Assembly (NCBI RefSeq): GCF_001618425.1
Contig: NZ_BDCU01000016.1
Span: forward strand, 62,001-126,000
Direction of reading: 5' to 3'
Source of the DNA: Nocardia fusca NBRC 14340
Lineage (GTDB): Bacteria; Actinomycetota; Actinomycetes; Mycobacteriales; Mycobacteriaceae
DNA length: 64,000 nt
Below are positions 1 through 64,000 of this stretch, piece by piece (position 1 is the first letter of the stretch; each line of letters begins with the position of its first letter). Made by a program: the position numbers and the translations under genes. Under the pieces are notes generated by a model, which saw only the letters and a list, made by a program, of their open reading frames with translations, did not search any database and had not been told where the DNA came from.

Positions 1-711
1 GTGGCCCGGGAGAACCTGGCCGCGGTGGTGCCGGTGGCGGAACTACCCGGCGACGGCATCGTGAAGATAGCGGTCGACGAGGCCGATTACCTGTCATCCT
101 GGATCCTGGTGCCGGATTGGCTGCTCGTCTCGACGACGAACTTCGAGTATCCGCCGGTCGCCTTCGTTCCGGATCAGCGGAGCCTGCTGATCGTTCCCGG
201 CCATCCGGAGCTGTTGTCCGAGGCCTTCGAAGCGGTCGAACAGGAGTACCGGGAGGCGGCACGGCCGCTCTCGCCCCAGGGCTACACCCTCGACGAATCC
301 GGCCTGGTGATTCCCCTGGACCGGATGACCACCGCGAACGACGCCGAAGTCGCCCGGGCCCGCGCGGTGCTGGCCGGGGCGGAATACCAAGCCCAGCAGC
401 AATGGCTCGAGGAGCACTATCGGGACGAGCTGGAGGTGATCTACGTGAGCAGTCTGATGGTGGCCGAACGCGAAGACGGTATCCATACCGTCACGGTCTG
501 GGGCGAGGGTGTCGACGCCGCCCTGCCGGTAGCCGATTTCCTCGCGTTCGCCACCGACGACGAACGGACCATCATGGTGCCGTTCGACACCGCCGTCGAT
601 CTCACCGGAATCACCCCGATGCCCGGTATCCACCCGCCACGCTTCCGCACCGGCGGATGGCCCGATCCCGCGGTGTTCGAACGTCTCACGGAGGCCGCGG
701 TCGCGTTCTGA
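1..711 (+). CDS. hypothetical protein, possibly 5'-truncated by the window edge
   Basis: Reads from a GTG at the first base, so the true start may lie upstream. The 236 visible residues are acidic and soluble, with no signal peptide or membrane segment. The protein has a hydrophobic, beta-rich N-terminal part (residues 25-70), a helical charged middle (around 80-150) and a C-terminal part rich in Pro and aromatic residues. I do not recognise a family. It ends 54 bp before the convergent acyl-CoA synthetase gene, so it is probably the end of another transcription unit. Coding is supported by strong third-position GC bias and by the lack of a competing frame with sensible composition. Confidence 0.7.
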   Translation: MARENLAAVVPVAELPGDGIVKIAVDEADYLSSWILVPDWLLVSTTNFEYPPVAFVPDQRSLLIVPGHPELLSEAFEAVEQEYREAARPLSPQGYTLDESGLVIPLDRMTTANDAEVARARAVLAGAEYQAQQQWLEEHYRDELEVIYVSSLMVAEREDGIHTVTVWGEGVDAALPVADFLAFATDDERTIMVPFDTAVDLTGITPMPGIHPPRFRTGGWPDPAVFERLTEAAVAF

Positions 712-765
712 CAGCAGCGAAACGAGGGCGGTGGCCGCGGGATCGGTCCGGCGGCGCCCGCTCAC

Positions 766-2298
766 TCATTCCCGGAGTTCGGAACGGATCACGTTCTTCA
801 ATACCTTGCCGACTTTCGAGCGCGGTAGATCCGGCCAGATCTCCACCTGCTTGGGAGCTTTCACGCTGCCGATACGCTGCTTGACGAACGAGATCAGCTC
901 GTCGGTGGTCACCGTATGCCCCGGCCGCAGGCGCACCACCGCGGTGACTCGTTCACCCCACTTCTCGTCGGGGAGGCCTACCACCGCGCTCTCGGCCACC
1001 GCCGCGTGCGCGAGGACGGCCTGCTCGACTTCGGCGGAGTAGACATTGAATCCACCGGTGATGATCATGTCCTTGGCGCGGTCGACGACAAAAAGGAAAT
1101 TGTCCTCGTCCAGATAACCGATATCACCGGTATGGTGCCAGCCGTACGCGCTGACTTCCGCTGTCGCGGCAGGGTTCTCGTGGTAGCCGTCCATAACCAG
1201 CGGGCCCCGCACCACGATCTCACCGCGCTCGCCGGGCGGCAGGAGCGTGCCCCGCTCGTCCATGATGGCGACCGTCGTCAGTGGCGTGGGCCGACCGGCC
1301 GAGGCGAGACGCTCGGTGGCGACCGAGCCGTCGGGCCGGAAATGATCGGCCGGTGCGAGGGTGGCGATCATATTCGGTGCTTCGGTCTGGCCGAACAACT
1401 GTCCGAGGACCGGGCCGATACGCGCCAAGGCCTCTTCGAGCCGGGTCGGCGACATCGGTGCGGCGCCGTACCACAGGCAGCGCAGCGACGACAGATCGGT
1501 GCGATCGAGATCGGGATGATCGAGCAGGCCGTAGATCACCGTCGGGGGCAGGAACGCGTGGGTGATCCGGTGTCGCGCGGCGAGGGCGAGGAACTGCCCG
1601 ATATCGGGCGCGGGCATGATGACGATCTCACCGCCGAGGCCGAGGATCGGGAAGGTGAGAACGCCCGCCGAATGGGTGAGCGGCGCGAGGGCGAGGTAGC
1701 GTGGACGGTCGCCGAACGGATAGCTCATCAGCGCCAGCGCGGTCGAGGTCATCATATTGAGCTCGGTCAGCCGCACCCCCTTCGGTCGGCCGGTGGTCCC
1801 GCCGGTTCCGGCGAGCATGCACAGCCCGTCCGCCGGGCGCCGGCGCATGTCGGGTTCGGCACGGTGCGCGGCCAGCCACGTATCGAACGCGATCGCGCCC
1901 TCGGTGTCGCCGTCCAGGCAGACCAGCCACTCCAGCCGAGGTAGCCGGTCGCGGATACGGGCCACCAGGCCGGCGAAGCTCTTCTGGAAGAAGAGCAGCC
2001 GGCAGCCGAACAGGTCGAAGAGCCGACGGTTCTCCTCGGCCTCGTTGCGCGGGTTGACCGGGCACCACACCGCACCGGCGCGCGATATGCCGAAGACGCA
2101 GGTCAGGGCGAGCGGGTCGTTGGCCGACAGGACCGCGACCCGGTCTCCGGCCTCGATCCCGGTGTGCTGCAGGGCGCCGGCGACGGCCACCGAATCGTCA
2201 TATACCTCACCGTAGGTGCGTGTTGTTCCGCCGGAGGTGAGGCAGGGGGCCGCGCGGCCGAGCGAGACCCCCTTGTCGAGATAGTCCGCGAGTCGCAT
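766..2298 (-). CDS. AMP-dependent acyl-CoA synthetase/ligase
   Basis: A 510-residue member of the ANL (AMP-binding) superfamily, which activates a carboxylic acid to an acyl-adenylate and then a CoA thioester. Visible motifs are the P-loop-like region LAGTGGTTGRPKGV (about residue 165), the YGAAPMS and GQTE core motifs, and the YGWHHTGDIGYLDEDNF and GGFNVYSAEVE segments. The catalytic lysine is near the C-terminus in RSKVGKVLK. Start chosen at ATG 2298 (MRLADYLDKG); the open frame runs further upstream but only through the preceding gene. It starts 2 bp after the stop of the saccharopine-dehydrogenase-like gene, so the two are cotranscribed with the SDR upstream. The substrate is unknown; a fatty, aromatic or steroid-side-chain acid is possible. 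Confidence 0.93.
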   Translation of the reverse strand: MRLADYLDKGVSLGRAAPCLTSGGTTRTYGEVYDDSVAVAGALQHTGIEAGDRVAVLSANDPLALTCVFGISRAGAVWCPVNPRNEAEENRRLFDLFGCRLLFFQKSFAGLVARIRDRLPRLEWLVCLDGDTEGAIAFDTWLAAHRAEPDMRRRPADGLCMLAGTGGTTGRPKGVRLTELNMMTSTALALMSYPFGDRPRYLALAPLTHSAGVLTFPILGLGGEIVIMPAPDIGQFLALAARHRITHAFLPPTVIYGLLDHPDLDRTDLSSLRCLWYGAAPMSPTRLEEALARIGPVLGQLFGQTEAPNMIATLAPADHFRPDGSVATERLASAGRPTPLTTVAIMDERGTLLPPGERGEIVVRGPLVMDGYHENPAATAEVSAYGWHHTGDIGYLDEDNFLFVVDRAKDMIITGGFNVYSAEVEQAVLAHAAVAESAVVGLPDEKWGERVTAVVRLRPGHTVTTDELISFVKQRIGSVKAPKQVEIWPDLPRSKVGKVLKNVIRSELRE

Positions 2299-2300
2299 CG

Positions 2301-3428
2301 TCAGCGGTGCACCGTGACGATGGGATCGAGGACGAGCCCGAACGCGCGCAGCGTGCCGAGCAGTTCCCGATGCCCGAATGCCCGGCAGCTCGAGGCGAAC
2401 CCGGTCACCCGCGGGGACTCCTGCAACAGGGCGGCCGCGGCATGGGCGTTGAGCAGCGCGGTCTGTTTGTAGTTGCAGTTGCCGTGGATCAGGCAGTGTG
2501 CCCGGCCCAACGGCCCGGAGGCGTACACCGAGTCGAGCGAGGTGTTGATCCGCGGATTCTCCCGCGGCGGCATCTCGCTGCGGATGGCGGCGGACTGTTC
2601 GTCGATGATGCGGTACTTCTCCGCCTCCGACTTCCCGTCCATCTGCGCCAGGGCCGCCGCCACCAGTTGTGGCACACCGAGCATCAGCGGGCGGTTCATG
2701 ACACCGCCGAGCGCGCGCACATTCGCGACCCGCGGATCGTTCTTGAACCACACCGGATGCGAGGTACCGCCCCACGGCAGCGCCAGGCCGAGTTCGTGCT
2801 GCCCGGGCACCACCACCTGGTAGAGCCCTTCGTCGACCGGCCACTCCACGTACTCGTTCTGCTCGAGGTAGTAGGCCTCGGCGAAAGCGGCATTGGTGAG
2901 GATCGTGTTGGTGGAGGCGACGGTCGGGTGCCCTTTCCAGAACACCTCGATATCGAGGGTGTCCAGGCCGGGGTTCTCCAGGCAGATATTGGCCGCGATC
3001 TCACCGATGGTGTACATCTGCGCCAGGCCCGGGGTGAGCAACAGTGCGCGGGAGGCGAATTCGGCACCGTACCGTTCCTGGGCGTCGATCATCCAGTTCT
3101 GCTCACCGTTGGTATCGGTGTAGTGCGCGCCGATCTCCAGGCACGCCTCGACCACCGGATGCCCGTACCGGGCGAACGGACCGACCGTGTTGAGCACGAC
3201 CCGCGCGCCCCGGAATGCCTCGGCCAGCGCCGCGCTCGTGTGCTCGACCTCGGCGATCTCGTGGTCCACGGTGTCGATACCGGGCACCGCGTCGACCGCC
3301 GCTTTCAGCCGCGCGTGGTCGCGGCCCGCGGCCAGGAAGGGAATACCGTACTCGCGCAGGTATTCACAGATCAGCCGGCCGGTGTAGCCGGAGGCGCCGT
3401 AGACGACGACCTGTTTGTCGGTAGGCAT
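2301..3428 (-). CDS. saccharopine-dehydrogenase-like NAD(P)-binding oxidoreductase
   Basis: A 375-residue soluble protein with an N-terminal Rossmann motif, VVYGASGYTGRLI (residues 8-20), followed by the pattern typical of saccharopine dehydrogenase-like and trans-acting enoyl-reductase-like proteins (RVVLNTVGPFARYG around residue 80). The C-terminal half resembles the group annotated as DUF5938, although I cannot confirm that by search. It is the middle gene of a minus-strand operon (SDR, this gene, acyl-CoA synthetase), about 60 bp after the SDR and 2 bp before the ligase. Grouping with an SDR and an acyl-CoA ligase suggests oxidation or reduction of a lipid or cyclic substrate before CoA activation. 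The reaction is not known. Confidence 0.85.
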   Translation of the reverse strand: MPTDKQVVVYGASGYTGRLICEYLREYGIPFLAAGRDHARLKAAVDAVPGIDTVDHEIAEVEHTSAALAEAFRGARVVLNTVGPFARYGHPVVEACLEIGAHYTDTNGEQNWMIDAQERYGAEFASRALLLTPGLAQMYTIGEIAANICLENPGLDTLDIEVFWKGHPTVASTNTILTNAAFAEAYYLEQNEYVEWPVDEGLYQVVVPGQHELGLALPWGGTSHPVWFKNDPRVANVRALGGVMNRPLMLGVPQLVAAALAQMDGKSEAEKYRIIDEQSAAIRSEMPPRENPRINTSLDSVYASGPLGRAHCLIHGNCNYKQTALLNAHAAAALLQESPRVTGFASSCRAFGHRELLGTLRAFGLVLDPIVTVHR

Positions 3429-3488
3429 GGTGGTGTTCTCTCCTCGTCATCGGATGGAAGGTGAGCGGTGGGCGGAACGGGGCTGTCG

Positions 3489-4292
3489 CTACATGCCCAT
3501 TCCGCCGTCGACCGGCAGTCCGGCACCGGTGATGAACTTCGCCGCGTCGGAGGCGAGGAATACGACCGCGTCGGCCATATCGTCGACCTGGCCCAGCCGG
3601 CCCAGCGGCGTGAGTTCGGCGACCGCCTGCGCCGCGGCCTCCGGGGAGGGGAACAATCCCAGTTCGGCACAGTCGACAGCGAGTTTGTTCCCCATCGCGG
3701 TGGGGGTCAGGGCGGGATAGATCGAGTTGACGCGCACGCCGTAGCCGAGTTTGCCGGACTCCGCGGCAGCCACCCTGGTCAGCCGGTCGATCCCCGATTT
3801 GGTGGCCGAATAGACGCTGATCCCGGGAAACGCGATCGTCGCGGCGACCGAGGCGATGTTCACCACGGCCCCACCGCGCCCGGCGGCCCCGCCCGGCCGC
3901 ATGGCCCGGAACGCGTGTTTGATACCGAGCGCGGTGCCGAGCAGATTGACATCGAGCATGGTGCGGGCCTGTTCGGGATCGAGATCGGCCAGCAGGCTGG
4001 TGACCTCCACACCCGCGTTGTTGACCACGATGTCCAGCCCGCCCAGCGCGCCGACGGTCGTGGTGACCGCACGTTCCCACGCGCCGTCGTCGGTGACGTC
4101 CAGCGAGACGAGTTCGGCCCGGCTCCCCTGCGCCCGCAGTTTCTCGACCATCGCGGCGCCGCCGTCGGCGTCGATATCGGCGATCGCCACCGCCGCGCCG
4201 GCCTCGGTCAGCGCTTGGGCCATCCCCGCCCCCAGCCCGCGCGCACCCCCGGTGACCAGCGCAGCGCGTCCGCCCAGGTCGTAACTCGTCAT
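3489..4292 (-). CDS. SDR family NAD(P)-dependent oxidoreductase
   Basis: A 267-residue classical short-chain dehydrogenase. The cofactor motif TGGARGLG is near residue 14, the NNAG motif near residue 90, the catalytic Ser is in NIASVAAT, and the YSATK motif supplies Tyr and Lys. The C-terminus ends in GAGLPVDGGMGM, as in typical 3-oxoacyl/alcohol SDRs. Start ATG 4292 has a purine-rich Shine-Dalgarno (GAGAGGAA) about 6 bp upstream. It is the promoter-proximal gene of the operon and is divergent from the TetR gene at 4493, with a repeated operator between them, so it is probably repressed by that TetR protein. An Asp in IADIDAD after beta-strand 2 favours NAD over NADP. Confidence 0.93.
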   Translation of the reverse strand: MTSYDLGGRAALVTGGARGLGAGMAQALTEAGAAVAIADIDADGGAAMVEKLRAQGSRAELVSLDVTDDGAWERAVTTTVGALGGLDIVVNNAGVEVTSLLADLDPEQARTMLDVNLLGTALGIKHAFRAMRPGGAAGRGGAVVNIASVAATIAFPGISVYSATKSGIDRLTRVAAAESGKLGYGVRVNSIYPALTPTAMGNKLAVDCAELGLFPSPEAAAQAVAELTPLGRLGQVDDMADAVVFLASDAAKFITGAGLPVDGGMGM

Positions 4293-4375
4293 ATCCGTTC
4301 CTCTCTCGAAAGCAGGCGACACTGTGATCTGAGCCACAAAACCGACGTGGTGTGTCGCAAGCCACAGTAGGGCGG

Positions 4376-4431
4376 AATCTTGACAGTCGTCAAGGAAAAT
4401 CTTGACAGTCGTCCAAAGGTTGGCAGTCGTC
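4376..4431. promoter_or_regulatory. repeated TetR-type operator between SDR operon and TetR gene
   Basis: The 16-bp sequence AATCTTGACAGTCGTC occurs twice as a perfect direct repeat (4376-4391 and 4398-4413), 22 bp apart. A third, weaker copy, TTGGCAGTCGTC, lies at 4420-4431. The first copy is also an inverted repeat, CTTGAC-AGTC-GTCAAG (4379-4394). The second is an imperfect one, CTTGAC-AGTC-GTCCAA (4401-4416). Position between divergent genes, symmetry and repetition make this the likely operator for the TetR protein at 4493. Binding itself is inference. Confidence 0.75.
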
Positions 4432-4492
4432 GTGGCCTTACACTCAGGAGGAGCCGGGCAGATGAGATCCGAACCGAGAAGATTGCAAACGA

Positions 4493-5125
4493 GTGACACA
4501 GGCCGCTGATCCCAGATCCCGCATAGACGAGCGCGCTCGCGACAAGTTCGCGGCGAAGCGCACCGAGCTCGCGCTGGCCACCCTGCACACGCTCGCCGAG
4601 CGTGGCTACGCCCATACGAGCCTGCGGGAGATCGCGCAGAACTCCGAATACTCCCACGGGGTCCTGCACTACTATTTCCGCGACAAGATCGACCTGCTCG
4701 TGCATGCCGTCCGGCAATACGAGGCGGTCTGCGTGACCCGCTACGACGATGTCATCGCCTCCGCGCACGACGCCGACGAGCTGCGCGCCGAGTTCATCGC
4801 CACGTTCTCGGCCACGCTCGTGGCCGACGCCGCCATCCACCGGCTCTGGTACGACCTGCGCAACCAGAGCCTGTTCGACAATTCGTTCCGCGACGACGTA
4901 CTCGAGATCGAGGCCCGCCGCGAGGACATGATCTGGCGGGTCGTCTCCCGCTACTGCGAACACCGGGGCAGCGCCCCCACACTCACGCCCGCCGTCGCGT
5001 ACACGACCATAGATGGGATCTTCCAGCGCGCGCTGCTCCACCAACTGGCGGGACGCACCGACGGCGCCGAGACCGTGCGCGATCAGCTGGATTCGGTATT
5101 CGCCCTGCTCGGCGCCCCGCAGTAG
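4493..5125 (+). CDS. TetR family transcriptional regulator
   Basis: A 210-residue one-component regulator. The N-terminal TetR helix-turn-helix covers residues 20-65 (AKRTELALATLHTLAERGYA, then SLREIAQNSEYSHGVLHYYF). The remainder is an all-helical ligand-binding domain with the HYYFRDK motif at the domain border. GTG 4493 is taken as the start because the open frame begins there and the HTH falls at the normal distance. It is divergent from the SDR/oxidoreductase/acyl-CoA synthetase operon with about 200 bp and a repeated operator between them. It is therefore probably the local repressor, relieved by a substrate or CoA thioester of that pathway. Confidence 0.93.
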   Translation: MTQAADPRSRIDERARDKFAAKRTELALATLHTLAERGYAHTSLREIAQNSEYSHGVLHYYFRDKIDLLVHAVRQYEAVCVTRYDDVIASAHDADELRAEFIATFSATLVADAAIHRLWYDLRNQSLFDNSFRDDVLEIEARREDMIWRVVSRYCEHRGSAPTLTPAVAYTTIDGIFQRALLHQLAGRTDGAETVRDQLDSVFALLGAPQ

Positions 5126-5163
5126 CAAAGCGGGACGGCGCCGAGCGCGCTGCTACCTCAGCG

Positions 5164-5513
5164 CTACTCCGCGGCGGCGGACCGGCGGAAATATCCGCGG
5201 GCGGAACCGGGTATCCACAGCAGCGTGAGCACCACCGCGGAGACCGTCCACCCGAAGATCAACGCCGCGTGTACGCCGGCGTCCGGAAAAAGTACCCACA
5301 CCACGAAACGTCCGGCGAGCTGGCAGCCCACAACACAGTCACAGTGACACGCGCCCAGCTGCGGCCGCGCAGGAGCGCGGCATAGATCGGGGCGCCGATC
5401 TAGACCGTGCCGATATTCCATCCCACCGGTGGGACGAGTAGGACGAGCACGTGATCGACGGCGTGCACGCCGATACCCGCGGCGGCGAGTCGCACGGTGA
5501 GCGGTGTGGCCAT
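5164..5513 (-). pseudogene. broken small membrane protein gene (in-frame stop plus frameshift)
   Basis: From ATG 5513 the frame reads MATPLTVRLAAAGIGVHAVD and on to NIGTV, then meets TAG at 5400-5402. Reading through gives IGAPIYAALLRGRSWARVTV in the same frame. After roughly 5325 the sensible protein continues in another frame (LAGRFVVWVLFPDAGVHAAL ... LLWIPGSARGYFRRSAAAE), ending at 5164. If TAG were TGG (Trp) and one base were restored, the product would be about 116 residues with three to four membrane segments. The total length of 350 nt fits a one-base deletion. Decayed gene or sequence error; the family is not recognised. It lies between the TetR gene and DUF4126. Confidence 0.65.
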
Positions 5514-5571
5514 GGTGGAACCTTCGGGTGCGTAAGCGAATGCACACGCTCGGGCACTTACACTCGCCATC

Positions 5572-6183
5572 ATGAGTAGCTGGGTACTTCCCGCCTTCCT
5601 GGGGTTGGGACTCGCGGCCGCCTGCGGCTTCCGCGCTTTCCTGCCGTTGCTGGTACTCAGCGCTGCCGCGCATTTCGGTGTGCTCGGCCTGGATCTCAAC
5701 GAGTCGTTCGCCTGGCTCGGCTCGACCGGGGCGCTGCTCGCGTTGTCGGTCGCGGCCGCTGCCGAGATCCTGGGCGACCTCATCCCGTTCGTCGACAATT
5801 TCTTGTCGCTCATCGGCAATGTCAGCGGCCCGATCGCGGGAGCGATAGCCGCCGGGTCGGTGTTCGAGGCGGCAGATCCGGCCACCGCGGCGATCGCGGG
5901 AATCATTGTCGGCGCCCCCACCGCACTCACCTTCAGCGCGACCCAGACCGGTGTCCGCGCGGCCAGTACCGCCACGACGGGCGGCATCGCGAATCCGGTG
6001 GTGTCGATCGTCGAGGATGTGCTGGCCTTCCTCCTGGTCGCCCTGGCGATAGTGCTGCCGGTCCTGGTGCCGGTCGTGCTGGGGGCGTTGCTGTTCGTCG
6101 CGTGGCGCGCGGTGCGCAGATTCCGCCGCCGGAAACCGGCGTCCGCGCGGCCGGTCGTGACGCAGTCCTCGCGATCGAGCTAG
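5572..6183 (+). CDS. DUF4126 family membrane protein
   Basis: A 203-residue integral membrane protein. It starts with a hydrophobic segment containing GLGLAAACGFRAFLPLLVL, matching the start of DUF4126 proteins. Further hydrophobic stretches are at about 50-70, 85-130 and 150-180. Repeated Gly/Ala motifs (GPIAGAIAAG, AGIIVGAPTAL) also fit the family, and the C-terminal tail is basic (RRFRRRK), consistent with a cytoplasmic end. Start ATG 5572. The function of the family is unknown. It is divergent from the broken membrane gene at 5164-5513, with 58 bp between starts. Confidence 0.88.
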   Translation: MSSWVLPAFLGLGLAAACGFRAFLPLLVLSAAAHFGVLGLDLNESFAWLGSTGALLALSVAAAAEILGDLIPFVDNFLSLIGNVSGPIAGAIAAGSVFEAADPATAAIAGIIVGAPTALTFSATQTGVRAASTATTGGIANPVVSIVEDVLAFLLVALAIVLPVLVPVVLGALLFVAWRAVRRFRRRKPASARPVVTQSSRSS

Positions 6184-6305
6184 ATCCGGGCTCCACCACC
6201 GGTCGCCCGATTCGAGGTCGAGAGGCGCTCGAGTTCTTCCATCGCCATCTCGGACGGGGCCGCACCACCACGAGCCCGACGGGCCCCGGCGATCGGCGAC
6301 CGCGG

Positions 6306-7667
6306 TCAGGAGTCGGAATCCGGCAGGTCCTCGGTGGGGATATACCGGTTCAGTCGATCCGGATCGAGGTCGAGCTCGGCCTCGGTGACCACGCCGTCGG
6401 CCAGCATGTGCAGTACCCATTGCGACTTACCGTTGTTCTTGGCGCGGTAGAGACCTGTATCGGCGGCATCGATCAGGGTTTCGGCCTGGCCGCTCTGCAC
6501 AGTGGTCAGCACGGCGCCGATACTGGCCGAAACCTGCACCCGGTGGCTGTTGGTGGTCACCGGATCGGCCAGGGCGCCCAGCAGGCTGTCCGCCACCCGG
6601 CCCATCTTCCAGGCGTCGACCGGCGGCGGCACCAACGCGACGAATTCGTCGCCGCCGATCCGGGCCACCAGGCAGTCCATGTCCTGCACACTCGTGTGCA
6701 GGCGGTCGGCGACCGCGGTGAGCACCCGGTCGCCGGTGCCGTGGCCGTATCGGTCGTTGATGTGTTTGAAGCGGTCCAGGTCCACGAAGCACAAACCGAT
6801 CTGCTCGTGGCCTCCCGCCTCGTTCATCACGGCGTCGAGCCGCTCCAGCAACTGGCGCCGGTTGGGTAGGCCGGTGAGTGGGTCGTGCCGGGCCTGGCGG
6901 TGTAGTTCCTGGCGCATGCGGTGCTGTTCGGTGACATCCTCGCCCACCGCCAGCAGGTAGTTCGGGTGGCCCGCCGCGCCCTCGACGAAGGTGATGGAGA
7001 AGGAGGCCCATCCGTAGCTGCCGTCGACGCGGCCGATCTGCTGTTCCAGTTTCACCGTGCCCCCGCGCTTGGGCACCAGCTTTTCATAGACGAGCCTACG
7101 GATACGCTCCCGGTCCTCGGGGTGGGCGAATTCGTAGACCGAGATACCGCGGAGCTCATCGACCGGGACGCCGATCATATCGGCGAGCTTCTGGTTCGCG
7201 TCGAGCAGAATGCCGTTGGTGTCGCCAACGGCGATGGCCACTGCCGCGTTCTCGAACACCACCCGGTAACGCGCGTCCGACTGCCGGGTCGGCTCGGCCT
7301 GTTCGGCGTGGTGGGCGGCGATCCGCCGCTGCCGGTGTGTTCCGTACCCCTCGCCCAGTTTGGTGAGGAGAATCGACATCCGCGTCACGGCGGTCGGGCC
7401 GGCATCCGGCTCGAGGAGACCCCACAGGATCGGTGCCGAAACGGCGGGTACATCGTCGACACCCACCTCCATGGTGGCCAGGGCCGCGCCGACCCTGGCC
7501 CCCGCGGTGGCGTCGAACTGGGTCGAGGTGAGGGCTTTTGCCAGATCGTCGACCAGCCAGTGCAGGAACTGGTCGGCAGCCGGGTCGGCCGGGGCGGAGT
7601 CACCGGGCGCCCGCAGTGCCCGCGACCACGAGCGGACCAGTTCATCGTGCCCCGAACCGTCCATCAC
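6306..7667 (-). CDS. PAS-GGDEF diguanylate cyclase
   Basis: A 453-residue cytoplasmic signalling protein. Residues 1-125 are an uncharacterised helical region, about 130-245 form a PAS domain (ARYRVVFENAAVAIAVGDTN, then VGEDVTEQHRM at its end), and 260-430 form a GGDEF domain. The active site is intact: HDPLTGLPNRR, DLDRFKHINDRYGHGTGD and ARIGGDEF. It should therefore make c-di-GMP from two GTP. The four residues five positions before GGDEF are DMDC, not RxxD, so the usual product-inhibition I-site is missing. No EAL domain or membrane segment is present. Start ATG 7667; a second Met follows directly. It is convergent with DUF4126 and co-directional with the downstream terpene-synthase-like gene. 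Confidence 0.92.
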   Translation of the reverse strand: MMDGSGHDELVRSWSRALRAPGDSAPADPAADQFLHWLVDDLAKALTSTQFDATAGARVGAALATMEVGVDDVPAVSAPILWGLLEPDAGPTAVTRMSILLTKLGEGYGTHRQRRIAAHHAEQAEPTRQSDARYRVVFENAAVAIAVGDTNGILLDANQKLADMIGVPVDELRGISVYEFAHPEDRERIRRLVYEKLVPKRGGTVKLEQQIGRVDGSYGWASFSITFVEGAAGHPNYLLAVGEDVTEQHRMRQELHRQARHDPLTGLPNRRQLLERLDAVMNEAGGHEQIGLCFVDLDRFKHINDRYGHGTGDRVLTAVADRLHTSVQDMDCLVARIGGDEFVALVPPPVDAWKMGRVADSLLGALADPVTTNSHRVQVSASIGAVLTTVQSGQAETLIDAADTGLYRAKNNGKSQWVLHMLADGVVTEAELDLDPDRLNRYIPTEDLPDSDS

Positions 7668-7757
7668 ACCCCTTCGTTCATCCAGTGCCCGACACCACCG
7701 CAGCTACAGGTCACCCCTGCCGGGCATCACCACCCCGACTGAGGCCATCCTTCCCTA

Positions 7758-8894
7758 TCACGCCGCACCGTTGCTACTCGGCCGGAGGTTGTTCTCGGCA
7801 AATATGCCGACGCCTTTGTACCGGGTCGTCATCAATTGCCACACCCAGGTGGCCTGGACACAGCCGTCCAGGTCGGCGAGATGGGTCCGGACCGGCCCCG
7901 CCAGGCCGCTGTCGGTGATACCGGGTTCGGCGCAGCGCGCCGTGAGCGCGGCGTGCAACCCGCGGAACTCGGTGAGCCGGTCGCGGATCACGCCGGCGGC
8001 GGCGTGCACGGCATCGGCCAGCGTCGCCTGCGGGTCGTTCAGGAAGCACACCGGTATCAGATTGAAATCGGAGCGGTCGACTATGCACTCCTTCTCGAAG
8101 GAGAACATATCGTTCATCAGGGCACCGATCTCTGCCGTCAGCACCTGTAATCGGTGCACATCGTCCGCGAGCCCCGCCGCGGCCAATCGCTCCCGGTCGA
8201 GGTAGCTGTCCCGCCCGAATTCGCACAGGGCGATGGCCGGGAACATGCCCGACACCTGGGCCCGGAGATCGATGTATTCGTCCGTGGCCAGCAGGTCACG
8301 GCGGGACCGAGCGTTCTGGTCCCGGATCGCGGTGCGCAGATGCTCGACGGTCGACTCCAGGAACAGATCGAGCCACTGCTGATCCGCGTCCTGAGCGTGC
8401 AGCCGGGAGAGGAACTCGACCGTCGCCGTTTCGATCGGCGAGGCGTCCTCCGGCGCGGTGCGCGATTCGAGCAGGCGGCACAGCCGGTCGAGTTCGGTTC
8501 GTGCCCGGTGTTGTTCACCTCTGGACAGATGCCCGAACTTCTCCCGGCCCACAGTATCGTTGAGCCAGAACAGGATCGCGTTGAACAGGCCGATGGTGGT
8601 CAACCGGTCCGCGCTGATCGGGCCCGGATGTAGATACGGCGTCATACTGTTGTAGTGCGCGCCGCCCGGCTCCAGCCAGATGCCCCGGGCGCGGCAATAT
8701 TTCTCCACCTCCGCGCAGGATTGCGCGCCGAATTGACTCGGCCTGAATTCCCTGCTGTACTCTGCGATATCGCAGTCGGGCGTGCTGAACAGTTCCTGTA
8801 ACGACCAGGGCCTGTCCGCGTGAACCCGAGTGTCTCGTTGCGCGCGCATATCCGCGATTCTCCGCTCGAGCGCCGGTGTGTATCGAGAAGCCAC
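7758..8894 (-). CDS. terpene synthase family protein (degenerate first Asp-rich motif)
   Basis: A 378-residue class I terpene-cyclase-fold protein. The second metal motif NDxxSxxxE is perfect (N261 D262 ... S265 ... E269 in MNDMFSFEKE). The C-terminal region keeps the W...TxRY pattern (WVWQLMTTRYKGV). The first motif, normally DDxxD/E, reads N112-D113-T-V-G-R-E118 in FWLNDTVGREKF, so the leading Asp is Asn. The start GTG 8894 has GGAGGA about 8 bp upstream; upstream reading is not protein-like. It could be an active cyclase with a changed metal site or a repurposed member. No prenyl-diphosphate synthase or P450 lies next to it. Confidence 0.85.
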   Translation of the reverse strand: MASRYTPALERRIADMRAQRDTRVHADRPWSLQELFSTPDCDIAEYSREFRPSQFGAQSCAEVEKYCRARGIWLEPGGAHYNSMTPYLHPGPISADRLTTIGLFNAILFWLNDTVGREKFGHLSRGEQHRARTELDRLCRLLESRTAPEDASPIETATVEFLSRLHAQDADQQWLDLFLESTVEHLRTAIRDQNARSRRDLLATDEYIDLRAQVSGMFPAIALCEFGRDSYLDRERLAAAGLADDVHRLQVLTAEIGALMNDMFSFEKECIVDRSDFNLIPVCFLNDPQATLADAVHAAAGVIRDRLTEFRGLHAALTARCAEPGITDSGLAGPVRTHLADLDGCVQATWVWQLMTTRYKGVGIFAENNLRPSSNGAA

Positions 8895-9028
8895 GACGAC
8901 TCTCCTCCCGCATGATCCAAACCCTTCCAGCTTGGTACACAGCGGCGGTTGTGTCACCCCATCGGTCTTCCCGCACACAGGATCCCGCACAGCGCGGTCC
9001 CGCCGAGACGCGGGACCCGGCTCCTCCG

Positions 9029-9391
9029 CTAGCCTCGATAGACCTCGACATAGGCGTTGGTCGCCACCGCGACGACACCGGGACCCATTCCCGTACAACC
9101 CGTCGTGATGCGCTGACCCGTCGGCGTGAAGGGATAGCTGAGCGCCGCGTAGGGGCCGACGGCGTACAGCGGGAACGGTCCACTGGCGTAGAGGCCGACA
9201 CAATCGACGTGCAGGACGTAGTTGCTGCCTCCGTCGGGTCCGCAGGTTGCCGACGCGCCGAACAGGTCTCGCTCGACGACGCAATCCTGCGGCGCCGCCG
9301 TCGCTGTGCCGGAACCGACGACCGCGACGAAGGCCAGGCCCGAAATACCGGCGGCGGCAACGCGTGCGGCGGCAAAAATCTTCTGTTTCAT
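9029..9391 (-). CDS. small secreted protein with Sec signal peptide
   Basis: A 120-residue protein that begins MKQKIFAAARVAAAGISGLA and has a clear Sec signal: basic start, Ala/Gly/Val hydrophobic core and an ATAAPQ cleavage region near residue 34. The mature part is about 86 residues with four Cys, consistent with two disulphides, and is rich in Gly, Tyr and Val. Start ATG 9391 is preceded by AAGGA on the coding strand. The open frame extends upstream through non-protein-like sequence. The family is not recognised; similar small exported proteins are common in Nocardia and Mycobacterium. Confidence 0.8.
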   Translation of the reverse strand: MKQKIFAAARVAAAGISGLAFVAVVGSGTATAAPQDCVVERDLFGASATCGPDGGSNYVLHVDCVGLYASGPFPLYAVGPYAALSYPFTPTGQRITTGCTGMGPGVVAVATNAYVEVYRG

Positions 9392-9434
9392 AAGGACTCC
9401 TCTCGAAAGAGCTTCGGCCGGGAACGGCTCCACG

Positions 9435-10658
9435 TTACTGCGGCGGGGATCCTGCACACTCCGCCGCGAGGTCGGGCAGCCTGTCGGGCGGCCGCTCTCG
9501 GCCGGGGGCGGCGGGTACGGCCGGCCGGTGACCACCCCGGGCGCCACCGCCCCCGGCGCTGTCACCGGATGCCGCCACCTGTACCGGATGGCCGTCGTCG
9601 TCGGTGAGGAACGACGCCAGTTCCCGTCCTTGTTCGGCGACCGCGGCACGTTCGGCTCGGGAGAGGCGGCGCAGCGGCGTGACGGTCAGGGCATCGGCAC
9701 GGCAGGTCCAGGTCGCCGCGACCCGGCCGTCGACCAGCACGACCCGCTCGCCGGCGACCGAGAGGCCGCGGTGGGCATGGTCGATGATCCGGCTACGGTC
9801 GTGGTAGCCGAGGATCGCGTTGTCGAACGCGGGCAGGAACCGCACCGGGGCGGGGGTGTCCGGATCAGGGCGTGGTGCGTCCGGGAGGTCGAGGAGTTCG
9901 CGGCCCTGCTCGTCGCGGAAGGTGAGCAGCTCGTCGCGGGTCGCGGCCACCGCGGCGGGAAGCCCGGCGAGGCCGCACCATGCGCGCAGATCGGCCACCG
10001 CGGCGGGCCCGAACGCGGCGAGATAGCGCTGTACCAGCGCTTTTCCGACAGGATCGGTGCCGTCCGGGGCGGGTGGGTCGACCTCGCGCCCCAGCCAGGC
10101 GGCAAGGGGCACGGTGCGTGCGCCGGACGTGCGGCGCCACAACCCGCGCGGCGGCAGCTGCACCGTCGGGACGAGTGCGGCGATCACCAGTTCGCCGAGT
10201 GGCCGCGGCCCGGCGGCCGGCCAGCGTACGGCGAGTTCCCGGCCGAGTTCGGGCATGGTGCGGGATCGACCGTCGGCCAGCAGTTCTCCGGCCGCGGTCG
10301 CCAGTTCATCGAGGTCCACTCCGGTGAGCTCGCGGCGGTAGACCCCGATCACCTTCTGGCGCAGCATGGTGTCGTGGCGGGCCCGCCACGCCAGCGCGTC
10401 GGCAGCGGTGACCAGATGAACCGTGCGGCGCATGAGCTGGGTACGCACCACCTGCCGTGTCGTGAGCAGCTCATCGAGGTGCGCCGGATCGAAGGCACGT
10501 AGCCGCGACCACAGCCCGACGAAGGGTTCCTGCGGTTCCTGGGCCTGTAATCCGCACAGATGTGCGACAGCATCGGACACCGGCAGATCGGCACGGTCCA
10601 GCAGGAACTGCCGGGCGAGAGTGGCCCGGTTGAGTGCGCGGGCGGACAGGACGGTCAT
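9435..10658 (-). CDS. winged-helix DNA-binding protein, AlkZ-like DNA glycosylase candidate
   Basis: A 407-residue protein of the winged-helix HTH_42 family (PF06224), which contains the interstrand-crosslink glycosylases AlkZ (Streptomyces) and YcaQ/AlkX (E. coli). The catalytic QxQ motif of the AlkZ-like branch is visible as Q38-A-Q40 in LCGLQAQEPQEPF, at the position expected from AlkZ; the YcaQ branch has QxD. Other family signatures are VRTQLMRRTVHLV (about 73-85) and the C-terminal LPAFDNAILGYHDRSRII. Start ATG 10658; the last 25 residues are low-complexity. It begins 4 bp after the stop of the deleted aldo/keto reductase gene, so the two were probably cotranscribed. Glycosylase activity is inference. 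Confidence 0.82.
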   Translation of the reverse strand: MTVLSARALNRATLARQFLLDRADLPVSDAVAHLCGLQAQEPQEPFVGLWSRLRAFDPAHLDELLTTRQVVRTQLMRRTVHLVTAADALAWRARHDTMLRQKVIGVYRRELTGVDLDELATAAGELLADGRSRTMPELGRELAVRWPAAGPRPLGELVIAALVPTVQLPPRGLWRRTSGARTVPLAAWLGREVDPPAPDGTDPVGKALVQRYLAAFGPAAVADLRAWCGLAGLPAAVAATRDELLTFRDEQGRELLDLPDAPRPDPDTPAPVRFLPAFDNAILGYHDRSRIIDHAHRGLSVAGERVVLVDGRVAATWTCRADALTVTPLRRLSRAERAAVAEQGRELASFLTDDDGHPVQVAASGDSAGGGGARGGHRPAVPAAPGRERPPDRLPDLAAECAGSPPQ

Positions 10659-10662
10659 CGGG

Positions 10663-11166
10663 TCAGGCCGCCGCTCGCTCGGCGGCCGGACGCCACCGTA
10701 ACGCGGGGAGTTCGACGGCGGGTGGTACGTACGCCACATCGAGCGGGCCGAGATCCGTACCGGGCGCGACGATGCGATCTATCCGGTCGAGCACCTCGTC
10801 GTCGAGGGTGACCGCGGCACCGGCCAACAGATCGTCGAGCTGCGCCGGGGTGCGCGGGCCGATGATCGCGGAGGTGATCTCGGGATGGGTGACGGCGAAC
10901 GCCATCGCCGAATGGGCCGGGGAGAGGCCGGCTTCGGCGGCCGGCGGGACGAGTTCTTCCACGGCATCCAGTTTGCGCTCTTCCGAGATACCGCCGGGTC
11001 CGTACACGTCGGCGGTATCGACGAAGTCGATCCCCGCGTCCAGTGCGCGATGGACGATCCGGACGGATTGGGCACGGTCGAAATTTTCCGCCGGACCGAA
11101 CATCATGGTGCCGAGGCAGTAGGGGCCGACCTGTATTCCGGTGCGACCGAGGGGGCGCGTTCTCAT
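10663..11166 (-). CDS. aldo/keto reductase with internal in-frame deletion
   Basis: The 167-residue reading frame joins the N-terminus of an aldo/keto reductase (MRTRPLGRTGIQVGPYCLGT to VDTADVYGPGGISEE, the catalytic Asp and Tyr region) directly to the family's C-terminus. That C-terminal part runs from LDAVEELVPPAAEAGLS to ITSAIIGPRTPAQLDDLLAG, which holds the cofactor-binding GPRT motif. A normal member has about 310-330 residues, so roughly 150 central residues are missing. They include the catalytic Lys and His strands of the TIM barrel. The frame is preserved and coding bias continues, but a working barrel is very unlikely. ATG 11166 is the start that matches the family N-terminus. Best read as a pseudogene in progress. 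Confidence 0.8.
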   Translation of the reverse strand: MRTRPLGRTGIQVGPYCLGTMMFGPAENFDRAQSVRIVHRALDAGIDFVDTADVYGPGGISEERKLDAVEELVPPAAEAGLSPAHSAMAFAVTHPEITSAIIGPRTPAQLDDLLAGAAVTLDDEVLDRIDRIVAPGTDLGPLDVAYVPPAVELPALRWRPAAERAAA

Positions 11167-11251
11167 CGTGGCGGTGTCCTGTCGGTGTCGTTTCCTGGGC
11201 ATGGCGGACAGCGATGGGCCACCGGCGCGGATGCCCCGGTGGCCCACCGGA

Positions 11252-11674
11252 TCACCCGTTGTATTCGCTGACGACGTCGAGGACCCAGACGACACCGAAA
11301 CGGTCCTGCAGCATCCCGTAGACGGGCGCCCAGCCCGCCGGGCCCAGCGGGACGACCACTGTCGCCCCCGCGGTGAGCTTTTCCCAATACCCGGTGACTT
11401 CTTCGACCGTCTCACCGCGCACAGAGACGAAGAACGCGTTCTTGCCGGGGTCGTGGGCGATCGACGAGGGAACGTCGTAGGCCATCACGTGGAACCCGTT
11501 GTCGGCCTGCACCTGGCCCCACGAGATCTGTTCGGCCTCGGCCTCCGCGGTGACGCTGCCGGCGTCTTTGTGGGTGACGGCGGCGAGGTGACCGCCGAAC
11601 ACCGACTGATAGAACTCCAGCGCCGCGCGGGCGTCGCCGCGGAAGTTCAGGTGAGTGGTGGTGGTGAGGGACAC
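11252..11674 (-). CDS. VOC family protein (PhnB/glyoxalase-like)
   Basis: A 140-residue two-module beta-alpha-beta-beta-beta (VOC) protein of the PhnB-like type. It opens with THLNFRGDARAALEFYQSVF and ends with the characteristic GMLQDRFGVVWVLDV. Start GTG 11674 is preceded by AGGAG at a good distance (GGAGCAACC then GTG). Proteins of this group are often dimeric and bind small ligands or metals; the reaction here is unknown. It is divergent from the WYL-domain regulator at 11767, with a long palindrome between them, so it is probably that regulator's target. Confidence 0.88.
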   Translation of the reverse strand: MSLTTTTHLNFRGDARAALEFYQSVFGGHLAAVTHKDAGSVTAEAEAEQISWGQVQADNGFHVMAYDVPSSIAHDPGKNAFFVSVRGETVEEVTGYWEKLTAGATVVVPLGPAGWAPVYGMLQDRFGVVWVLDVVSEYNG

Positions 11675-11723
11675 GGTTGCTCCTGATTCGGCTCGGTGGC
11701 TTACCGGAGCAACATTCGCAGGG

Positions 11724-11748
11724 GTAGTGGACAGGATGTGTCCTCTAC
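11724..11748. promoter_or_regulatory. 25-bp palindromic operator between VOC and WYL genes
   Basis: The outer arms GTAG (11724-11727) and CTAC (11745-11748) and the inner arms GGACA (11729-11733) and TGTCC (11739-11743) form a near-perfect inverted repeat around a 5-bp centre. It lies in the 92-bp gap between the divergent VOC and WYL-regulator genes, 19 bp from the regulator's ATG. A GAGAAT box at 11754-11759 could be a -10 element giving a leaderless regulator transcript. Operator function is inferred from symmetry and position. Confidence 0.7.
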
Positions 11749-11766
11749 TTCGGCGAGAATGAAAAA

Positions 11767-12804
11767 ATGCCGAAAACCTCCGCCCGGCTGCTGGCGCTGC
11801 TGTCCCTGTTGCAGGCACGCCGGGACTGGCCGGGAACGCAGTTGGCCGAACGGCTGGAGGTCAGTGCGCGGACCGTACGCCGCGATGTCGACCGTCTGCG
11901 CGAACTGGGCTATCCCATCGTCACCACCAAGGGCCCGGACGGCGGATACCGGCTCGGCGCCGGCAGCCGGCTCCCCCCGCTGCTGTTCGACGACGAGCAG
12001 GCCGTCGCCCTCACCGTCGCACTGCAGCTCGCCACCAACGCGGGCGCCGGCATCGAAGAATCCGCGGCGCGCGCGCTGAACACGATCCGCCAGGTGCTGC
12101 CCGCGCACCTACGCCACCGCATCGACGCCCTCCGGATCACCACCGTCGCACCACCGGCGAGTCGGCCCGCGCCGGAGGTGCGCACCGCCGTACTCACCAC
12201 TCTGGGCACCGCCGTCCACCACAGCGAAGTGCTGCGCTTCGACTACACCGCCACCTCACCACAGACCCGTGACGACCAGGCGCCGATCCCGCCCCGCCGG
12301 GTGGAGCCCCACCATCTCGTCAGCTGGAGTGGACGCTGGTACCTCGTCGCCTGGGACCTCGACCGCGCCGACTGGCGGACCTTCCGGGCCGACCGGATCG
12401 ACCCGCGCACCCCCACCGGCCCGCGCTTCACTCCGCGCGCACTCCCGCCGACGGGCGATATCGCGACCTTCCTGATCAGCAGATTCCGCGGCACGGACGC
12501 GACCGGCGACTGGCCCTGCCGCGGCGAGGTGATCCTGCACCTCGCCGCGGCCGACGTGGCACCGTACCTGCACGACGGGGTAGTGGAGGCACTGAGCCCC
12601 GACCGGTGCCGGGTCGCCGTCGGCTCGTGGTCGTGGACGGCGCTCGCCGGCGACCTGGGCAGGTTCGACGCCGATATCGAGGTCCTGGGCCCACCCGAAC
12701 TCACCGCCGCGTTCGCCCGGCTGGCCCACCGCTACACCGGAGCGGCGAACAGCGGATCCAGCGCGTGCTCGACCCCGGCACCTGCACGGGAAGGCGAACC
12801 ATGA
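11767..12804 (+). CDS. WYL-domain transcriptional regulator (DeoR-type HTH)
   Basis: A 345-residue regulator. The N-terminal winged HTH covers residues 1-60 (RLLALLSLLQARRDWPGTQL, then SARTVRRDVDRLRELGYPI). A helical linker follows, then a WYL domain at about 140-215 containing the hallmark SGRWYLVAWDLDRADWRTFR, and a WCX-like C-terminal extension to residue 330. WYL proteins sense nucleotides or other small ligands. It is divergent from the VOC gene at 11252-11674, the arrangement seen for many WYL/PhnB pairs, and probably autoregulates through the palindrome at 11724-11748. The ATG lies only 8 bp after a possible -10 box, so translation may be leaderless. Confidence 0.92.
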   Translation: MPKTSARLLALLSLLQARRDWPGTQLAERLEVSARTVRRDVDRLRELGYPIVTTKGPDGGYRLGAGSRLPPLLFDDEQAVALTVALQLATNAGAGIEESAARALNTIRQVLPAHLRHRIDALRITTVAPPASRPAPEVRTAVLTTLGTAVHHSEVLRFDYTATSPQTRDDQAPIPPRRVEPHHLVSWSGRWYLVAWDLDRADWRTFRADRIDPRTPTGPRFTPRALPPTGDIATFLISRFRGTDATGDWPCRGEVILHLAAADVAPYLHDGVVEALSPDRCRVAVGSWSWTALAGDLGRFDADIEVLGPPELTAAFARLAHRYTGAANSGSSACSTPAPAREGEP

Positions 12805-13067
12805 GGTCGTCCGACCGCGCTCCGTGAACGCTGGGCCCCGGGGTATCGGCCACCGCCGCGAACAGCGTCGGTAGCGCACCGTCGTCGCTCTGCGCCGGCA
12901 GGCCGGCCACGGCGTTCTGCACGCGGTGACGCACCCGCGGCCGGCTGGCCGTCGGGTTTCAGCAGGTTCTCGGCGAACTCGTGGACATCGCGGCCGAACA
13001 GTTCCCGCGCGGAGCCCGGCCCACCTGGACTCTCCCGGCCCCGCTGCCGCGGGCAGGCGCGGGCCTG

Positions 13068-13832
13068 TCAGAAGCCGCCGCCATCGAAACCACCGCCATC
13101 GAAACCGCCCCCATCGTCGTGACCGCCGTCGCCGCCGCCCGGTCCGCCGTAACCCTGATCGCCGGCGGCGAGTCCGTCCGCATAGCCCTCCCCGAAGCCC
13201 TGTTCGAAACCTTCGGCGCCGTAACCCACGCCGGCCATCCCCGAGAACAGCGAGGTGAACAGCAGGGCCGAGCCGACTCCCCAGACACCGGCGACCATCG
13301 CCGGTTTCCACCAGGGCTCGGAATACCAGCCGGCGGGGACAGGACGGCCCGCGACGCGCCCGCCCGGGTAGTAGTTCGGCGTCCCGGCCGAAGGACGCGG
13401 AGACGCGGCGATCCGGCGATTGTCGAAGTCGATCACCCGATCTTCGCTGACCTCACCCGCGGTGGCCTGCCCCGCCAATTCGGGTACGGCGGGGCCGGGA
13501 TCCATCTCCATGGCGATCCGCGCGGCCCGGATGTAGTAGAGCCCCTCGACCGCGGTCTGTTTCGCCAGCCGGGCCTGAACCGGGGTTCTGGCCTGGTCGA
13601 CCTGCGAACCCGCCGCGGTGTGGCGTTCCGCGGCGTCGGCGAGTGCTTGCTGCGCGGCCGGGTTGCTGCCGGACAGGTGGTAGATCTGACCGCCGAGGCG
13701 CTCGTTGACCTGGCGGGCCTCGGCGAGCGCATCGGCCAATTCGGTCGCCGCGCGCAGACTGTTCTGCCGGGACCGCCACACCAGGATCGACGCCACCAGC
13801 ACGACCGCCACCGCGATCAGTAGCCACTCCAT
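13068..13832 (-). CDS. membrane-anchored protein with glycine-rich tail
   Basis: A 254-residue protein of unknown function. An N-terminal membrane anchor (MEWLLIAVAVVLVASILVWR) is followed by a long helical, probably coiled-coil region with many Ala, Glu and Gln (residues 22-120) and a Pro/Gly/Tyr linker. A second hydrophobic segment lies at about 180-205 (VAGVWGVGSALLFTSLFSGM). The glycine/aspartate-rich tail ends in repeated GGGFD units. This layout recurs in actinobacterial proteins with an N-terminal anchor and a GGG(F/D) tail. ATG 13832 has AGGAG about 9 bp upstream. It stands alone, divergent from DoxX 271 bp away. Confidence 0.8.
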   Translation of the reverse strand: MEWLLIAVAVVLVASILVWRSRQNSLRAATELADALAEARQVNERLGGQIYHLSGSNPAAQQALADAAERHTAAGSQVDQARTPVQARLAKQTAVEGLYYIRAARIAMEMDPGPAVPELAGQATAGEVSEDRVIDFDNRRIAASPRPSAGTPNYYPGGRVAGRPVPAGWYSEPWWKPAMVAGVWGVGSALLFTSLFSGMAGVGYGAEGFEQGFGEGYADGLAAGDQGYGGPGGGDGGHDDGGGFDGGGFDGGGF

Positions 13833-14020
13833 GGTCACGCACTCCTCTTGTCGGCGGAGTACCGTGCCGACCAGCGTACTCGCCGGACAGCAGCCCACGA
13901 CCCGCACGGACGGACGGTCCAGCGGGGACCGAGCGGGGCGGGATCCGGGGATCTTTACGAGGGGTTCACCCGCTGTGTCGGCCCGGGCAGGGCGTGGTGT
14001 GCGGAGAACGCCGCAGCAAG

Positions 14021-14039
14021 TAAGGATAGGGTAACCTTT
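14021..14039 (+). promoter_or_regulatory. IdeR/DtxR-like iron box upstream of doxX
   Basis: TAAGGATAGGGTAACCTTT matches the published 19-bp IdeR consensus (TTAGGTTAGSCTAACCTWA) at 14 or more positions, including the central TAGG and TAACCT. It lies 65 bp before the DoxX ATG and 189 bp from the divergent glycine-rich membrane protein. If real, DoxX would be expressed under iron limitation. This is a single site recognised by eye; no other iron-regulated gene adjoins it. Confidence 0.5.
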
Positions 14040-14103
14040 TTAGAGACGATCTTGGTGTGCCGGACGCCGCGGCAGGCCATCCACTGAAACGAGGGGGTTC
14101 CCG

Positions 14104-14640
14104 ATGACCGCCGGCCAGACACTCGACCGCGCCGAAAACGCTTCCGGCAGAGACCAGGACCTGGCCATCGATATCGGCCTGCTGATGCTGCGGCTGGCTT
14201 TCGGGCTGCTGTTCGCCGCCCACGGCGCACAGAAGCTGTTCGGCTGGTTCGGCGGCGAGGGACTCGCGGCCAACAATGCCGGGTTCGAGCAGATGGGCTT
14301 CGACCCCGGCGCCTTGTTCGGCACCCTGGCCGGGCTCAGCGAACTCGCCGGCGGGCTACTGCTGGCCTGCGGAGCATTCACTCCCCTGGGGGCAGCGATG
14401 GTATTGGGCACCGGGATCGTCATCATCCATACCGGATTCGGCAAGGGGCTTCTCGGCGGCTACGAGATGGGCCTGCTCTTCGCGGTGGTCGCGGCAGCGG
14501 TCGCGTTCACCGGGCCCGGCCGGCTGTCCGTGGACGCGGGCCGCCCCTGGGCGCGCACCGGGCCGGCCTGGGGCGTGATCTCGGTGGCCCTCGCCGTGGT
14601 GGCCGCGGTGATCACTCTGGTTTTCAAGGCAGTGCTGTAA
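14104..14640 (+). CDS. DoxX family membrane protein
   Basis: A 178-residue integral membrane protein with four hydrophobic segments. The DoxX signature is in the first two: LLMLRLAFGLLFAAHGAQKL, then GWFGGEGL and the glycine-rich LAGLSELAGGLLLACGAFTP. DoxX proteins in actinobacteria have been linked to oxidative-stress membrane complexes (with SodA and SseA in Mycobacterium), but no such partner is adjacent here. Start ATG 14104, preceded by GAGGGGG. An IdeR-like box lies 65 bp upstream. Confidence 0.9.
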   Translation: MTAGQTLDRAENASGRDQDLAIDIGLLMLRLAFGLLFAAHGAQKLFGWFGGEGLAANNAGFEQMGFDPGALFGTLAGLSELAGGLLLACGAFTPLGAAMVLGTGIVIIHTGFGKGLLGGYEMGLLFAVVAAAVAFTGPGRLSVDAGRPWARTGPAWGVISVALAVVAAVITLVFKAVL

Positions 14641-15025
14641 CCCGTGGACGGTTCGCGCTGAATTCGACCGCACCCGACGGGAAGATCAGGTGCGACTCCC
14701 GGAGAAGACGCGGCGTCACGGCGATTCGGAGCGAATCGTCACAACACCTGCCGCACAGACGATCTCGAATGCACAACGTGGCGGGAAAGCTCAAAAGTTG
14801 ATCTAGATTGCGGTCCTCTTCGTTGCTAGGCTGTTGCTGCCGACGAGGACGGTCACATCCACTCGGCGGCACGAACCCAGTTGGTACCAGGAGCCTTTCA
14901 CCACGCGTCGCCGTCCGGCGATCCGTCACCCATTATTCGGCAACGTGTCCGAAAGGCGTCCTATCGAGGAAGAAGGCCGCGGAGATTTCGAGACGAGAAT
15001 GCTCCGCCGGTCCAGGAGTTTCCAC
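14641..15025 (+). other. 385-bp intergenic region, presumed promoter of the Roadblock pair
   Basis: No gene is supported here. A reading frame is open from 14834 into the Roadblock gene, but its first 64 residues are Arg/Thr/Pro-rich and unlike the family. A possible -10 box, TAGGCT, lies near 14830 in an AT-richer patch that starts with the 8-bp palindrome ATCTAGAT (near 14800). No convincing -35 is present at 17 bp. Confidence 0.4.
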
Positions 15026-15394
15026 ATGAATCTGGACGACGCACTACGTGAGGGCATGGCCGTGGACGGTGCGATCGGTATCGCACTCGTCGATGCGGGC
15101 AGCGGAATGCTGCTGGCGAAACAGGGTGGCAGTTCCGTTTTCGATCTCGATGTCGCCGGCGCGGTGAACACCGAGGTCCTGCGCGCGAAGCTGCGCGCGA
15201 TCGAGGCATTGCAATTGAACGACTCCGTCCAGGACATCCTCGTTTCCCTCGACGCCCAGTACCACATCATCATGCCGCTGGCGCGCCACGCCGAAGAGCA
15301 ACTCTTCCTCTATCTGGCGCTGGACCGCTCCCGTGCCAACCTGGCTCTCGCCCGCCACCAGCTCCGTCGCGTCGAACAAGCGATCAGACTATGA
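15026..15394 (+). CDS. Roadblock/LC7 domain protein (first of a pair)
   Basis: A 122-residue Roadblock/LC7 (MglB-like) fold protein with the alpha/beta pattern DDALREGMAVDGAIGIALVD, then GMLLAKQGG and YHIIMPLARH. Start ATG 15026 has AGGAG 8 bp upstream. The stop overlaps the start of the second Roadblock gene (ATGA), so translation is coupled. In Streptomyces and Mycobacterium such proteins occur in conservons together with a sensor kinase, a DUF742 protein and a small GTPase. None of these is beside this pair. The two proteins may form a heterodimeric platform for a GTPase encoded elsewhere. Confidence 0.85.
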   Translation: MNLDDALREGMAVDGAIGIALVDAGSGMLLAKQGGSSVFDLDVAGAVNTEVLRAKLRAIEALQLNDSVQDILVSLDAQYHIIMPLARHAEEQLFLYLALDRSRANLALARHQLRRVEQAIRL

Positions 15395-15810
15395 ACAGCG
15401 GGCCCGGACGCCGGGATGTGCTGCTCAGCGACCCCGCGATCGTGGGCCGTCTGTTGCAGCAGGCGTGCGACGAGATCGACGGCATCGAGCACGCCATCAT
15501 GACCAGCCGCGACGGTCTCCTCATCGCCGCGAACAAGGAATCCACTGGCGACGACACCGCCGATACCCTCGCGGACCGCGCCTCGGCGATGGCCGCGGCC
15601 GGTGCGGGAATCGGTGACCATTTCACTCAACTGGTATCCCACGGCCGGCTCCAGGGTTCCATATTCGAGGCCGAACAGGGCTGCGTGGGCGTATTCCCGA
15701 TCAGCACCACCCTGCTGCTCGTCGTGACCAGCCGGACCTCGGTCAGCATGGGCCGTTTCAGTGTTGCCGCCAAACGGACATTGCAGTTACTGCAATCCCC
15801 CGACCCCTGA
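15391..15810 (+). CDS. Roadblock/LC7 domain protein (second of a pair)
   Basis: A 139-residue Roadblock/LC7 protein. Family features are LLQQACDEIDGIEHAIMTSR DGLLIAANK near the N-terminus, an Ala-rich helix (ADRASAMAAAGAGIGDHF), and the hydrophobic strand CVGVFPISTTLLLVVTS. It ends with the helix FSVAAKRTLQLLQ. It matches the CvnB type of conservon Roadblock more closely than its partner does. The ATG at 15391 overlaps the stop of the upstream Roadblock gene by 4 bp, so the two are cotranscribed and translationally coupled. No conservon kinase, DUF742 or GTPase gene follows; the next gene is an ABC-F ATPase 107 bp downstream. Confidence 0.88.
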   Translation: MNSGPGRRDVLLSDPAIVGRLLQQACDEIDGIEHAIMTSRDGLLIAANKESTGDDTADTLADRASAMAAAGAGIGDHFTQLVSHGRLQGSIFEAEQGCVGVFPISTTLLLVVTSRTSVSMGRFSVAAKRTLQLLQSPDP

Positions 15811-15917
15811 CCCGGGTGCGATGACAGGTTGCCGCCATCGTCGGTGCCGAGGATGTCCACGTCGTCGTACGGCGGGCGCCCGACGGGCCGGGCAGGTGGA
15901 CGGGCAGAATATGCCCG

Positions 15918-17558
15918 GTGAGCGCAACCTTGCAGGCCAGCGGTCTGTCGGCCGGACACGCCGAACGCACCCTGTTCGCCGACCTCGATTTCACCCTCGC
16001 ACCCGGCGACGTGGTCGGCCTGGTCGGCGTCAACGGTGCCGGTAAATCGACGCTGTTGCGCATACTCGCCGACGGCGCCCCGGACGAGGGCACGATCACC
16101 CTGAGCCCGCCGGATGCCACCGTCGGCTACCTGGCGCAGGAACCCGAACGGATCGACGGCGAGACCGTGCTCGGGTTCCTGGCTCGCCGCACCGGCGTCG
16201 CGCATGCCCAGCGGGACATGGACACGGCCGCCGAACGACTCGGCGAGGGCGGCGCCGACGACTACTCCCCCGCCCTCGAACGCTGGCTCGCGCTCGGCGG
16301 AGCCGACCTCGACCAGCGCGCCGGGGAGATCGCCGCCGAACTCGGGCTCACCGGCAACCTCGCGGGCGGATTGGATACGCCGATGACCGGTCTGTCCGGC
16401 GGGCAGGCGGCCCGCGCCGGTCTCGCCTCGGTACTGCTGTCGCGCTTCGATATCCTGCTGCTCGACGAACCCACCAACGACCTCGATCTGGACGGTCTCG
16501 AACGCCTCGAACGTTTCGTCACCGGGGTCCGGACCCCGCTCATGATCATCAGCCACGACCGGGAATTCCTGACCCGCACCGTGAACAGCGTGCTCGAACT
16601 CGATCTCGCCCAGCAGCAGATCGGCTTCTACGACGGCGGCTACGACGTCTACCTGGCGGAGCGCGAGATCGCGCGCCGGCATGCCCGCGAATCCTACGAC
16701 GAATACGCGGCCACCCGGGCCGGACTGGAAGCCCGGGCACAGATGCAACGCAACTGGCTGGAACACGGTGTGCGCAACGCACGCCGTAAGAGCAAGAACG
16801 ACTCCGACAAGGCCGGTCGCAAAACCCGCGCCGAATCCACCGAGAAGCAAGCCGCCAAGGCCCGCCAGACGCAACGGCGTATCGAACGGCTCGACGTGGT
16901 GGAGGAACCGCGCAAGGAGTGGGAGCTGCGGATGACGATCGCGACCGCGCCGCGCAGCGGTACCGTCGTCGCGACGGCCGGGGCTGCCACCGTCACGCGC
17001 GGAGAATTTACGCTCGGGCCGGTGACCACCCGGATCGACTGGGCCGACCGCATCGTCGTCTCCGGCGCGAACGGCTCCGGCAAATCCACTCTGCTGGCCC
17101 TGTTGCTCGGCAAGATCGCCCCCGAAACAGGCACCGCGGCACTGGGTTCCGGCGTGCGGATCGGCGAGGTCGACCAGGCACGCGGCCTGTTCCGCGGGGA
17201 GGCCACTCTCGCGGCCACCTTCGGCGCGGCAATGCCCGACCTGCCGGATGCCGAGGTGCGCACCCTGCTCGCCAAGTTCGGTCTGCGCGGCCCGCACGTC
17301 AACCGCGCCTGCGACACCCTGTCCCCCGGCGAGCGCACCCGGGCCGCACTGGCACTGCTCCAGGCCCGCGGCGTGAACCTGCTCGTCCTGGACGAGCCGA
17401 CCAACCATCTCGATCTGCCCGCCATCGAGCAGCTCGAGCAGGCCGTCGACTCTTTCACCGGCACACTCCTGCTGGTGACGCACGACCGGCGGATGCTGGA
17501 CTCGGTGCGCGCGACCCGGCGCTGGCACCTGGCCGACGGGCAGCTCATCGAGGAGTAG
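15918..17558 (+). CDS. ABC-F family ATP-binding protein
   Basis: A 546-residue soluble protein with two ABC ATPase domains and no membrane segments. Domain 1 has GVNGAGKST (about residue 38), LSGGQAAR and LLLDEPTNDLDL. Domain 2 has GANGSGKST (about 380), LSPGERTR and LVLDEPTNHLDL. Between them lies a charged helical linker of about 90 residues with many Lys, Arg and Gln (around 230-310), typical of ABC-F factors that act on the ribosomal E site. Members rescue stalled ribosomes or protect them from antibiotics; which role applies here cannot be told. Start GTG 15918. It stands alone between the Roadblock pair and hrpB. Confidence 0.93.
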   Translation: MSATLQASGLSAGHAERTLFADLDFTLAPGDVVGLVGVNGAGKSTLLRILADGAPDEGTITLSPPDATVGYLAQEPERIDGETVLGFLARRTGVAHAQRDMDTAAERLGEGGADDYSPALERWLALGGADLDQRAGEIAAELGLTGNLAGGLDTPMTGLSGGQAARAGLASVLLSRFDILLLDEPTNDLDLDGLERLERFVTGVRTPLMIISHDREFLTRTVNSVLELDLAQQQIGFYDGGYDVYLAEREIARRHARESYDEYAATRAGLEARAQMQRNWLEHGVRNARRKSKNDSDKAGRKTRAESTEKQAAKARQTQRRIERLDVVEEPRKEWELRMTIATAPRSGTVVATAGAATVTRGEFTLGPVTTRIDWADRIVVSGANGSGKSTLLALLLGKIAPETGTAALGSGVRIGEVDQARGLFRGEATLAATFGAAMPDLPDAEVRTLLAKFGLRGPHVNRACDTLSPGERTRAALALLQARGVNLLVLDEPTNHLDLPAIEQLEQAVDSFTGTLLLVTHDRRMLDSVRATRRWHLADGQLIEE

Positions 17559-17781
17559 GTGGGTGCCGAGGGCAGCCCCGGCACCGTCCTCGGCGTCGTA
17601 CGGTTCGTCGGTCAGTCCGGACAGGGCCTCCCCCGACGCGAACGCGGCCGGCTCGTCGCCGACCGATTCGTGCGTCTTCTCCTCGGGGACGCGGCCGAAC
17701 CAAACCCCGGGAGCAGCGGTTTTTCGTGCGGCCCGATGGTGGATATCGCGGATCCGGGCCGATGCCGCAGACTGACCGGTA

Positions 17782-20241
17782 ATGGAACTGCCCGCACTCC
17801 CCGACCTACCGATTCGTGACGTTCTCGATCATATCGTCGAGACGTTGACCGAACGCGGGACCGCCGTGCTGGTCGCGCCGCCGGGGACCGGGAAGACGAC
17901 CCTGGTGCCCTTGGCGCTGGCGCAGCGCGCCACCGGGCGGGTGGTCGTGGCCGAGCCGCGACGGTTGGCGGCTCGGGCCGCGGCCGGGCGGATGGCCGCG
18001 CTGCTGGGCGAGCAGGTGGGTGAGACCGTCGGCTACTCGGTCCGAGGGGATCGACGAGTAGGGCGGCAGACCCGCATCGAGATCGTCACGTCCGGATTGC
18101 TGGTACGCCGGCTACAGGACGATCCCGAATTGACGGGGGTCGAGGTCGTCGTACTCGACGAGTGTCACGAACGGCATCTCGACGCGGATCTGCTGCTGGC
18201 GCTGCTGCTGGACGCCCGGGCCGGATTGCGACCGGAGCTGCGGGTGCTCGCGACCTCGGCGACCGTTGCCGCCGAACGCCTGTCGACGCTGCTCGACGGG
18301 AACCCCGCGGCGCCGGTCGTGCAGGTCCGGGGTCGCACCCATCCGGTGGATACGACATATCTTCCGTCGTTACCACGGGAGCGGATCGACGCACACGTCG
18401 CGCGCGCCACCCGGTCCGCGCTCGCCGCGACCGTGGGCGATGTCCTGGTCTTCCTCCCCGGAGCGGCCGAAATACGCAGGGTGACAGCATTGCTGGCCGG
18501 CCTCGACGATGTCGATATCGTGCCGTTGCACGGCAGACTCTCCGCAACGGCGCAGGACACGGCGTTACGGCCCGGGCTCCGGCGGCGGGTGGTGCTGGCC
18601 ACCGCGGTGGCGGAGTCGAGTCTGACGGTGCCGGGAGTGCGGGCGGTGGTGGATTCGGGACTCGCCCGGGTGCCGCGCATCGATCGGGCCCGGGGGCTGT
18701 CCGGTCTCGCCACCGTACGGGTCTCGGCGGCAGTGGCCGAGCAGCGCGCCGGGCGGGCCGGGCGTGAGGCACCCGGGCGCGTATGGCGATGCTGGCCCGC
18801 ATACGAGCACGGCACCCTGCCGGCCTTTCCGGAGCCGGAGATCCGGACAGCGGATCTGACGCGTTTGGCGCTGGAACTGACGTGCTGGGGCACAAGCGAC
18901 GGACAGGGCCTCACCTGGTGGGACGCGCCGCCGGCCGGTGGATTGACAGCCGGCCGGGAGGTATTGCGCGCATTGGGGGCTGTCGGCACAGACGGTGCGG
19001 TGACCGACCGTGGCCGGCGCATGGCCCGGATCGGACTGCATCCCCGGCTGGCGCGGGCGTTGCTCGACGGCGCGGCCGTGGTCGGTCCGCGGGCGGCCGC
19101 GGAGGTCGTCACCGTCCTCGACGACGACACTCATCTGTCCGGTGTCGATCTCACGGCCGGCCTCCGGGCGCTGCGCCGCGAACGGCCGGCGCGCTGGCGG
19201 CGGGAGGTCGAACGGCTGGCCCGCTCGGTCGAGGGGCCGGAGGGGGACGACGATCCGGCTCTCATCGTCGCGCTGGCCCATCCGGAACGGCTGGCCCGGC
19301 GGCGCGGTGCGGGTTCGAGCAGTTATCTCATGGCCGGCGGTACCGCGGTGACGCTGCCGCCCGGAGCCGGAACAGGTGATGCCGAGTGGCTGGCGATCGG
19401 TGTCGCGACACGCGATCCCGGCCGGGCCGAGGGCGTCGTACGGTTGGCCGCGGTCGCCGATGAACAGCTGGCCCGCCGAGCCGCATCGAACCTGCTGACC
19501 ACCGTCGACGAAATAGATTGGCTCGACGGTGAGGTGGTCGCGCGGCGTATCGAGCGCCTGGGTGCGATCACGTTGTCGGCCGGCGCGATATCCGACCCCG
19601 ACCCCGAACTGCTCGGCGCGGCGATACGGCGCGGGCTGAACTCGACCGGTCTCGGTCTCCTGTCCTGGAATTCCGAGGCGATCGCCCTACGTCAGCGCCT
19701 CGACTTCCTGCACCGGACGCTCGGCGCCCCCTGGCCGGCGGTCGACGACGCGTCACTGCTCGCCGCCGCGGACACCTGGCTCGGCCCCGAACTCGCCGCC
19801 GCCCGCCGGCGCGCCGACCTCGAACGTATCGACGCCGGCCAGGCGCTGCGTCGCCTGCTGCCCTGGCCGGAGGCCGCCCGCATGGACGAGCTGGCTCCCG
19901 AACGGACAGAGGTCCCGTCCGGTAGCCGCCCCCGGCTCGACTACTCGGCCGACCCGCCGGTACTCGCGGTCAAGGTGCAGGAAGTCTTCGGCTGGACGGA
20001 CACGCCACGCCTGGCCGACGGCCGGGTGCCCATCGTGCTGCATCTGCTCTCCCCCGCCCAGCGCCCGATCGCGGTGACCGCGGATCTCACCTCGTTCTGG
20101 CGGACCGGCTGGCCCGGGGTCCGCGCCGATCTACGCGGCCGCTACCCCAAACATGCCTGGCCGGAAGACCCGGCCACCGTGCCCGCCCACCGGGGCACCG
20201 CCCGCAATGCCGGGCGTGACCGGCCGGGATCTCCGCGCTGA
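17782..20241 (+). CDS. hrpB: ATP-dependent helicase HrpB
   Basis: An 819-residue DEAH-type helicase. Motif I is APPGTGKTTLVPLAL (about residue 34), motif II is DECH in VVLDECHERHLDADLLLAL, motif III is TSATVA, and motif VI is EQRAGRAGREAPGRVWRCW. The helicase-associated domain and the HrpB-specific C-terminal domain follow (LDYSADPPVLAVKVQEVFGW, then SFWRTGWPGVRADLRGRYPKHAW). Length and order match E. coli HrpB (about 810 residues). Its physiological role in bacteria is poorly defined; RNA helicase activity is assumed from family. Start ATG 17782. It is preceded by 223 bp without a gene. Confidence 0.95.
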   Translation: MELPALPDLPIRDVLDHIVETLTERGTAVLVAPPGTGKTTLVPLALAQRATGRVVVAEPRRLAARAAAGRMAALLGEQVGETVGYSVRGDRRVGRQTRIEIVTSGLLVRRLQDDPELTGVEVVVLDECHERHLDADLLLALLLDARAGLRPELRVLATSATVAAERLSTLLDGNPAAPVVQVRGRTHPVDTTYLPSLPRERIDAHVARATRSALAATVGDVLVFLPGAAEIRRVTALLAGLDDVDIVPLHGRLSATAQDTALRPGLRRRVVLATAVAESSLTVPGVRAVVDSGLARVPRIDRARGLSGLATVRVSAAVAEQRAGRAGREAPGRVWRCWPAYEHGTLPAFPEPEIRTADLTRLALELTCWGTSDGQGLTWWDAPPAGGLTAGREVLRALGAVGTDGAVTDRGRRMARIGLHPRLARALLDGAAVVGPRAAAEVVTVLDDDTHLSGVDLTAGLRALRRERPARWRREVERLARSVEGPEGDDDPALIVALAHPERLARRRGAGSSSYLMAGGTAVTLPPGAGTGDAEWLAIGVATRDPGRAEGVVRLAAVADEQLARRAASNLLTTVDEIDWLDGEVVARRIERLGAITLSAGAISDPDPELLGAAIRRGLNSTGLGLLSWNSEAIALRQRLDFLHRTLGAPWPAVDDASLLAAADTWLGPELAAARRRADLERIDAGQALRRLLPWPEAARMDELAPERTEVPSGSRPRLDYSADPPVLAVKVQEVFGWTDTPRLADGRVPIVLHLLSPAQRPIAVTADLTSFWRTGWPGVRADLRGRYPKHAWPEDPATVPAHRGTARNAGRDRPGSPR

Positions 20242-20404
20242 CCCCACGCTCCGGCCGCTTACACGGCCCGCCGGCCCTCGCTCTCCGGTGACGCCGCCGG
20301 CGGCGACCGGCCGAAGGCAGCGGGGTGATTGCGCCGTGATTGCCGGTACGCGCAGACTTGAGTCCGGGCAACGGTCCGGCTCAGCGCGCACCGGGAGGTC
20401 AGGG

Positions 20405-21370
20405 GTGACGATTCATCGCACACTCACGCTCATCGCAGCCGTGTTGCTCGCCGTGGCGGGCTGCGGTGACGATACCGGCCCCCGGACCGGTGACGCAGGA
20501 GCTCCGGCGGCGCCCACTCCGCCGCCGGAGTTCTGGTCGCAATCCGCCGCCACCCCGCAGCAGCATGCGGCCGTCGCCGAAGCGACCCGGCAGATCGACG
20601 TCTGCGCGCTGATCCCCCGCGACACCCTCGATGAGCTGGGACTCGGTGATATCCAGAGCGTTACCGTCGGCCTGTACTCGTGCCGGGCCGCTCTCGGTCC
20701 CGCTGCTGCGGGTGACGCCGCCACGCTCACCTGGCATTCGACCTTGCTGCCCACCCTCACCCCGAACCGCGGGCGCAGCGAACAACTCGGCGATGTGAGC
20801 ACCCTGGTCGTCCCGGGCCGTGACGACGATCCACGCGCTTGCGGCGCCACCGGCCGCTTCCCGGCAGGCGCCGCGTTCTACCTCAGCGTCTCGGTTCCGG
20901 ACCGCGATTCATGCGCGGTAGCCGACAGTTTGCTACCCGGTATGATCGAGCGCTGGCGGCAGTCACCGGCCCAGGGCACCTCACCCGATACCGTGCCCAC
21001 GGTGCTGCTCGGCGCCGACCCGTGCGCGGTGCGCACGAAACTGATCGGCACCGCCGATACCGATGAGCGCCGGCTGACCCAATGCCTGTTCCGGTACCGC
21101 GACGAAACCGTCACGGTGGTCTACGACTACCGTGTTCCCGACCAGTTGCGGACCCGCAGCACCGAAGAGAAGATCGACGACCGCGTCGTATTCCGCACCA
21201 CTTCGCTCTACGACAGCAGTATCCCGATCTACTCGACCGTTGTCGGTCCCGAATTGCCTTCCGGCAGTACTGCTTTCGTCTCCCGAATTCCGGTGGTCGA
21301 GGTCACCTCGGCCACCGATGACGTCGCCCGCGAGGTGATGTCGCGGGTTCTGACACTCTTCCCGCAGTGA
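20405..21370 (+). CDS. lipoprotein, DUF3558-like
   Basis: A 321-residue exported lipoprotein. Basic N-terminus, hydrophobic core and lipobox LAVAGC place the lipidated Cys at residue 20, followed by an acidic Thr/Pro/Ala-rich spacer. The mature part has paired Cys-containing segments (VCALIPRDTLDELGLG ... YSCRAAL, and later PCAVRTKLIG ... QCLFRY), resembling two tandem DUF3558-type units of actinobacterial lipoproteins. Start GTG 20405, preceded by GGGAGG. It should be anchored on the outer face of the plasma membrane; function unknown. It is a separate unit after hrpB. Confidence 0.82.
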   Translation: MTIHRTLTLIAAVLLAVAGCGDDTGPRTGDAGAPAAPTPPPEFWSQSAATPQQHAAVAEATRQIDVCALIPRDTLDELGLGDIQSVTVGLYSCRAALGPAAAGDAATLTWHSTLLPTLTPNRGRSEQLGDVSTLVVPGRDDDPRACGATGRFPAGAAFYLSVSVPDRDSCAVADSLLPGMIERWRQSPAQGTSPDTVPTVLLGADPCAVRTKLIGTADTDERRLTQCLFRYRDETVTVVYDYRVPDQLRTRSTEEKIDDRVVFRTTSLYDSSIPIYSTVVGPELPSGSTAFVSRIPVVEVTSATDDVAREVMSRVLTLFPQ

Positions 21371-21544
21371 GAGTCCCGGCGGCCCGGCCCTCGTACGCGC
21401 GCGTGCCGCTCCGGACCTACCGCGGCAGGAACTGATAGTCCAGGAGCCCGCATAGTCGGGGAGCCGGGGTCCGGCGGCGATCGAGCCCTGGGCCCCGGCC
21501 CAGGTACCGAGTTCGGTGAGCTTCGCGGCGAGATCCGCATTCAA

Positions 21545-22206
21545 TTGCAGACGCCACCGGCACCGGCGAGATCTGCGCCCGGGCGCGGGTCCCCGCGGCC
21601 TGGGTGCACAACAGCCGCGGCGATACCGAGGTACCGGTCGTCGGCGGCGACCATGTCGGCGCCGGCCGGCTCGCCGCCGGCCATCTCATCGACGTACACC
21701 GGTGCGAGAAGCTGGTTTTCGTCGGCGGCTTCACCGCCGGGGACGTGCGCCACGGTGACCGCGAAACCGTCGCGCAGCGATTACGGGGCTTCACCGCCGC
21801 TCTCGGCGGCCACGGCCACGCCATCCGCACCGACCTGACCGCCGCCACTGCGTACACCGCGGTCGGCACCTATCTACGCGGATGCCCGGAGCCCCCGCAG
21901 GGCATGGCGTCGGAACCCAGCGCCCAATCCGCCGCCGCGATGCGCGCGGTCACCGACGCCGGACTGCGCATACCGGAGGATGTACGAATCGTCGGATTCG
22001 ACGGCGCGACCGCCGACTACTTCGGGCAGATCACCCTCACTTCGGTGCGCCGGCCGGTCGACCTCATCACCCGTCGTGCGCTCGCCCGCCTGCTCGACCC
22101 GCCGGACGGCCGTGGCATGGAGCGATCCGGCCCGAAGGATGTCGCCCTCGGTGTCGGCGAATCGTGTGGGTGCCACCCCCTGCCGGCACACCTCGGCGCC
22201 CACTGA
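21545..22206 (+). pseudogene. LacI-type regulator remnant (sensor domain only)
   Basis: The frame ending at 22206 gives a periplasmic-binding-protein-like sensor domain of a LacI family regulator: ARVPAAWVHNSRGD, then VVGGDHVGAGRLAAGHLIDV, KLVFVGGF, and near the C-terminus AMRAVTDAGLRIPEDVRIVG with FDGAT. The DNA-binding headpiece, hinge and first part of the sensor domain are missing. Upstream of about 21545 this frame carries no HTH. An internal ATG (21604) would begin in mid-fold. It is best read as a 5'-truncated gene. The sugar operon it once controlled is not present. Confidence 0.7.
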
Positions 22207-22481
22207 GAGCTGTCCGCCCCGAGCGGCACGAATCCGGCACGGCGACTACCCGACCGGTCCGTCCGCCGCACCGCGGTCGGCGCGGTGGTCTCGGTGCTCG
22301 GGGCCGGCCGCGCGGGACCGGGACGGACCGCCGGAGCACGGACGATCGCGGGCCACGTGGACACCGGTGCCGCGGCCCCCGGTGCGCGGAGCCAACCTCA
22401 CCGCTGTTCATGATGCCCACGGCACCGGCCGTGGTGGCCGGAACCGGGCCGGTATGCCCGGAACCACCTGTCGGGCGCGGT

Positions 22482-23123
22482 TCACGGCTCGGGATCGCCC
22501 GGGCGAGGATCGGCCCCGGGGGGCTCGGCGCGCAACGCGGCGAGTGCGAGCCGGGCATAGCGACGCCAGATATCGGGATCCCGGATATCGAGATCGATCA
22601 GGGCGCGCGCCGCACCGGAGACCAGGACCTGGATATCCATTCCGGTGGCGTCGGCGCGCAGGCTGCCCTGCGCGCGCCCCAGCGCCAGGATCTGCTCCAG
22701 ATGCTGTTCCAGGCGTTCGTCGCCGAGCCCTTCGACCCCGCTGAGCACCTCGATCATCAGCCGGTCCTCGGCCAGCCGGGTGGTGACCTGTTCCAGCAGC
22801 GCCTCGAGCGCGCGGTAGGCGTCGGTGCGCGCCGCCTCGGCGGCGTCGGTGGCGAGCTGGTGGAACCAGTCGAGGTGCATCCGCGCCAGCGCGCGCACCA
22901 GGTCGGATTTGGTCGGGTAACTGCGGTAGACGGTCGCCTTGCCCACGCCGGCGCGCGCGGCCACCTGCGGGATGGTGGCCCCGATTCCGTACTCGGTGAA
23001 CACTTCGATCGCCGCGGTCAGCACGCGTTCGTGGTTCTGCCGGGCATCGGCCCGGCGCCCGGCCCAGCTCGCGGCGTCGTCGGTGTTCGTCGCGTCGCGC
23101 TCGGAAGTCGGCATGGTGGTCAT
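22482..23123 (-). CDS. TetR family transcriptional regulator of the MMPL gene
   Basis: A 213-residue regulator. The TetR HTH is at residues 30-78 (RVLTAAIEVFTEYGIGATIP, then QVAARAGVGKATVYRSYPTK), followed by a helical sensor domain ending in an Ala/Arg/Pro-rich tail. ATG 23123 is chosen; the frame is open further up through sequence that looks like intergenic DNA and the edge of the mmpL gene. It is divergent from the MMPL transporter at 23302, with several inverted repeats in the 178-bp gap. It probably represses the transporter and itself. Confidence 0.92.
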   Translation of the reverse strand: MTTMPTSERDATNTDDAASWAGRRADARQNHERVLTAAIEVFTEYGIGATIPQVAARAGVGKATVYRSYPTKSDLVRALARMHLDWFHQLATDAAEAARTDAYRALEALLEQVTTRLAEDRLMIEVLSGVEGLGDERLEQHLEQILALGRAQGSLRADATGMDIQVLVSGAARALIDLDIRDPDIWRRYARLALAALRAEPPGADPRPGDPEP

Positions 23124-23221
23124 CGTGCCGCCCGCACGCCCGCCGGATGCGACGGGTCGGATTGAGACCCACGTCTCATCGCGGGGGTCGAGGTGAGTTG
23201 CTCCACATCCGCCTCCCTGAA

Positions 23222-23285
23222 GTGGACCCTCGGGTCCGGTTGCTCCTACCCTCGAGCATAACCGGACTACATGGTCCACATAGTC
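23222..23285. promoter_or_regulatory. inverted repeats in TetR-mmpL intergenic region
   Basis: Three symmetric elements overlap the presumed mmpL promoter. GGACCC-TC-GGGTCC lies at 23224-23237. GACTA and TAGTC face each other at 23265-23269 and 23281-23285, with an 11-bp centre. GTGGACC (23222-23228) and GGTCCAC (23273-23279) form a wider inverted pair. The rightmost element ends 16 bp before the mmpL ATG. These are candidate TetR operators. Which one is used cannot be decided by eye. Confidence 0.5.
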
Positions 23286-23301
23286 ACTTGGAGGAGCACG
23301 C

Positions 23302-25557
23302 ATGGCGTGGCAGTTGTTCCGGCTCGGCCGGTGGTCGTTCGTCCACCGCAGGGTGGTAGCGGCCGTCTGGGTGGCGCTGCTCGCCGTCCTGGCGGTCGGG
23401 GCGGCGACATTGTCGGGGAAGACGAGCGAGAAGTTCGAGCTGCCCGGTATCGAGTCCACGCAGGCGTTCGAACTCATCGAGGAACGCAGTCCGCAGGCGA
23501 AACCCGACGGCGCGACCGCGCGGGTGGTATTCGAAGCGCCCGCGGGCCGGTCGCTGACCGAACCCGGCTACAGCTCGGCGATCACCGCGGCACTGCGCGG
23601 GCTGACCACCGAGAATGTGCAATCGGTGACGGATCCGGTCACCGGGGGCACCATCTCCGAGGACGGCCGGGTCGGCTACGCCGCCGTCAGTTACAGCAAG
23701 ACATCCAACGAACTCCTCGATTCCGACCGGACCGCGCTGGAGAACGCCGCGCACACCGCACAGGACGCGGGGCTGCACGTCGCCGTCGGCGGTGACGCGC
23801 TCACCGAATTCGAGATGCCCCTCGCCGAGGTGATCGGCGTCGCGGTCGCGCTGGTGGTACTGGCGATCACCTTCGGATCGCTGGTGGCCGCGGGTATGCC
23901 GCTGCTGACCGCACTGGCCGGAGTCGGAATCGGGATGCTCGCCATCACCACGCTGACCGGATTCGTCGAGCTCAGCTCGGTGACACCGGCACTGGGCACC
24001 ATGCTCGGACTGGCGGTCGGCATCGACTACGCGCTGTTCATCATGTCCCGGTACCAGAGCGAGGTCCGTGCGGGCCGCTCACTGGAGGAGGCCGCCGGCC
24101 GCGCGGTCGGTACCGCGGGCTCCGCGGTGGTCTTCGCCGGACTCACCGTCGTCATCGCCCTGGTCGGACTGGCCGTGTGCAATATCGGGTTCCTCACCCA
24201 GATGGGTCTGGGCGGCGCGTTCACCGTCGCGATCGCCGTGCTCATCTCGCTCACCCTGCTCCCGGCCATCCTCGGCTTCGCCGGCGACAAGGTCATGCGC
24301 GGACGCCCGCGCTACCTGGCGAAGGAAACCGGCGGCGCGGAGTTCCGCACCCACGGTCGCCGCTGGGTGGAGGGGATCTCCCGGCGTAAATGGCCCGCGC
24401 TGGCCGGCGGTATCGCTCTCGCCGCCGTGGCCGCCCTCCCGATGACGTCCATGCAGCTGGCGCTCCCCGACGACTCCAGCAAGCCCGCCGGGAGCGACGC
24501 CCGGGTGGCCTACGACCTGATCGCCGACAACTTCGGCGCCGGCGCCAACGGTCCGCTCGTCGTGGTCGTCGACACCGCGAACGCCCCCGACCCGGCCGCG
24601 GCCGTGCAGACGGCCACCGGCCACCTGCAGGCGCTGGCCGCGCGGGCGGGCTCGGATATCGCCACCGTCGTCCCGGCGGTCACCAGCGCCGCCCCGCAGG
24701 CCCAGCAGGCCTTCACCCAGCAACTCGCGACGGTCCGGTTCGCCACTCTCACGGTGATCCCCGCCTCCGGTCCCTCGGACCAGGCCACCAAGGATCTCGT
24801 CGCCGAGATCCGCGCCGCCGTCGCCGATCTGCCCGCCGAGACCGGCGCCCGCGCACTGGTCACCGGGCAAACCGCGGTCGGGGTCGATATCGCCGACAAA
24901 CTGACCCAGGTGTTCCCGATCTACCTCGCCGTGGTGGTGGGGCTGGCGATCTTCCTGCTGATCGCGGTGTTCCGCTCGATCTGGGTACCGATCAAGGCGG
25001 CGCTGGGCTTCCTGCTCTCGGTCGGCGTCTCGCTCGGCGCCACCGTCGCGGTCTTCCAATGGGGCCGGCTGAACCAGCTCATCGGCCTCGACAGCACCGG
25101 GCCGGTCCTGTTCATCCTGCCGATCCTGTTGACCGGCATCCTGTTCGGTCTCGCCATGGACTACGAGGTGTTCCTGGTCAGCCGGATGCGCGAGGCCTAC
25201 GTCCACGGAGCTCCGGCCCGCCGCGCCGTGCTCGAGGGGTTCACCCACAGTGCCCGCGTGGTGGTCGCCGCCGCGATCATCATGGTCGGCGTCTTCGCCG
25301 GGTTCGCGCTCACCGACGATGTCATCCTCAAGACCATCGGTTTCGCGCTCGCGGTCGGCGTGCTCGCCGATGCCTTCCTGGTGCGCATGCTCATCGTGCC
25401 CGCGTTCATGTTGATCGTGGGCGAGCGGATCTGGTGGATGCCGAAGTGGCTGGCCCCGCTCGTGCCCACCTTCGATATCGAGGGCGAGAAACTCACCGAA
25501 CGGCTCGACGGCTCCTCCGGTGCGCCCACCGAGGAACGGGTGCTGGCCGCCCACTGA
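23302..25557 (+). CDS. MMPL family transporter
   Basis: A 751-residue RND-superfamily (MMPL) membrane protein. The first membrane segment is at residues 18-38 (VVAAVWVALLAVLAVGAATL), followed by an extracytoplasmic loop. Two clusters of membrane segments follow, at about 170-340 and 530-710. Both proton-relay motifs are present: GIDYALFIMSRYQSEV (about 235) and AMDYEVFLVSRMRE (about 620). It should export a lipid or hydrophobic compound with the proton motive force. ATG 23302 has GGAGGAG 5-7 bp upstream. It is divergent from a TetR gene and has no adjacent polyketide or lipid synthesis genes, so a detoxification role is also possible. Confidence 0.95.
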   Translation: MAWQLFRLGRWSFVHRRVVAAVWVALLAVLAVGAATLSGKTSEKFELPGIESTQAFELIEERSPQAKPDGATARVVFEAPAGRSLTEPGYSSAITAALRGLTTENVQSVTDPVTGGTISEDGRVGYAAVSYSKTSNELLDSDRTALENAAHTAQDAGLHVAVGGDALTEFEMPLAEVIGVAVALVVLAITFGSLVAAGMPLLTALAGVGIGMLAITTLTGFVELSSVTPALGTMLGLAVGIDYALFIMSRYQSEVRAGRSLEEAAGRAVGTAGSAVVFAGLTVVIALVGLAVCNIGFLTQMGLGGAFTVAIAVLISLTLLPAILGFAGDKVMRGRPRYLAKETGGAEFRTHGRRWVEGISRRKWPALAGGIALAAVAALPMTSMQLALPDDSSKPAGSDARVAYDLIADNFGAGANGPLVVVVDTANAPDPAAAVQTATGHLQALAARAGSDIATVVPAVTSAAPQAQQAFTQQLATVRFATLTVIPASGPSDQATKDLVAEIRAAVADLPAETGARALVTGQTAVGVDIADKLTQVFPIYLAVVVGLAIFLLIAVFRSIWVPIKAALGFLLSVGVSLGATVAVFQWGRLNQLIGLDSTGPVLFILPILLTGILFGLAMDYEVFLVSRMREAYVHGAPARRAVLEGFTHSARVVVAAAIIMVGVFAGFALTDDVILKTIGFALAVGVLADAFLVRMLIVPAFMLIVGERIWWMPKWLAPLVPTFDIEGEKLTERLDGSSGAPTEERVLAAH

Positions 25558-25931
25558 TCCGGCCCGGCCGCGCCGATCCATTGCCCGATCGGCCGGATCG
25601 GTCTGCTCGCCGCAGTGTTCCGGTGCTGCCGCGGTCGCCTCGGACGAGGCGACCGCGGTCCGGGCACGTTCCGGACCCCGGCGATCCCCGACCCCCGCAA
25701 CTCGCCGAGTACCTCCGGCTGCGCTCGGCCGAGACCGGGCGCTTTCGACACCGCGGTGATGCTGCGCTCGGATGCAGGGATACGCCGAGCAGCGGCGGGC
25801 AAAGGCAGAGCGTGGCGCGAGGATTAGGACTCGCCTACGCCGGTGGATTTCTCGACGCGCGAGACCGACCGGCCGGCGCCCGCAGGCCTGGCTCCGTCCT
25901 CGATTCGCCGGGCCGGGCACCGCGGTTCGGC
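25558..25931. other. intergenic region of about 375 bp without a supported gene
   Basis: Downstream of the MMPL gene the reading frames lose family-like sequence. Short runs such as GLGLAYAGGFLDARDR on the plus strand resemble coding DNA but are not continued or preceded by matching sequence in any frame. I see no gene, RNA or clear terminator hairpin. The promoter of the next gene begins at 25932. Confidence 0.4.
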
Positions 25932-25962
25932 TTGACCTGGAGTGCGCTCCAACTTCTAGCCT
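25932..25962 (+). promoter_or_regulatory. MerR-type promoter with 19-bp spacer, leaderless
   Basis: The -35 box TTGACC (25932-25937) and -10 box TAGCCT (25957-25962) are separated by 19 bp, the over-long spacing used by MerR-family activators. Centred in the spacer is the inverted repeat TGGAG-TGCG-CTCCA (25938-25951). The ATG of the LLM gene follows 6 bp after the -10, so the transcript is probably leaderless. No MerR gene adjoins; the only one in the window is at 51199-51576. Confidence 0.7.
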
Positions 25963-25968
25963 GTGGTC

Positions 25969-26817
25969 ATGCGATTCGCGTTCAAGACCTCACCGCAGGA
26001 CACCACCTGGGCCGATATGCTGGCCGTCTGGCGGGCCGCCGACGATATCGAGATCTACGAATCCGGATGGACCTTCGACCACTTCTATCCGATCTTCTCC
26101 GATTCCACCGGGCCGTGCCTGGAGGGCTGGACCACGCTGACCGCGCTGGCCCAGGCCACCGAACGCCTGCGGCTCGGCACCATGGTGACCGGCGTGCACT
26201 ACCGGCATCCTGCGGTGCTGGCCAATATGGCCGCCTCGCTCGACATCATCTCCGGCGGTCGTCTCGAACTCGGGATCGGCGCCGGCTGGAACGAGGAGGA
26301 GTCCGGCGCCTACGGCATCCCGCTCGGCACGATCACCGAGCGCATGGACCGGTTCGAGGAGGCCTGCCAGGTACTCATCGGACTGCTGAGCCGGGAAACC
26401 ACCGATTTCGACGGCACGTTCTATCAGCTCACCGGCGCCCGCAACGAACCCAAGGGCCCGCAGCGCCCGCATCCGCCGATCTGCATCGGCGGCAACGGTG
26501 AGAAGCGCACCCTCCGGATCACCGCCCGCTACGCCCAGCACTGGAATTTCGTCAACGGCACCACCGAGGAATTCGCGCGCAAACGCGATGTCCTGGCGGC
26601 GCACTGCGCCGATATCGGCCGCGATCCGAAGGAGATCCTGCTCTCGGCGCAGCGACGGCTCGACCCGGGCCTCGGCTACGGAGAGCTGATCGAGTGGGCG
26701 GCCGCGCTGGGTGCCGAAGGGCTGGATCTCGCGATCGTCTACCTGCCGCCGCCGCACGATCCGGCGGTGCTGGAGCCGCTGGCCGAGGCCATCCGGGATT
26801 CCGGGCTCGCGTCGTGA
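25969..26817 (+). CDS. LLM class F420-dependent oxidoreductase
   Basis: A 282-residue luciferase-like TIM-barrel enzyme of the type that uses coenzyme F420. Features are MRFAFKTSPQDTTWADMLAV at the start, then TALAQATERLRLGTMVTGVH (about 65-85), and the glycine-rich LELGIGAGWNEEE (about 100-112). RPHPPICIGGNGEKRTLRIT lies near 170. ATG 25969 is used instead of GTG 25963 because it lies 7 bp after the -10 box and matches the family start. The substrate is unknown. It is controlled by what looks like a MerR-type promoter. The next LLM gene is convergent, about 70 bp away. Confidence 0.92.
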   Translation: MRFAFKTSPQDTTWADMLAVWRAADDIEIYESGWTFDHFYPIFSDSTGPCLEGWTTLTALAQATERLRLGTMVTGVHYRHPAVLANMAASLDIISGGRLELGIGAGWNEEESGAYGIPLGTITERMDRFEEACQVLIGLLSRETTDFDGTFYQLTGARNEPKGPQRPHPPICIGGNGEKRTLRITARYAQHWNFVNGTTEEFARKRDVLAAHCADIGRDPKEILLSAQRRLDPGLGYGELIEWAAALGAEGLDLAIVYLPPPHDPAVLEPLAEAIRDSGLAS

Positions 26818-26889
26818 ACCGGCCCCGGACGGCTCACCCCCGTATCTGCTGAACAGTTGTGCGTCGTGGGGGCGAGCCTGCGGACGCGC

Positions 26890-27762
26890 TCAGGTGGTGC
26901 GGGCGATGACCTGCTCGGCGAACCGGGACAGGTTGGCGATCTTGGTGTCCAGGCTCTCGGTGTCCTGCTCGCGGGTGTAGGGGTTGCGGAAGCCGACGAT
27001 CACATCGGTGACACCCTTGTCCTCCAGACGCTTCACGCCGTCCACGGTGAAACCGTCCAGCGAGATGACATGGACCTCGAAATCGTCACGCGTTCCGTAT
27101 TCCGCGCGCAACGCGTCGAGTTCGGCGAGCAGCCGGTCCAGTTCCGCCGGATCGCCGCCGGCGTGCATCCAACCGTCACCGTGCCGGGCGGCCCGGCGCA
27201 GCGCGGGACGGCTGTGCCCGCCGATGAGCAACGGAATCGGCGCGGTGGGTACCGGCGCGATCTTGATCGGCGGCAGGTCGTAGAACTCACCGTGGAATTC
27301 GAAATAGCCACCGGCGGTGAGCCCGCGGACGATCTCGAGACATTCGTCCATGCGCTTACCGCGCTTGTCGAACGGCACGTCGAAGATCTCGAAATCGTCG
27401 GGCCACGGGCTGATCCCGACACCCAGCCCGAGCCGGTTGCCGCTCAGCGCCGCCACCGACGCCGCCTGCTTGGCCACCAGCACCGGTGGGCGGATCGGCA
27501 GCTTCAGGACGAACGGGGTGAACCGCAGGGTGGTGGTGGCCGCGGCCAGGGCTGCGGCGAGGACGAAGGTCTCGACGAAGGGCTTGTCCTCCAGGAAATC
27601 CCGGCTGCCGTCGGGGGTGTAGGGATAGCTGGCATCGGAATCGCGCGGATAGGCGATGCTGTCGGCCAGCACCATCGAGGTGTACCCGGCCGCCTCGGCG
27701 GCCTGCGCCAAGGGGATGTAGTAGGACGGGTCGGTCATGGTCTCGGCGTAGGTGAACCGCAT
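26890..27762 (-). CDS. LLM class F420-dependent oxidoreductase (second)
   Basis: A 290-residue luciferase-like oxidoreductase, only distantly similar to its neighbour. Family motifs are MRFTYAETMTDPSYYIPLAQ AAEAAGY at the N-terminus, LRFTPFVLKLPIRPPVLVAK (about 80-100), the glycine-rich NRLGLGVGISPWPDDF and IPLLIGGHSRPALRRAARHG (about 170-190). ATG 27762 is the natural family start. It is divergent from the EthD-domain gene with only 56 bp between starts, so one control region with a KstR-like box may serve both. Role: probable F420- or flavin-dependent oxidation in a catabolic pathway. Confidence 0.92.
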   Translation of the reverse strand: MRFTYAETMTDPSYYIPLAQAAEAAGYTSMVLADSIAYPRDSDASYPYTPDGSRDFLEDKPFVETFVLAAALAAATTTLRFTPFVLKLPIRPPVLVAKQAASVAALSGNRLGLGVGISPWPDDFEIFDVPFDKRGKRMDECLEIVRGLTAGGYFEFHGEFYDLPPIKIAPVPTAPIPLLIGGHSRPALRRAARHGDGWMHAGGDPAELDRLLAELDALRAEYGTRDDFEVHVISLDGFTVDGVKRLEDKGVTDVIVGFRNPYTREQDTESLDTKIANLSRFAEQVIARTT

Positions 27763-27794
27763 AATCGGCCTTTCTGCTGATCGGTCGGGTGAAG

Positions 27795-27808
27795 TAGAAC
27801 ACGTGCTA
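27795..27808. promoter_or_regulatory. KstR-like box in LLM-EthD divergent promoter
   Basis: TAGAACACGTGCTA fits the published KstR operator consensus TnnAACnnGTTnnA with one mismatch (GTG for GTT). It sits in the 56-bp gap between the divergent LLM and EthD genes. KstR controls the cholesterol/steroid regulon of mycobacteria, rhodococci and nocardiae. The match suggests, but does not show, that these two genes belong to that regulon. Confidence 0.4.
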
Positions 27809-27818
27809 GTTTTTCGCG

Positions 27819-28493
27819 ATGGCAAAACTGATCATCGCGCTGCACGGCACCGGCCTCGGCGCCCGGCTGGCCGCGCCGGAACTCCGGAACGCCCTGGCCA
27901 CCGCGGGGGCGACGGCCGTCGCGCTGAACCTCGACGACGCCGATGTGGCACCCGCGATGATGCGCTTCGGCCCCGCCGCACGGATCACCGCGCTGGTCTC
28001 GGTATGGACCGACGGCGACCCCGCCGCCGCTGTCGACGTGGTGTCCGACGCGGCCGAGGAACCCGCCCCGCACGCTTATCGGGTCCGCGAACACATCCGC
28101 CTGGACCCGCTGCCGGTACCCGACGGCACCCGCAGCGACGCCCTGGCCAATATCGCGCTGCTCCGCCGGCCCGAGTCGATGCCCCGGGCGCAATACCTGC
28201 GGTACTGGCTGGTCCACCACACCCCGATCGCGATCCGCACCCAGAACACCGTGGCCTATATCCAGAACGTCGTCGAGGAGGCACTCACCCCGTCGGCACC
28301 GGATATCGCGGCCGTCGTCGAGGAACATTTCCCCATGGCGGCGATGACCGACCCGCACGCGTTCTACGGCAGCGGTGGTGACAAAACCGAACTCGACCGC
28401 CGGATCACCGAACTGATGGCCAGCGTCGCCCGCTTCGGCGCGGACACCGGGCTGGATCTGGTGCCCACCAGCCGCTATCACTGGAACCTCTGA
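27819..28493 (+). CDS. EthD domain-containing protein
   Basis: A 224-residue protein with a C-terminal dimeric alpha/beta-barrel EthD domain: ALLRRPESMPRAQYLRYWLV HHTPIAIRTQ (about 110-140), then the HAFYGSGGD loop near 185. The N-terminal half is a degenerate duplicate-like segment. EthD proteins accompany P450 or aromatic/steroid catabolic systems and have ill-defined roles. Start ATG 27819. It shares a short control region with the divergent LLM oxidoreductase, which carries a KstR-like box. A role in the same degradation route is inferred from position. Confidence 0.88.
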   Translation: MAKLIIALHGTGLGARLAAPELRNALATAGATAVALNLDDADVAPAMMRFGPAARITALVSVWTDGDPAAAVDVVSDAAEEPAPHAYRVREHIRLDPLPVPDGTRSDALANIALLRRPESMPRAQYLRYWLVHHTPIAIRTQNTVAYIQNVVEEALTPSAPDIAAVVEEHFPMAAMTDPHAFYGSGGDKTELDRRITELMASVARFGADTGLDLVPTSRYHWNL

Positions 28494-28723
28494 GAACACG
28501 GCTCGGCGGCGGCCGTCGGCGCTGTAGTGGCATCCGTGAGCGCGAGCCGGTGGCCGCCGACCGCGAGGGTGTCGACGGCTCCGGCCGTGGGAGCCCGGCT
28601 CGGGGCGCGGACGGAAAGCCCCTACCCGCCGGGGCGGTGCCGGGGCGGCCCGCTCACCCGCCTTGCAGATCACCCGAGTGAAGAATCGGCAACCTCGCGA
28701 GTTCCCGGCCCGCGGCGTGTGGG

Positions 28724-29605
28724 TCACGCACGAAGTTGGTCGTGGTCGGCGACGAAGGCGAGGAAACGCGGAATGATCTGTCCCGGATTCGCCCACAGCA
28801 GATCGTGTCCCACGCCGGGGTAGATACCGGTTTCGGCCGCCGGCATGTGCGTGCGAGCGCGAGCCGCCCCGCGTTCGGGATCGCTGACGACCGTTTCGGC
28901 GCCGAAGAGCACCAGAGCGGGGACGGTGATCGCGGCCAGCTGTTCGTCTGTGAAGGGGCGATCCCAGGGCATCGCTGCCCGGAATTTCCGGATCGCGGTG
29001 GCGAGTTCGAACTCCTCGTCGGTCATCTCGTAACCCGGCATCAGCCACCGGTTGAACTTGCGCATCCGCTCGGGCGTCGGCCGCGCCCCCGCCATGATGA
29101 ACTTGAACAGCAGACCAGGGCGTGGCTTGGCGAAGGTCGCAGCGCTCGGCTCCAACATGGTCAGGCTCGCCAGGCGATCGCAACGGTGCACCGCGATCGC
29201 GCCGGCCAGCCAGGCCCCCAAGGAGTTCCCGGCCAGATGGACGCGATCTTCCCCCAGCCCGTCGAGCACGTCGGCCATCCACTGCGCGATATCGCCGGTG
29301 TCGCGCAGTGGTGCGGTCTGCACGCAGCATCCGGCCCAGCCGATGACGTCCGGTGTGTACACGACGCGGTCGCGCGCCAGCTCCTCGACGAACCGGAACC
29401 ACACCTGGCCATTGCCCCCGATACCCGGCAGCAGCACGATCGGTGCGCCGTCCCCCGCGCCGGACTTGCGTACCCGTGTCGTTCCGAAAGCTGTTTCGAC
29501 GTCGATATTCGTCGACGGCACCGGCCACTTCGCGGCCACAGCGTCGTAGGCGCGCAGAAAGGCAGTCTTCGCTTCCGCACTGGTGAATTGCCCGATCCTC
29601 GGCAT
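28724..29605 (-). CDS. alpha/beta hydrolase
   Basis: A 293-residue alpha/beta-hydrolase-fold protein. The oxyanion region is IVLLPGIGGNGQVWF (about 55-70), the nucleophile elbow is G-N-S-L-G in VHLAGNSLGAWLAGAIAVH (about 125), the acid is probably in VLFGAETVVSD, and the His is in YPGVGHDLLWANP near the C-terminus. No signal peptide. ATG 29605 has a GGGAGAGGGA purine run just upstream. It is divergent from a TetR gene, and the gap holds three ATACCAT-type half-sites in an exact 11-bp array. It is probably an esterase or C-C hydrolase induced through that regulator. Confidence 0.92.
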   Translation of the reverse strand: MPRIGQFTSAEAKTAFLRAYDAVAAKWPVPSTNIDVETAFGTTRVRKSGAGDGAPIVLLPGIGGNGQVWFRFVEELARDRVVYTPDVIGWAGCCVQTAPLRDTGDIAQWMADVLDGLGEDRVHLAGNSLGAWLAGAIAVHRCDRLASLTMLEPSAATFAKPRPGLLFKFIMAGARPTPERMRKFNRWLMPGYEMTDEEFELATAIRKFRAAMPWDRPFTDEQLAAITVPALVLFGAETVVSDPERGAARARTHMPAAETGIYPGVGHDLLWANPGQIIPRFLAFVADHDQLRA

Positions 29606-29635
29606 GATCTCCCTCTCCCGGCTTTTGATATGAAC

Positions 29636-29664
29636 ATACCATAAAAATGGTATGGGTATACCAT
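29636..29664. promoter_or_regulatory. triple half-site operator, 11-bp period
   Basis: Three 7-bp half-sites alternate in orientation with 4-bp spacers: ATACCAT (29636-29642), ATGGTAT (29647-29653), ATACCAT (29658-29664). Neighbouring pairs make two overlapping perfect palindromes. The sites repeat every 11 bp, one helical turn. They lie between the divergent alpha/beta hydrolase (29605) and TetR (29707) genes and are very probably the TetR operator. Confidence 0.85.
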
Positions 29665-29706
29665 CAAAGCTTCGGGGCAAACCGACCCGAGGGAAGGCGA
29701 GGACTC

Positions 29707-30345
29707 GTGCCACGATTGGTCGACCACGAAGCGCGCCGGCGGGAAATCACCGATGCGGTCCGCCGCGTGATCGTGTCCGGGGGTCTGACCGCGGTCACTT
29801 TCCAGACAGTCGCCGCCGAAGCCGGTATCTCGGTCCGGCTGGTGCAGTACTACTTCGGCACCAAGAAGGAATTCCTCCTGGCCACCCATCAGTCGGTGAT
29901 GTACGACGCCGGCACCCGCTTCGCCCAGCGAATGGCAACGCACTCCGGGGACACCTCACCCCGCCAGATCATCCGCATGGTGCTGATCGAACTGCTCCCC
30001 CTGGACGAACAGCGCCGACAGGAGGCCATCGTGCTGGGAGCCTTCAACACCGCAGCGATCGCCGGACAAGGCATCACCGCCGACGAAACGTTGACAGCGC
30101 CCCGCGCCCTGGTCACGATCATCGCCGACCAACTCGGCAAGGCCGGGCGCGCCGGCAGGCCCCCCGAACGCGCCGAACTGGATGCCGAACTCATCCTCGC
30201 GACCATCGCAGGGATCGCCCAAGGAATGCTGCCCGGCCACTACACCGCCCGGACCGCGGTCGAACTCGTCGACCGTCTCCTCGATCTCACCTTCGCACCG
30301 ACATCCGGTATCGAACCGGATACCCGGGCGCCGGGAACTACTTGA
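29707..30345 (+). CDS. TetR family regulator (BetI-like C-terminal domain)
   Basis: A 212-residue regulator. The HTH occupies residues 10-55 (EITDAVRRVIVSGGLTAVTF, then QTVAAEAGISVRLVQYYFGT), with a helical C-terminal domain of the TetR_C_6/BetI type. GTG 29707 is chosen because it is preceded by GAGGAC and gives the standard N-terminal length. The longer frame from 29647 would begin inside the operator and encode 20 atypical residues. It is divergent from the alpha/beta hydrolase at 28724-29605 and probably represses that gene and itself through the triple half-site. Confidence 0.92.
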   Translation: MPRLVDHEARRREITDAVRRVIVSGGLTAVTFQTVAAEAGISVRLVQYYFGTKKEFLLATHQSVMYDAGTRFAQRMATHSGDTSPRQIIRMVLIELLPLDEQRRQEAIVLGAFNTAAIAGQGITADETLTAPRALVTIIADQLGKAGRAGRPPERAELDAELILATIAGIAQGMLPGHYTARTAVELVDRLLDLTFAPTSGIEPDTRAPGTT

Positions 30346-30513
30346 CCCACGCGCCCGAAGGGCGAGAACCGCTCTCGGACTCGATCGGTCAGCGCGCACA
30401 ACAGTGCCGCATCGGCCATCACCGAGCGATCACCTGCGCAGCCGGGGAGGGAACCGGTGACCTCGTTTCGCCGGTGCGTGTCCGGGCACGGTAACCGAAC
30501 CCGTCCCGGCGGT

Positions 30514-31593
30514 TCAGCGAATTGTGCCCGCCCCCGCGATGAGCGGTAGATCGAGGGGCGTGACCCAGCCGGGCGGCAGTTCGTTGACGGCCGGGACGGC
30601 GTTGAGGGCGCGCATACCGGTGGCCAGGCAGCCCGCGATCGCCGGGGTGCGGCCCGAACCATCGGTGAAACGGAACGAGGTCTCCTGCGAAATCGACGGG
30701 CTGCCGACGATATCCACGCGATAGACGTCGTCGCGGGTGCCCGACGGCCAGTCCGGCGCGGCATCGTGACCGATCCGGTTGACGTGTTCGAGGGTGATCA
30801 CCTCGCGGCCGCGGTGGATACCGTTGATGGTGAACCGGATGGCCGCGACCGTGCCCGCCCGGACGGCGCCCTTCGCCGACGGGCGGTCCACGGGGGTGAC
30901 CCACTTGTCCCACGTCGTGGTGATGCGGTCCAGCTGTATCCCCGCGGCCTCGGCGATCATCGGCACGGTCGGGCCCCACGCCATGATCAGCAGATCGGGA
31001 TGTTCGAGCAGGGCGGTGAATTCCGGGGGTTTGCCGATACCCATCTCGAATTCGTAGTCGCCCTCGTAATCGGTGTAGTCCAGCAACTCCGAGGCCCGCA
31101 CCGACTGCACCTCACCGCACAGGCCCATCAGGGTCATCGGGAACAGGTCGTTGGCGAATCCCGGATCGATACCCGTGGTGAAACAGGAGGCTCCGCCCAC
31201 CAGGCAGGCCTCGGTGATCGGGTCCCGCCAGGCGCGGGGTGTCTTGTCCATCGCCGGCCAGACCCAGGGCGTCATGGCGGTGGAACACACATCTATTCCG
31301 GCGCGCAGGAATGCTTCGATCACCCGGATGTTCTCGTCGGCGAACTGGGCGGTGGGGCCGTAGTGCACCACCGCGTGGGGTCGCAGGGCGATCAATTCGC
31401 CGATCGAATCCGTCGCCACCGTCCCGGTTTCCGGGGCGCCGCACAGGTCGCCGGCGTCGAGGCCGACCTTCGCCGGGTTGCTCACGCCGACCCCGGCCAG
31501 CTCGAATCGCGGGTGGCGCAGGATCTCGGCCAGCACCATCGATCCGACGGTGCCGGTCCCCCACAGCACGATCCGCTTCTTGTCCTCGGTCAC
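30514..31593 (-). CDS. NAD(P)H-dependent amine-dehydrogenase-like oxidoreductase
   Basis: A 359-residue protein with an N-terminal Rossmann motif, VLWGTGTVGSMVLAEILRHP (residues 10-28), and the layout of the dihydrodipicolinate-reductase-like / NAD(P)H-dependent amine dehydrogenase family. Key segments are VHYGPTAQFADENIRVIEAF LRAG (about 78-101) and TTGIDPGFANDLFPMTLMG (about 140-160). Engineered amine dehydrogenases belong to this group, but natural members usually act in lipid or xenobiotic oxidation. It lies 17 bp downstream of an SDR gene on the same strand and is probably cotranscribed with it under the TetR at 32528. Confidence 0.88.
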   Translation of the reverse strand: MTEDKKRIVLWGTGTVGSMVLAEILRHPRFELAGVGVSNPAKVGLDAGDLCGAPETGTVATDSIGELIALRPHAVVHYGPTAQFADENIRVIEAFLRAGIDVCSTAMTPWVWPAMDKTPRAWRDPITEACLVGGASCFTTGIDPGFANDLFPMTLMGLCGEVQSVRASELLDYTDYEGDYEFEMGIGKPPEFTALLEHPDLLIMAWGPTVPMIAEAAGIQLDRITTTWDKWVTPVDRPSAKGAVRAGTVAAIRFTINGIHRGREVITLEHVNRIGHDAAPDWPSGTRDDVYRVDIVGSPSISQETSFRFTDGSGRTPAIAGCLATGMRALNAVPAVNELPPGWVTPLDLPLIAGAGTIR

Positions 31594-31610
31594 GGTTGCT
31601 CCTCACCCGG

Positions 31611-32432
31611 TCAACGATGGAATTCGCCACAGTCCACGGTCAGCATCTGCCCGGTGACCGCGCTGGCCAGATCGCTGGCGAGGAAGAGTGCCGCGCGGGC
31701 GACTTCTTCCGGTCCGGCGAGGCGCAACAGGTCCGTGGGCGCGGCCTTCTCGCGGTAGATATCGTCGTGGCTCACTCCGGCCTGCGTGGCCAGCCAGTCG
31801 AAGTACGCCTTGTTGATGTCCTCGTACACGTACGACGGTGCGACGCTGTTGACCCTGATACCGCGCGGACCCAATTCCGTCGCCAGCGACGAGGCGAGAT
31901 GCGCCAGTGCGCCTTTCGACAATTTGTACCCGGAGTACTCGGGTTGTGAACTGTAGGACACGCACGAGTTGAGCATGATGATCGAGCCCCGGGTCGCCGC
32001 GAGCGCGTCCGCGAACAGCGCCGACAGACGCAACGGCGCGAAGACGTTCGTCTCGTTGGCGGCGCGCAGCGCGGCGAGATCGATCCCGGTGATCGGGTCC
32101 ATGGGCGGGATGGCGAAGGCATTGTTGATCAGGCAGTCGACCCGGCCGAATTCGGCCTGTACCCGCTCGGCCAGACCGGCCCGCTGCTCCTCGTCGGTGA
32201 TATCGGCCGGGACCGGCACCACCGTCGCGCCGTCCGCCCGGATCTTCTCGGCCAGCCGCTCGAGCTTGCGCTCGGTTCGACTGACCAGCACGAGGTGGGC
32301 ACCCATGGCAGCGGCCTCTACGGCGAGCGCGGTGCCCAGACCTGGACCGACGCCGGAGATCACGACGACTCTGTCCTGTAGCAGGGGTACCGGCCGATAG
32401 GCCCGATCGGCGGTGGCGGGGTCAGCGGACAC
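31611..32432 (-). CDS. SDR family oxidoreductase
   Basis: A 273-residue short-chain dehydrogenase. The cofactor motif is SGVGPGLG (about residue 27). An Arg and Lys after beta-strand 2 (VSRTERKLE) point to NADP. NNAF replaces the usual NNAG. Catalytic residues are Ser in MLNSCVSYS, Tyr in SGYKLSKG and Lys four residues later. GTG 32432 has a strong Shine-Dalgarno (GGGAGGAG, 5 bp spacing). It is divergent from the TetR at 32528, with two operators between them, and is cotranscribed with the amine-dehydrogenase-like gene downstream. The pair probably performs two consecutive redox steps on the same compound. Confidence 0.92.
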   Translation of the reverse strand: MSADPATADRAYRPVPLLQDRVVVISGVGPGLGTALAVEAAAMGAHLVLVSRTERKLERLAEKIRADGATVVPVPADITDEEQRAGLAERVQAEFGRVDCLINNAFAIPPMDPITGIDLAALRAANETNVFAPLRLSALFADALAATRGSIIMLNSCVSYSSQPEYSGYKLSKGALAHLASSLATELGPRGIRVNSVAPSYVYEDINKAYFDWLATQAGVSHDDIYREKAAPTDLLRLAGPEEVARAALFLASDLASAVTGQMLTVDCGEFHR

Positions 32433-32456
32433 GCCTGCTCCTCCCAGTACACAGCG

Positions 32457-32495
32457 GTTACACAGTGTAACGACTTTGTTGTGACAGACTGTAAC
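32457..32495. promoter_or_regulatory. two 15-bp TetR operators, SDR-TetR intergenic region
   Basis: GTTACAC-A-GTGTAAC (32457-32471) is a perfect inverted repeat. GTGACAG-A-CTGTAAC (32481-32495) is a second copy with one asymmetric position. Their centres are 24 bp apart. They lie in the 95-bp gap between the divergent SDR and TetR genes and should bind the TetR protein encoded at 32528. Confidence 0.82.
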
Positions 32496-32527
32496 GACTC
32501 CTGCTCCTGTGAACAAGGACCGATTCT

Positions 32528-33145
32528 GTGACCGCACGCCATCGTCTGGGCCCGCACCGCGACCCCGCCGTGGACCGGGCGGTACTCGAGGCCGCCCGCG
32601 ATCTGCTGGTCGAGCGGGGTTACACCGCGACCTCCATCGATGCGATCGCCACCCGGGCGGGCGTCAGCCGGCCGGCGATCTACCGGCGCTGGCCGTCCAA
32701 GGCACACCTGATCGCCAAGGCCGTGTTCCCCGATGTCGGCACGGCGGAGGTCGCCCCCGACCTGGTCACCGAGGTGCGCAAGGTGATCCGGGGGACGATC
32801 CAGTTGTTCGGCTCGGCCGAAGCCCGCGCGGCCATGCCCGGCCTCATGTCCGATATGCGCGCGGATCCGAGCCTGTACGAGAAACTCTCGGCCCGGCTGG
32901 ATACGCCGACCCGGCAGGAGCTGGCGGACTATCTGGCGGCGGGCCGCACCGCCGCCGGCCCCGTGGCGGATGCGAACACCCTGCTGGACACCATCGCGGG
33001 GGCGGCCCTGTTCGCCATGTGTATCCGCGATATCGACAATCTGGACGGTTTCGCCGCGGCGCTGGAAGACCTACTGCTCCACGGGATCGCCGGACGACGC
33101 GACGACGCCGCCCGATCCGGCGATCACGGTGGAGCGGAGAGCTGA
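32528..33145 (+). CDS. TetR family transcriptional regulator
   Basis: A 205-residue regulator. The HTH is at residues 15-62 (VDRAVLEAARDLLVERGYTA, then IDAIATRAGVSRPAIYRRWP). The C-terminal domain is of the TetR_C_16/AcrR-like helical type with a Gly/Ala-rich end. Start GTG 32528. It is divergent from the SDR/amine-dehydrogenase-like operon and presumably controls it through the two 15-bp palindromes. There is no other gene for 145 bp downstream. Confidence 0.92.
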   Translation: MTARHRLGPHRDPAVDRAVLEAARDLLVERGYTATSIDAIATRAGVSRPAIYRRWPSKAHLIAKAVFPDVGTAEVAPDLVTEVRKVIRGTIQLFGSAEARAAMPGLMSDMRADPSLYEKLSARLDTPTRQELADYLAAGRTAAGPVADANTLLDTIAGAALFAMCIRDIDNLDGFAAALEDLLLHGIAGRRDDAARSGDHGGAES

Positions 33146-33290
33146 GGCCTGCGACGGCCGGTCGGTCACCCCGCCGGACGGCGGGTCGTGAGCCGACGCA
33201 CCCGGCCGCCCCGGGACACCGTCCGGCAGGGAATTCGCCGGTGTGACAGGATCATTCGGTTCGTGATGCCGTACCGAGAAGGGCCCTGGT

Positions 33291-34877
33291 TTGGATCTGC
33301 GTTTCGGAGCCGACACACTGCACCGGGTCCGGCGCGCCGTACTGGCGCTCGCGGTCGGCGCCGGAGTCCTCGGTGCACCGGCGCCGGCCGTCGCCGAGGA
33401 CGGTATCGACCCCTATCTCGACCGCGCCGCCGAATCGGCGGACACCCCGTCGCTGTTCTGGTCCGACTGCCAGGACGGGTTCCAGTGCGCGACCGCCCAG
33501 GTGCCGCTGGACTACAACCGGCCGCGGGATGAGCGGATCGAGTTGGCGGTCATCAAACTGCCCGCCACCGATCCGGGCCGGCGCATCGGCACCCTCTTCG
33601 TGCACTTCGGCGGCCCCGGGGCCTCCGGGGTCGACCGGCTGCGCGAACGAGGCCGGTGGTCGTGGCTGTTCTCCGAGGAATTACGGGCCCGATTCGACGT
33701 GGTCTCGTGGGACACCCGTGCGGTGTCGCGTAGCGCCCCGGTGCACTGTTTTCCGACGGAGGACGAACAGACGGCCTTCCTCGCCGCCATGCCGGCGATG
33801 CCGGCCACCCCGGCCGAGGAGCCGCCGTTCTACGACTGGTCCGCCCGGTTCGCCGAGCGCTGCGCGCAGCAGGCGGGGCCGATCCTGAACCATGCGTCGA
33901 CCGCCGACACCGCCCGCGATCTCGACCTGTTGCGCCGCGCGGTCGGCGACCCGCTGCTCACCTATCACGGCATCTCCTACGGCACCCAGGTCGGTGCCGT
34001 GTACGCGAATATGTTCCCCGGCCGGGTCCGGGCCATGGTGTTCGACGGATCGCTGGACTTCGAGGGCAATGTCGACGGCCACGACGGACAGGGCACCAAG
34101 GTGCCGCTGGACACCCGGCAGAACGTGGCCGACGCCATCTCCGCCACGTTCGACGCTTTCCTGCGCCAGTGTTCGGAGGCCGGTCCGGGCTGCGCGTTCT
34201 CCGCCGGCGATCCGAAACTGAAGTGGATCACACTCATCGAGCGGGCCCGGCTGGCCCCCATCGAGCTGGACGGCCGCGCGTGGACGTATTCGACGATCGT
34301 CAACGCGGCCGCCGGCCTGTCACAGCCGTCCACCTTCCCCGACCTCGCCACACTGCTGCAGCGATTGTTCGACGCGGGCACCGCCCTCCCGGGCCTGGTG
34401 CGGGCCAGTGCCTCGTACACGGGCAATCGCACCGAGGCCTACCACGCGATCCAGTGCACCGACAGCACCGTGCCCACCGACCTCGGCGTCTACAGTCGCG
34501 CCGCGGTCTCGGAGGACCAGCGGGTGCCCTACTTCGGGCGCGTCGCTGTGTTCAGCAGTATCACCTGCGCGTTCTGGCACGGTCACGCCGCCGACCGGTA
34601 CACCGGGCCGTGGAACCGGCACACCGCGGCACCGATCCTGGTGCTCAACAACAGGTTCGATCCGGCGACACCGCTGGCCGGCGCCTACGACGGCGCCGCA
34701 CAGCTGGCCCGGGCCCGGGTCGTGGTCACCGAAGGGGTGGGCCACAGCAGCATGTACGTGCCCAGCACCTGCACCGAACTGGTCAAACGGGAGTATCTGT
34801 TCACCGGCGGCCTCCCACCCGAGGACACCCACTGCGCGGCCGACGGGTCGCCATTCGACCGGGGCCCTGTCCGGTAA
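33291..34877 (+). CDS. secreted TAP-like alpha/beta hydrolase (tripeptidyl aminopeptidase type)
   Basis: A 528-residue exported hydrolase. A signal peptide is visible (RRAVLALAVGAGVLGAPAPA VAED, residues 14-37). The fold motifs are HFGGPGASGV (oxyanion, about 103), the nucleophile GISYGTQ (about 224), the acid in LVLNNRFDPATPL (about 450) and the His in VTEGVGHSSM (about 480). The C-terminal TAP-like domain carries paired Cys. Length fits the SlpD/E-like actinobacterial exopeptidases. TTG 33291 is the only plausible start in frame, preceded by GAAGG; no ATG or GTG gives a full signal peptide. It is probably a secreted peptidase or esterase acting at the cell surface. Confidence 0.9.
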   Translation: MDLRFGADTLHRVRRAVLALAVGAGVLGAPAPAVAEDGIDPYLDRAAESADTPSLFWSDCQDGFQCATAQVPLDYNRPRDERIELAVIKLPATDPGRRIGTLFVHFGGPGASGVDRLRERGRWSWLFSEELRARFDVVSWDTRAVSRSAPVHCFPTEDEQTAFLAAMPAMPATPAEEPPFYDWSARFAERCAQQAGPILNHASTADTARDLDLLRRAVGDPLLTYHGISYGTQVGAVYANMFPGRVRAMVFDGSLDFEGNVDGHDGQGTKVPLDTRQNVADAISATFDAFLRQCSEAGPGCAFSAGDPKLKWITLIERARLAPIELDGRAWTYSTIVNAAAGLSQPSTFPDLATLLQRLFDAGTALPGLVRASASYTGNRTEAYHAIQCTDSTVPTDLGVYSRAAVSEDQRVPYFGRVAVFSSITCAFWHGHAADRYTGPWNRHTAAPILVLNNRFDPATPLAGAYDGAAQLARARVVVTEGVGHSSMYVPSTCTELVKREYLFTGGLPPEDTHCAADGSPFDRGPVR

Positions 34878-34899
34878 TTCATCGCAACCACAGCACGAT

Positions 34900-35056
34900 C
34901 GCGGCGATGGTTGTCACCGGCTTGGCGCCCGGTGATCAGTGCGCGCATCGGCAGACCGCGGCCATCGACGGCGAGGTGGATCCGGTGCTCAGCCCGCCTC
35001 GTGACCGTCCGAGCGCTACACCGTCGAGGCCGACCCCGGCGCCACTCAGTGATGAC
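34900..35056 (-). pseudogene. IS5-type transposase remnant (frameshifted)
   Basis: On the minus strand, one frame reads GLDGVALGRSRGGLSTG (from about 35040) and the next frame continues IHLAVDGRGLPMRALITGRQ AGDN (to about 34909). Together these match the central block of IS5/IS1182-type DDE transposases (alGrSRGGlsTKiHla.DgrGrPl...GqagDn). A frameshift separates the two halves, and nothing before or after matches. It is a roughly 50-residue scrap of an old insertion. No terminal inverted repeats or target duplications were found. Confidence 0.6.
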
Positions 35057-35179
35057 CGCCGATGGCGCGACCCCGGTTCGTCTCGGCGGCGGCGTCCCCA
35101 TCGGCATCGTATGGATCGCTGGGCACCTTACTGCCTGGCGATGACGCGGCACCTGATTCGTGCCGAACAGCCTAGGATC

Positions 35180-36577
35180 ATGTACCAAATGGATGGTTCG
35201 GATTTCCTCGGCCTCGACCCGGCCACGGCGCCCACACGGGGCCGGACGGCCTGGCTGGCCCAGCAGATCCGCACCGCGGTCGCGGACGGCACACTCACAC
35301 CAGGCGCCCGACTGCCCGCAACCCGCGAGCTGGCAAAAGAGCTGTCGGTGTCACGCGGGACCGTGGTCGAAGCGTACCGCCGCCTCACCGAAGAAGGGCT
35401 GCTGGTCACCAATGCCGGCGGAGGTACCGCCGTCGCCGGCCTCGTTCCCGCCCCGGCCGTCGTAGCAACGCCGACTCCGGAGCCAGGGCGATCGAGCGAG
35501 CTGCTGAACATCTCCGAAGGGGCGCCCGACCTGAGCGCCTTCCCGCGTGCCGCCTGGTTGCGAGCAGAACGCCGAGTGCTCGCCACAGCGACCGCGCGTG
35601 ATCTCGGGTACGCCGACCCGCAAGGAACACCCCAGCTCCGCGAGGCGTTGGCCAGGTGGTTGGCGCGGAGCCGTGGCATCCGCGCCGCACCGGAACGGAT
35701 CATTGTCACCGCCGGCGTGACCGGCGCACTGAGCCTGCTCTCCCAGACACTCTGTGATCGTGGGATCACTGGATGTGCTGTCGAAGACCCTGGTGCGGAG
35801 GGTAACCGCCGCATCCTGAACTATTGGCTGGATACCCTCCACCCGATCGCTGTGGATGAGGACGGACTCGACGTGGCCGCACTCGCCTGCACGAGCGCGC
35901 GGGTCGCCCTGGTCACGCCGGCGCATCAGTTCCCGACTGGAGTGGTCCTTTCGCCGGGACGGCGCCGGGAGTTGATCGCCTGGGCCGAGAACATCGACGG
36001 GTTCGTGATCGAGGACGACTACGACTCCGAATACCGCTACGACCGGGCGCCCGTACGGGCCATGCACGCAATGGCGGCCCAGCGGATCGTCCACATCTCC
36101 AGCCTGTCCAAGGTGCTGGCCCCCGCCTTACGGATCGGGTGGATGATCGCCCCGGACAGCCTGCACCCTGAGCTGGTCTGCAAACGCTGGGCCACCGACC
36201 TCGGCTCACCGGCACTCCCGCAGCTCACCCTGGCAGAACTCATCGACACCGGTGTACTGGAACGTCACCTGCGCAGCATGCGTCTGCGGCACCGGCGGCG
36301 CCGCGATGCCGCCGTCGCCGCCGTTCAGCGGTATCTCCACGGTTGCCGAGTCGAAGGCGTCGCGGCGGGTCTGCATCTCCTCGTGCTGCTACCCGACCAC
36401 GTGGATGATGCCGCCGTCGCGGGACGGGCGCGTGCGGCGGGAATCGCGGTGCAACCTCTGTCCGCTCATCGCTTCACCCGAGGAGGGCCGGGCCTGGTGA
36501 TCGGATACGGGCCCCACTCTGCGCCTCGACTTGAAGCAGCGATCAAAATCCTCGGTGAACTCACCCCCGGTGGATGA
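35180..36577 (+). CDS. MocR family regulator (GntR HTH fused to aminotransferase)
   Basis: A 465-residue fusion regulator. Residues 15-80 form a GntR winged HTH (WLAQQIRTAVADGTLTPGAR, then ATRELAKELSVSRGTVVEAY), and about 110-460 form a PLP-dependent aminotransferase fold of class I. The PLP-binding Lys is in HISSLSKVLAPALRIGW, and the DDYDSEYRY motif typical of MocR is present. ATG 35180 is the start, but ATG 35189 (MDGSDF) is possible because a TAGGAT box lies at 35173-35178. It is convergent with a LysE exporter 12 bp downstream, a common MocR partner. Confidence 0.9.
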   Translation: MYQMDGSDFLGLDPATAPTRGRTAWLAQQIRTAVADGTLTPGARLPATRELAKELSVSRGTVVEAYRRLTEEGLLVTNAGGGTAVAGLVPAPAVVATPTPEPGRSSELLNISEGAPDLSAFPRAAWLRAERRVLATATARDLGYADPQGTPQLREALARWLARSRGIRAAPERIIVTAGVTGALSLLSQTLCDRGITGCAVEDPGAEGNRRILNYWLDTLHPIAVDEDGLDVAALACTSARVALVTPAHQFPTGVVLSPGRRRELIAWAENIDGFVIEDDYDSEYRYDRAPVRAMHAMAAQRIVHISSLSKVLAPALRIGWMIAPDSLHPELVCKRWATDLGSPALPQLTLAELIDTGVLERHLRSMRLRHRRRRDAAVAAVQRYLHGCRVEGVAAGLHLLVLLPDHVDDAAVAGRARAAGIAVQPLSAHRFTRGGPGLVIGYGPHSAPRLEAAIKILGELTPGG

Positions 36578-36589
36578 GTAGAGCATCTG

Positions 36590-37219
36590 TCATCGCCCAG
36601 CCAGGGCGAGCATCACAGCCGGCACCACGAAGGTCGCCGCGAAGCCGCGCCCCAGCCACCGCATCACCATCGGACGGCCGACCACATACCGTCGCAGCCA
36701 TCCCGCGCACACCCCGTAGGCGGCGAAGATCACCACCGTGATCGCCATGAACACCAACCCCAGCATGAGCATACGCAGCACCGCGCCGCCCGCCGCAGGG
36801 GTCACGAACATCGGCAGGAACACGAAGAAAAAGATCGTCAGCTTCGGGTTCAGCAAGTTCGCCAGCACCGCGCTGCCGATCACGCGCCACGCCGACCGCG
36901 ACTCCGACGACATATCGGTGTCGGTCTCAGGGGCAAATACGCCGGTCTGCCGCCACATGCCCCAGGCCATGTACAGCAAATAGGTGACGCCCAGCCACCT
37001 GACCGCCTCGAACGCCACCGGACTCGCCGCCAGCAGAGCCGCCGCGCCCGTCAACGCCAGCGCCATGTGCGGAACAATCCCCAGCGTGCATCCCAGCGCA
37101 GCGATCAGGCCGGCCCGCGCGCCGCGAGCCATCCCGGCCGCGGCCGTGAACAACGCCCCCGTCCCCGGCGTTGCCGTCACCACAATCGAAGTCACCCAGA
37201 ACTCAACACTCACCCCCAT
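36590..37219 (-). CDS. LysE family amino-acid exporter
   Basis: A 209-residue membrane protein with five to six hydrophobic segments. It has the LysE/RhtB N-terminal motif VVTATPGTGALFTAAAGMAR (about 13-32) and the helix-3 region VRWLGVTYLLYMAWGMWR. NLLNPKLTIFFFVFLPMFV, the family's NPK(A/L) signature, lies near 120. It exports amino acids or related compounds. Start ATG 37219. It is convergent with the MocR gene. ACCAAAT occurs near both start regions (about 35183 and 37268), which may be a shared regulator site. Confidence 0.9.
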   Translation of the reverse strand: MGVSVEFWVTSIVVTATPGTGALFTAAAGMARGARAGLIAALGCTLGIVPHMALALTGAAALLAASPVAFEAVRWLGVTYLLYMAWGMWRQTGVFAPETDTDMSSESRSAWRVIGSAVLANLLNPKLTIFFFVFLPMFVTPAAGGAVLRMLMLGLVFMAITVVIFAAYGVCAGWLRRYVVGRPMVMRWLGRGFAATFVVPAVMLALAGR

Positions 37220-37578
37220 GAGAGTGCCAACGATATGGACCGGTACTCAGCTCCAATCATGTTCTGAATTAGTAGACCAAATCTGTCATCCGGCCGGTCG
37301 GCTCGCACTACCTGCCGCAAACCACCTACCCGTCCGAGACCCACAGAAGTGCTCACCGGGCGCGATCCGGTCGCCGTTCGACCAGCGCTGCGGCGCGCGC
37401 GGTACCGGGTGAAGCCCTGCCCGCGGCAACGATCCCACCCCCGCTACAGCAGTCCTATATCCGAGCTCGTAACGCCGACCTGCGATCATCGTATGGAGAC
37501 ACTATCGCGGTGTCCGAACGTATGCCTCGAGACCATTGGTGCGGGTGTCCGAGACCCTCCGGCTCGGAACAACCGTGC
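37220..37578. other. 359-bp intergenic region without a supported gene
   Basis: It lies between the starts of lysE (37219) and the 3' end of the DUF2798 gene (37579). Reading frames here are Arg/Pro/Ser-rich with no motif. The part next to lysE is AT-richer (near 37255-37290) and contains the ACCAAATC element, fitting a promoter or operator for lysE. No RNA or repeat was recognised. Confidence 0.4.
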
Positions 37579-37842
37579 TCATGCTGTCCGCACCAGCACG
37601 GACGTGATTCGGCGGACGATCGGCAGCACGAGCAGCAGGGTGGGGAAGGCGATGGGCCACGATACGGCCCAGGACCGCAACCACACGCCGACCGCGAGCC
37701 CGTCACTCATCAGGGTGCTGACAAGCGAGACGAGGCAGGTCATCAACAGGGACAGCAGCAGCGGCAACACCAGCGATGCGGCGCGGGCGGGCAGCTTCAA
37801 CCGGTCGAAGTCGAGGGGGGAAGGAAGATTCGCGGAATTCAT
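37579..37842 (-). CDS. DUF2798 family small membrane protein
   Basis: An 87-residue protein with two membrane segments. The family pattern is clear: AASLVLPLLLSLLMTCLVSL VSTL in the first segment and SWAVSWPIAFPTLLLVLPIV in the second, with the conserved W...SW..AFP. ATG 37842 is preferred over an in-frame ATG 33 bp upstream because GGAG precedes it at 6 bp. Function of the family is unknown. It is isolated, with the amidase gene 237 bp upstream on the same strand. Confidence 0.85.
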   Translation of the reverse strand: MNSANLPSPLDFDRLKLPARAASLVLPLLLSLLMTCLVSLVSTLMSDGLAVGVWLRSWAVSWPIAFPTLLLVLPIVRRITSVLVRTA

Positions 37843-37935
37843 CGATGCTCCGTAGCGATCGTCGGCAGCGGACATACCAGGTGGCAGGGCCGGTGCGTTG
37901 GTTGACGTGAACGCTTACGGCGACTGAATATCGCG

Positions 37936-37955
37936 GGTCCGAGCATAAGCGGACC
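37936..37955. repeat. small perfect hairpin GGTCCG/CGGACC
   Basis: GGTCCG (37936-37941) and CGGACC (37950-37955) flank an 8-bp loop (AGCATAAG). It lies between the amidase 3' end and the DUF2798 start. It may be an operator or a weak terminator of the amidase unit; no T-run follows on either strand. Confidence 0.4.
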
Positions 37956-38079
37956 GATTTCCGAAACGCAACCCCGCCGGCCCCACTCGGCCCACCGATA
38001 GGCATGGCGGCGCTGCCCCAGCCGCCCCAGTGCAGACAACTTTTCTCAGCCGCGAGAAGCGGTTGGGCGGTGGTGGGCC

Positions 38080-39531
38080 CTATTTCGGTGTCAGGAAGCC
38101 GCCGATCTTCTGCTCGAGGAGTTCGGCCAGCCGTAGCGGGGTGCGGTCCTCGAACATCGGACCGATGAGCTGCACTCCCACCGGCAGACCCGCGGGGGAC
38201 CGGCCCGCGGGTATGGCGGTGGCGGGCAGGCCGGGCATGGTGGCCACACCGGCCCAGACGAGCTGGTCGAAGTACGGGTACTCGACGCCGTCGATGTCGA
38301 TGTGCCGGTTCTCCAGACCTCCGTGGTGGTCGTGTGGGAAGGCGGGCGTGGGCGTGATGGGGCATACCACGGCGTCGAATTCGGCGAACAGCTGCCGCCA
38401 GCCGTGGCGGTGGAGTTCGCGACGGTTGTTCGCCTCGACCCAGTCGCGGTGGCCGAGCACCATGCCGCGCAGCCGCGCCGCATCGAGACTCCGGTCGTCC
38501 GCGCTCAGGGCGGCGGCGTGGGTCCGCAGCTGTTCGTATACGTCGATGGGAAGGCTTGCGGCGGCGTTCGACATCATCAGCAGCATGTAGAGCGTCGCCG
38601 CTTCGGTCGGATCGGGCAGCAGGGGACTGCGCCGTTCGACCCGGGCGCCTTCGTCCACGAGCGCCTCGGCGACCCGGTTCACGCCCGCCCGCACCGCCGA
38701 TCCGGTTGGAATGAGTGGATGGTCCTCGATGATCAGGACACGGAAGTCGGCAAGCCGGTCGTGCCGCGCGGGCGGCAGTGCGACATCGTAGGCGACGCCG
38801 TGGGTCAGCGGGTCCGGTCCGGCCATCACGTCGAGCAGCAGCGCGAGGTCGCGGGCGGTGCGGGCCATCGGACCGACGACAGCGAGGTCGTGGTCGACCG
38901 GCAAGGCCGGCGCGGACGGCGCGACCATGCCGCGGGTCGGCGCCAGCCCGAGTGTCGGCTTGTGCGCGTAGATGCCGCAGAAATGCGCGGGGGTGCGCAG
39001 CGAACCGGCCAGGTCGGAGCCGATGGACAGCGCGCCGAAGCCGGACGCCAGGGCCGCCGCCGAACCGCCGGACGACCCACCCGACGTACGGCCGTGATCC
39101 CACGGATTGTTGGTGGTGCCGTAGATCTCGTTGAAGCTCTGGATATCTCGCAGCATCAACGGCACATTGGTCTTACCGAGGACCACCGCGCCGGCCGCCT
39201 TCAGCCGCGATACCTGTACCGCGTCCTCGGTCGGTACGTAGTTCGCGTGCTGCGGCATGCCCCAGGTCGTGGGCAGCCCGGCCATGTCGTAGGACTCCTT
39301 GACCGTCACCGGAATGCCGAGCAGCGGCCGGTCCTCGCCGCGGGCGCGCGCCTGGTCGGCATCGCGTGCGGCGGCCCGCGCGCGGTCGAAGTCCGGTACA
39401 CAGATCGCGTTGATCGCTGGGTCGTCGCGCTCGATACGGGCGATCGCCTCATCGGTCAGTTCCACCGACGTCACTTCACCGGCATACAAGGCGGCCGCTA
39501 GTTCTTCCGCCGACCGAAAATTCCACTCCAT
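38080..39531 (-). CDS. amidase (amidase signature family)
   Basis: A 483-residue amidase signature enzyme. All parts of the Ser-cisSer-Lys triad are visible: Lys in GIPVTVKESYDMAG (about 77), the glycine/serine loop GRTSGGSSGGSAAALASG (about 148-165) and the nucleophile Ser in GSDLAGSLRTPAHFCG (about 172-187). It ends with the family's C-terminal LPVGVQLIGPMFEDRTPLRL. It hydrolyses a C-N amide bond; the substrate is unknown. Start ATG 39531. There is no signal peptide, so it is cytoplasmic. Confidence 0.94.
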   Translation of the reverse strand: MEWNFRSAEELAAALYAGEVTSVELTDEAIARIERDDPAINAICVPDFDRARAAARDADQARARGEDRPLLGIPVTVKESYDMAGLPTTWGMPQHANYVPTEDAVQVSRLKAAGAVVLGKTNVPLMLRDIQSFNEIYGTTNNPWDHGRTSGGSSGGSAAALASGFGALSIGSDLAGSLRTPAHFCGIYAHKPTLGLAPTRGMVAPSAPALPVDHDLAVVGPMARTARDLALLLDVMAGPDPLTHGVAYDVALPPARHDRLADFRVLIIEDHPLIPTGSAVRAGVNRVAEALVDEGARVERRSPLLPDPTEAATLYMLLMMSNAAASLPIDVYEQLRTHAAALSADDRSLDAARLRGMVLGHRDWVEANNRRELHRHGWRQLFAEFDAVVCPITPTPAFPHDHHGGLENRHIDIDGVEYPYFDQLVWAGVATMPGLPATAIPAGRSPAGLPVGVQLIGPMFEDRTPLRLAELLEQKIGGFLTPK

Positions 39532-39896
39532 GAATTCGACGTTATTGGCCTGCCGGAGAGGGCATAAAATGCCGCTTCGCACAATGGAAAGTCGAACGAA
39601 TTACCTGCACCGGTGAAGTCACCCGCTCGTTCTGTCATCGAGGACATCCCACCCCAGGTCACAGCGTCGGCAGCGGGCCGAGTCCATGAGCACAGGGCAT
39701 AAGAATGCGGCGCCGTACAACGGGATAGATGTCTCAATACTCATTCACGTTCCTCAGGAGCAGGCTTCCGATCGGCTTTCCGAGTTGTTGACCGAAACCA
39801 TTGCCCGGACTCGCTCATGCACCGTTCGCGGTGAACCGCCGGTGCGGCCGGGGCAGTGAGATGGTGTTTTCCTGGGAAAACTGGCACGCTGCCGCC
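39532..39896. other. 365-bp divergent intergenic region (amidase / C39-like gene)
   Basis: No gene is supported. The stretch just upstream of the amidase (39535-39600) and the part around 39720-39800 are AT-richer than their surroundings and probably hold the two divergent promoters. The reading frame of the downstream gene is open back to 39801, but its first 30 residues are not family-like. Confidence 0.4.
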
Positions 39897-40823
39897 ATGC
39901 TGCACGTTCCGTACCGGGGGTCGGGCCCCTACTGCTACGCGAATTCGCTGGCCATGATGATGGGCGTTGATGCCCCTGAACCGGCGGTGATCGAGACCGT
40001 GACCGGCAGCCCGTTCGGTATGCAACTCGTCGGTGGCGCGCTGCCGTTCTTCGATCCTTACGGCTGGACTCCCGAAACCGGTGTGCAGGATGCCCTGGCC
40101 GCGCTCGGCTGGACCGCGCGCACTCTCAGCGACGGCGAGCCCGGGGCTGCGCTCGGCCGACTCGCGTCGCTGCTGGAGGCCGGGCCGGTCATGGTGGGCC
40201 CGATCGAAATGGGACATCTGCGTTATCAGCCGGGCATGACCGGCCCCATCGGCGCCGACCACTACCTCGTCGCCGTCGGTATCGAGCGCGATCACCTCAC
40301 TGTGCACGATCCGCAGGGCTACCCGTACGCACGGCTGCCGCTGCCCGACTTCATGAACGCCTGGCGCGCCCACACCCTGACCTACGGCCGGCCGTACACG
40401 ACACGCACCGAGTTCACCCGGCTCGCCCGCGTCAGCGCCGATGCCGCTATCACTGCGGTGCTGCCGCGAGCGGTAGCCTGGCTCGCCGCCGAGCCGACTC
40501 ATCCCATGCCGGCGGGCAGCCTCGCCAACGGTGACGCCGCTCTCGCGCTGGCCGACCTACTCGACGCCGGCGACAACGACGTTCGCGAACACCTCGTCCA
40601 CTTCGCCATCCGTGTCGGCGCGCGGCGCCTCACCGATGCCGCCACCTGCCTGCACCGGGCAGGATTCACCGACGCGGCAGCCACGATAGACCGCCAGGCC
40701 CGGCTCGTCGGCTCCCTTCAGCAATCCGTGGTCACCGGTGACACCCCTACCGCCGTAGACACTTTGCGCGCGCTGGCGCCGACCTACGACAACCTGCGGA
40801 CCGACCTCCAACACAGCCTCTGA
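39897..40823 (+). CDS. BtrH/C39-like cysteine peptidase-fold protein
   Basis: A 308-residue protein. The N-terminal 170 residues resemble the BtrH N-terminal / C39-like papain fold: Cys in VPYRGSGPYCYANSLAMMMG (residue 13), His in GADHYLVAVG (about 122), Asp in VHDPQGYPY (about 134). The C-terminal 130 residues are helical and Ala-rich, without a recognised domain. BtrH transfers an acyl group from an acyl-carrier protein in butirosin synthesis; a peptidase or acyltransferase role is possible here. ATG 39897 is preferred because homologous sequence begins there; ATG 39861 would add 12 residues. It heads a co-directional set with an AraC regulator and an alpha/alpha-toroid protein. Confidence 0.75.
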   Translation: MLHVPYRGSGPYCYANSLAMMMGVDAPEPAVIETVTGSPFGMQLVGGALPFFDPYGWTPETGVQDALAALGWTARTLSDGEPGAALGRLASLLEAGPVMVGPIEMGHLRYQPGMTGPIGADHYLVAVGIERDHLTVHDPQGYPYARLPLPDFMNAWRAHTLTYGRPYTTRTEFTRLARVSADAAITAVLPRAVAWLAAEPTHPMPAGSLANGDAALALADLLDAGDNDVREHLVHFAIRVGARRLTDAATCLHRAGFTDAAATIDRQARLVGSLQQSVVTGDTPTAVDTLRALAPTYDNLRTDLQHSL

Positions 40824-40908
40824 GCTCGCGAACCGGGCTCCGTGTCGCCGCGGTCTGGGCAGCGCTCTGCTCAGCGATGCGTGCCACGCCTCTGGATAGG
40901 GTGGTCGG

Positions 40909-41616
40909 GTGGGTGTTTACCGTGAATATCGGCCGCCGACCGGGTTGGAGGCGGTAGCGGCCTGTGTGTGGGAAAGTGACGCTCTGGTCGGCGGGACGCA
41001 GCGTGTGGTTCCGGATGGGTGCGTCGACCTGGTCTGGCTCGGTACCCAGCTCCTTGTGGTCGGCGCCGATACGAAACCGCTGGTGTGGCAGGCGACCGGC
41101 GAGTCCGCCGGCGGTATCCGGCTCCGGCCGGGAATGGCCGGTGCCGTCCTGGGCATCCCCGCCGATGAAGTACGCGACCAGCAGATTCCGCTGTCGCTGC
41201 TCTGGCCGGGCGTCGCGGACTGGGCCGATGAGCGCGCGACCGCGGACCTATCGACGCGTCTCCGGCTGCTGACCGAGGCCGTGTTGGACAGGAAGGCCGG
41301 ACCGGACCCGCTCGTCGACGCCGCTGTCTCCCGGTTGAGCATTTGTGGTGCGCGTGTCGCGGCTGTCGCCGATGACCTGGGTGTCAGCGAGCGCCACCTC
41401 CACCGCCGAGTCACCGCGGCGGTCGGCTACGGTCCCAAGTTCTTGGCCCGGGTGATCCGGCTGCGCGGACTCCTCGCGCTGGGGGCGGGCTCACTGGCCG
41501 ACCGCGCGCATGTAGTGGGTTATGCCAGCCAGGCGCATATGGCAGCGGAAGTGCGGCGCCTCACCGGCCTCACGCCTGTCCGTTTCTTGAAAGACGCCAC
41601 GCTCACCGCCGCCTAG
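40909..41616 (+). CDS. AraC family transcriptional regulator
   Basis: A 235-residue regulator. Residues 1-130 form an AraC N-terminal domain of the DUF6597 type (REYRPPTGLEAVAACVWESD, then VPDGCVDLVWLG). Residues 145-230 form the double HTH (RVAAVADDLGVSERHLHRRV, then HVVGYASQAHMAAEVRRLTG and LTPVRFL). Start GTG 40909. The gene is followed after 10 bp by the alpha/alpha-toroid protein gene, so both are probably on one transcript. Its target may be the surrounding group of genes (39897-43187). Confidence 0.9.
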   Translation: MGVYREYRPPTGLEAVAACVWESDALVGGTQRVVPDGCVDLVWLGTQLLVVGADTKPLVWQATGESAGGIRLRPGMAGAVLGIPADEVRDQQIPLSLLWPGVADWADERATADLSTRLRLLTEAVLDRKAGPDPLVDAAVSRLSICGARVAAVADDLGVSERHLHRRVTAAVGYGPKFLARVIRLRGLLALGAGSLADRAHVVGYASQAHMAAEVRRLTGLTPVRFLKDATLTAA

Positions 41617-41626
41617 CCTCCGGTGC

Positions 41627-42481
41627 ATGAGTATCGACCTGCAAGCCGCCCGGCATTTCATCGAATCCGGCGCCCGTGTCCTGGAACGCCACCAGCTCAC
41701 CGTCCTTCTCGACAACGGACCCGTCGAGCCGGTACTGACCGCGCTCGCGGCGTATCAGAACGACGACGGCGGATTCGGCCATGCCCTGGAACCGGACGTG
41801 CGGTGCCCCGACAGCCAGCCCGCGGCGGCACTGGCGGCCCTCGACGTGCTCACCCACATCAACGCCACCCATACCCCCATGGTCACCGCGGTCGCCGACT
41901 GGATCGCCACCATCGCCCACCCCGACGGTGGTATCCCTACCGTGCTGCCCTCGGCAGACGGTCACCCCCACGCGCCCTGGATGACACCGAGCCCCGAGTC
42001 GGGATTCCTCACCTACGCCCTCGCCGCCGGACTGTGGCAACTCGGCGCACGGACTTCGTGGCTCGACACAGCGACGACCTGGTGCTGGAACCAGATCGAG
42101 GCAATCGACAAGCCGGTCGGCTACACCGTCGAATTCGCCCTGCAGTTCCTCGACGCGGTCCCCGACCCCGCCCGCGCCGCCGCAGCCATCGAGCTGCTAC
42201 GTCCGGCGATCCGCGCCGACGGCACGGTGCCCGTCGAAGGAGGAATCGAGAACGAACACATCAAACCCCTCGATCTTTCCCCTCGGCCCATCGCGCCGAG
42301 CCGGGCCCTGTTCGACGACACAACGATCGCCGCCGAACTCGATCGACTCGAACACGAACAACTCGCCGACGGCGGCTGGGACTTCCACTTCCTGCACTAC
42401 TCCCCCGGCCAGACCGTGGAATGGCGCGGCCTGACCACACTGGCCGCGCTCCGAACCCTGCACGAACACCGACGGATCTGA
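41627..42481 (+). CDS. prenyltransferase/squalene-cyclase-like alpha-alpha toroid protein
   Basis: A 284-residue soluble helical protein with terpenoid-cyclase/protein-prenyltransferase-type repeats: LAAYQNDDGGFGHALEPD (about 44-61), a central DGTVPVEGG and EQLADGGWDFHFLHY (about 245-260). The repeats have the DGGF/DGGW pattern of QW motifs. The DxDD acid motif of squalene-hopene cyclase is missing and there is no membrane-insertion segment. It is therefore probably not a hopene cyclase; the fold may serve another substrate or a binding role. It starts 10 bp after the AraC gene. A strong hairpin follows the stop. Confidence 0.78.
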   Translation: MSIDLQAARHFIESGARVLERHQLTVLLDNGPVEPVLTALAAYQNDDGGFGHALEPDVRCPDSQPAAALAALDVLTHINATHTPMVTAVADWIATIAHPDGGIPTVLPSADGHPHAPWMTPSPESGFLTYALAAGLWQLGARTSWLDTATTWCWNQIEAIDKPVGYTVEFALQFLDAVPDPARAAAAIELLRPAIRADGTVPVEGGIENEHIKPLDLSPRPIAPSRALFDDTTIAAELDRLEHEQLADGGWDFHFLHYSPGQTVEWRGLTTLAALRTLHEHRRI

Positions 42482-42488
42482 CCCGCAC

Positions 42489-42519
42489 CACTGTTTTCCG
42501 GGCGGAGCGGAGAACAGTG
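42489..42519 (+). terminator. 12-bp-stem hairpin after the toroid gene
   Basis: CACTGTTTTCCG (42489-42500) pairs with CGGAGAACAGTG (42508-42519) at 11 of 12 positions around a 7-bp loop. It begins 8 bp after the stop codon at 42481 and lies 47 bp before the next start. No T-run follows, so it is either a factor-assisted terminator, an mRNA-stabilising structure, or a site between two linked genes. Confidence 0.5.
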
Positions 42520-42566
42520 TGCCGTACCGTTGTGCCGGGGCGGGCTATGTGAAGGAGTTTTCTGAG

Positions 42567-43187
42567 ATGGCCGGACGCCCGTTGTCCGTCGCGGAATGCG
42601 ACAGCCTGTGGCAGGCCTGGACTCCCGCCGAAGCCGCTGAACGGCTCGCGGGCACCGCGCCATGCTGGTATGTCGCAGCCGGGTGGGCGCTGGACCTGTT
42701 TGTCGGTGGTCTCGGACGTGCGCACTCCGATCTCGAAATCGGCGTCTCGAGTGAGCGGTTCGGCGAAATTCTGAACGCGTTCCCGGGCTTCGAATGGGAC
42801 GTCGTCGGCGACGGATGTGTTTGGCCGTTTCCCGAGGAAGCGGACAGTCAGCATCAGACATGGCTACGCGAACCGACGACCGGACTGTATCGCCTGGACG
42901 TGTTCCGCGAGCCGTACCTGGGCGATCGATGGGTGTGCCGCCGCGACGCCTCGATCACCTTGCCCTACGACGAGCTGATCCTCCGTACCGCCGAGGGCAT
43001 CCCCTATGTGATCCCTGAGGTCGTTCTCCTGTTCAAAGCGAAAGCCCGGCGAGCCAAAGACGAGAGCGACTTCCTGCGTGCGCTCCCCGCGATGGACCGG
43101 TCCCGGCGATCTCGACTGTTCGGGTGGCTATCGCGAGTTCACCCCGGCCATCCATGGCTGGCTACGCTTTCGGCCCACGGGAGTTGA
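42567..43187 (+). CDS. nucleotidyltransferase-fold protein (aminoglycoside/lincosamide type)
   Basis: A 206-residue protein with the N-terminal pattern of antibiotic nucleotidyltransferases: WYVAAGWALDLFVGGLGRAH SDLEIGV (about 33-60). Classical enzymes have GGWALD and H-x-D-L-D-I. Here the first Gly is Ala and the second metal-ligand Asp is Glu (DLE). The C-terminal half is helical and includes VIPEVVLLFKAKARRAKDES, as in LinB/ANT(2'')-like proteins. ATG 42567 has AAGGAG 9 bp upstream, which decides it over GTG 42549. It could be a resistance enzyme or a housekeeping relative; activity is uncertain. Confidence 0.75.
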   Translation: MAGRPLSVAECDSLWQAWTPAEAAERLAGTAPCWYVAAGWALDLFVGGLGRAHSDLEIGVSSERFGEILNAFPGFEWDVVGDGCVWPFPEEADSQHQTWLREPTTGLYRLDVFREPYLGDRWVCRRDASITLPYDELILRTAEGIPYVIPEVVLLFKAKARRAKDESDFLRALPAMDRSRRSRLFGWLSRVHPGHPWLATLSAHGS

Positions 43188-43498
43188 CAAATGCTCGCCG
43201 CCTGGCAGCACTCGGTCGGTGCAGGGCAGCGGTCCGCCTGCCATAGCGACGAGGCCCAGGATCGAGAGAGTCTGTGCCACTGGGGCGAGACGCGGGGCCT
43301 GCGGCCTGATCGGCCGGTTGTGGAGTTCAAAGGAGCCTCCGGCGGACTCGACCCATGTGTGAAGCATGACGGCTCACTCTTTGTTCGTTCGTCTGCCGGT
43401 TTCTTGCGCCGGTCATTGTCAACCACTTGTGCCCTTTATGAACGCCGGGTGTGTGCGGTGTCGCGCTCCGGGTGATCGAGCCGAGGCGGGTGCGGTGG
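43188..43498. other. 311-bp region without a supported gene
   Basis: It lies between the nucleotidyltransferase-like gene and arsR. Open frames on both strands are short, Ser/Arg/Pro-rich, and show no motif. This may be the left junction of the arsenic island; no repeat or attachment site was recognised. Confidence 0.4.
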
Positions 43499-43867
43499 TT
43501 ACCGGCAGCAGTTGGGGTCGAGGACGACGCAGAGTGCGGCCAGGGCGTCGCGGTGGACGCGGTGGATAACGCTCATGCCCTGGCGTTCGGAGTTCACCAG
43601 CCCGGCTTTGCGGAGCTGACCGAGGTGGTGGCTGACCGTCGATTCGGATAACCCGACCGCGTCGGCGAGTTCGCCGCCGTTGCACCCGGTTTCCGAGCTG
43701 GCCAGCAACAGCGACATGAGTTTGACCCGGACCGGGTCGGCGAGAGCTTTCAGCCGCAGTGCGACATGCAGGGCGGCCTCGTCGTCGACAGGGCCGGCGG
43801 CCACGGGCGGGCAGCAGACCGGTGCGGTCATGTCGATCACAGGCAGCGCTTTGGGCATGAAATCCAT
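43499..43867 (-). CDS. arsR: ArsR family metalloregulator
   Basis: A 122-residue winged-helix repressor. The dimerising helix and HTH are LRLKALADPVRVKLMSLLLA (about 38-57) and GGELADAVGLSESTVSHHLG (about 64-83), followed by the wing GMSVIHRVH. Cys pairs near both ends (APVCCPPV at about 17-20 and PNCCR at the C-terminus) are likely As(III)/Sb(III) ligands. This is the layout of CgArsR-like repressors, unlike the ELCVCDL site of the second ArsR. Start ATG 43867; an in-frame ATG lies 9 bp inside. It is divergent from arsI with two operator-like sites between. Confidence 0.9.
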   Translation of the reverse strand: MDFMPKALPVIDMTAPVCCPPVAAGPVDDEAALHVALRLKALADPVRVKLMSLLLASSETGCNGGELADAVGLSESTVSHHLGQLRKAGLVNSERQGMSVIHRVHRDALAALCVVLDPNCCR

Positions 43868-43880
43868 CCTACCGGTGATA

Positions 43881-43937
43881 TTGACTTATGTCGAAAAGGT
43901 GGCAGACTGGCGGCTGCCAGTAATTCGATATATGTCA
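43881..43937. promoter_or_regulatory. paired ArsR operators between arsR and arsI
   Basis: TTGACTTATGTCGAA (43881-43895) and, on the opposite strand, TTCGATATATGTCA (43924-43937) are copies of one motif, TGACwTAtrTCGAA, facing each other 30 bp apart. They flank the arsR and arsI starts. A related element, ATCGATATTGAC, precedes the second arsR near 49250. This suggests shared control of both halves of the cluster. Confidence 0.7.
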
Positions 43938-43954
43938 CACAGGTGGTGGTCATG

Positions 43955-44467
43955 ATGTCACGTGTTCAGCTCGCACTCAACGTCGACGATCTGGAACAGG
44001 CCGTCGAGTTCTACTCGACCCTGTTCGGCACCGAGCCGGCGAAACGCAAGCCCGGCTATGCGAACTTCGCGGTCGCCGAGCCGCCGCTGAAGCTGGTGCT
44101 CATCGAGAACCCCGGTCACGGGGGCAGCGTGAACCATCTGGGGGTGGAGGTGGAGTCCTCGGAGAAGGTGCACGCCGAGATCGCGCGCTTGTCGGATGCG
44201 GGTCTGTTCACCGAAGAGCAGATCGCGACGACGTGTTGTTTCGCCACGCAGGACAAGGTGTGGGTGACCGGCCCGAGCAAAGAGCGGTGGGAGGTTTACA
44301 CCGTGCTGGCCGATACCGAGCATTTCGGTACCGAACCGCGGTTCGCCGGGAAGGACGATGAGGAGGCGGTGCAGGCGTGCTGCGGCACCGGCGGCCCCGG
44401 CGAAGCCGCACCCGAGACGGAGGCCGAGTCGAAGGTGGCGTGCTGCGGACCGGCCGCCGCCCACTGA
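43955..44467 (+). CDS. arsI: ArsI/CadI family C-As lyase with Cys-Cys-Gly tail
   Basis: A 170-residue VOC-fold enzyme. ArsI cleaves the C-As bond of trivalent organoarsenicals such as methylarsenite. The family signature TTCCFATQDKVWV gives the vicinal Cys pair that binds MAs(III) (about residue 96), with ERWEVYTV after it. His residues of the Fe(II) site lie in MSRVQLALNV..., NHLGVEVE and the Glu of RWEVY. Beyond the core is a 45-residue tail with two CCG motifs (AVQACCGTGG and KVACCGPAAAH), possibly extra metal sites. ATG 43955 is used; ATG 43952 is also possible. It is the first gene of the arsI-MFS-arsO run. Confidence 0.92.
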   Translation: MSRVQLALNVDDLEQAVEFYSTLFGTEPAKRKPGYANFAVAEPPLKLVLIENPGHGGSVNHLGVEVESSEKVHAEIARLSDAGLFTEEQIATTCCFATQDKVWVTGPSKERWEVYTVLADTEHFGTEPRFAGKDDEEAVQACCGTGGPGEAAPETEAESKVACCGPAAAH

Positions 44468-44483
44468 ACGCCCGGGTCTCGGC

Positions 44484-45713
44484 GTGACCGATGTGGAGAC
44501 CGCGCCCGCGGCAGCGGTGGAGGGGTTGCCGCGGGCGGGGCGCCGCCGGGTGCTGGCGGTGCTGTGCCTGACCCAGATCTCGAGTTGGGGGATCTTGTAT
44601 TACGCGTTTCCGGTGTTGTCGGTGTCGATCACCGCCGAGACGGGGTGGTCGGCGCCGGTGATCACCGCGGCGTTCTCGCTCGGTCAGCTCGCGACCGCGC
44701 TCACCGGGATCCCGGTCGGCGCGCTCATCGACCGGACGGGCCCGCGGCGGGTGATGACCGCCGGATCGGTTCTCGGTGTCATCGCGCTGGTGGCGATCGC
44801 GGCCGCGCCGAACCTGCTCGTGTTCTATCTGGGCTGGCTGCTAGCGGGGGCGGCGATGGGGGCGGTGCTGTATCCGCCGGCGTTCGCGGCGCTGACCCGC
44901 TGGTGGGGGCCGCAGCGTGTGACCGCGCTGATGATCCTGACTCTGGCCGGTGGCCTGGCGTCCACGGTGTTCGCGCCGCTGACGGCCGCACTGGATGCGC
45001 ACATCGAGTGGCGCGCCACCTATCTCGTCCTTGCTGCGGTCCTGGCGGTGGTGACGGTGCCGGTGCACTGGTTCGGATTGCGGGCGGTATGGCCGGACCC
45101 ACCGGCCCCGACAGTGGCTGCGCATGCCGACCACCGCGGGATCGCGCGCAGCCCACGCTTCGCCGCGCTGGTCGTCACCATGTGTTTGGCCGCGTTCGCG
45201 AGCTTCGCCGGCATCTTCAACCTCGTCGCCCTGCTCCGGGAGCAGGGCTTCGGCCCGGGTTTGGCCGCGACCGCGCTCGGGCTCGGCGGCGCCGGGCAGG
45301 TTTTGGGCCGGATCGGGTATCTGCCGCTGGCCCGCTACACCGGTGTCACCGCCCGCACCGTGCTGGTCTTGGCCGCACTCGCCGCCTCCACCGCGCTGCT
45401 CGGGGTGGTGTCGGCGGTGATCGTGTTGATCGCGGTCGCGATCGGCGCCGGGCTGGTGCGCGGGATATTCACACTGATCCAGGCCACCGCGATCACCGAC
45501 CGGTGGGGCGCCACCCATTACGGGCGCCTCAACGGGTTGTTGTCGGCGCCGGTGGTGATCGTGTCCGCGCTGGCTCCGTGGGCGGGCACGGTGCTCTCGG
45601 CCTGGACCGGCAGCTACGCCCACGCCTACCTCGTTCTCGGTGCGGTCGCCGCTGTCGCCGCGGTGCTCGCGCCCCTCACCGGTATCACCATTTCGAAGAA
45701 AGAGATCTTGTGA
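44484..45713 (+). CDS. MFS transporter in arsenic cluster
   Basis: A 409-residue major facilitator with 12 hydrophobic segments. Segment 1 is VLAVLCLTQISSWGILYYAF, and the loop 2-3 signature is GALIDRTGPRRVMTAGSV. Start GTG 44484 lies 16 bp after the arsI stop, and the stop overlaps the arsO start (GTGA), so the three genes are one translationally coupled unit. The sequence is not obviously ArsJ, and no GAPDH gene is adjacent. It may export an arsenical produced or oxidised by ArsI/ArsO. That substrate is inference from context. Confidence 0.88.
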   Translation: MTDVETAPAAAVEGLPRAGRRRVLAVLCLTQISSWGILYYAFPVLSVSITAETGWSAPVITAAFSLGQLATALTGIPVGALIDRTGPRRVMTAGSVLGVIALVAIAAAPNLLVFYLGWLLAGAAMGAVLYPPAFAALTRWWGPQRVTALMILTLAGGLASTVFAPLTAALDAHIEWRATYLVLAAVLAVVTVPVHWFGLRAVWPDPPAPTVAAHADHRGIARSPRFAALVVTMCLAAFASFAGIFNLVALLREQGFGPGLAATALGLGGAGQVLGRIGYLPLARYTGVTARTVLVLAALAASTALLGVVSAVIVLIAVAIGAGLVRGIFTLIQATAITDRWGATHYGRLNGLLSAPVVIVSALAPWAGTVLSAWTGSYAHAYLVLGAVAAVAAVLAPLTGITISKKEIL

Positions 45714-46792
45714 CAGACGAATACGCATATGACGCGGTGGTCATCGGCGGCGGCCAATCCGGGCTGGCCGCCGCCCACTACCTCACCGGCCAGGGCTCGA
45801 GCACCGCGGTCCTGGAAGCCGCACCGGAAGCGACCGGTTCGTGGCCGCGCTATTACGACAGCCTGACCCTGTTCTCCCCGGCCCGCTACAGCAGTCTGCC
45901 CGGACGCCGGTTCCCCGGCGATCCGGACCGGTATCCGCACCGCGACGAGGTGATCGACTATCTGCGCTGCTACGCCGCGGGCCTGGACGCAGACATCCAC
46001 GCCAGCACCCCGGTCGAGGCGGTGAGCGTCAGCGACGGTGCGGGTTTCGCGGTGACCACCGGATCCGGGGCGGTGTTCACCGCGCCGCGGGTGATCGCGG
46101 CAACCGGGTCGTTCGGTTCACCGTCCTTGCCTGCCATTGCCGGCCGGGAGGAGTTCGGGGGCAGGATCCTGCACGCCGGCGAGTACCGCAACCCAGCCGA
46201 GTTCGCGGGCCGGCGGGTGGTCGTGGTGGGAGCCGGGAACTCCGCGGTGCAGATCGCGGCCGAGCTGGCCGAACATGCCGAGGTGGTGTTGGCCAGCCGG
46301 GCGCCGGTGAAGTTCGTGCCGCAGCGCCCGCTGGGCCGCGACATGCACTTCTGGTTCACCATCACCGGATTCGACGCCGCCCCGCTGGGGCGGATCGTGA
46401 AGGAAGCACCGACGCAGCCGGTCTTCGACACCGGCCGCTACCGTGCCGCGCTGGACGCCGGGCGACCGGAGCGCCGGGAGATGTTCACCGCATTCGAACC
46501 TGAGGGTGTGGTGTGGCCGGACGGCACCCGCACGCCGGTGGATGCGGTTGTCTTCGCGACCGGGTACAACCCGCACCTGCCCTACCTGGTGGGGTCGGGG
46601 GCGCTGACCGATACCGGGATCCCGCGGCAGCGCCAGGGTGTGTCGACCACGCATCCCGGGCTGGGATTCCTCGGGTTGGAATGGCAACGGACCCCGTCGT
46701 CGAATTCGCTGCGCGGGGCCGGTCGGGACGCGGCCTACCTGGTACGCCGTCTGCAGCCCGCGGCACTGCGCCGCGGCGAGCACGCACGATGA
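45710..46792 (+). CDS. arsO: ArsO-type flavin-dependent oxidoreductase
   Basis: A 360-residue FAD/NAD(P)-binding monooxygenase-like protein. The FAD motif is VVIGGGQSGLAAAHYL (about 10-25). A second nucleotide-binding motif, VVVVGAGNSAVQIAAELA, lies near 170, and the ATGYNPHLPYL motif near 285 closes the FAD site. It belongs to the ArsO group found in ars operons of actinobacteria, thought to oxidise arsenicals, but the reaction is not firmly known. GTG 45710 overlaps the MFS stop codon by 4 bp. The next ars genes are convergent. Confidence 0.9.
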   Translation: MTDEYAYDAVVIGGGQSGLAAAHYLTGQGSSTAVLEAAPEATGSWPRYYDSLTLFSPARYSSLPGRRFPGDPDRYPHRDEVIDYLRCYAAGLDADIHASTPVEAVSVSDGAGFAVTTGSGAVFTAPRVIAATGSFGSPSLPAIAGREEFGGRILHAGEYRNPAEFAGRRVVVVGAGNSAVQIAAELAEHAEVVLASRAPVKFVPQRPLGRDMHFWFTITGFDAAPLGRIVKEAPTQPVFDTGRYRAALDAGRPERREMFTAFEPEGVVWPDGTRTPVDAVVFATGYNPHLPYLVGSGALTDTGIPRQRQGVSTTHPGLGFLGLEWQRTPSSNSLRGAGRDAAYLVRRLQPAALRRGEHAR

Positions 46793-46939
46793 CCGCACCA
46801 TCAGGATCGCTGGTGCGGGGCGGGGAGGTGATGTCGGCTGATGGCACCCCGACTGCGGTACCGAGCATCTCCGCGCGATACCGGGCAGCCGGATGTTCAC
46901 CGGTCACCAGCGTCTCCTCGACCGTACGAACCGGGAGGT

Positions 46940-47365
46940 TCAGGCGTGAGCGGGCAGCAGCTCGGCGATGAGCGCTTCGACCCGCGCTCGGATTTCGTCG
47001 CGGATCGGGCGGACCGCTTCCACGCCTTTCCCGGCGGGGTCTTCCAGGTCCCAGTCGCGGTAGCTGATGCCGGGGAACACCGGGCAGGTGTCACCGCAGC
47101 CCATGGTGATCACCACATCCGAGGACTGCACCGCGTCGGAGGTGAGGATTTTCGGGGCCTGGGCGGTGATATCGATCCCGACCTCGGCCATGGCCTCGAT
47201 CGCCGCGGGGTTGAGGTGTTCGGCGGGGGCGCTACCGGCGGAGCGGACCTCGATCGCCCCGTCGGCGAGGTGGGTGAGGAATCCGGCGGCCATCTGGGAG
47301 CGACCGGCATTGTGGACGCAGACGAACAACACACTCGGTGTGGTCACGGAAACAGCCTCTTTCAC
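46940..47365 (-). CDS. arsC: arsenate reductase ArsC, thioredoxin-type
   Basis: A 141-residue low-molecular-weight phosphatase-fold reductase. The P-loop is VCVHNAGRSQ (catalytic Cys near residue 16), followed by the redox pair in MGCGDTCPVFPG (about 89-100). That gives the three-cysteine relay of thioredoxin-dependent ArsC enzymes, which reduce arsenate to arsenite. Start GTG 47365 overlaps the stop of the upstream arsC2 by 4 bp. It is the last gene of the arsR-acr3-arsC2-arsC operon on the minus strand and is convergent with arsO. Confidence 0.92.
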   Translation of the reverse strand: MKEAVSVTTPSVLFVCVHNAGRSQMAAGFLTHLADGAIEVRSAGSAPAEHLNPAAIEAMAEVGIDITAQAPKILTSDAVQSSDVVITMGCGDTCPVFPGISYRDWDLEDPAGKGVEAVRPIRDEIRARVEALIAELLPAHA

Positions 47366-47781
47366 GCGATGGGGACGTCGAGCTCGGCGAGCAGGGCACG
47401 CACACGGGCGGCGATATCGTCACGGACCAGCCGCATCCGCTCCATACCCTCGATCCCGCGCTGCGAGGGTTCGGCGGTCTCCCACCGCCGCACCTGAACC
47501 CCGGCAGGGGCGTCGAGGTCGGCTTCGCGGCCGAGGACGATCACCAGGTCCACAATGTGCAGCAGCAGCGGATCCACCGCTTTCGGGTGCTCACCGCCGA
47601 TATCGACCCCGGCCTCGGCGAGAGCGGCCACCGACAACGCGTTGAGCTTCGTGCCCGGGTCCGTGCCCGCTGACAGCGCGAGGACCTTCTCGCCGGCGGC
47701 CTGGCGCATCAATCCGGCCGCCATCTGCGACTTTCCGCTGTTGCGCACGCACACGAACAGCACCGTCGGGGCCGTGGTCAC
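47362..47781 (-). CDS. arsC2: arsenate reductase-like protein, probably mycothiol-type
   Basis: A 139-residue ArsC/LMW-PTP-fold protein. The P-loop is VCVRNSGKSQ. The region where its neighbour has CGDTCP reads VLGREADL, so both resolving cysteines are missing. This is the layout of mycothiol-dependent arsenate reductases (Corynebacterium ArsC1/ArsC2 type), where arsenate is joined to mycothiol and then released by mycoredoxin. GTG 47781 overlaps the acr3 stop, and its stop overlaps the start of the thioredoxin-type arsC, so translation is coupled throughout. Two reductases with different electron donors in one operon give redundancy. Confidence 0.88.
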   Translation of the reverse strand: MTTAPTVLFVCVRNSGKSQMAAGLMRQAAGEKVLALSAGTDPGTKLNALSVAALAEAGVDIGGEHPKAVDPLLLHIVDLVIVLGREADLDAPAGVQVRRWETAEPSQRGIEGMERMRLVRDDIAARVRALLAELDVPIA

Positions 47782-48872
47782 CGCGACCCCACCTCGGTCA
47801 TCACCGCAGGAGTGCGGAACCGGTTACGCAGGGCCACCGACACATACACCAGCGCCACCAGGACCGGGACCTCGATAAGCGGGCCGACCACACCAGCCAA
47901 GGCTTGGCCGGAAGTCGCACCGTAGGTGGCGATCGCCACCGCGATGGCGAGCTCGAAGTTGTTGCCCGCCGCGGTGAACGCCAGCGTGGTCGTGCGCTCG
48001 TAACCCAGCCCCATCACCGCGCCCAGCAAGTAGCCCCCGCCCCACATGATCGCGAAATACGCCAGCAGCGGGACCGCGATCCGCACCACGTCGAGAGGCT
48101 GAGCGGTGATCCGCTCGCCTTGCAGGGCGAACAACACGACGATGGTGAACAGCAACCCGTAGAGGGCCCACGGCCCGATCCTCGGGATCAGCGTGGATTC
48201 GTACCAATCGCGGCCCTTGGCGCGTTCCCCGAACCGGCGGGTGAGATATCCCGCGAGCAGCGGGATCCCGAGGAAGATGAGCACCGATTTCGCGATCTGC
48301 CACGGTGAGGCCTCGATCGTGGTCTGCTCCAGACCCAGCCATCCGGGCAGCACCGAGAGGTAGAACCAGCCCAGGACCGCGAACATGACGACCTGGAAGA
48401 TCGAGTTCAACGCCACCAGCACCGCAGCGGCTTCGCGATCGCCGCAGGCCAGGTCGTTCCAGATGATCACCATCGCGATGCAGCGCGCCAACCCGACGAT
48501 GATCAGCCCGGTCCGATATTCGGGCAGGTCCGGCAGCAGCAGCCAGGCCAGGGCGAACATCAGCGCCGGGCCGAGCATCCAGTTCAGCACCAGCGACCCG
48601 ATCAGGAGTCGGCGGTCACCGGTGACGGTGTCGAGGCGGTCGTAGCGGACCTTGGCCAGCACCGGATACATCATGATCAGCAACCCGAGCGCGATCGGCA
48701 GCGAGATGCCGTCGATCTCCACCGCGGCGAGCGCGTCGCCGAGGCCGGGGATCAGCCGGCCGAGCAGGAGCCCGGCGGCCATGGCGACACCGATCCACAC
48801 CGGCAGGAACCGGTCCAGCGTCGACAGCTTGCCCACCACACTCTGCTCGGCGGCGGTGTCGGTGGCGCTCAC
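47778..48872 (-). CDS. acr3: ACR3 family arsenite efflux transporter
   Basis: A 364-residue membrane protein with ten hydrophobic segments. Family motifs are RFLPVWIGVAMAAGLLLG near residue 20, the conserved Cys in VGLARCIAMVIIWNDLACGD (about 125-145) and the Glu-containing FTAAGNNFELAIAVAIA (about 290-310). It is an arsenite permease driven by the membrane potential. GTG 48872 overlaps the stop of the upstream arsR (GTGA), and its own stop overlaps arsC2, so the four minus-strand genes form one tightly coupled operon. Confidence 0.95.
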   Translation of the reverse strand: MSATDTAAEQSVVGKLSTLDRFLPVWIGVAMAAGLLLGRLIPGLGDALAAVEIDGISLPIALGLLIMMYPVLAKVRYDRLDTVTGDRRLLIGSLVLNWMLGPALMFALAWLLLPDLPEYRTGLIIVGLARCIAMVIIWNDLACGDREAAAVLVALNSIFQVVMFAVLGWFYLSVLPGWLGLEQTTIEASPWQIAKSVLIFLGIPLLAGYLTRRFGERAKGRDWYESTLIPRIGPWALYGLLFTIVVLFALQGERITAQPLDVVRIAVPLLAYFAIMWGGGYLLGAVMGLGYERTTTLAFTAAGNNFELAIAVAIATYGATSGQALAGVVGPLIEVPVLVALVYVSVALRNRFRTPAVMTEVGSR

Positions 48873-49246
48873 GCAGTCACCGCCGCGGTCTCGCCGCTTT
48901 CCAGCAGCAGCGCGTCGGAGACCCGCTGCAATGCCTGCGGGACGACGCGGTAGTACACCCAGGAGGCGCGGCGTTCGCTGGTCAGCAGCCCGGCGGAGCG
49001 CAGTACCTTCAGGTGATGGGAGATGGTCGGCTGGGTGAGGTCGATGCCCTCGGACAGATCGCACACGCAGGCTTCCTGGCCGGCCCGCGACGCGATCGAG
49101 CTCAACAGTCGCAGCCGCACCGGGTCCGACAGCGCCTTGAACACCGTCGCCAACTCCACCGCGGCATCCACCGACAGCGGCTCCCGCACGCGCGGGGCGG
49201 GGTGGCAGGCCTCGACCGGTATCACCGGCAACTGCGACTTAGACAT
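48869..49246 (-). CDS. arsR: ArsR family repressor (CxC-type)
   Basis: A 125-residue winged-helix repressor with the classic As(III) site on the recognition-side helix, QEACVCDLSEGIDLTQPTIS HHLKVLRSAG (Cys at about 59 and 61), plus Cys near residue 14 (VEACHPAP). The start ATG 49246 is right for the family; the longer open frame upstream enters the operator and a neighbouring pseudogene. It is the first gene of the arsR-acr3-arsC2-arsC operon. It has a different thiolate arrangement from the ArsR at 43499, so the two may respond to different arsenicals. Confidence 0.93.
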   Translation of the reverse strand: MSKSQLPVIPVEACHPAPRVREPLSVDAAVELATVFKALSDPVRLRLLSSIASRAGQEACVCDLSEGIDLTQPTISHHLKVLRSAGLLTSERRASWVYYRVVPQALQRVSDALLLESGETAAVTA

Positions 49247-49248
49247 GA

Positions 49249-49270
49249 ATCGATATTGACAAACATCTAT
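49249..49270 (-). promoter_or_regulatory. ArsR operator/promoter upstream of arsR-acr3 operon
   Basis: An interrupted palindrome, ATCGAT-N10-ATCTAT (5 of 6 symmetric), lies 3 bp before the arsR ATG. It contains ATCGATATTGAC, related to the motifs at 43881 and 43924. On the minus strand a TATAGA box at its upstream edge could be the -10. It overlaps the 3' end of the ankyrin-NhaA pseudogene. Confidence 0.6.
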
Positions 49271-50081
49271 ACCATGACGCAAACAAACATCCGGTGAACA
49301 CCCCACGCGCACGACCACGGCATCACGCGCCACCAGCGATATGCCTGATCGGCGGCGCGGTTACCAGGTACGCACCCCACCCGGCCCGACCGGAACAGTA
49401 TCGGGTGAAACCCGCGTCCGATCAACGCCAGGACCGCGACCGCGAACGCGGCGTCGGTGGCCATCGGGATCCCCCACCCCCGGGCGGCGTCCCCGTGACC
49501 GAATGTGAACGCGACGAAAACCACGGCCGGAACGACAGCGCCGGTGACCGCGGCGACCATCGGCACCAGCGCCTGACGGATATCGCGGAACGCGCCGTGC
49601 ACGAACTCCTGTTTCAGCTCCTGGGGAGTCTTCCCGCTCCAGCGATCCGCCTGCGGCCCCGTGCGAACATCTACCCGCGCTCCGGCCTGTAAGAGTGCTT
49701 GGACGCACTCGGGAGAACCGCAGTCTGCCGCCGCGCACAGCGGCGGCCAGTCGGCCGGCAGATCCGGGTGCATGCCATGGTCGAGTAGGAGCCGCACTGC
49801 CTTGGCATGGCCCTTGTGCGCGGCTTTCTCGAGGGCCCTCGGATCCACTTCGATACCCTGGGCCAGCAGGTAAGTGAGAATTTCGGTTCTGCCCCATTCC
49901 GCGGCCCAACCGAAAGAGACCCTCCCGGCGTAGTGACACTCGCCAGGTCGACACCCGTGTCGTGGGCACGTCGCACCTCGCCGGTGTCGGCGTGTATGAC
50001 AGCCATGACGAGATCCAACTCTGCTGCACCGGCCACTGCATCAGCATCCCCTGGCCCGGCCTTCGCGGCCACCTCACACAT
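49267..50081 (-). pseudogene. frameshifted ankyrin gene fused to a NhaA antiporter fragment
   Basis: From ATG 50081 an ankyrin-type protein begins ([20 protein letters not shown] ... [19 protein letters not shown]). A frameshift near 49919-49926, in a GGGAGGG run on the coding strand, moves it to the frame [20 protein letters not shown], then [20 protein letters not shown] and [20 protein letters not shown]. At about 49620, right after DRWSGKTPQ, the sequence becomes a Na+/H+ antiporter Nha[21 protein letters not shown], then [20 protein letters not shown]. It leaves that family at about 49402. Neither half is complete. It marks a recombination junction beside the arsenic operon. Confidence 0.78.
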
Positions 50082-50162
50082 TCGGATAGCCGAACGACTG
50101 GTAGGCGCCGGCCGGCGCGATATGCGGTGGCCCGTGGGGCGTGCTGTGAGCAGAATGCGGTT

Positions 50163-50885
50163 ATGCCAACGAACTCGGTGCTGTCAAGAGCCCACGCTCT
50201 ATGGGAAGGACTGGCTGCGGCACCGGTTTCGTTCTCCTCGACCGACCCCGTGGATGTGGCGATCTCGCCGCGAGCGATGATCTGCCCGCAGGGCTGGGCC
50301 GGCTTCGTCGTGCTGCAGGGGCGGGCAATCGTGACCGTGCCCAGTGCGTCCGCGGCAGCGGCGGTTCGCAGCGCCGTCGCAGAGTTGTCCGTCGAGGACC
50401 TCGTGGATCCCGGAATGCTCGGCCGTGTCCTGCCCCTGGCAGAAGTGCTGGGTCCGGCCACGCTGGCCTACCTCGACGAGCACGATTTCCGACAGGCGCC
50501 AACGGGTTCGGTGTCGGTCGATCGGCTTTCTGCCGAGCATCCCGATCTACGCCGGCTCGAAGTTCTGGCGGGTGAGTACGAATCGGAGGAAAGCGGGCTC
50601 CGCGAGATAACCTCCCCGGCCTTCGCCATCCGGATCCATGACGAAGTGGTCGCTGCCGCCGGATATCGCATGTGGCCGAGCCGGACTGCTCATTTGAGTG
50701 TGCTGACCGCTCCCGAGAACCGGGGGCGGGGATTGGCGCGCCTGACGGGTTCTGCGGCAGTGGCGCACGCACTGGAGGCTGGGCTGCTTCCCCAGTGGCG
50801 GGCCCGTGCTCCGCAGTCCAAACGTGTCGCGCTCGCTCTGGGATTTCGCGAACTCGGTGCCCAACTCAGCGCCAGACCGAGTTGA
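50163..50885 (+). CDS. GNAT family N-acetyltransferase
   Basis: A 240-residue protein. The C-terminal half (about 125-235) has the GNAT fold: FAIRIHDEVVAAAGYRMWPS (strands 3-4) and the acetyl-CoA motif LTAPENRGRGLARLTGSAAV (about 183-202), with R-G-R-G as the pyrophosphate loop. The N-terminal half has no recognised domain. ATG 50163 is chosen; the frame upstream overlaps non-coding and ankyrin pseudogene DNA. The substrate is unknown. It stands alone, divergent from the ankyrin-NhaA pseudogene. Confidence 0.82.
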   Translation: MPTNSVLSRAHALWEGLAAAPVSFSSTDPVDVAISPRAMICPQGWAGFVVLQGRAIVTVPSASAAAAVRSAVAELSVEDLVDPGMLGRVLPLAEVLGPATLAYLDEHDFRQAPTGSVSVDRLSAEHPDLRRLEVLAGEYESEESGLREITSPAFAIRIHDEVVAAAGYRMWPSRTAHLSVLTAPENRGRGLARLTGSAAVAHALEAGLLPQWRARAPQSKRVALALGFRELGAQLSARPS

Positions 50886-51198
50886 CCGCTCCGCCGAATC
50901 GGCGTTCCGACACTCGGTGCAGTCCACCGGTGCTGTCCAAGAAATGATGGCGGCCTCAAAGGTCAGTGCATCACCGCTGTCCAGGTGTTCAGCGTTGACC
51001 TCGGCAGGGCTGCGGTATCCGTGGATCCTGCGGGGCCGGTGGTTGAGTTCGAGTTTCCTCTTTCTCGGTCCCTTCGGCGGCTCGGGCCGGCCGCGGGAAC
51101 GGCCTGGTCTTTCGGCACGGCCGATACCAGAAACCACCGCAGGGCCGGAGTCCGGTCGGGGCCGGTCGCGGCGTGGTGCCGGCCGGGCCTCTACCGAA
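50886..51198 (-). pseudogene. gene-free stretch holding an IS30-like transposase C-terminal scrap
   Basis: On the minus strand between about 51061 and 50978 one frame reads KRKLELNHRPRRIHGYRSPA EVNAEHL. This matches the C-terminal end of IS30-type transposases (LNxRPRKtLgwrTPaEv...L). No other part of the transposase, and no inverted repeats, are present in the 313 bp between the GNAT and MerR genes. It is another mobile-element footprint in the eroded zone right of the arsenic island. Confidence 0.55.
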
Positions 51199-51576
51199 TC
51201 AATCCGTTGCGGGGCCGGCCTCGGCCTCGATGCTCGCGCGGAGTCCGAGGATTTCGGCTTTCTGGGCCCTGAGGCGGGCGATTCCAGCGTCCAATCGGCT
51301 TACCCGCTCGTCGAGTTGTGTCAACGCGGTGTGCCGGTCGGCATCGGAGGCGCCGGCGGGATCGATGCATGCGACCTGCAGTATCGCAGATGCCTCGGAC
51401 AGCGACAGGCCGGATGCCAGCAAGCAGCGTATGTGGTCCACGATCTGGATATCGTCGGCGCGGTAGTTGCGGTACCCGTTGGAGTCGCGTTCGGGCGAGA
51501 GAATCCCGGCTCCCTCATAGTGCCGGAGCATTCGCGGGGTCGCCCCGGTGGCATGGCTCAAATCGCGTATCCGCAT
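51199..51576 (-). CDS. MerR family transcriptional regulator
   Basis: A 125-residue activator. The N-terminal winged HTH is MRIRDLSHATGATPRMLRHY (1-20), then GILSPERDSNGYRNYRADDI, with the second HTH around IRCLLASGLSLSEASAIL and a dimerising coiled coil at 80-115 (LTQLDERVSRLDAGIARLRA). The only Cys (VACIDP and IRCLL) do not form a known metal site, so it may sense an organic ligand. Start ATG 51576. It is divergent from the flavodoxin-fold oxidoreductase at 51630, whose promoter has the 19-bp spacer expected for MerR control. Confidence 0.92.
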   Translation of the reverse strand: MRIRDLSHATGATPRMLRHYEGAGILSPERDSNGYRNYRADDIQIVDHIRCLLASGLSLSEASAILQVACIDPAGASDADRHTALTQLDERVSRLDAGIARLRAQKAEILGLRASIEAEAGPATD

Positions 51577-51590
51577 CCAGCTGCCTCTCC

Positions 51591-51621
51591 TTGACATTGA
51601 CGTTAGCGTCATACTTTAGTT
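51591..51621 (+). promoter_or_regulatory. MerR-type promoter with 19-bp spacer
   Basis: TTGACA (51591-51596) and TTAGTT (51616-51621) are separated by 19 bp. The inverted repeat TGACG-TTAG-CGTCA (51598-51611) sits in the spacer in the same place as in the promoter at 25932. It drives the flavodoxin-fold oxidoreductase (ATG 51630, 8 bp after the -10, probably leaderless) and should be bound by the divergent MerR protein. Confidence 0.8.
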
Positions 51622-51629
51622 TGGCCGGC

Positions 51630-52262
51630 ATGACGAACGAAAGCAGTCGACCGAAGGTGATGCTCGTAGTTGCGCATCCGGACCACGACTCGGCTACCTG
51701 GGCCATTGCCCGGGCCATCGAGCAGGGCATCGAGTCCGATGGAAATACCACCGCCATAATCAATGACTTGGTGGCATCCGGTTTCGATCCGGTTTATCGA
51801 AAGGCGGATCTGGCGCACCACCGAGGGCTTTCGGAACTTCCCGCCGACGTCAGGCATGAGCAGGAACTGCTCGAATCGGCCGATGTGACCGTCGTCCTCT
51901 TTCCGGTCTACTGGTGGTCCATGCCAGCACTGGTCAAAGGCTGGTTCGACCGAGTGTTCGGGGCCTACGACGATGTTTCGCACGGTAGCCCCAGCGTGGT
52001 GAAGCAACTACATCTCGTCGCAAGTGCCGGTCTCGGTGAAGGTACGTTCGCACGGCACGGATACAAGACGGCGTTGACGACCCAGACGATGCACGGCATA
52101 GCCGACTACTCGCAGATCAGCGACTCATCCATCGAGTTTCTCTACGACACCGAATCCAAGGACTCGGCAGTCCACGAGCAACTGATCGCTCAGGGATACA
52201 AAATCGGCGTCGCGATGGCGCAGCGTGCGCACCTTGCGTACGACCCGGTCGCGGTCCCGTGA
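51630..52262 (+). CDS. NAD(P)H-dependent oxidoreductase (flavodoxin-like fold)
   Basis: A 210-residue quinone-reductase/KefF-type flavoprotein. The phosphate-binding region is VMLVVAHPDHDSATWAIARA (about 10-29). The family signature is VTVVLFPVYWWSMPALVKGW FDRVFGAYDD (about 85-114), followed by LHLVASAGLGEGTFARHGY. It likely reduces quinones or other electrophiles by two electrons with FMN or FAD. Start ATG 51630, close to the -10 box and probably leaderless. Paired with the divergent MerR regulator, it looks like an inducible electrophile or redox-stress detoxification unit. Confidence 0.92.
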   Translation: MTNESSRPKVMLVVAHPDHDSATWAIARAIEQGIESDGNTTAIINDLVASGFDPVYRKADLAHHRGLSELPADVRHEQELLESADVTVVLFPVYWWSMPALVKGWFDRVFGAYDDVSHGSPSVVKQLHLVASAGLGEGTFARHGYKTALTTQTMHGIADYSQISDSSIEFLYDTESKDSAVHEQLIAQGYKIGVAMAQRAHLAYDPVAVP

Positions 52263-52438
52263 ACGGGCGCCACGACCCAGACGCACGCCTACTCGCCTCG
52301 ACCACGCCCGCGGCCTCCCGGAATCGCCGGCCGCCTCACAACACAGACTGCCGGCGGCCGTGACGTTCACCGGCGCTTCCTGGGCCGCCATATCGGTGAT
52401 GGGAACGTGATTGGTTGCGGCCGTGCGAGGTTGGCAGA

Positions 52439-53671
52439 ATGTGCGTGGTGACGGCAGGGGATGCGCAACGCGCGAGCGAGGGTGTCGACGGCTCACGGCG
52501 GCCGGACCCGGGTGAACACGAGGCGGGGGCGACAGCTACGACTTCCGAGGGGCGGCCGACCGCGGAAGCCGCGGCTTCGCCGGTGTCAGCGGATGGGGAC
52601 CGGTCACCGGAATCGGCGTCGCGCACGGCCGGCCCTCAGGAGACGGCCGCGCCATCCGGTACGAAGTGGGTGAAGGCGGCCACGGTAGCGAGTGCTGCCG
52701 GCACGGTGATGGCCGCGTTCGCTGCGATGGGAGCGCTCTATTTCTCCAACAGCACGTTGAGCGCATCCAATGACCAACTCGGTCTGGCGCGCCAGACTGC
52801 ACAATCCGAGCTACTCAAGTCAGCCGCCGAGCAGTTGGACTCGGACAAGGAAAGCGTCCGCCTCAGCGGGGTCTACCTGCTCGAACGCCTTGCTCAGGAC
52901 TCAGCGGCCGATCAACCCACCGTCCGGCGGTTGCTCGAAGCATTCGTCCGCACCGAGACGACGACCAGGCGCTGCGAGATTCCCAGACAAGAAACGCCGG
53001 TGGACACCCAGGCCGCCTTGGACGTCATCGCGAAGTACGCTACCCTGCCGGACCCAACACCGCGGGTGAAACTTCAGGGAGCCTGCCTCGCCCAGGCCCA
53101 CCTGTACAACGTGCAGCTCACCGGCGCGAACCTGGCCGGAGCGAACCTCACCGGCGCTGTGCTCAACGTCTCGCAGCTCCACGAGGCGAACCTCGAAGGC
53201 GCCTTGCTCCAGTTCTCGCATTCGGTCGCCACGATCTTCTCGGAAGCGAACCTCGCCGGCGCGAACCTTGCCGGCGCGAAACTTGCCGGCGCCAACCTGA
53301 CCGGCGCTGATCTCGACAATGCGAACCTTCAAGGCGCCGACCTCTCCGGCGCAAACCTGGCCGGCGCGGACCTCTCGAACGCGAACCTCACAGGCGCGAC
53401 CCTCTGGAACGCGAACCTGACCGGTGCGGATCTCCGCAGTGCGAACCTGACCGACGCCGCACTTCTCAGCGCAAACCTGGCCGGCGCGGACCTCATCGGC
53501 GCGCAGCTCCACAGCGCGCACCTCAACGATGCGCATCTCGATAATGCAATCCTCGCCGGCGCGAACCTGACCGGCGCCGATCTCACTGGCGCGGATCTTG
53601 ATGGCACCAACCTCACTGACGTGGTCTACGACTTTCAGACCCGATGGCCTGATGGCTTCACCCCACCCTGA
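52439..53671 (+). CDS. membrane-anchored pentapeptide repeat protein
   Basis: A 410-residue protein in four parts: an acidic Ser/Thr/Ala-rich N-terminus (1-65), one membrane segment (VASAAGTVMAAFAAMGALYF, about 73-92), a helical region (about 100-200, SAAEQLDSDKESVRLSGVYL, resembling the conserved segment found before pentapeptide repeats in actinobacterial membrane proteins) and a pentapeptide block. The block (about 215-395) has some 30 units of the A(N/D)LxG type and should form a right-handed quadrilateral helix. ATG 52439 is chosen; TTG 52415 would add 8 residues. The helical segment suggests a membrane-linked scaffold; no partner is adjacent. Function unknown. Confidence 0.88.
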   Translation: MCVVTAGDAQRASEGVDGSRRPDPGEHEAGATATTSEGRPTAEAAASPVSADGDRSPESASRTAGPQETAAPSGTKWVKAATVASAAGTVMAAFAAMGALYFSNSTLSASNDQLGLARQTAQSELLKSAAEQLDSDKESVRLSGVYLLERLAQDSAADQPTVRRLLEAFVRTETTTRRCEIPRQETPVDTQAALDVIAKYATLPDPTPRVKLQGACLAQAHLYNVQLTGANLAGANLTGAVLNVSQLHEANLEGALLQFSHSVATIFSEANLAGANLAGAKLAGANLTGADLDNANLQGADLSGANLAGADLSNANLTGATLWNANLTGADLRSANLTDAALLSANLAGADLIGAQLHSAHLNDAHLDNAILAGANLTGADLTGADLDGTNLTDVVYDFQTRWPDGFTPP

Positions 53672-53880
53672 TGTCCGGAACGTACTTGCACAGCGTGGTT
53701 CGCGAGACCCCAGCAGCCGAGCAATCGAGGACACCGACTCATCCGGCCGGGTCAGCAGTGCACACGCCTGCCGAACCTGTTCCTCGCTCGTGGCCGGTGG
53801 CCGGCCGAGTCGCTGCGAAGACGAGGAACGCCAACCGGCCCCCGGTGGTGGTGTCGAGGGCTTCGTGCAGCGACGCCGGT
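53658..53880 (-). pseudogene. serine recombinase (resolvase/invertase) remnant
   Basis: On the minus strand, ASLHEALDTTTGGRLAFLVF (from about 53880) matches the catalytic-domain end of serine resolvases. It is followed after a deletion of about 20 residues by RLGRPPATSEEQVRQACALL, then TRPDESVSSIARLLG, and, after a one-base shift, VSRTTLCKYVPDIRVG, ending at TGA (53658-53660). That is the resolvase HTH tail. The N-terminal half with the catalytic Ser is missing. It overlaps the 3' end of the pentapeptide gene by 14 bp. Confidence 0.75.
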
Positions 53881-53913
53881 GACAGTGACGACGCCGCCAA
53901 GGGGCCCAGTGGG

Positions 53914-54556
53914 CTACTCGGCCGTGGGCATGGTGGCGGCGGTTGAGTCTCGATCGTCCAAGGCCGTCGGGAGGCCGGTGTCGTAGAGCGACAGCACATC
54001 TGATGTGCTTCTGAGGGCGTTCACGACCGAGGCAGCCGGGGAAACCATCAACTGCGGGTAGTCGATCTCGCCGACAGTGGGATCGATCGGCCACGCCAGC
54101 CGTTCATCGGTCAGGGAGAACTCGGCAGTGACCCCCCTCCTTGTTGCCCCGAGGATCCTGGCGATGCCAGCTGCCCTCCAGATACACGGCCACCAAGCCA
54201 TGGAGGACGTAACCGTCACCGTGCGTGAGGCGCTGGTAGCAGAGCCCGGTTGGGATGCCTGCCACCCGCAGCAAGGCGGCGAGGAGATGGGACTTCGCGT
54301 AGCAGAGGCCGACCCGCTCGCGTAGTACTTCGCCGGCGGTCAAGGTCACCCGGGGGTCCCGAACGTCGTAGGAGTGCCCGACTTCGTCCCGCACCCAATG
54401 GAAGGCGGCCTGGGCGAACTCGATGTCATCAGAGGCACTTCGCCGCAGGTCATGAGCTAGCGAGAGCACAGCCCCGTCGTCGAGTTGAACGACGGAATCG
54501 CCGTCGAGGTACGCAGCTGGATGCTGAGCCTGGAGGGCAAAGGATCGTCCTGTCAC
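53914..54556 (-). pseudogene. frameshifted transglutaminase-like protein gene
   Basis: From GTG 54556 the frame reads a transglutaminase-like domain: FAQAAFHWVRDEVGHSYDVR, then ERVGLCYAKSHLLAALLRVA GIPTGLCYQRLT with the catalytic Cys in GLCYAKSH, His in YVLHGLVAVYL and Asp in WHRQDPRGNK. After a run of six G on the coding strand (54132-54137) the frame is lost. The homologous end continues in another frame (GVTAEFSLTDERLAWPIDPT ... DYPQLMVSPAASVVNALRST) to 53914. Total length is 643 nt, a multiple of three plus one. One base removed from the homopolymer would give about 213 residues. Confidence 0.8.
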
Positions 54557-54985
54557 ACCGAAATTGTAGTTTCCGTGGGAGCGCCGGAACCTGGGCGATG
54601 CCCCGCCGATCATCGATGATCGAAGTCGTAGCAGTGTGCCGGGATGTCGAGGCGGGGATGTGCACAACATCGGACAGATCGGCGAGCATCGGGTGTGAGC
54701 GGCTGCGATCGAGCAGATAGGCCCACTTACGGCACCACTGCGGTCATCGCCGTGGAAGCCGCCCGGCGCCTCGCCTACCGGGTCACAGAGTCGGATACCA
54801 CTCCCGGGATTGCGGACAGGAGCTGACCTATCTGCCCTTACGGTCGAAAGCGTGCAACGAAGCCGAAGTGGGAAGTGGCGCAGAAGATCTGCGTATCCGG
54901 CGACACCTGTCGGACTTCTGCACCAGGTCACCGCGACCGGCCCGACACGGGCTCATATCAATTCTCGACGATGGAGGTTCTCGAG
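54557..54985. other. 429-bp region without a supported gene; contains a 16-bp perfect palindrome
   Basis: No frame on either strand has protein-like composition or a motif here. CGATCATCGATGATCG (54607-54622) is a perfect 16-bp palindrome, about 50 bp upstream of the transglutaminase-like start (54556), so it may be an operator for that gene. The right end holds the promoter and ribosome-binding site of the VOC gene. Confidence 0.45.
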
Positions 54986-55363
54986 ATGCTCGATCATCTC
55001 GCAGTTCAATGTGCCGATCTCGCGGCCAGTGCCGCCTTCTACGATCGGGTACTCGCCCCGTTGGGAGGAACCCGGCTGGTCGACTTCGGCGAAGTCATCG
55101 GCTACGGGAATGCGAGCCCGCCCCAGCCCGTGTTCTGGTTGGGACCGCTGTCCGCCGGAGGCGGGTTCCGTGAATCGCATATCGCTTTCACCGCACCGAG
55201 CCGAACCGCGGTGCGCGCGTTCTTCCAGACAGCTGTGGACGCCGGCGCGCAGATTCTGCACGAGCCCCGGATCTGGCCGGAGTACCACTCGTCGTACTAC
55301 GGGGCGTTCGTGCGAGACCCCGACGGCAACAACGTCGAAGCCGTATGTCACCACCCTGAATAA
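54986..55363 (+). CDS. VOC family protein
   Basis: A 125-residue vicinal-oxygen-chelate fold protein with two beta-alpha-beta-beta-beta modules: MLDHLAVQCADLAASAAFYD RVLAPLGG at the start, and YYGAFVRDPDGNNVEAVCHH at the end, with the typical acidic metal-ligand Glu. ATG 54986 has GGAGG 8 bp upstream, which decides it over the in-frame ATG 54971. It is similar to the glyoxalase/bleomycin-resistance-like proteins often annotated in Nocardia. The reaction is unknown. Confidence 0.9.
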   Translation: MLDHLAVQCADLAASAAFYDRVLAPLGGTRLVDFGEVIGYGNASPPQPVFWLGPLSAGGGFRESHIAFTAPSRTAVRAFFQTAVDAGAQILHEPRIWPEYHSSYYGAFVRDPDGNNVEAVCHHPE

Positions 55364-55508
55364 CATCGGGTGACACGTGTCCATACATCGGGGCACAAGC
55401 GCTTCAACCTGCCCCAGAGGGCCGTCAGGATTTGAGACACGGTTCGACCGTGGGCCTTCGCTGCTCATTAGGCCGGAAACTGTCCTATATCGGCAGCACA
55501 CTCGAATC

Positions 55509-56013
55509 ATGAGCGAAACCGAATCGACCCTGAATCAGACCGACATCACCGACTACAACGATCCGAACGCGCCGTGGAACCAGGCGTGGGACCAGGAAGG
55601 CGGCATTGCCAACTGGAACGATGATGTGATCAAGGAGTTCCGGGAGAACTCGGGCAAAGGTGGGCGGCGCTTACGCGGGCGGGGACCTCATCCTGCTCAC
55701 TACCACGGGAGCCAGGAGCGGTAAGCGACACACGACTCCGCTGGGACCCCTGTACCGGGACGACACCATGTATGTGAGTTCGTTCATCGAGGACAAGTAC
55801 CCGGCCTGGTGGTACAACATCAAGGCGAATCCGCAGGTCACCATCGAGCTTCGGAACAAGACCTACCAGGCGACCGGCAAGGTGCTCGAAGGCGCGGACT
55901 ACGACGAGTTCGCAGCCTGGGTGCTGGCCAACAACCCGCTGCTGGCGGATTTCCAGTCCAAGGTGGACCGGCCGATTCCGCTGGTCGTGTTGTCCCTCGA
56001 CGGCGAGGGCTGA
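55509..56013 (+). pseudogene. frameshifted deazaflavin-dependent nitroreductase (Ddn-like)
   Basis: ATG 55509 begins MSETESTLNQTDITDYNDPN and runs to DDVIKEFRENSGK. It then shifts at an AAA run (55656-55658) to the frame VGGAYAGGDLILLTTTGARS GKRHTTPLGPLYRDD, ending VLANNPLLADFQSKVDRPIP ... at 56013. Together they form an intact-looking Ddn/DUF385 protein of about 167 residues. These are F420-dependent reductases of quinones and nitro compounds. The length of 505 nt is a multiple of three plus one, so removal of one A restores the frame. Decay or sequence error. Confidence 0.82.
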
Positions 56014-56039
56014 GCGGTCCCAGGAACCTCCGGCGGCGG

Positions 56040-56330
56040 TGCGTCGAATGGCACGCACTGGGCTGCGCAGCAGAACCAGGATGCCGCCGGAGGTCGCACT
56101 CAGTAGGTCGGTCATCCCGACAGCACGAGGGTAGAACTCGGCGGCAGCCACCGGATCGGCGCTCAGATGCTGTAACCGCCGCGGCGCCGCAACAGTTTCC
56201 GGCGCGTGCGTCCAGCCCCGCCGCGGGGCCCGTTGCCACAGCGACACCGCCGCACCGAGCGGATCGAGCAGTGTCGCGATCCGGCCGTCATCTCCGGCGT
56301 CGAAGGGCGGCAGGCAGCAGTCAGGGCTTG
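56040..56330 (-). pseudogene. VOC (two-domain glyoxalase) remnant
   Basis: On the minus strand the frame reads CCLPPFDAGDDGRIATLLDP LGAAVSLWQ, then RRLQHLSADPVAAAEFYPRA VGM and TSGGILVLLRSP. These match the junction between the two modules of Cfp30B-like VOC proteins (vgdaGRmavlaDPtGA.fslWq ... Dp.aaaeFY.avfGm). The N-terminal module start and the second module end are missing. It fills most of the 409-bp gap between the Ddn-like and SDR genes, which otherwise holds only the SDR promoter. Confidence 0.55.
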
Positions 56331-56351
56331 GACGAGACGATACGGACCGTC

Positions 56352-56390
56352 TTGACATTGAATCCAGCGAGACGTAGCGTCTTGTCTCGC
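56352..56390 (+). promoter_or_regulatory. canonical promoter with overlapping operator for the SDR gene
   Basis: TTGACA (56352-56357), a 17-bp spacer and TAGCGT (56375-56380) form a sigma-70-type promoter. AGACG-TAG-CGTCT (56370-56382) is a perfect inverted repeat across the -10, and GCGAGAC (56367-56373) pairs with GTCTCGC (56384-56390). A repressor bound here would block the SDR at 56423. No regulator gene is adjacent. Confidence 0.72.
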
Positions 56391-56422
56391 CACAATGGAT
56401 CGAGGAAGAGGAGGTGGAGTCA

Positions 56423-57238
56423 ATGACCCGGGTATGGCTCATCACAGGAGCGTCACGAGGACTGGGCCGGGCGTTCACAGAAGCGGCGTTACAGGCGGGC
56501 GATCGGGTGATCGGGGCCGCGCGCAACGTCGAACCCCTCGCCGACCTGCTCCAGCAGTATCCCGACGACCTGGTACGGATACCGCTCGATGTCACCGACC
56601 GCGCGGCCGTGTTCGCGGCCGCGGAGCAGGCGGTCGCCGCCTTCGGGAGGCTCGACATCGTGGTCAACAACGCCGGCGCCATGCTTTTGGGCATGGTGGA
56701 GGAGGCGAGCGAGGAGCAGATCAGAGCCCACTTCGACGTCAACCTGTTCGGCGCAGTGTGGGTGACCCAGGCTGTACTTCCGTACCTGCGCGCGCAGGGC
56801 GGTGGGCGCATCCTGCAGGTCACCACGATGGGCACCGGTGGCGGGTTCCCCATGGTCGGCATGTACGCGGCCGGCAAGTCGGCGCTGGACTCGGTGAGCG
56901 AGGCCGTGGCGATGGAGGCCGAGCAGTTCGGCGTCAAGCTCACCATCGTCCAGATGGGCGGCTACGACACCGGCCTGTTCACCAAGGGCACCACGATGAC
57001 GACGCCCGACCCGCACTACCAGGAACTGCGCGACAAACTGGTCGAGATGTGGGGCGAGGACGCCGGTCCCGCACCGGAGACCGCCGCTCCCGCCATCATG
57101 GAGCTGGTAGGCCTGGCGGACCCGCCGCGGCGCCTGATCGTCGGCTCCGAGTCGTTCGATGTGGTCCAACAGGACCTACAGGACCGCATGGCGCAGTATC
57201 GCGCCTGGGAGCACCTCAGCCGCACAGTGTCCGGGTGA
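56423..57238 (+). CDS. SDR family oxidoreductase
   Basis: A 271-residue classical SDR. Cofactor motif TGASRGLG (about 8-15), NNAG at about 83, YxxxK in GMYAAGKSAL (about 150). The usual catalytic Ser position reads Thr in LQVTTMGTGGGF, a possible change. An Arg after beta-strand 2 (AARNVEPLA) suggests NADP. ATG 56423 has GGTGGAG 4 bp upstream. The next gene is convergent. Its promoter carries an operator overlapping the -10 box, so it is probably inducible. Confidence 0.92.
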   Translation: MTRVWLITGASRGLGRAFTEAALQAGDRVIGAARNVEPLADLLQQYPDDLVRIPLDVTDRAAVFAAAEQAVAAFGRLDIVVNNAGAMLLGMVEEASEEQIRAHFDVNLFGAVWVTQAVLPYLRAQGGGRILQVTTMGTGGGFPMVGMYAAGKSALDSVSEAVAMEAEQFGVKLTIVQMGGYDTGLFTKGTTMTTPDPHYQELRDKLVEMWGEDAGPAPETAAPAIMELVGLADPPRRLIVGSESFDVVQQDLQDRMAQYRAWEHLSRTVSG

Positions 57239-57301
57239 CCCTTACATCACGAACAGTCAACCCAACCGGCAGGGCCGATACCAGAACCGGCTACCGGCAC
57301 C

Positions 57302-58135
57302 TCACCGGAAAGCCTCGACGTTCTCCTCGGCCCATTGCGCGAAGGTCCTGGCCACTGATCCCGTCACCCGTGGGACCGTGTCGCGCACCTGCAGCAGAGC
57401 GTCGTTGACGTCGCCGCCGGTCACGTCCAGGACTGCGTCGGCGGCTTCTTCGCCGAAGACCGTGACCATGCTCGGCCGGGCATCCTCCCGGGCGATCTCG
57501 GTGAACTCGATGTCCCGATTCAGCAGCCCGGCGATGGTTCCGACCTGCTGACGCGCACTGACCGATGCGGGGCCGGTCAGTGCATACCGTTGCCCCCGGT
57601 GGCCGGGCTCGGTCAGCGCGACCCGGACCACCGACGCAATGTCAGCGGGGTGAATCGTGGGGAGCCCGATGTCGGCATAGGGCGCCTGAACGGGCTGACG
57701 CGCTTGAATAGTCGATGCCCACATCAGGGCATTGGATGCGAACTGCGTCGGCCGCAGGATCGTCCAATCCATTCCACTGGCCTCGAGGAGCTTCTCGACC
57801 GCCGCGTTGTCGGCAGCGGGACCGAGGTGGGGATGGGTCTCCACGGTGATCGACGACACCAGCACCACATGCTCGACACCGGCCCGGCGAGCGAGGTCGA
57901 TGATCTCGGCATCCGGTCCGAGTCGCGGCATGAGGAACATCGACAGCACCCCGTCCAGCGCGGCCGTCAGTGCGGAGAGATCGGCCAGATCGCCCTCGAT
58001 TGCCTCGACGCCGGCCGGAAAGGCGGCTCCAGCGGCGTCACGGGTGAGTGCCCTGATCGGCCCGGAGCCGAACGCGCGCAACTCCTTCAGCAACGAACGT
58101 CCGATGTTCCCGGTGGCTCCCGTGACCAGAATCAT
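57302..58135 (-). CDS. NmrA-like NAD(P)H-binding oxidoreductase
   Basis: A 277-residue atypical SDR of the NmrA/NAD(P)H-binding type (NAD(P)H:quinone or azoreductase-like). The cofactor motif is ILVTGATGNIGRSLLKELRA (1-20), followed by VVLVSSITVETH and WTILRPTQFASN (about 125-136). No classical YxxxK is seen, as is usual for this group. ATG 58135 is preferred because GAGG lies 8 bp upstream; ATG 58141 is also possible. Transcription probably begins at the MerR-type promoter 58172-58202. It likely senses or reduces quinone-like electrophiles. Confidence 0.9.
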   Translation of the reverse strand: MILVTGATGNIGRSLLKELRAFGSGPIRALTRDAAGAAFPAGVEAIEGDLADLSALTAALDGVLSMFLMPRLGPDAEIIDLARRAGVEHVVLVSSITVETHPHLGPAADNAAVEKLLEASGMDWTILRPTQFASNALMWASTIQARQPVQAPYADIGLPTIHPADIASVVRVALTEPGHRGQRYALTGPASVSARQQVGTIAGLLNRDIEFTEIAREDARPSMVTVFGEEAADAVLDVTGGDVNDALLQVRDTVPRVTGSVARTFAQWAEENVEAFR

Positions 58136-58171
58136 GAGCATGTCCTCTCGTGTGGTGATCAACTGGACGCC

Positions 58172-58202
58172 ACGCTAGAACCTCAACCTTTATATAGGTC
58201 AA
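58172..58202 (-). promoter_or_regulatory. MerR-type promoter with 19-bp spacer
   Basis: On the minus strand TTGACC (58202-58197) and TAGCGT (58177-58172) are separated by 19 bp, with AT-rich DNA and ACCT/AGGT half-sites in the spacer. This is the third such promoter in the window. It drives the NmrA-like gene. No MerR gene lies next to it, so the activator is encoded elsewhere. Confidence 0.65.
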
Positions 58203-58251
58203 GAAATGACCGATCACCCGACCGGCCGGACCCGTGCATCGTCGTGCGCAC

Positions 58252-58650
58252 TCATGATCGATTCATGCCCTGGCGGCGTTCGTACCAACCTTGAAAACCC
58301 GCCACCACCAGAGCAGCGACGCCCACAGGCACGTAGTAGACCAGCACTCCGAACATCGAGTCCGTCGCTGGTAGCGCCAGCAGCGAAACCAGCAGAATCA
58401 TCACGGCGACCAGCCACGAACACCCCCGCAACGCGGGTATGGCGGGCGTCGCGCAGAGAACTACCGGCACCGCCAGCAGCACGCCCAGCCCGGCGCCGTA
58501 GTGGGCGAACACAGAACGACCACACGCGGCATCCATATTCACGACTTCGCACGAAGAGATTTGGTACAGCGGCTCGGCGGCAACGAACACACCACCCCAT
58601 ACAGCGGTCGCGGCAGCCAGGACCAACCACACCATTCGCGGCCATGCCAT
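58252..58650 (-). CDS. small four-helix membrane protein
   Basis: A 132-residue hypothetical membrane protein with four hydrophobic segments: MVWLVLAAATAVWGGVFVAA (about 6-25), GAGLGVLLAVPVVLCATPAI (about 52-71), WLVAVMILLVSLLALPATDS and FGVLVYYVPVGVAALVVAGF. The loop between segments 1 and 2 has two Cys (SSCEVVNMDAACG), possibly disulphide-linked on the outer face. The C-terminus is basic. ATG 58650 is chosen; ATG 58668 would add six residues. Family not recognised. Confidence 0.8.
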   Translation of the reverse strand: MAWPRMVWLVLAAATAVWGGVFVAAEPLYQISSCEVVNMDAACGRSVFAHYGAGLGVLLAVPVVLCATPAIPALRGCSWLVAVMILLVSLLALPATDSMFGVLVYYVPVGVAALVVAGFQGWYERRQGMNRS

Positions 58651-58859
58651 GAACCGATTACACCTCATCGCTCCGCAACGGCCCGGCCCGCCGCCGGAGT
58701 ACCTGCCACGAGGGTACGTACGCAAAATACTGCGCGTCCAGCCGTATTCTGCTGTGCCAGTGGCGTTCACGAGGCAACGCTGCCGGTCGCGAGGATTCGT
58801 GCGCATCGCTACGATCCGGGGTGACCCACCCGGAGCCGATCCGATGAAGGAACCCGCCG

Positions 58860-59321
58860 ATGATCACCGACCCTACTCTCACCCGGATCGGCGAGGCGGT
58901 GACGCTGCACCATCACCAGGGGCAGCGTGCGGCCGCGCATGAGATGTTCGCGCAGATCTGGGACGATATCGGCGGCGAGCAGGGCGACCCCCTGCACATC
59001 TGCGTCCTGGCCCACGCGATGGCCGATGTGCAGAACGATGTGCGCCAGGAACTGACCTGGGACCTGCGTGCGCTCGCCGCCGCCGATCTGGTCACCGCCG
59101 AGCGGGTGGCGGAGGCCGGGGTAACGCTCTCGGTGACCGGCTTGTATCCATCGTTGCACCTCAATGTGGGCGAGTGCTATCGCAAGCTGGGCCATCTCGA
59201 CCGTGCCCGGGAGCATCTCCAGCGGGCGCGAGAGACGATCGGCGCGCTCGGCGACGACGATTACGGGCAGCTAATCAGGGGTGGTCTGGAGCAACTGGCG
59301 CAACAGCTGTCCACCGAGTGA
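58860..59321 (+). CDS. TPR-like helical protein
   Basis: A 153-residue all-helical soluble protein. The C-terminal half carries a TPR-like unit (LHLNVGECYRKLGHLDRARE HLQRA, about 102-126) after a helical N-terminal part with HHHQGQRAAAHEMFAQIW. Small proteins of this size and pattern are common in Nocardia and Streptomyces and are of unknown role. ATG 58860 has GAAGGA 8 bp upstream. It is divergent from the small membrane protein gene at 58252 and convergent with the P450 gene. Confidence 0.82.
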   Translation: MITDPTLTRIGEAVTLHHHQGQRAAAHEMFAQIWDDIGGEQGDPLHICVLAHAMADVQNDVRQELTWDLRALAAADLVTAERVAEAGVTLSVTGLYPSLHLNVGECYRKLGHLDRAREHLQRARETIGALGDDDYGQLIRGGLEQLAQQLSTE

Positions 59322-59505
59322 TCACGGGGGCGGCCGCGCGATGCCCGGCGGCGGTACCTGCGCCTGCCGCCTCGTTGCGGGCGGCTCCGACGTCTCCCCC
59401 GATGTCCGGCCGGTAGGCGAGTTCATCTGCCGCTGGGTGTAATTCATGTGGTAGAGAGTGATGAGTTGGTGGGCGGCCAGCGAGTTCGTGATCATCTCCG
59501 GCCGT

Positions 59506-60780
59506 CTACGGGAGGATCAGCGGTGGGGCGGGCCGGAAGGTGACCGGAAGGGCGGTCAAGGCCCGGTGGAAAGGTCCGGGACGCCACCGCAAGTCCGTGA
59601 CCGGACACGCGAGTTCCATATCGGGGAGTGCGTCCAGGAGATGGTCGATTGCGTCTTGGACGATGAGGTAGGCGATCGACCGGGCGGGGCAGCTGTGCGG
59701 TCCCGTGCTCCAGGCCAGGTGGGAGCGGTTTCCGGTCCGGTCGCGACCGGAGACGGCGGGGTCGGTGTTCGCGGCGGTGAGGCTGATCAGCACCGGCCGG
59801 TGCGCCGGTAGCCAGGTATCGCCGACCAGCACGGGGGTTCGGGGGTAGGTGGTGCAGAAGTTGGCCATCGGTGGGTCGTTGAACAGTACGTCGTCGAGTG
59901 CGTCGCGGGTGGAGAGGCTGCCGCTGATCAGGCCGCCGCCGAAGCGGTCGTCGGTGAGCATGAGTAGGACCGTGTTGGTGATCAGGTTGGACTGGGCTTC
60001 GCCGCCTGCTCCGTAGAAGCTCATCAGTTGCGCGAGGACTTCGGTGTCGTCGAGCCGGTGGGGGTGGGCGAGCAGGCGTGAGGTGGCGTCGTCGCCGGGG
60101 TGGGCGCGCTTGGCCGCGATCAGTTCACTCAGCGCGGTATGTACCAGCCGCATCCCCTCCGTGGCACCGACGGTATCGAAGCGGGCGGCCATCCCCGCCG
60201 TCACACGCTCCCCTATCTCGGGCGCACAGCCCATGATCCGGTTCAGGACCGCGAAAACCAGTGGGCGGGCGTAGTCGGTGACCAGGTCCGCGGTCCCGGA
60301 CCGGCAGAAGCCGTTGATCAGCGAGGTCGCCGACCGTGCCACAGTGGACCGCAATTCGTGGCCGTCGACGGCGTCGATACTGCTTTTCGAGGCTTTTCGG
60401 TAGCGGTCGTGGGCGACCCCGGTGCTGTACCGCGCGGCCGGGAGCCAGCGCATCATCGGCAATACCGGTGAGTCGACGGGCACGGTGTCCTGCCAGGTGC
60501 GGGGGTCGGCGGGGAAATGCTCGGAATCGTGCAGGATGCGTACAGCTGTCTCGTATCCGAGCACCAGCGTGGCCGGTACTCCGGGCGCGAGTTCGACCGG
60601 TGCCAGGTCGCCGAATCGCTGTCGCATGGTGCGGTACGCGTGGTGCGGGTCGGCGGCGAATTCCGGGGTGTACAGGGGCACGCGCGGTCCGGAGGTGTCC
60701 GACGGCGAGACATGCGTGACCGGGCAGCGACCTGCCGGTCCCGTGGCGGGGAACGAGATCGAAGGTGGTGATGAAGACAT
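59506..60780 (-). CDS. cytochrome P450 lacking the ExxR motif (CYP157-like)
   Basis: A 424-residue soluble P450. The heme-ligand region reads HLAWSTGPHSCPARSIAYLI, with Cys at 364, where Trp replaces the usual Phe and Pro follows the Cys in place of Gly. The I-helix AGGEAQSN (about 258-265) lacks the oxygen-activating Thr. The K-helix ExxR is replaced by D297-V-L-F300 in RDALDDVLFNDPP. Loss of ExxR is the known peculiarity of the Streptomyces CYP157 family; assignment to CYP157 is inference. ATG 60780 is the start. It is downstream of an FAD monooxygenase and a methyltransferase on the same strand. Whether it is catalytic is open. Confidence 0.88.
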   Translation of the reverse strand: MSSSPPSISFPATGPAGRCPVTHVSPSDTSGPRVPLYTPEFAADPHHAYRTMRQRFGDLAPVELAPGVPATLVLGYETAVRILHDSEHFPADPRTWQDTVPVDSPVLPMMRWLPAARYSTGVAHDRYRKASKSSIDAVDGHELRSTVARSATSLINGFCRSGTADLVTDYARPLVFAVLNRIMGCAPEIGERVTAGMAARFDTVGATEGMRLVHTALSELIAAKRAHPGDDATSRLLAHPHRLDDTEVLAQLMSFYGAGGEAQSNLITNTVLLMLTDDRFGGGLISGSLSTRDALDDVLFNDPPMANFCTTYPRTPVLVGDTWLPAHRPVLISLTAANTDPAVSGRDRTGNRSHLAWSTGPHSCPARSIAYLIVQDAIDHLLDALPDMELACPVTDLRWRPGPFHRALTALPVTFRPAPPLILP

Positions 60781-60878
60781 GGCGGTTTCTTTCAGAGATG
60801 TCGGGGGCCCGGGCGCGGAACCGCTGCCCGGGCATGCTGACGACCGGCCCGCGTCCCTGGGCAGGGAGCCGAGGTGTG

Positions 60879-62483
60879 TCAGATCAAGCCGAGATCGCTC
60901 GAGAACGAGGCCAGCAAAGCGTCCTGTTCGCTCAACCGGCAGCGTCGGCTGATGTAGCCGTCGGGCCGGATCAGGCACAGGGCGTCGCCACCGGGTGTGC
61001 CGTACAGGGTGTGGACCCGGCGGCTGTCAGCGGTGAGGGCACCGTCCGGGGCGGGGGCGTGGTGGCCGGGTGGCGTGATGACAACCGGTTCGATCCGAGT
61101 CCTGAACAACTGGCGGGTACGGGTTATCAGCTTCGAGATGTCCGCGGCCGCCGGGGGTTCGCGATGGAGCACCAGCAGGGTGTACCCGGGGTGCTGTAGC
61201 AGCTGATGCAACCGCAGGTGCGGGCTGATTTCGACGTCGGGGGCCCGGCCGCCGGCGGCCGGGCCGTCCAACGGCCGGTGTGGCGATGTCGCGGTGCCGG
61301 CCGCGCTCTCGTAGCGGTAGGCGATGCCGGAGATCCGGGCCACCGCGCGTTCGGTGAAGCCGGGCGCGCAGGCGATGGCCAGGCGCTCGGCGATCGGGAT
61401 GCCGTGGTTCATCAGCACCGAATGCAGTTCATGGGTGCCCGCGATGACCTGTTCGGCGATCGGTCGCCGCTCCGCCTCATAGGTATCGAGCAGGGTTTCG
61501 GCGGCTTCGCCCTTCACCACCGCCGCCAGCTTCCAGCCGAGGTTGAACGCATCCTGCATCGACGTGTTCTTCCCCTGCCCGCCCGCCGGCGAACGCTCGT
61601 GACCGGCATCCCCACACACCAGGACCCGGCCGTTGCGGTATCGCGAGGTAATTCGTCGCCGCGTCCGGAACACCGACGTCCACTCCGGCTCCCCCACCTC
61701 GATAGTGCCCGCGAAATGCGCATCGAGGACTTTCCCGAACGCCTCCACGGAGGTGTCGGCGTCGCGGCCGTCACTCTTCTCGCTGATCAGGACGCGCCAC
61801 GCACCGCCCGGCAGCGCGGTGGTCAACAGCATGTGGTCCAGCGCGATCCGGTAATCGACACCGCCGACCTCGACCGCGCAACCCTGCAACCGCACGTCCA
61901 TCATCCGCATCACCGTGTCGGCGTATTCGGCGCGGCTGACTTCGGCGCCCAGAGAGGCGGCGACGGTACCGTGCACGCCATCGCAGCCGATCAGCCAATC
62001 CGGCCACACCGTCTCCATCGCGCCGGTGACCGTATCCCGCAACGTGGCGGTCACCTCGCCGTCGTGATGGACGGTGGCCGAGACCAGTTCGGTGTGCCAG
62101 TCGATGACCCCACCCAACCTCGTAAAGCAGCGGCGCAGGATTTCCTCGGTGTCGCGCTGGCTGATGATCCGGTAATACGGGTAGTGGCTGTCGAGGCCGG
62201 TGAAATCCAGCCGCACCTTCTCCTCGGCGCCGGTGAAGTGGTAGTCCATCCACTCCCCGCGCAACCCTCGGTCCTGGAACTCCTCGACCACCCCGGCCAG
62301 CTCCAACAGCTCGAGAGTACGAGCGTGCACGGTGAACGACCGTGATGTCGTGACCGGTGCGCAGAGTTTGTCGATCACACGGCAGTCCACGCCGCGGCGC
62401 AATAATTCGATACCGAGGGTCAGGCCGCTCGGGCCCGCGCCGACGATCAGGACACCGAGATGAGAAGCAGACGAAAATGGCAT
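60879..62483 (-). CDS. FAD-dependent aromatic hydroxylase
   Basis: A 534-residue group A flavoprotein monooxygenase. The first FAD motif is VLIVGAGPSGLTLGIELLRR (about 10-29), the second FAD region is RVLVCGDAGHERSPAGGQGK (about 290-309) followed by MQDAFNLGWKLAAVVKG, and the C-terminal domain (about 410-530) is thioredoxin-like, as in phenol- and polyketide-hydroxylases. The family uses NADPH and O2 to hydroxylate aromatic rings. ATG 62483 is chosen at the family start. It lies between the methyltransferase and P450 genes on the same strand, with 80- and 98-bp gaps, suggesting a tailoring group for an aromatic compound. No core biosynthetic enzyme is in the window. Confidence 0.92.
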   Translation of the reverse strand: MPFSSASHLGVLIVGAGPSGLTLGIELLRRGVDCRVIDKLCAPVTTSRSFTVHARTLELLELAGVVEEFQDRGLRGEWMDYHFTGAEEKVRLDFTGLDSHYPYYRIISQRDTEEILRRCFTRLGGVIDWHTELVSATVHHDGEVTATLRDTVTGAMETVWPDWLIGCDGVHGTVAASLGAEVSRAEYADTVMRMMDVRLQGCAVEVGGVDYRIALDHMLLTTALPGGAWRVLISEKSDGRDADTSVEAFGKVLDAHFAGTIEVGEPEWTSVFRTRRRITSRYRNGRVLVCGDAGHERSPAGGQGKNTSMQDAFNLGWKLAAVVKGEAAETLLDTYEAERRPIAEQVIAGTHELHSVLMNHGIPIAERLAIACAPGFTERAVARISGIAYRYESAAGTATSPHRPLDGPAAGGRAPDVEISPHLRLHQLLQHPGYTLLVLHREPPAAADISKLITRTRQLFRTRIEPVVITPPGHHAPAPDGALTADSRRVHTLYGTPGGDALCLIRPDGYISRRCRLSEQDALLASFSSDLGLI

Positions 62484-62563
62484 GGCGCAACGCCCTCCAA
62501 TAGCTCGAAATGGAGAAGGAATCGCGTGTCCCCCTGCGACACGCATGCGAAACGCTGTCGCGG

Positions 62564-63430
62564 CTACCGCAGCGACAGCACAGAAGTGGGTTTGTAGGCG
62601 AGCCCGCCCAGCATCAGAGCCTCCGGCGGACGAGCCTGCAAGGCCGGACCGGACGGCCACCAGTCATCCAGGCGTACCAAACCCGGCTCCAGTAATTTCA
62701 ACCCACAGAAATAGGCGCAGATCTGTTCACGGGTTCGATACCAGCCCGACCCCAAACCACACTCGACGAACGCTCGCTGCAACCGCACCGCGAGACGGTG
62801 GAGTTCCGGATCTTCTTCGGCGGGATCCCAGAAATGGCTGATCGCCACATAGGACCCCCGGGGAAGCCGCTCGATGTATTCGCGCATCACCCCGGCCGGA
62901 TCGAGAGCAGCATGCAGGTGGTGCAGCAGCCCGCACACGATCAGGCCGACCGGCCGATCCAGCTCGAGGTAGCCGAGCACCTCTCTGTTCTCCAGAAGCG
63001 TGCCCTTTTCCAGCAGATCGCCGCATACGAAATGGGTAGATGCGTTTTGTGCCAACATCGCTCGACCATGCGCAGCGCACAGAGGGTCGTTGTCTACGTA
63101 GACGACGCGGACTCTCCGATTTCCCAGCTGGGCGACCTCATGGGTGTTGACCACAGTCGGAAGCCCGGCGCCAACATCCAGGAATTGATCGATCCCGGCC
63201 TGCCCGGCCAGGTAGCGCACAACTCGATACAGCCAGTCCCGGTTCATCCGTGATACTTCGCGCTGCTGCGGTGCGACCGCCACGACTCGTTCAAAAGCCG
63301 CGCGATCGACGTCGTAGTTGTCTTTACCGCCCAAGCTGTAGTCGTAGACCCGGGCGACACTCGCTCGAGTTGTATCCGCGCCGACCGGGGCACGAGCGCC
63401 CGTCTCAGGTACGCGGATGGTTCGGGACAT
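62564..63430 (-). CDS. SAM-dependent methyltransferase (DUF574 / Methyltransf_19)
   Basis: A 288-residue protein of the actinobacterial DUF574 type. Diagnostic segments are SVARVYDYSLGGKDNYDVDR (about 25-44), the SAM motif I QFLDVGAGLPTVVNTHE (about 82-98) and VVYVDNDPLCAAHGRAML (motif II, about 109-126). The end carries WWPSGP. The family fold is a Rossmann methyltransferase; substrates are mostly unknown. ATG 63430. It is the first gene of the minus-strand run with the FAD monooxygenase and the P450, and is divergent from an XRE regulator at 63651. Confidence 0.93.
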   Translation of the reverse strand: MSRTIRVPETGARAPVGADTTRASVARVYDYSLGGKDNYDVDRAAFERVVAVAPQQREVSRMNRDWLYRVVRYLAGQAGIDQFLDVGAGLPTVVNTHEVAQLGNRRVRVVYVDNDPLCAAHGRAMLAQNASTHFVCGDLLEKGTLLENREVLGYLELDRPVGLIVCGLLHHLHAALDPAGVMREYIERLPRGSYVAISHFWDPAEEDPELHRLAVRLQRAFVECGLGSGWYRTREQICAYFCGLKLLEPGLVRLDDWWPSGPALQARPPEALMLGGLAYKPTSVLSLR

Positions 63431-63650
63431 GAGGTCTGACCTCCAAAGTGGCGCTGGTCGAATGGGGTAGCCGATCGATATGGCGTCGCTGCCGCCGTTG
63501 CTGGTGGGCATGCGAGCGCCGTAGCCTCAATGCAACCGGCGACAGGTGGGCCCGGACCAGAGCAAGATCGCTGCAATGCTGTCTCGAGGTTGTCGCACGT
63601 AGCGTTCTGACCAGCGTATTCACTGTTCGAAGATCAGCAGGGGACATGGC

Positions 63651-64000
63651 ATGGGTGTACGACGAAAGCGCTTCGCGCAGCGTCGCAGAGCCGTTGGCTT
63701 CAGCCAGGAACGATTCGCAGAACGACTGCGGGTCGACCGTTCTACTGTCGCCCGTTGGGAGGCGGGAGAGAACGAGCCGCTGCCGTGGTTACGCCCTGAA
63801 CTCGCCCGTGTACTTCGCGTATCCGTCGACGAACTCGATGAGCTGCTCACAGAATCAGAAGAAGATGGTATGCCCGTGGACGGGCCGCTGCGTTACGCCT
63901 TGGATCATCCCGCCGGTGTCGATCTCCATGCTGCGGCGAGCCTGCGCGAGCGCGTGCAGAAGCTCGACCAGCGCTACGACAAGGTTGCCTCCACCACGCT
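63651..64000 (+). CDS. XRE-type helix-turn-helix regulator, cut by the window edge
   Basis: ATG 63651 opens a frame to the last base with no stop. The visible 116 residues start MGVRRKRFAQRRRAVGFSQE and contain an XRE HTH, RFAERLRVDRSTVARWEAGE NEPLPWLRPELA (about 21-52), then VSVDELDELL. The next part is charged (LHAAASLRERVQKLDQRYDK). Proteins with this start in actinobacteria usually continue into a helical or TPR-like region of several hundred residues. It is divergent from the methyltransferase 220 bp away and may regulate the methyltransferase/monooxygenase/P450 run. Confidence 0.85.
   Translation, partial: MGVRRKRFAQRRRAVGFSQERFAERLRVDRSTVARWEAGENEPLPWLRPELARVLRVSVDELDELLTESEEDGMPVDGPLRYALDHPAGVDLHAAASLRERVQKLDQRYDKVASTT

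Follow-up and report, generated by a model that had tools for sequence, protein, structure and literature searches.

What does a cytochrome P450 do when it has lost the ExxR motif of its K-helix, whose stabilising arginine is almost universal in P450s? In the literature consulted the role of such P450s is obscure because their usual setting, the conservons, gives no substrate clue; a P450 of this type that is tied to a flavin hydroxylase, within a cassette of two or three genes, constitutes a small testable pathway. We describe such a case from a stretch of 64,000 nucleotides of the Nocardia fusca genome (hereafter the window, meaning all of the DNA analysed), where a sequence-only reading had proposed a tailoring operon in which a non-standard P450 takes part.

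A P450 without canonical motifs

The P450 gene lies on the minus strand at 59506..60780 and encodes 424 amino acids from the ATG at 60780; a 490-amino-acid form with a GTG start was rejected, as it extends back into the flavin gene. In this frame the ExxR site is D297-V298-L299-F300, as first read, and falls within a predicted helix (291-301) that we scanned for an intact ExxR without finding one, showing that the motif is truly lost. The other two anomalies reported from the sequence also held: the I-helix, A258-G259-G260-E261-A262, has its acid but lacks the Thr, and the Cys loop is exactly W-S-T-G-P-H-S-C364-P-A, with the heme Cys in place and CxG changed to CxA. The meander is shortened. 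Thus, in place of the ExxR, I-helix Thr and Cys-x-Gly of canonical P450 monooxygenases, this protein has DVLF, E-A and CPA, and it finds no Pfam match at E 0.01. An AlphaFold2 model (pLDDT 88.7, pTM 0.88) predicts a P450 fold, the closest solved one being that of CYP154C5 from N. farcinica (TM 0.82/0.85), although sequence identity to it is just 24%. Unlike the window P450, CYP154s carry both ExxR and the I-helix Thr; the titles of the PDB matches have them binding steroids.

Arginine loss as a family trait

We aligned 75 members, namely the window P450 and 74 of the 91 references listed; the 17 omitted were close relatives or repeats, and locus L107 was excluded for a stop within its match. 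Position 300 was F in 48 members, W in 20, Y in 4, A in 2 and L in 1, and never R, while position 297 was E in 57 and D in 8, making the D of the window copy a minor variant. Conservation was complete at C364 and G360 (75/75) and nearly so at R126 and R128 (74 each), E261 (72) and H124 (71); Thr at the I-helix site occurred in 0/75. Judged by this alignment, loss of the Arg site is a family trait. Because no member has R at position 300, and because the P450 dN/dS is 0.24 against the N. rhamnosiphila orthologue, DVLF is due neither to chance nor to sequencing error; the aligned relatives likewise rule out an isolated mutation.

The sequence-only reading had pointed to CYP157-type enzymes, for which the motifs published from Streptomyces include EVLW (CYP157A) and EQSLW (CYP157C) (PMC3599690). 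The closest relatives outside Nocardia (54-56% identity) carry xVLY or EVLF, and the next (43-53%) mostly EVLW; since the latter is the published CYP157A motif, the lead is sound, and on its sequence the window P450 is CYP157-like. Both hallmarks, a K-helix site without Arg (usually W) and a retained heme Cys, are seen in the alignment, with F outnumbering W. To be called a CYP157, a protein should share more than 40% identity with named CYP157 proteins and group with these in a tree; our 43-53% refers to EVLW homologues in the alignment, not to named members. An EVLW copy in a conservon of the window's own genome has 33-37% identity, and more distant matches fall at 32-41%. The family shares with Streptomyces CYP157 an aromatic residue for the K-helix Arg, the heme Cys and conservon-linked relatives; it differs in that most Nocardia copies have EVLF (DVLF in the window), in its far higher copy number in some genomes, and in that the window copy sits beside a flavin hydroxylase, outside any conservon.

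Copy number and detectability

The P450 is not a single oddity: its genome holds 21 of the same type. With all candidates per genome scored at a cut-off of E 1e-35, ten Nocardia genomes gave 3-23 P450s of this type (the 21 just mentioned, 23 in N. rhamnosiphila and 3-19 in eight others), compared with 2-5 in eight genomes taken to be Streptomyces; the family is strongly multiplied in several Nocardia genomes. A figure of 13-19 copies in every Nocardia was rejected, its list at E 0.001 having included canonical P450s and only about 18 candidates per genome having been scored. A PF00067 search of the window's genome recovered 0 of the 21 and detected about 39 other P450s, which suggests that Nocardia surveys using PF00067 alone, or discarding ExxR-less proteins, would overlook a sizeable part of the P450s. 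Several close relatives carry the NCBI name "cytochrome P450", and InterPro-based surveys have already listed CYP157s in Streptomyces. The CYP157 family without ExxR is already known; new are the 21-copy genome complement and a P450 clade linked to a flavin hydroxylase. Genes neighbouring some of the other paralogues in this genome encode an NRPS, a Trp-halogenase-like flavoprotein or another aromatic hydroxylase. A truncated relative also exists (the C42 fragment).

A cassette with a flavin hydroxylase

Upstream of the P450 are genes for an FAD-dependent aromatic hydroxylase (60879..62483; 534 amino acids, GGAGGG before the ATG) and a Methyltransf_19 (DUF574) SAM methyltransferase (62564..63430; 288 amino acids, GGAGG before the ATG). 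All three genes are on the minus strand, in keeping with the co-direction first noted, with gaps of 98 bases (P450-hydroxylase) and 80 bases (hydroxylase-methyltransferase); the latter contains, on the same strand, a hairpin with a short T-rich tail (62523..62545), a candidate attenuator, in a region with four terminator-like sites against a shuffle mean of 1.6 (sd 1.3). There is no ferredoxin or reductase gene within the cassette. The hydroxylase scores 275 bits against PF01494 (FAD_binding_3, gathering score 22), with Rng_hyd_C below its cut-off, and is assigned to the aromatic-ring FAD hydroxylases by this score together with GAGPSG, CDG and GDAGH, which we take to be their GxGxxG-type, DG and GD motifs. 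Solved members of the PgaE/rifampin monooxygenase group match it (E 9e-45 for rifampin monooxygenase, 6e-42 for PgaE), but of 57 NCBIfam models that matched, each of the 25 listed gave it a score under that model's cut-off. The methyltransferase belongs to Methyltransf_19/DUF574 at 250.6 bits against PF04672 (gathering score 26); the literature on DUF574 yielded a structural hint only.

The check proposed with the sequence-only reading, whether the three genes stay together in other Nocardia, came out positive for the hydroxylase and the P450. The hydroxylase is present in 23 of 148 Nocardia genomes; there were 33 match rows, 30 with at least 40% identity, and 28 of these loci were fetched. 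The P450 lies directly downstream at 15 of the 28 (12 of the 148 genomes), and at 8 of 8 loci with hydroxylase identity of at least 69%. Another 12 have no CYP157-like P450 within 1.5-kb flanks, so the hydroxylase apparently can do without it, and one further locus has the P450 upstream. The methyltransferase occurs at 8 of the 28 loci (5 of the closest 8); its absence from 20 led us to reject a strict three-gene operon. In a subset of Nocardia, then, P450 and flavin hydroxylase, sometimes with the methyltransferase, are conserved as a compact cassette, of which N. rhamnosiphila carries two. Among 394 class-level genomes (4 of the same genus; top three candidates per genome scored) the cassette was not found outside Nocardia, and only the window's own genome had a hydroxylase match at E 1e-75.

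The 17 flavin-linked P450 rows, from 15 loci, form a single clade (support 95/77, the SH-aLRT of 77 being slightly below the tool's mark of 80; 94% of 200 bootstrap trees), and pairwise identities of hydroxylase and P450 correlate (r = 0.937; Mantel, 0 of 2000). All 15 loci lack a stop in the aligned part and keep C364, H124, R126 and R128, while one has E261V, which removes the I-helix acid. The cassette proteins are under purifying selection, with dN/dS of 0.17-0.26 across the three proteins in two comparisons (0.17 for the P450 in the second).

Possible roles of the cassette P450

On balance, motifs, fold model, cassette, co-divergence, selection and the gene neighbours of some paralogues lead us to favour a folded heme-thiolate CYP157-like protein that would perform a second oxidation or coupling after the hydroxylase; heme binding, like catalysis, order of steps and substrate, is inferred. 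The flavin enzyme most likely hydroxylates a small aromatic substrate, and the P450, most likely a heme-thiolate oxidase or peroxygenase, would act on the product, while the methyltransferase, if present, most likely caps a hydroxyl or amine. The tailoring operon first proposed is a reasonable inference; its catalytic part is less secure, and P450s of the CvnE type have been proposed to be sensory or modulating (PMC13343842). Several features speak against the favoured reading: the P450 lacks both the K-helix Arg and the oxygen-activating I-helix Thr, its meander is shortened, the cassette has no redox-partner genes, one linked copy has lost the I-helix acid, 12 hydroxylase loci have no such P450 nearby, and the best-known setting of the lineage is a signalling operon.

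Worth weighing, as a possible though not a probable alternative by analogy with CvnE, is that the P450 uses its heme to bind a gas or another small ligand and controls the hydroxylase or a regulator, oxidising no substrate. CvnE proteins, the conservon-linked P450s, have been proposed as sensory or modulating accessories, accompanying CvnA kinases without sensory domains that they may modulate (PMC13343842). The window family has a paralogue in this position, on contig C17 of the same genome, where it immediately follows genes for HATPase, Robl_LC7, DUF742 and GTP-binding proteins, and clades adjoining the flavin clade include it; the family-wide lack of the I-helix Thr fits as well. However, a CvnE gene should lie no more than four genes from that of a conservon CvnA kinase, and the window P450 does not fit: its contig has no DUF742 (CvnC) match above cut-off, the one sub-threshold match lying 85 kb away. 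Its partner is an enzyme gene, and 17 of the genome's 21 copies are located outside conservons.

P450-derived glycosyltransferase activators, which have lost the heme Cys, suggest by analogy that the P450 is a non-catalytic helper, P450-shaped, that chaperones or activates its flavin hydroxylase partner, which we regard as doubtful. The tight pairing and strong co-divergence would suit such a helper, and TIGR04515, the activator model, matches 73 of the 75 members at E 1e-5, and degenerate P450 motifs are a shared trait; but a pentalenolactone synthase model scores equally and matches 75/75. We rejected membership for the window P450 itself, which reaches 58 bits against a curated cut-off of 343 and retains the heme Cys, invariant in this family, in a cassette without a glycosyltransferase.

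For the favoured second oxidation or coupling, a history can be proposed in which a conservon-linked copy, in the CvnE position, was probably duplicated inside Nocardia, left its conservon and probably came, on a single occasion, to sit beside a flavin aromatic hydroxylase; from then on inheritance, duplication and movement would have affected the pair as one cassette, the DUF574 methyltransferase being an optional upstream member. In a bolder form, which we think unlikely, Nocardia would have built a second P450 system from a P450 of conservon signalling, one that works with neither the E-R-R triad nor the oxygen-activating Thr, the cassette P450 being a peroxygenase that uses H2O2 from the hydroxylase, which would explain the absent Thr and the absent redox-partner genes together. 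Finally, that the P450 is a drifting or dead copy merely hitch-hiking with the hydroxylase, as its deviation even from the family's EVLF and the truncated C42 relative might hint, is very improbable and largely refuted by the purifying selection on it and by the 15 stop-free linked loci with their conserved heme residues.

Loss of the ExxR motif in a CYP157-like family

The three window genes lie on the minus strand with intergenic gaps of 98 and 80 bases: the P450 gene (59506–60780; 424 amino acids by translation), a flavin hydroxylase gene (60879–62483; PF01494, 275 bits) and a methyltransferase gene (62564–63430; PF04672, 250.6 bits). Translation and Pfam matches bore out the positions given for them by the sequence-only reading, and its P450 motifs were as read in the translation: D297-V-L-F300 at the K-helix site, an I-helix (E261-A262) lacking its Thr, and the Cys loop W-S-T-G-P-H-S-C364-P-A. 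A Pfam search at E 0.01 gave no match for this P450, and the five NCBIfam P450 models that matched it each did so far under their cut-offs.

ExxR loss is a trait of the family. We aligned the window P450 with 74 relatives; 21 of the 75 rows belong to N. fusca, and the others to further Nocardia and to two additional actinobacterial families. Residue 300 was never R in these rows (F in 48, W in 20, Y in four, A in two and L in one; among the 21 N. fusca copies, F in 17, Y in one, A in two and W in one), and the I-helix Thr site held P in 61, A in 11, F in two and L in one. C364 and G360 were invariant (75/75), and H124 (71/75), R126 and R128 (74/75 each) and E261 (72/75) nearly so. The third residue of the E-R-R triad sits in the meander, which is usually shortened as well: the spacing from D340 to the Cys is 24 residues in 57 of the 75 members (range 23 to 31, two at 30–31) vs. 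29–31 in all eight canonical P450 loci of the same genome, where the Cys index of our script equals the distance plus one.

The nearest relatives outside Nocardia (54–56% identity) come from a genus taken to be Streptomyces and carry EVLF, AVLY or TVLY, while the next (43–53%) are of EVLW type in all aligned rows except one. In the portion of PMC3599690 available to us, EVLW is the CYP157A motif of S. virginiae and S. avermitilis, CYP157C1 has EQSLW, and a 2006 paper on the missing ExxR is cited. The earlier CYP157 lead thus appears sound, as judged by published motifs and EVLW-type relatives rather than against named CYP157 sequences. The 2006 study reportedly worked with expressed CYP157C1.

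Expansion in Nocardia

Scoring all candidates in each genome at E 1e-35, we counted 21 CYP157-like copies in N. fusca and 23 in N. rhamnosiphila. Eight Nocardia genomes of one or two contigs had 11, 3, 6, 3, 6, 6, 19 and 12 (the last including fragments, and most counts including one distant copy at 36–39%), and eight genomes taken to be Streptomyces had 2 to 5 each. One N. fusca fragment of this P450 family (C42:30306–30698) spans residues 25–157 only. A PF00067 search of the N. fusca genome gave 43 match rows, or about 39 genes after merging rows that share a frame, and none of these rows overlapped any of the 21 copies; the blindness of PF00067 to the family is incomplete, since at E 0.001 it matched 27 of the 75 aligned members. 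Routine annotation also catches at least some of the family, as several close plasmid-borne relatives are named 'cytochrome P450' by NCBI.

The P450 type is already known. We found no description of CYP157-type P450s in Nocardia in the open-licence literature (as distinct from subscription journals), nor any account of them in the accessible text of papers naming both CYP157 and Nocardia, so within that scope neither the expansion in Nocardia nor the flavin cassette appears to have been described.

The flavin hydroxylase–P450 cassette

The hydroxylase was sought in 148 Nocardia genomes at E 1e-60, giving 33 match rows in 23 genomes; 28 loci were fetched from the 30 rows with at least 40% identity. 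The three genes had been suggested to form a tailoring operon, and their cohesion in other Nocardia held for one pair: a CYP157-like P450 lay directly downstream of the hydroxylase on the same strand in 15 of the 28 loci (12 genomes), vs. a rough chance expectation of ~0.001 per locus (from 21 copies in 8.04 Mb), but a Methyltransf_19 gene lay upstream in only eight, always together with the P450. One further locus had the P450 upstream, and in 12 no CYP157-like P450 occurred within the 1.5-kb flanks. Where hydroxylase identity was at least 69%, the P450 was present in 8 of 8 loci and the methyltransferase in 5 of 8. Across the class, 394 sampled genomes were searched at E 1e-75 with three candidates scored in each; the hydroxylase was found in N. 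fusca alone, and in none of 3 other Nocardia and 390 others.

The genes flanking the cassette vary among several of its locations, suggesting that it moves or is duplicated as a whole. Maximum-likelihood analysis of the 75 P450s grouped all 17 rows linked to the flavin gene (15 loci, counting two pairs of identical sequences once each) in a single clade with support 95/77. Its SH-aLRT value of 77 is just below the tool's mark of 80, and an inner set of 15 rows reaches 97/82; the linkage required a single change in 94% of the 200 bootstrap trees. Hydroxylase and P450 identities, compared pair by pair across the 15 loci, were correlated (r = 0.937, 105 pairs; Mantel test, 0 of 2000). For P450, hydroxylase and methyltransferase, respectively, dN/dS was 0.24, 0.17 and 0.20 against the orthologous N. 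rhamnosiphila locus, and 0.17, 0.26 and 0.17 between the N. fusca C40 locus and genome G555. H124, R126, R128, G360, C364 and F300 were kept in all 15 loci and E261 in 14.

A divergent HTH regulator gene with a weak TPR match adjoins the methyltransferase gene (from 63651 to past the window end; L092:13652–14821), recurs at the N. rhamnosiphila locus (L122:3927–5096) and is a candidate regulator of the cassette. Elsewhere, a second hydroxylase copy lies ~14 kb from a cassette (G030:C55:59355–60581) and, being interrupted by two in-frame TGA codons, seems to be a relic; an ORF open at its 5' end beside a flavin hydroxylase (L230:3039–4358) joins a short Methyltransf_19 piece (profile 71–93) to a LuxR/GerE-type regulator, a possible fusion or relic.

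A probable enzymatic or possible sensory role

AlphaFold2 on the alignment of 75 P450s (pLDDT 88.7, pTM 0.88, N-terminus of low confidence) predicted that the window P450 folds as a complete P450, in a model without heme; the best solved match was CYP154C5 of Nocardia farcinica (TM 0.82/0.85). Conservation of the heme ligand, of the C-helix residues and of the acid in the I-helix points to a heme-thiolate function, and with the I-helix Thr lost, oxygen activation by the standard route is less certain. The window P450 might use peroxide, coupling chemistry or activation assisted by the substrate. A relative of the window methyltransferase is the solved DUF574 protein 3giw, whose unidentified ligand resembles phenylalanine and which was suggested, in the part of the report available to us, to be a small-molecule methyltransferase (PMC2954221); this would fit its capping an aromatic product.

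The main alternative, which we think rather unlikely, is that the window P450 acts as a sensory input or modulator, by analogy with the conservon P450 CvnE. According to the available text of PMC13343842, CvnA kinases that lack sensory domains are accompanied by CvnE P450s and CvnF GAF proteins, for which such a role has been proposed; neither accessory type had been assessed biochemically before that study, which dealt with a CvnF. Four of the 21 N. fusca copies lie inside conservons, in tests covering part of the neighbouring genes: an EVLW copy on contig C33 and three on C17, where HATPase, Robl_LC7, DUF742 and GTP-binding genes precede three copies interleaved with one canonical P450. The window copy lacks such a conservon partner, and this favours a putative enzymatic role for it.

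The C17 array (L089:5256–11169) runs from the conservon through an ExxF P450, the canonical P450 and two ExxF P450s to a 195-aa remnant matching only the C-terminal part of PF00067. The sister of the flavin clade is the C22 copy near a Trp-halogenase-like flavoprotein, whose gene lies upstream with a 197-aa gene without Pfam match between (L060:4652–8442); the next clade holds a C17 conservon copy and copies from other Nocardia, many of which precede a canonical P450 as at C17 (order of P450s only). In L070:7628–16001 (C18), another copy is co-directional with, and ~1.1 kb after, an ORF with NRPS domains at C18:381660 (two condensation, two AMP-binding, one thioesterase), and the C50 copy lies near another aromatic hydroxylase. 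Among the neighbouring genes tested, APH-type kinases occur near three copies, directly adjoining those in L064 and L067 and one gene off on the opposite strand in L066.
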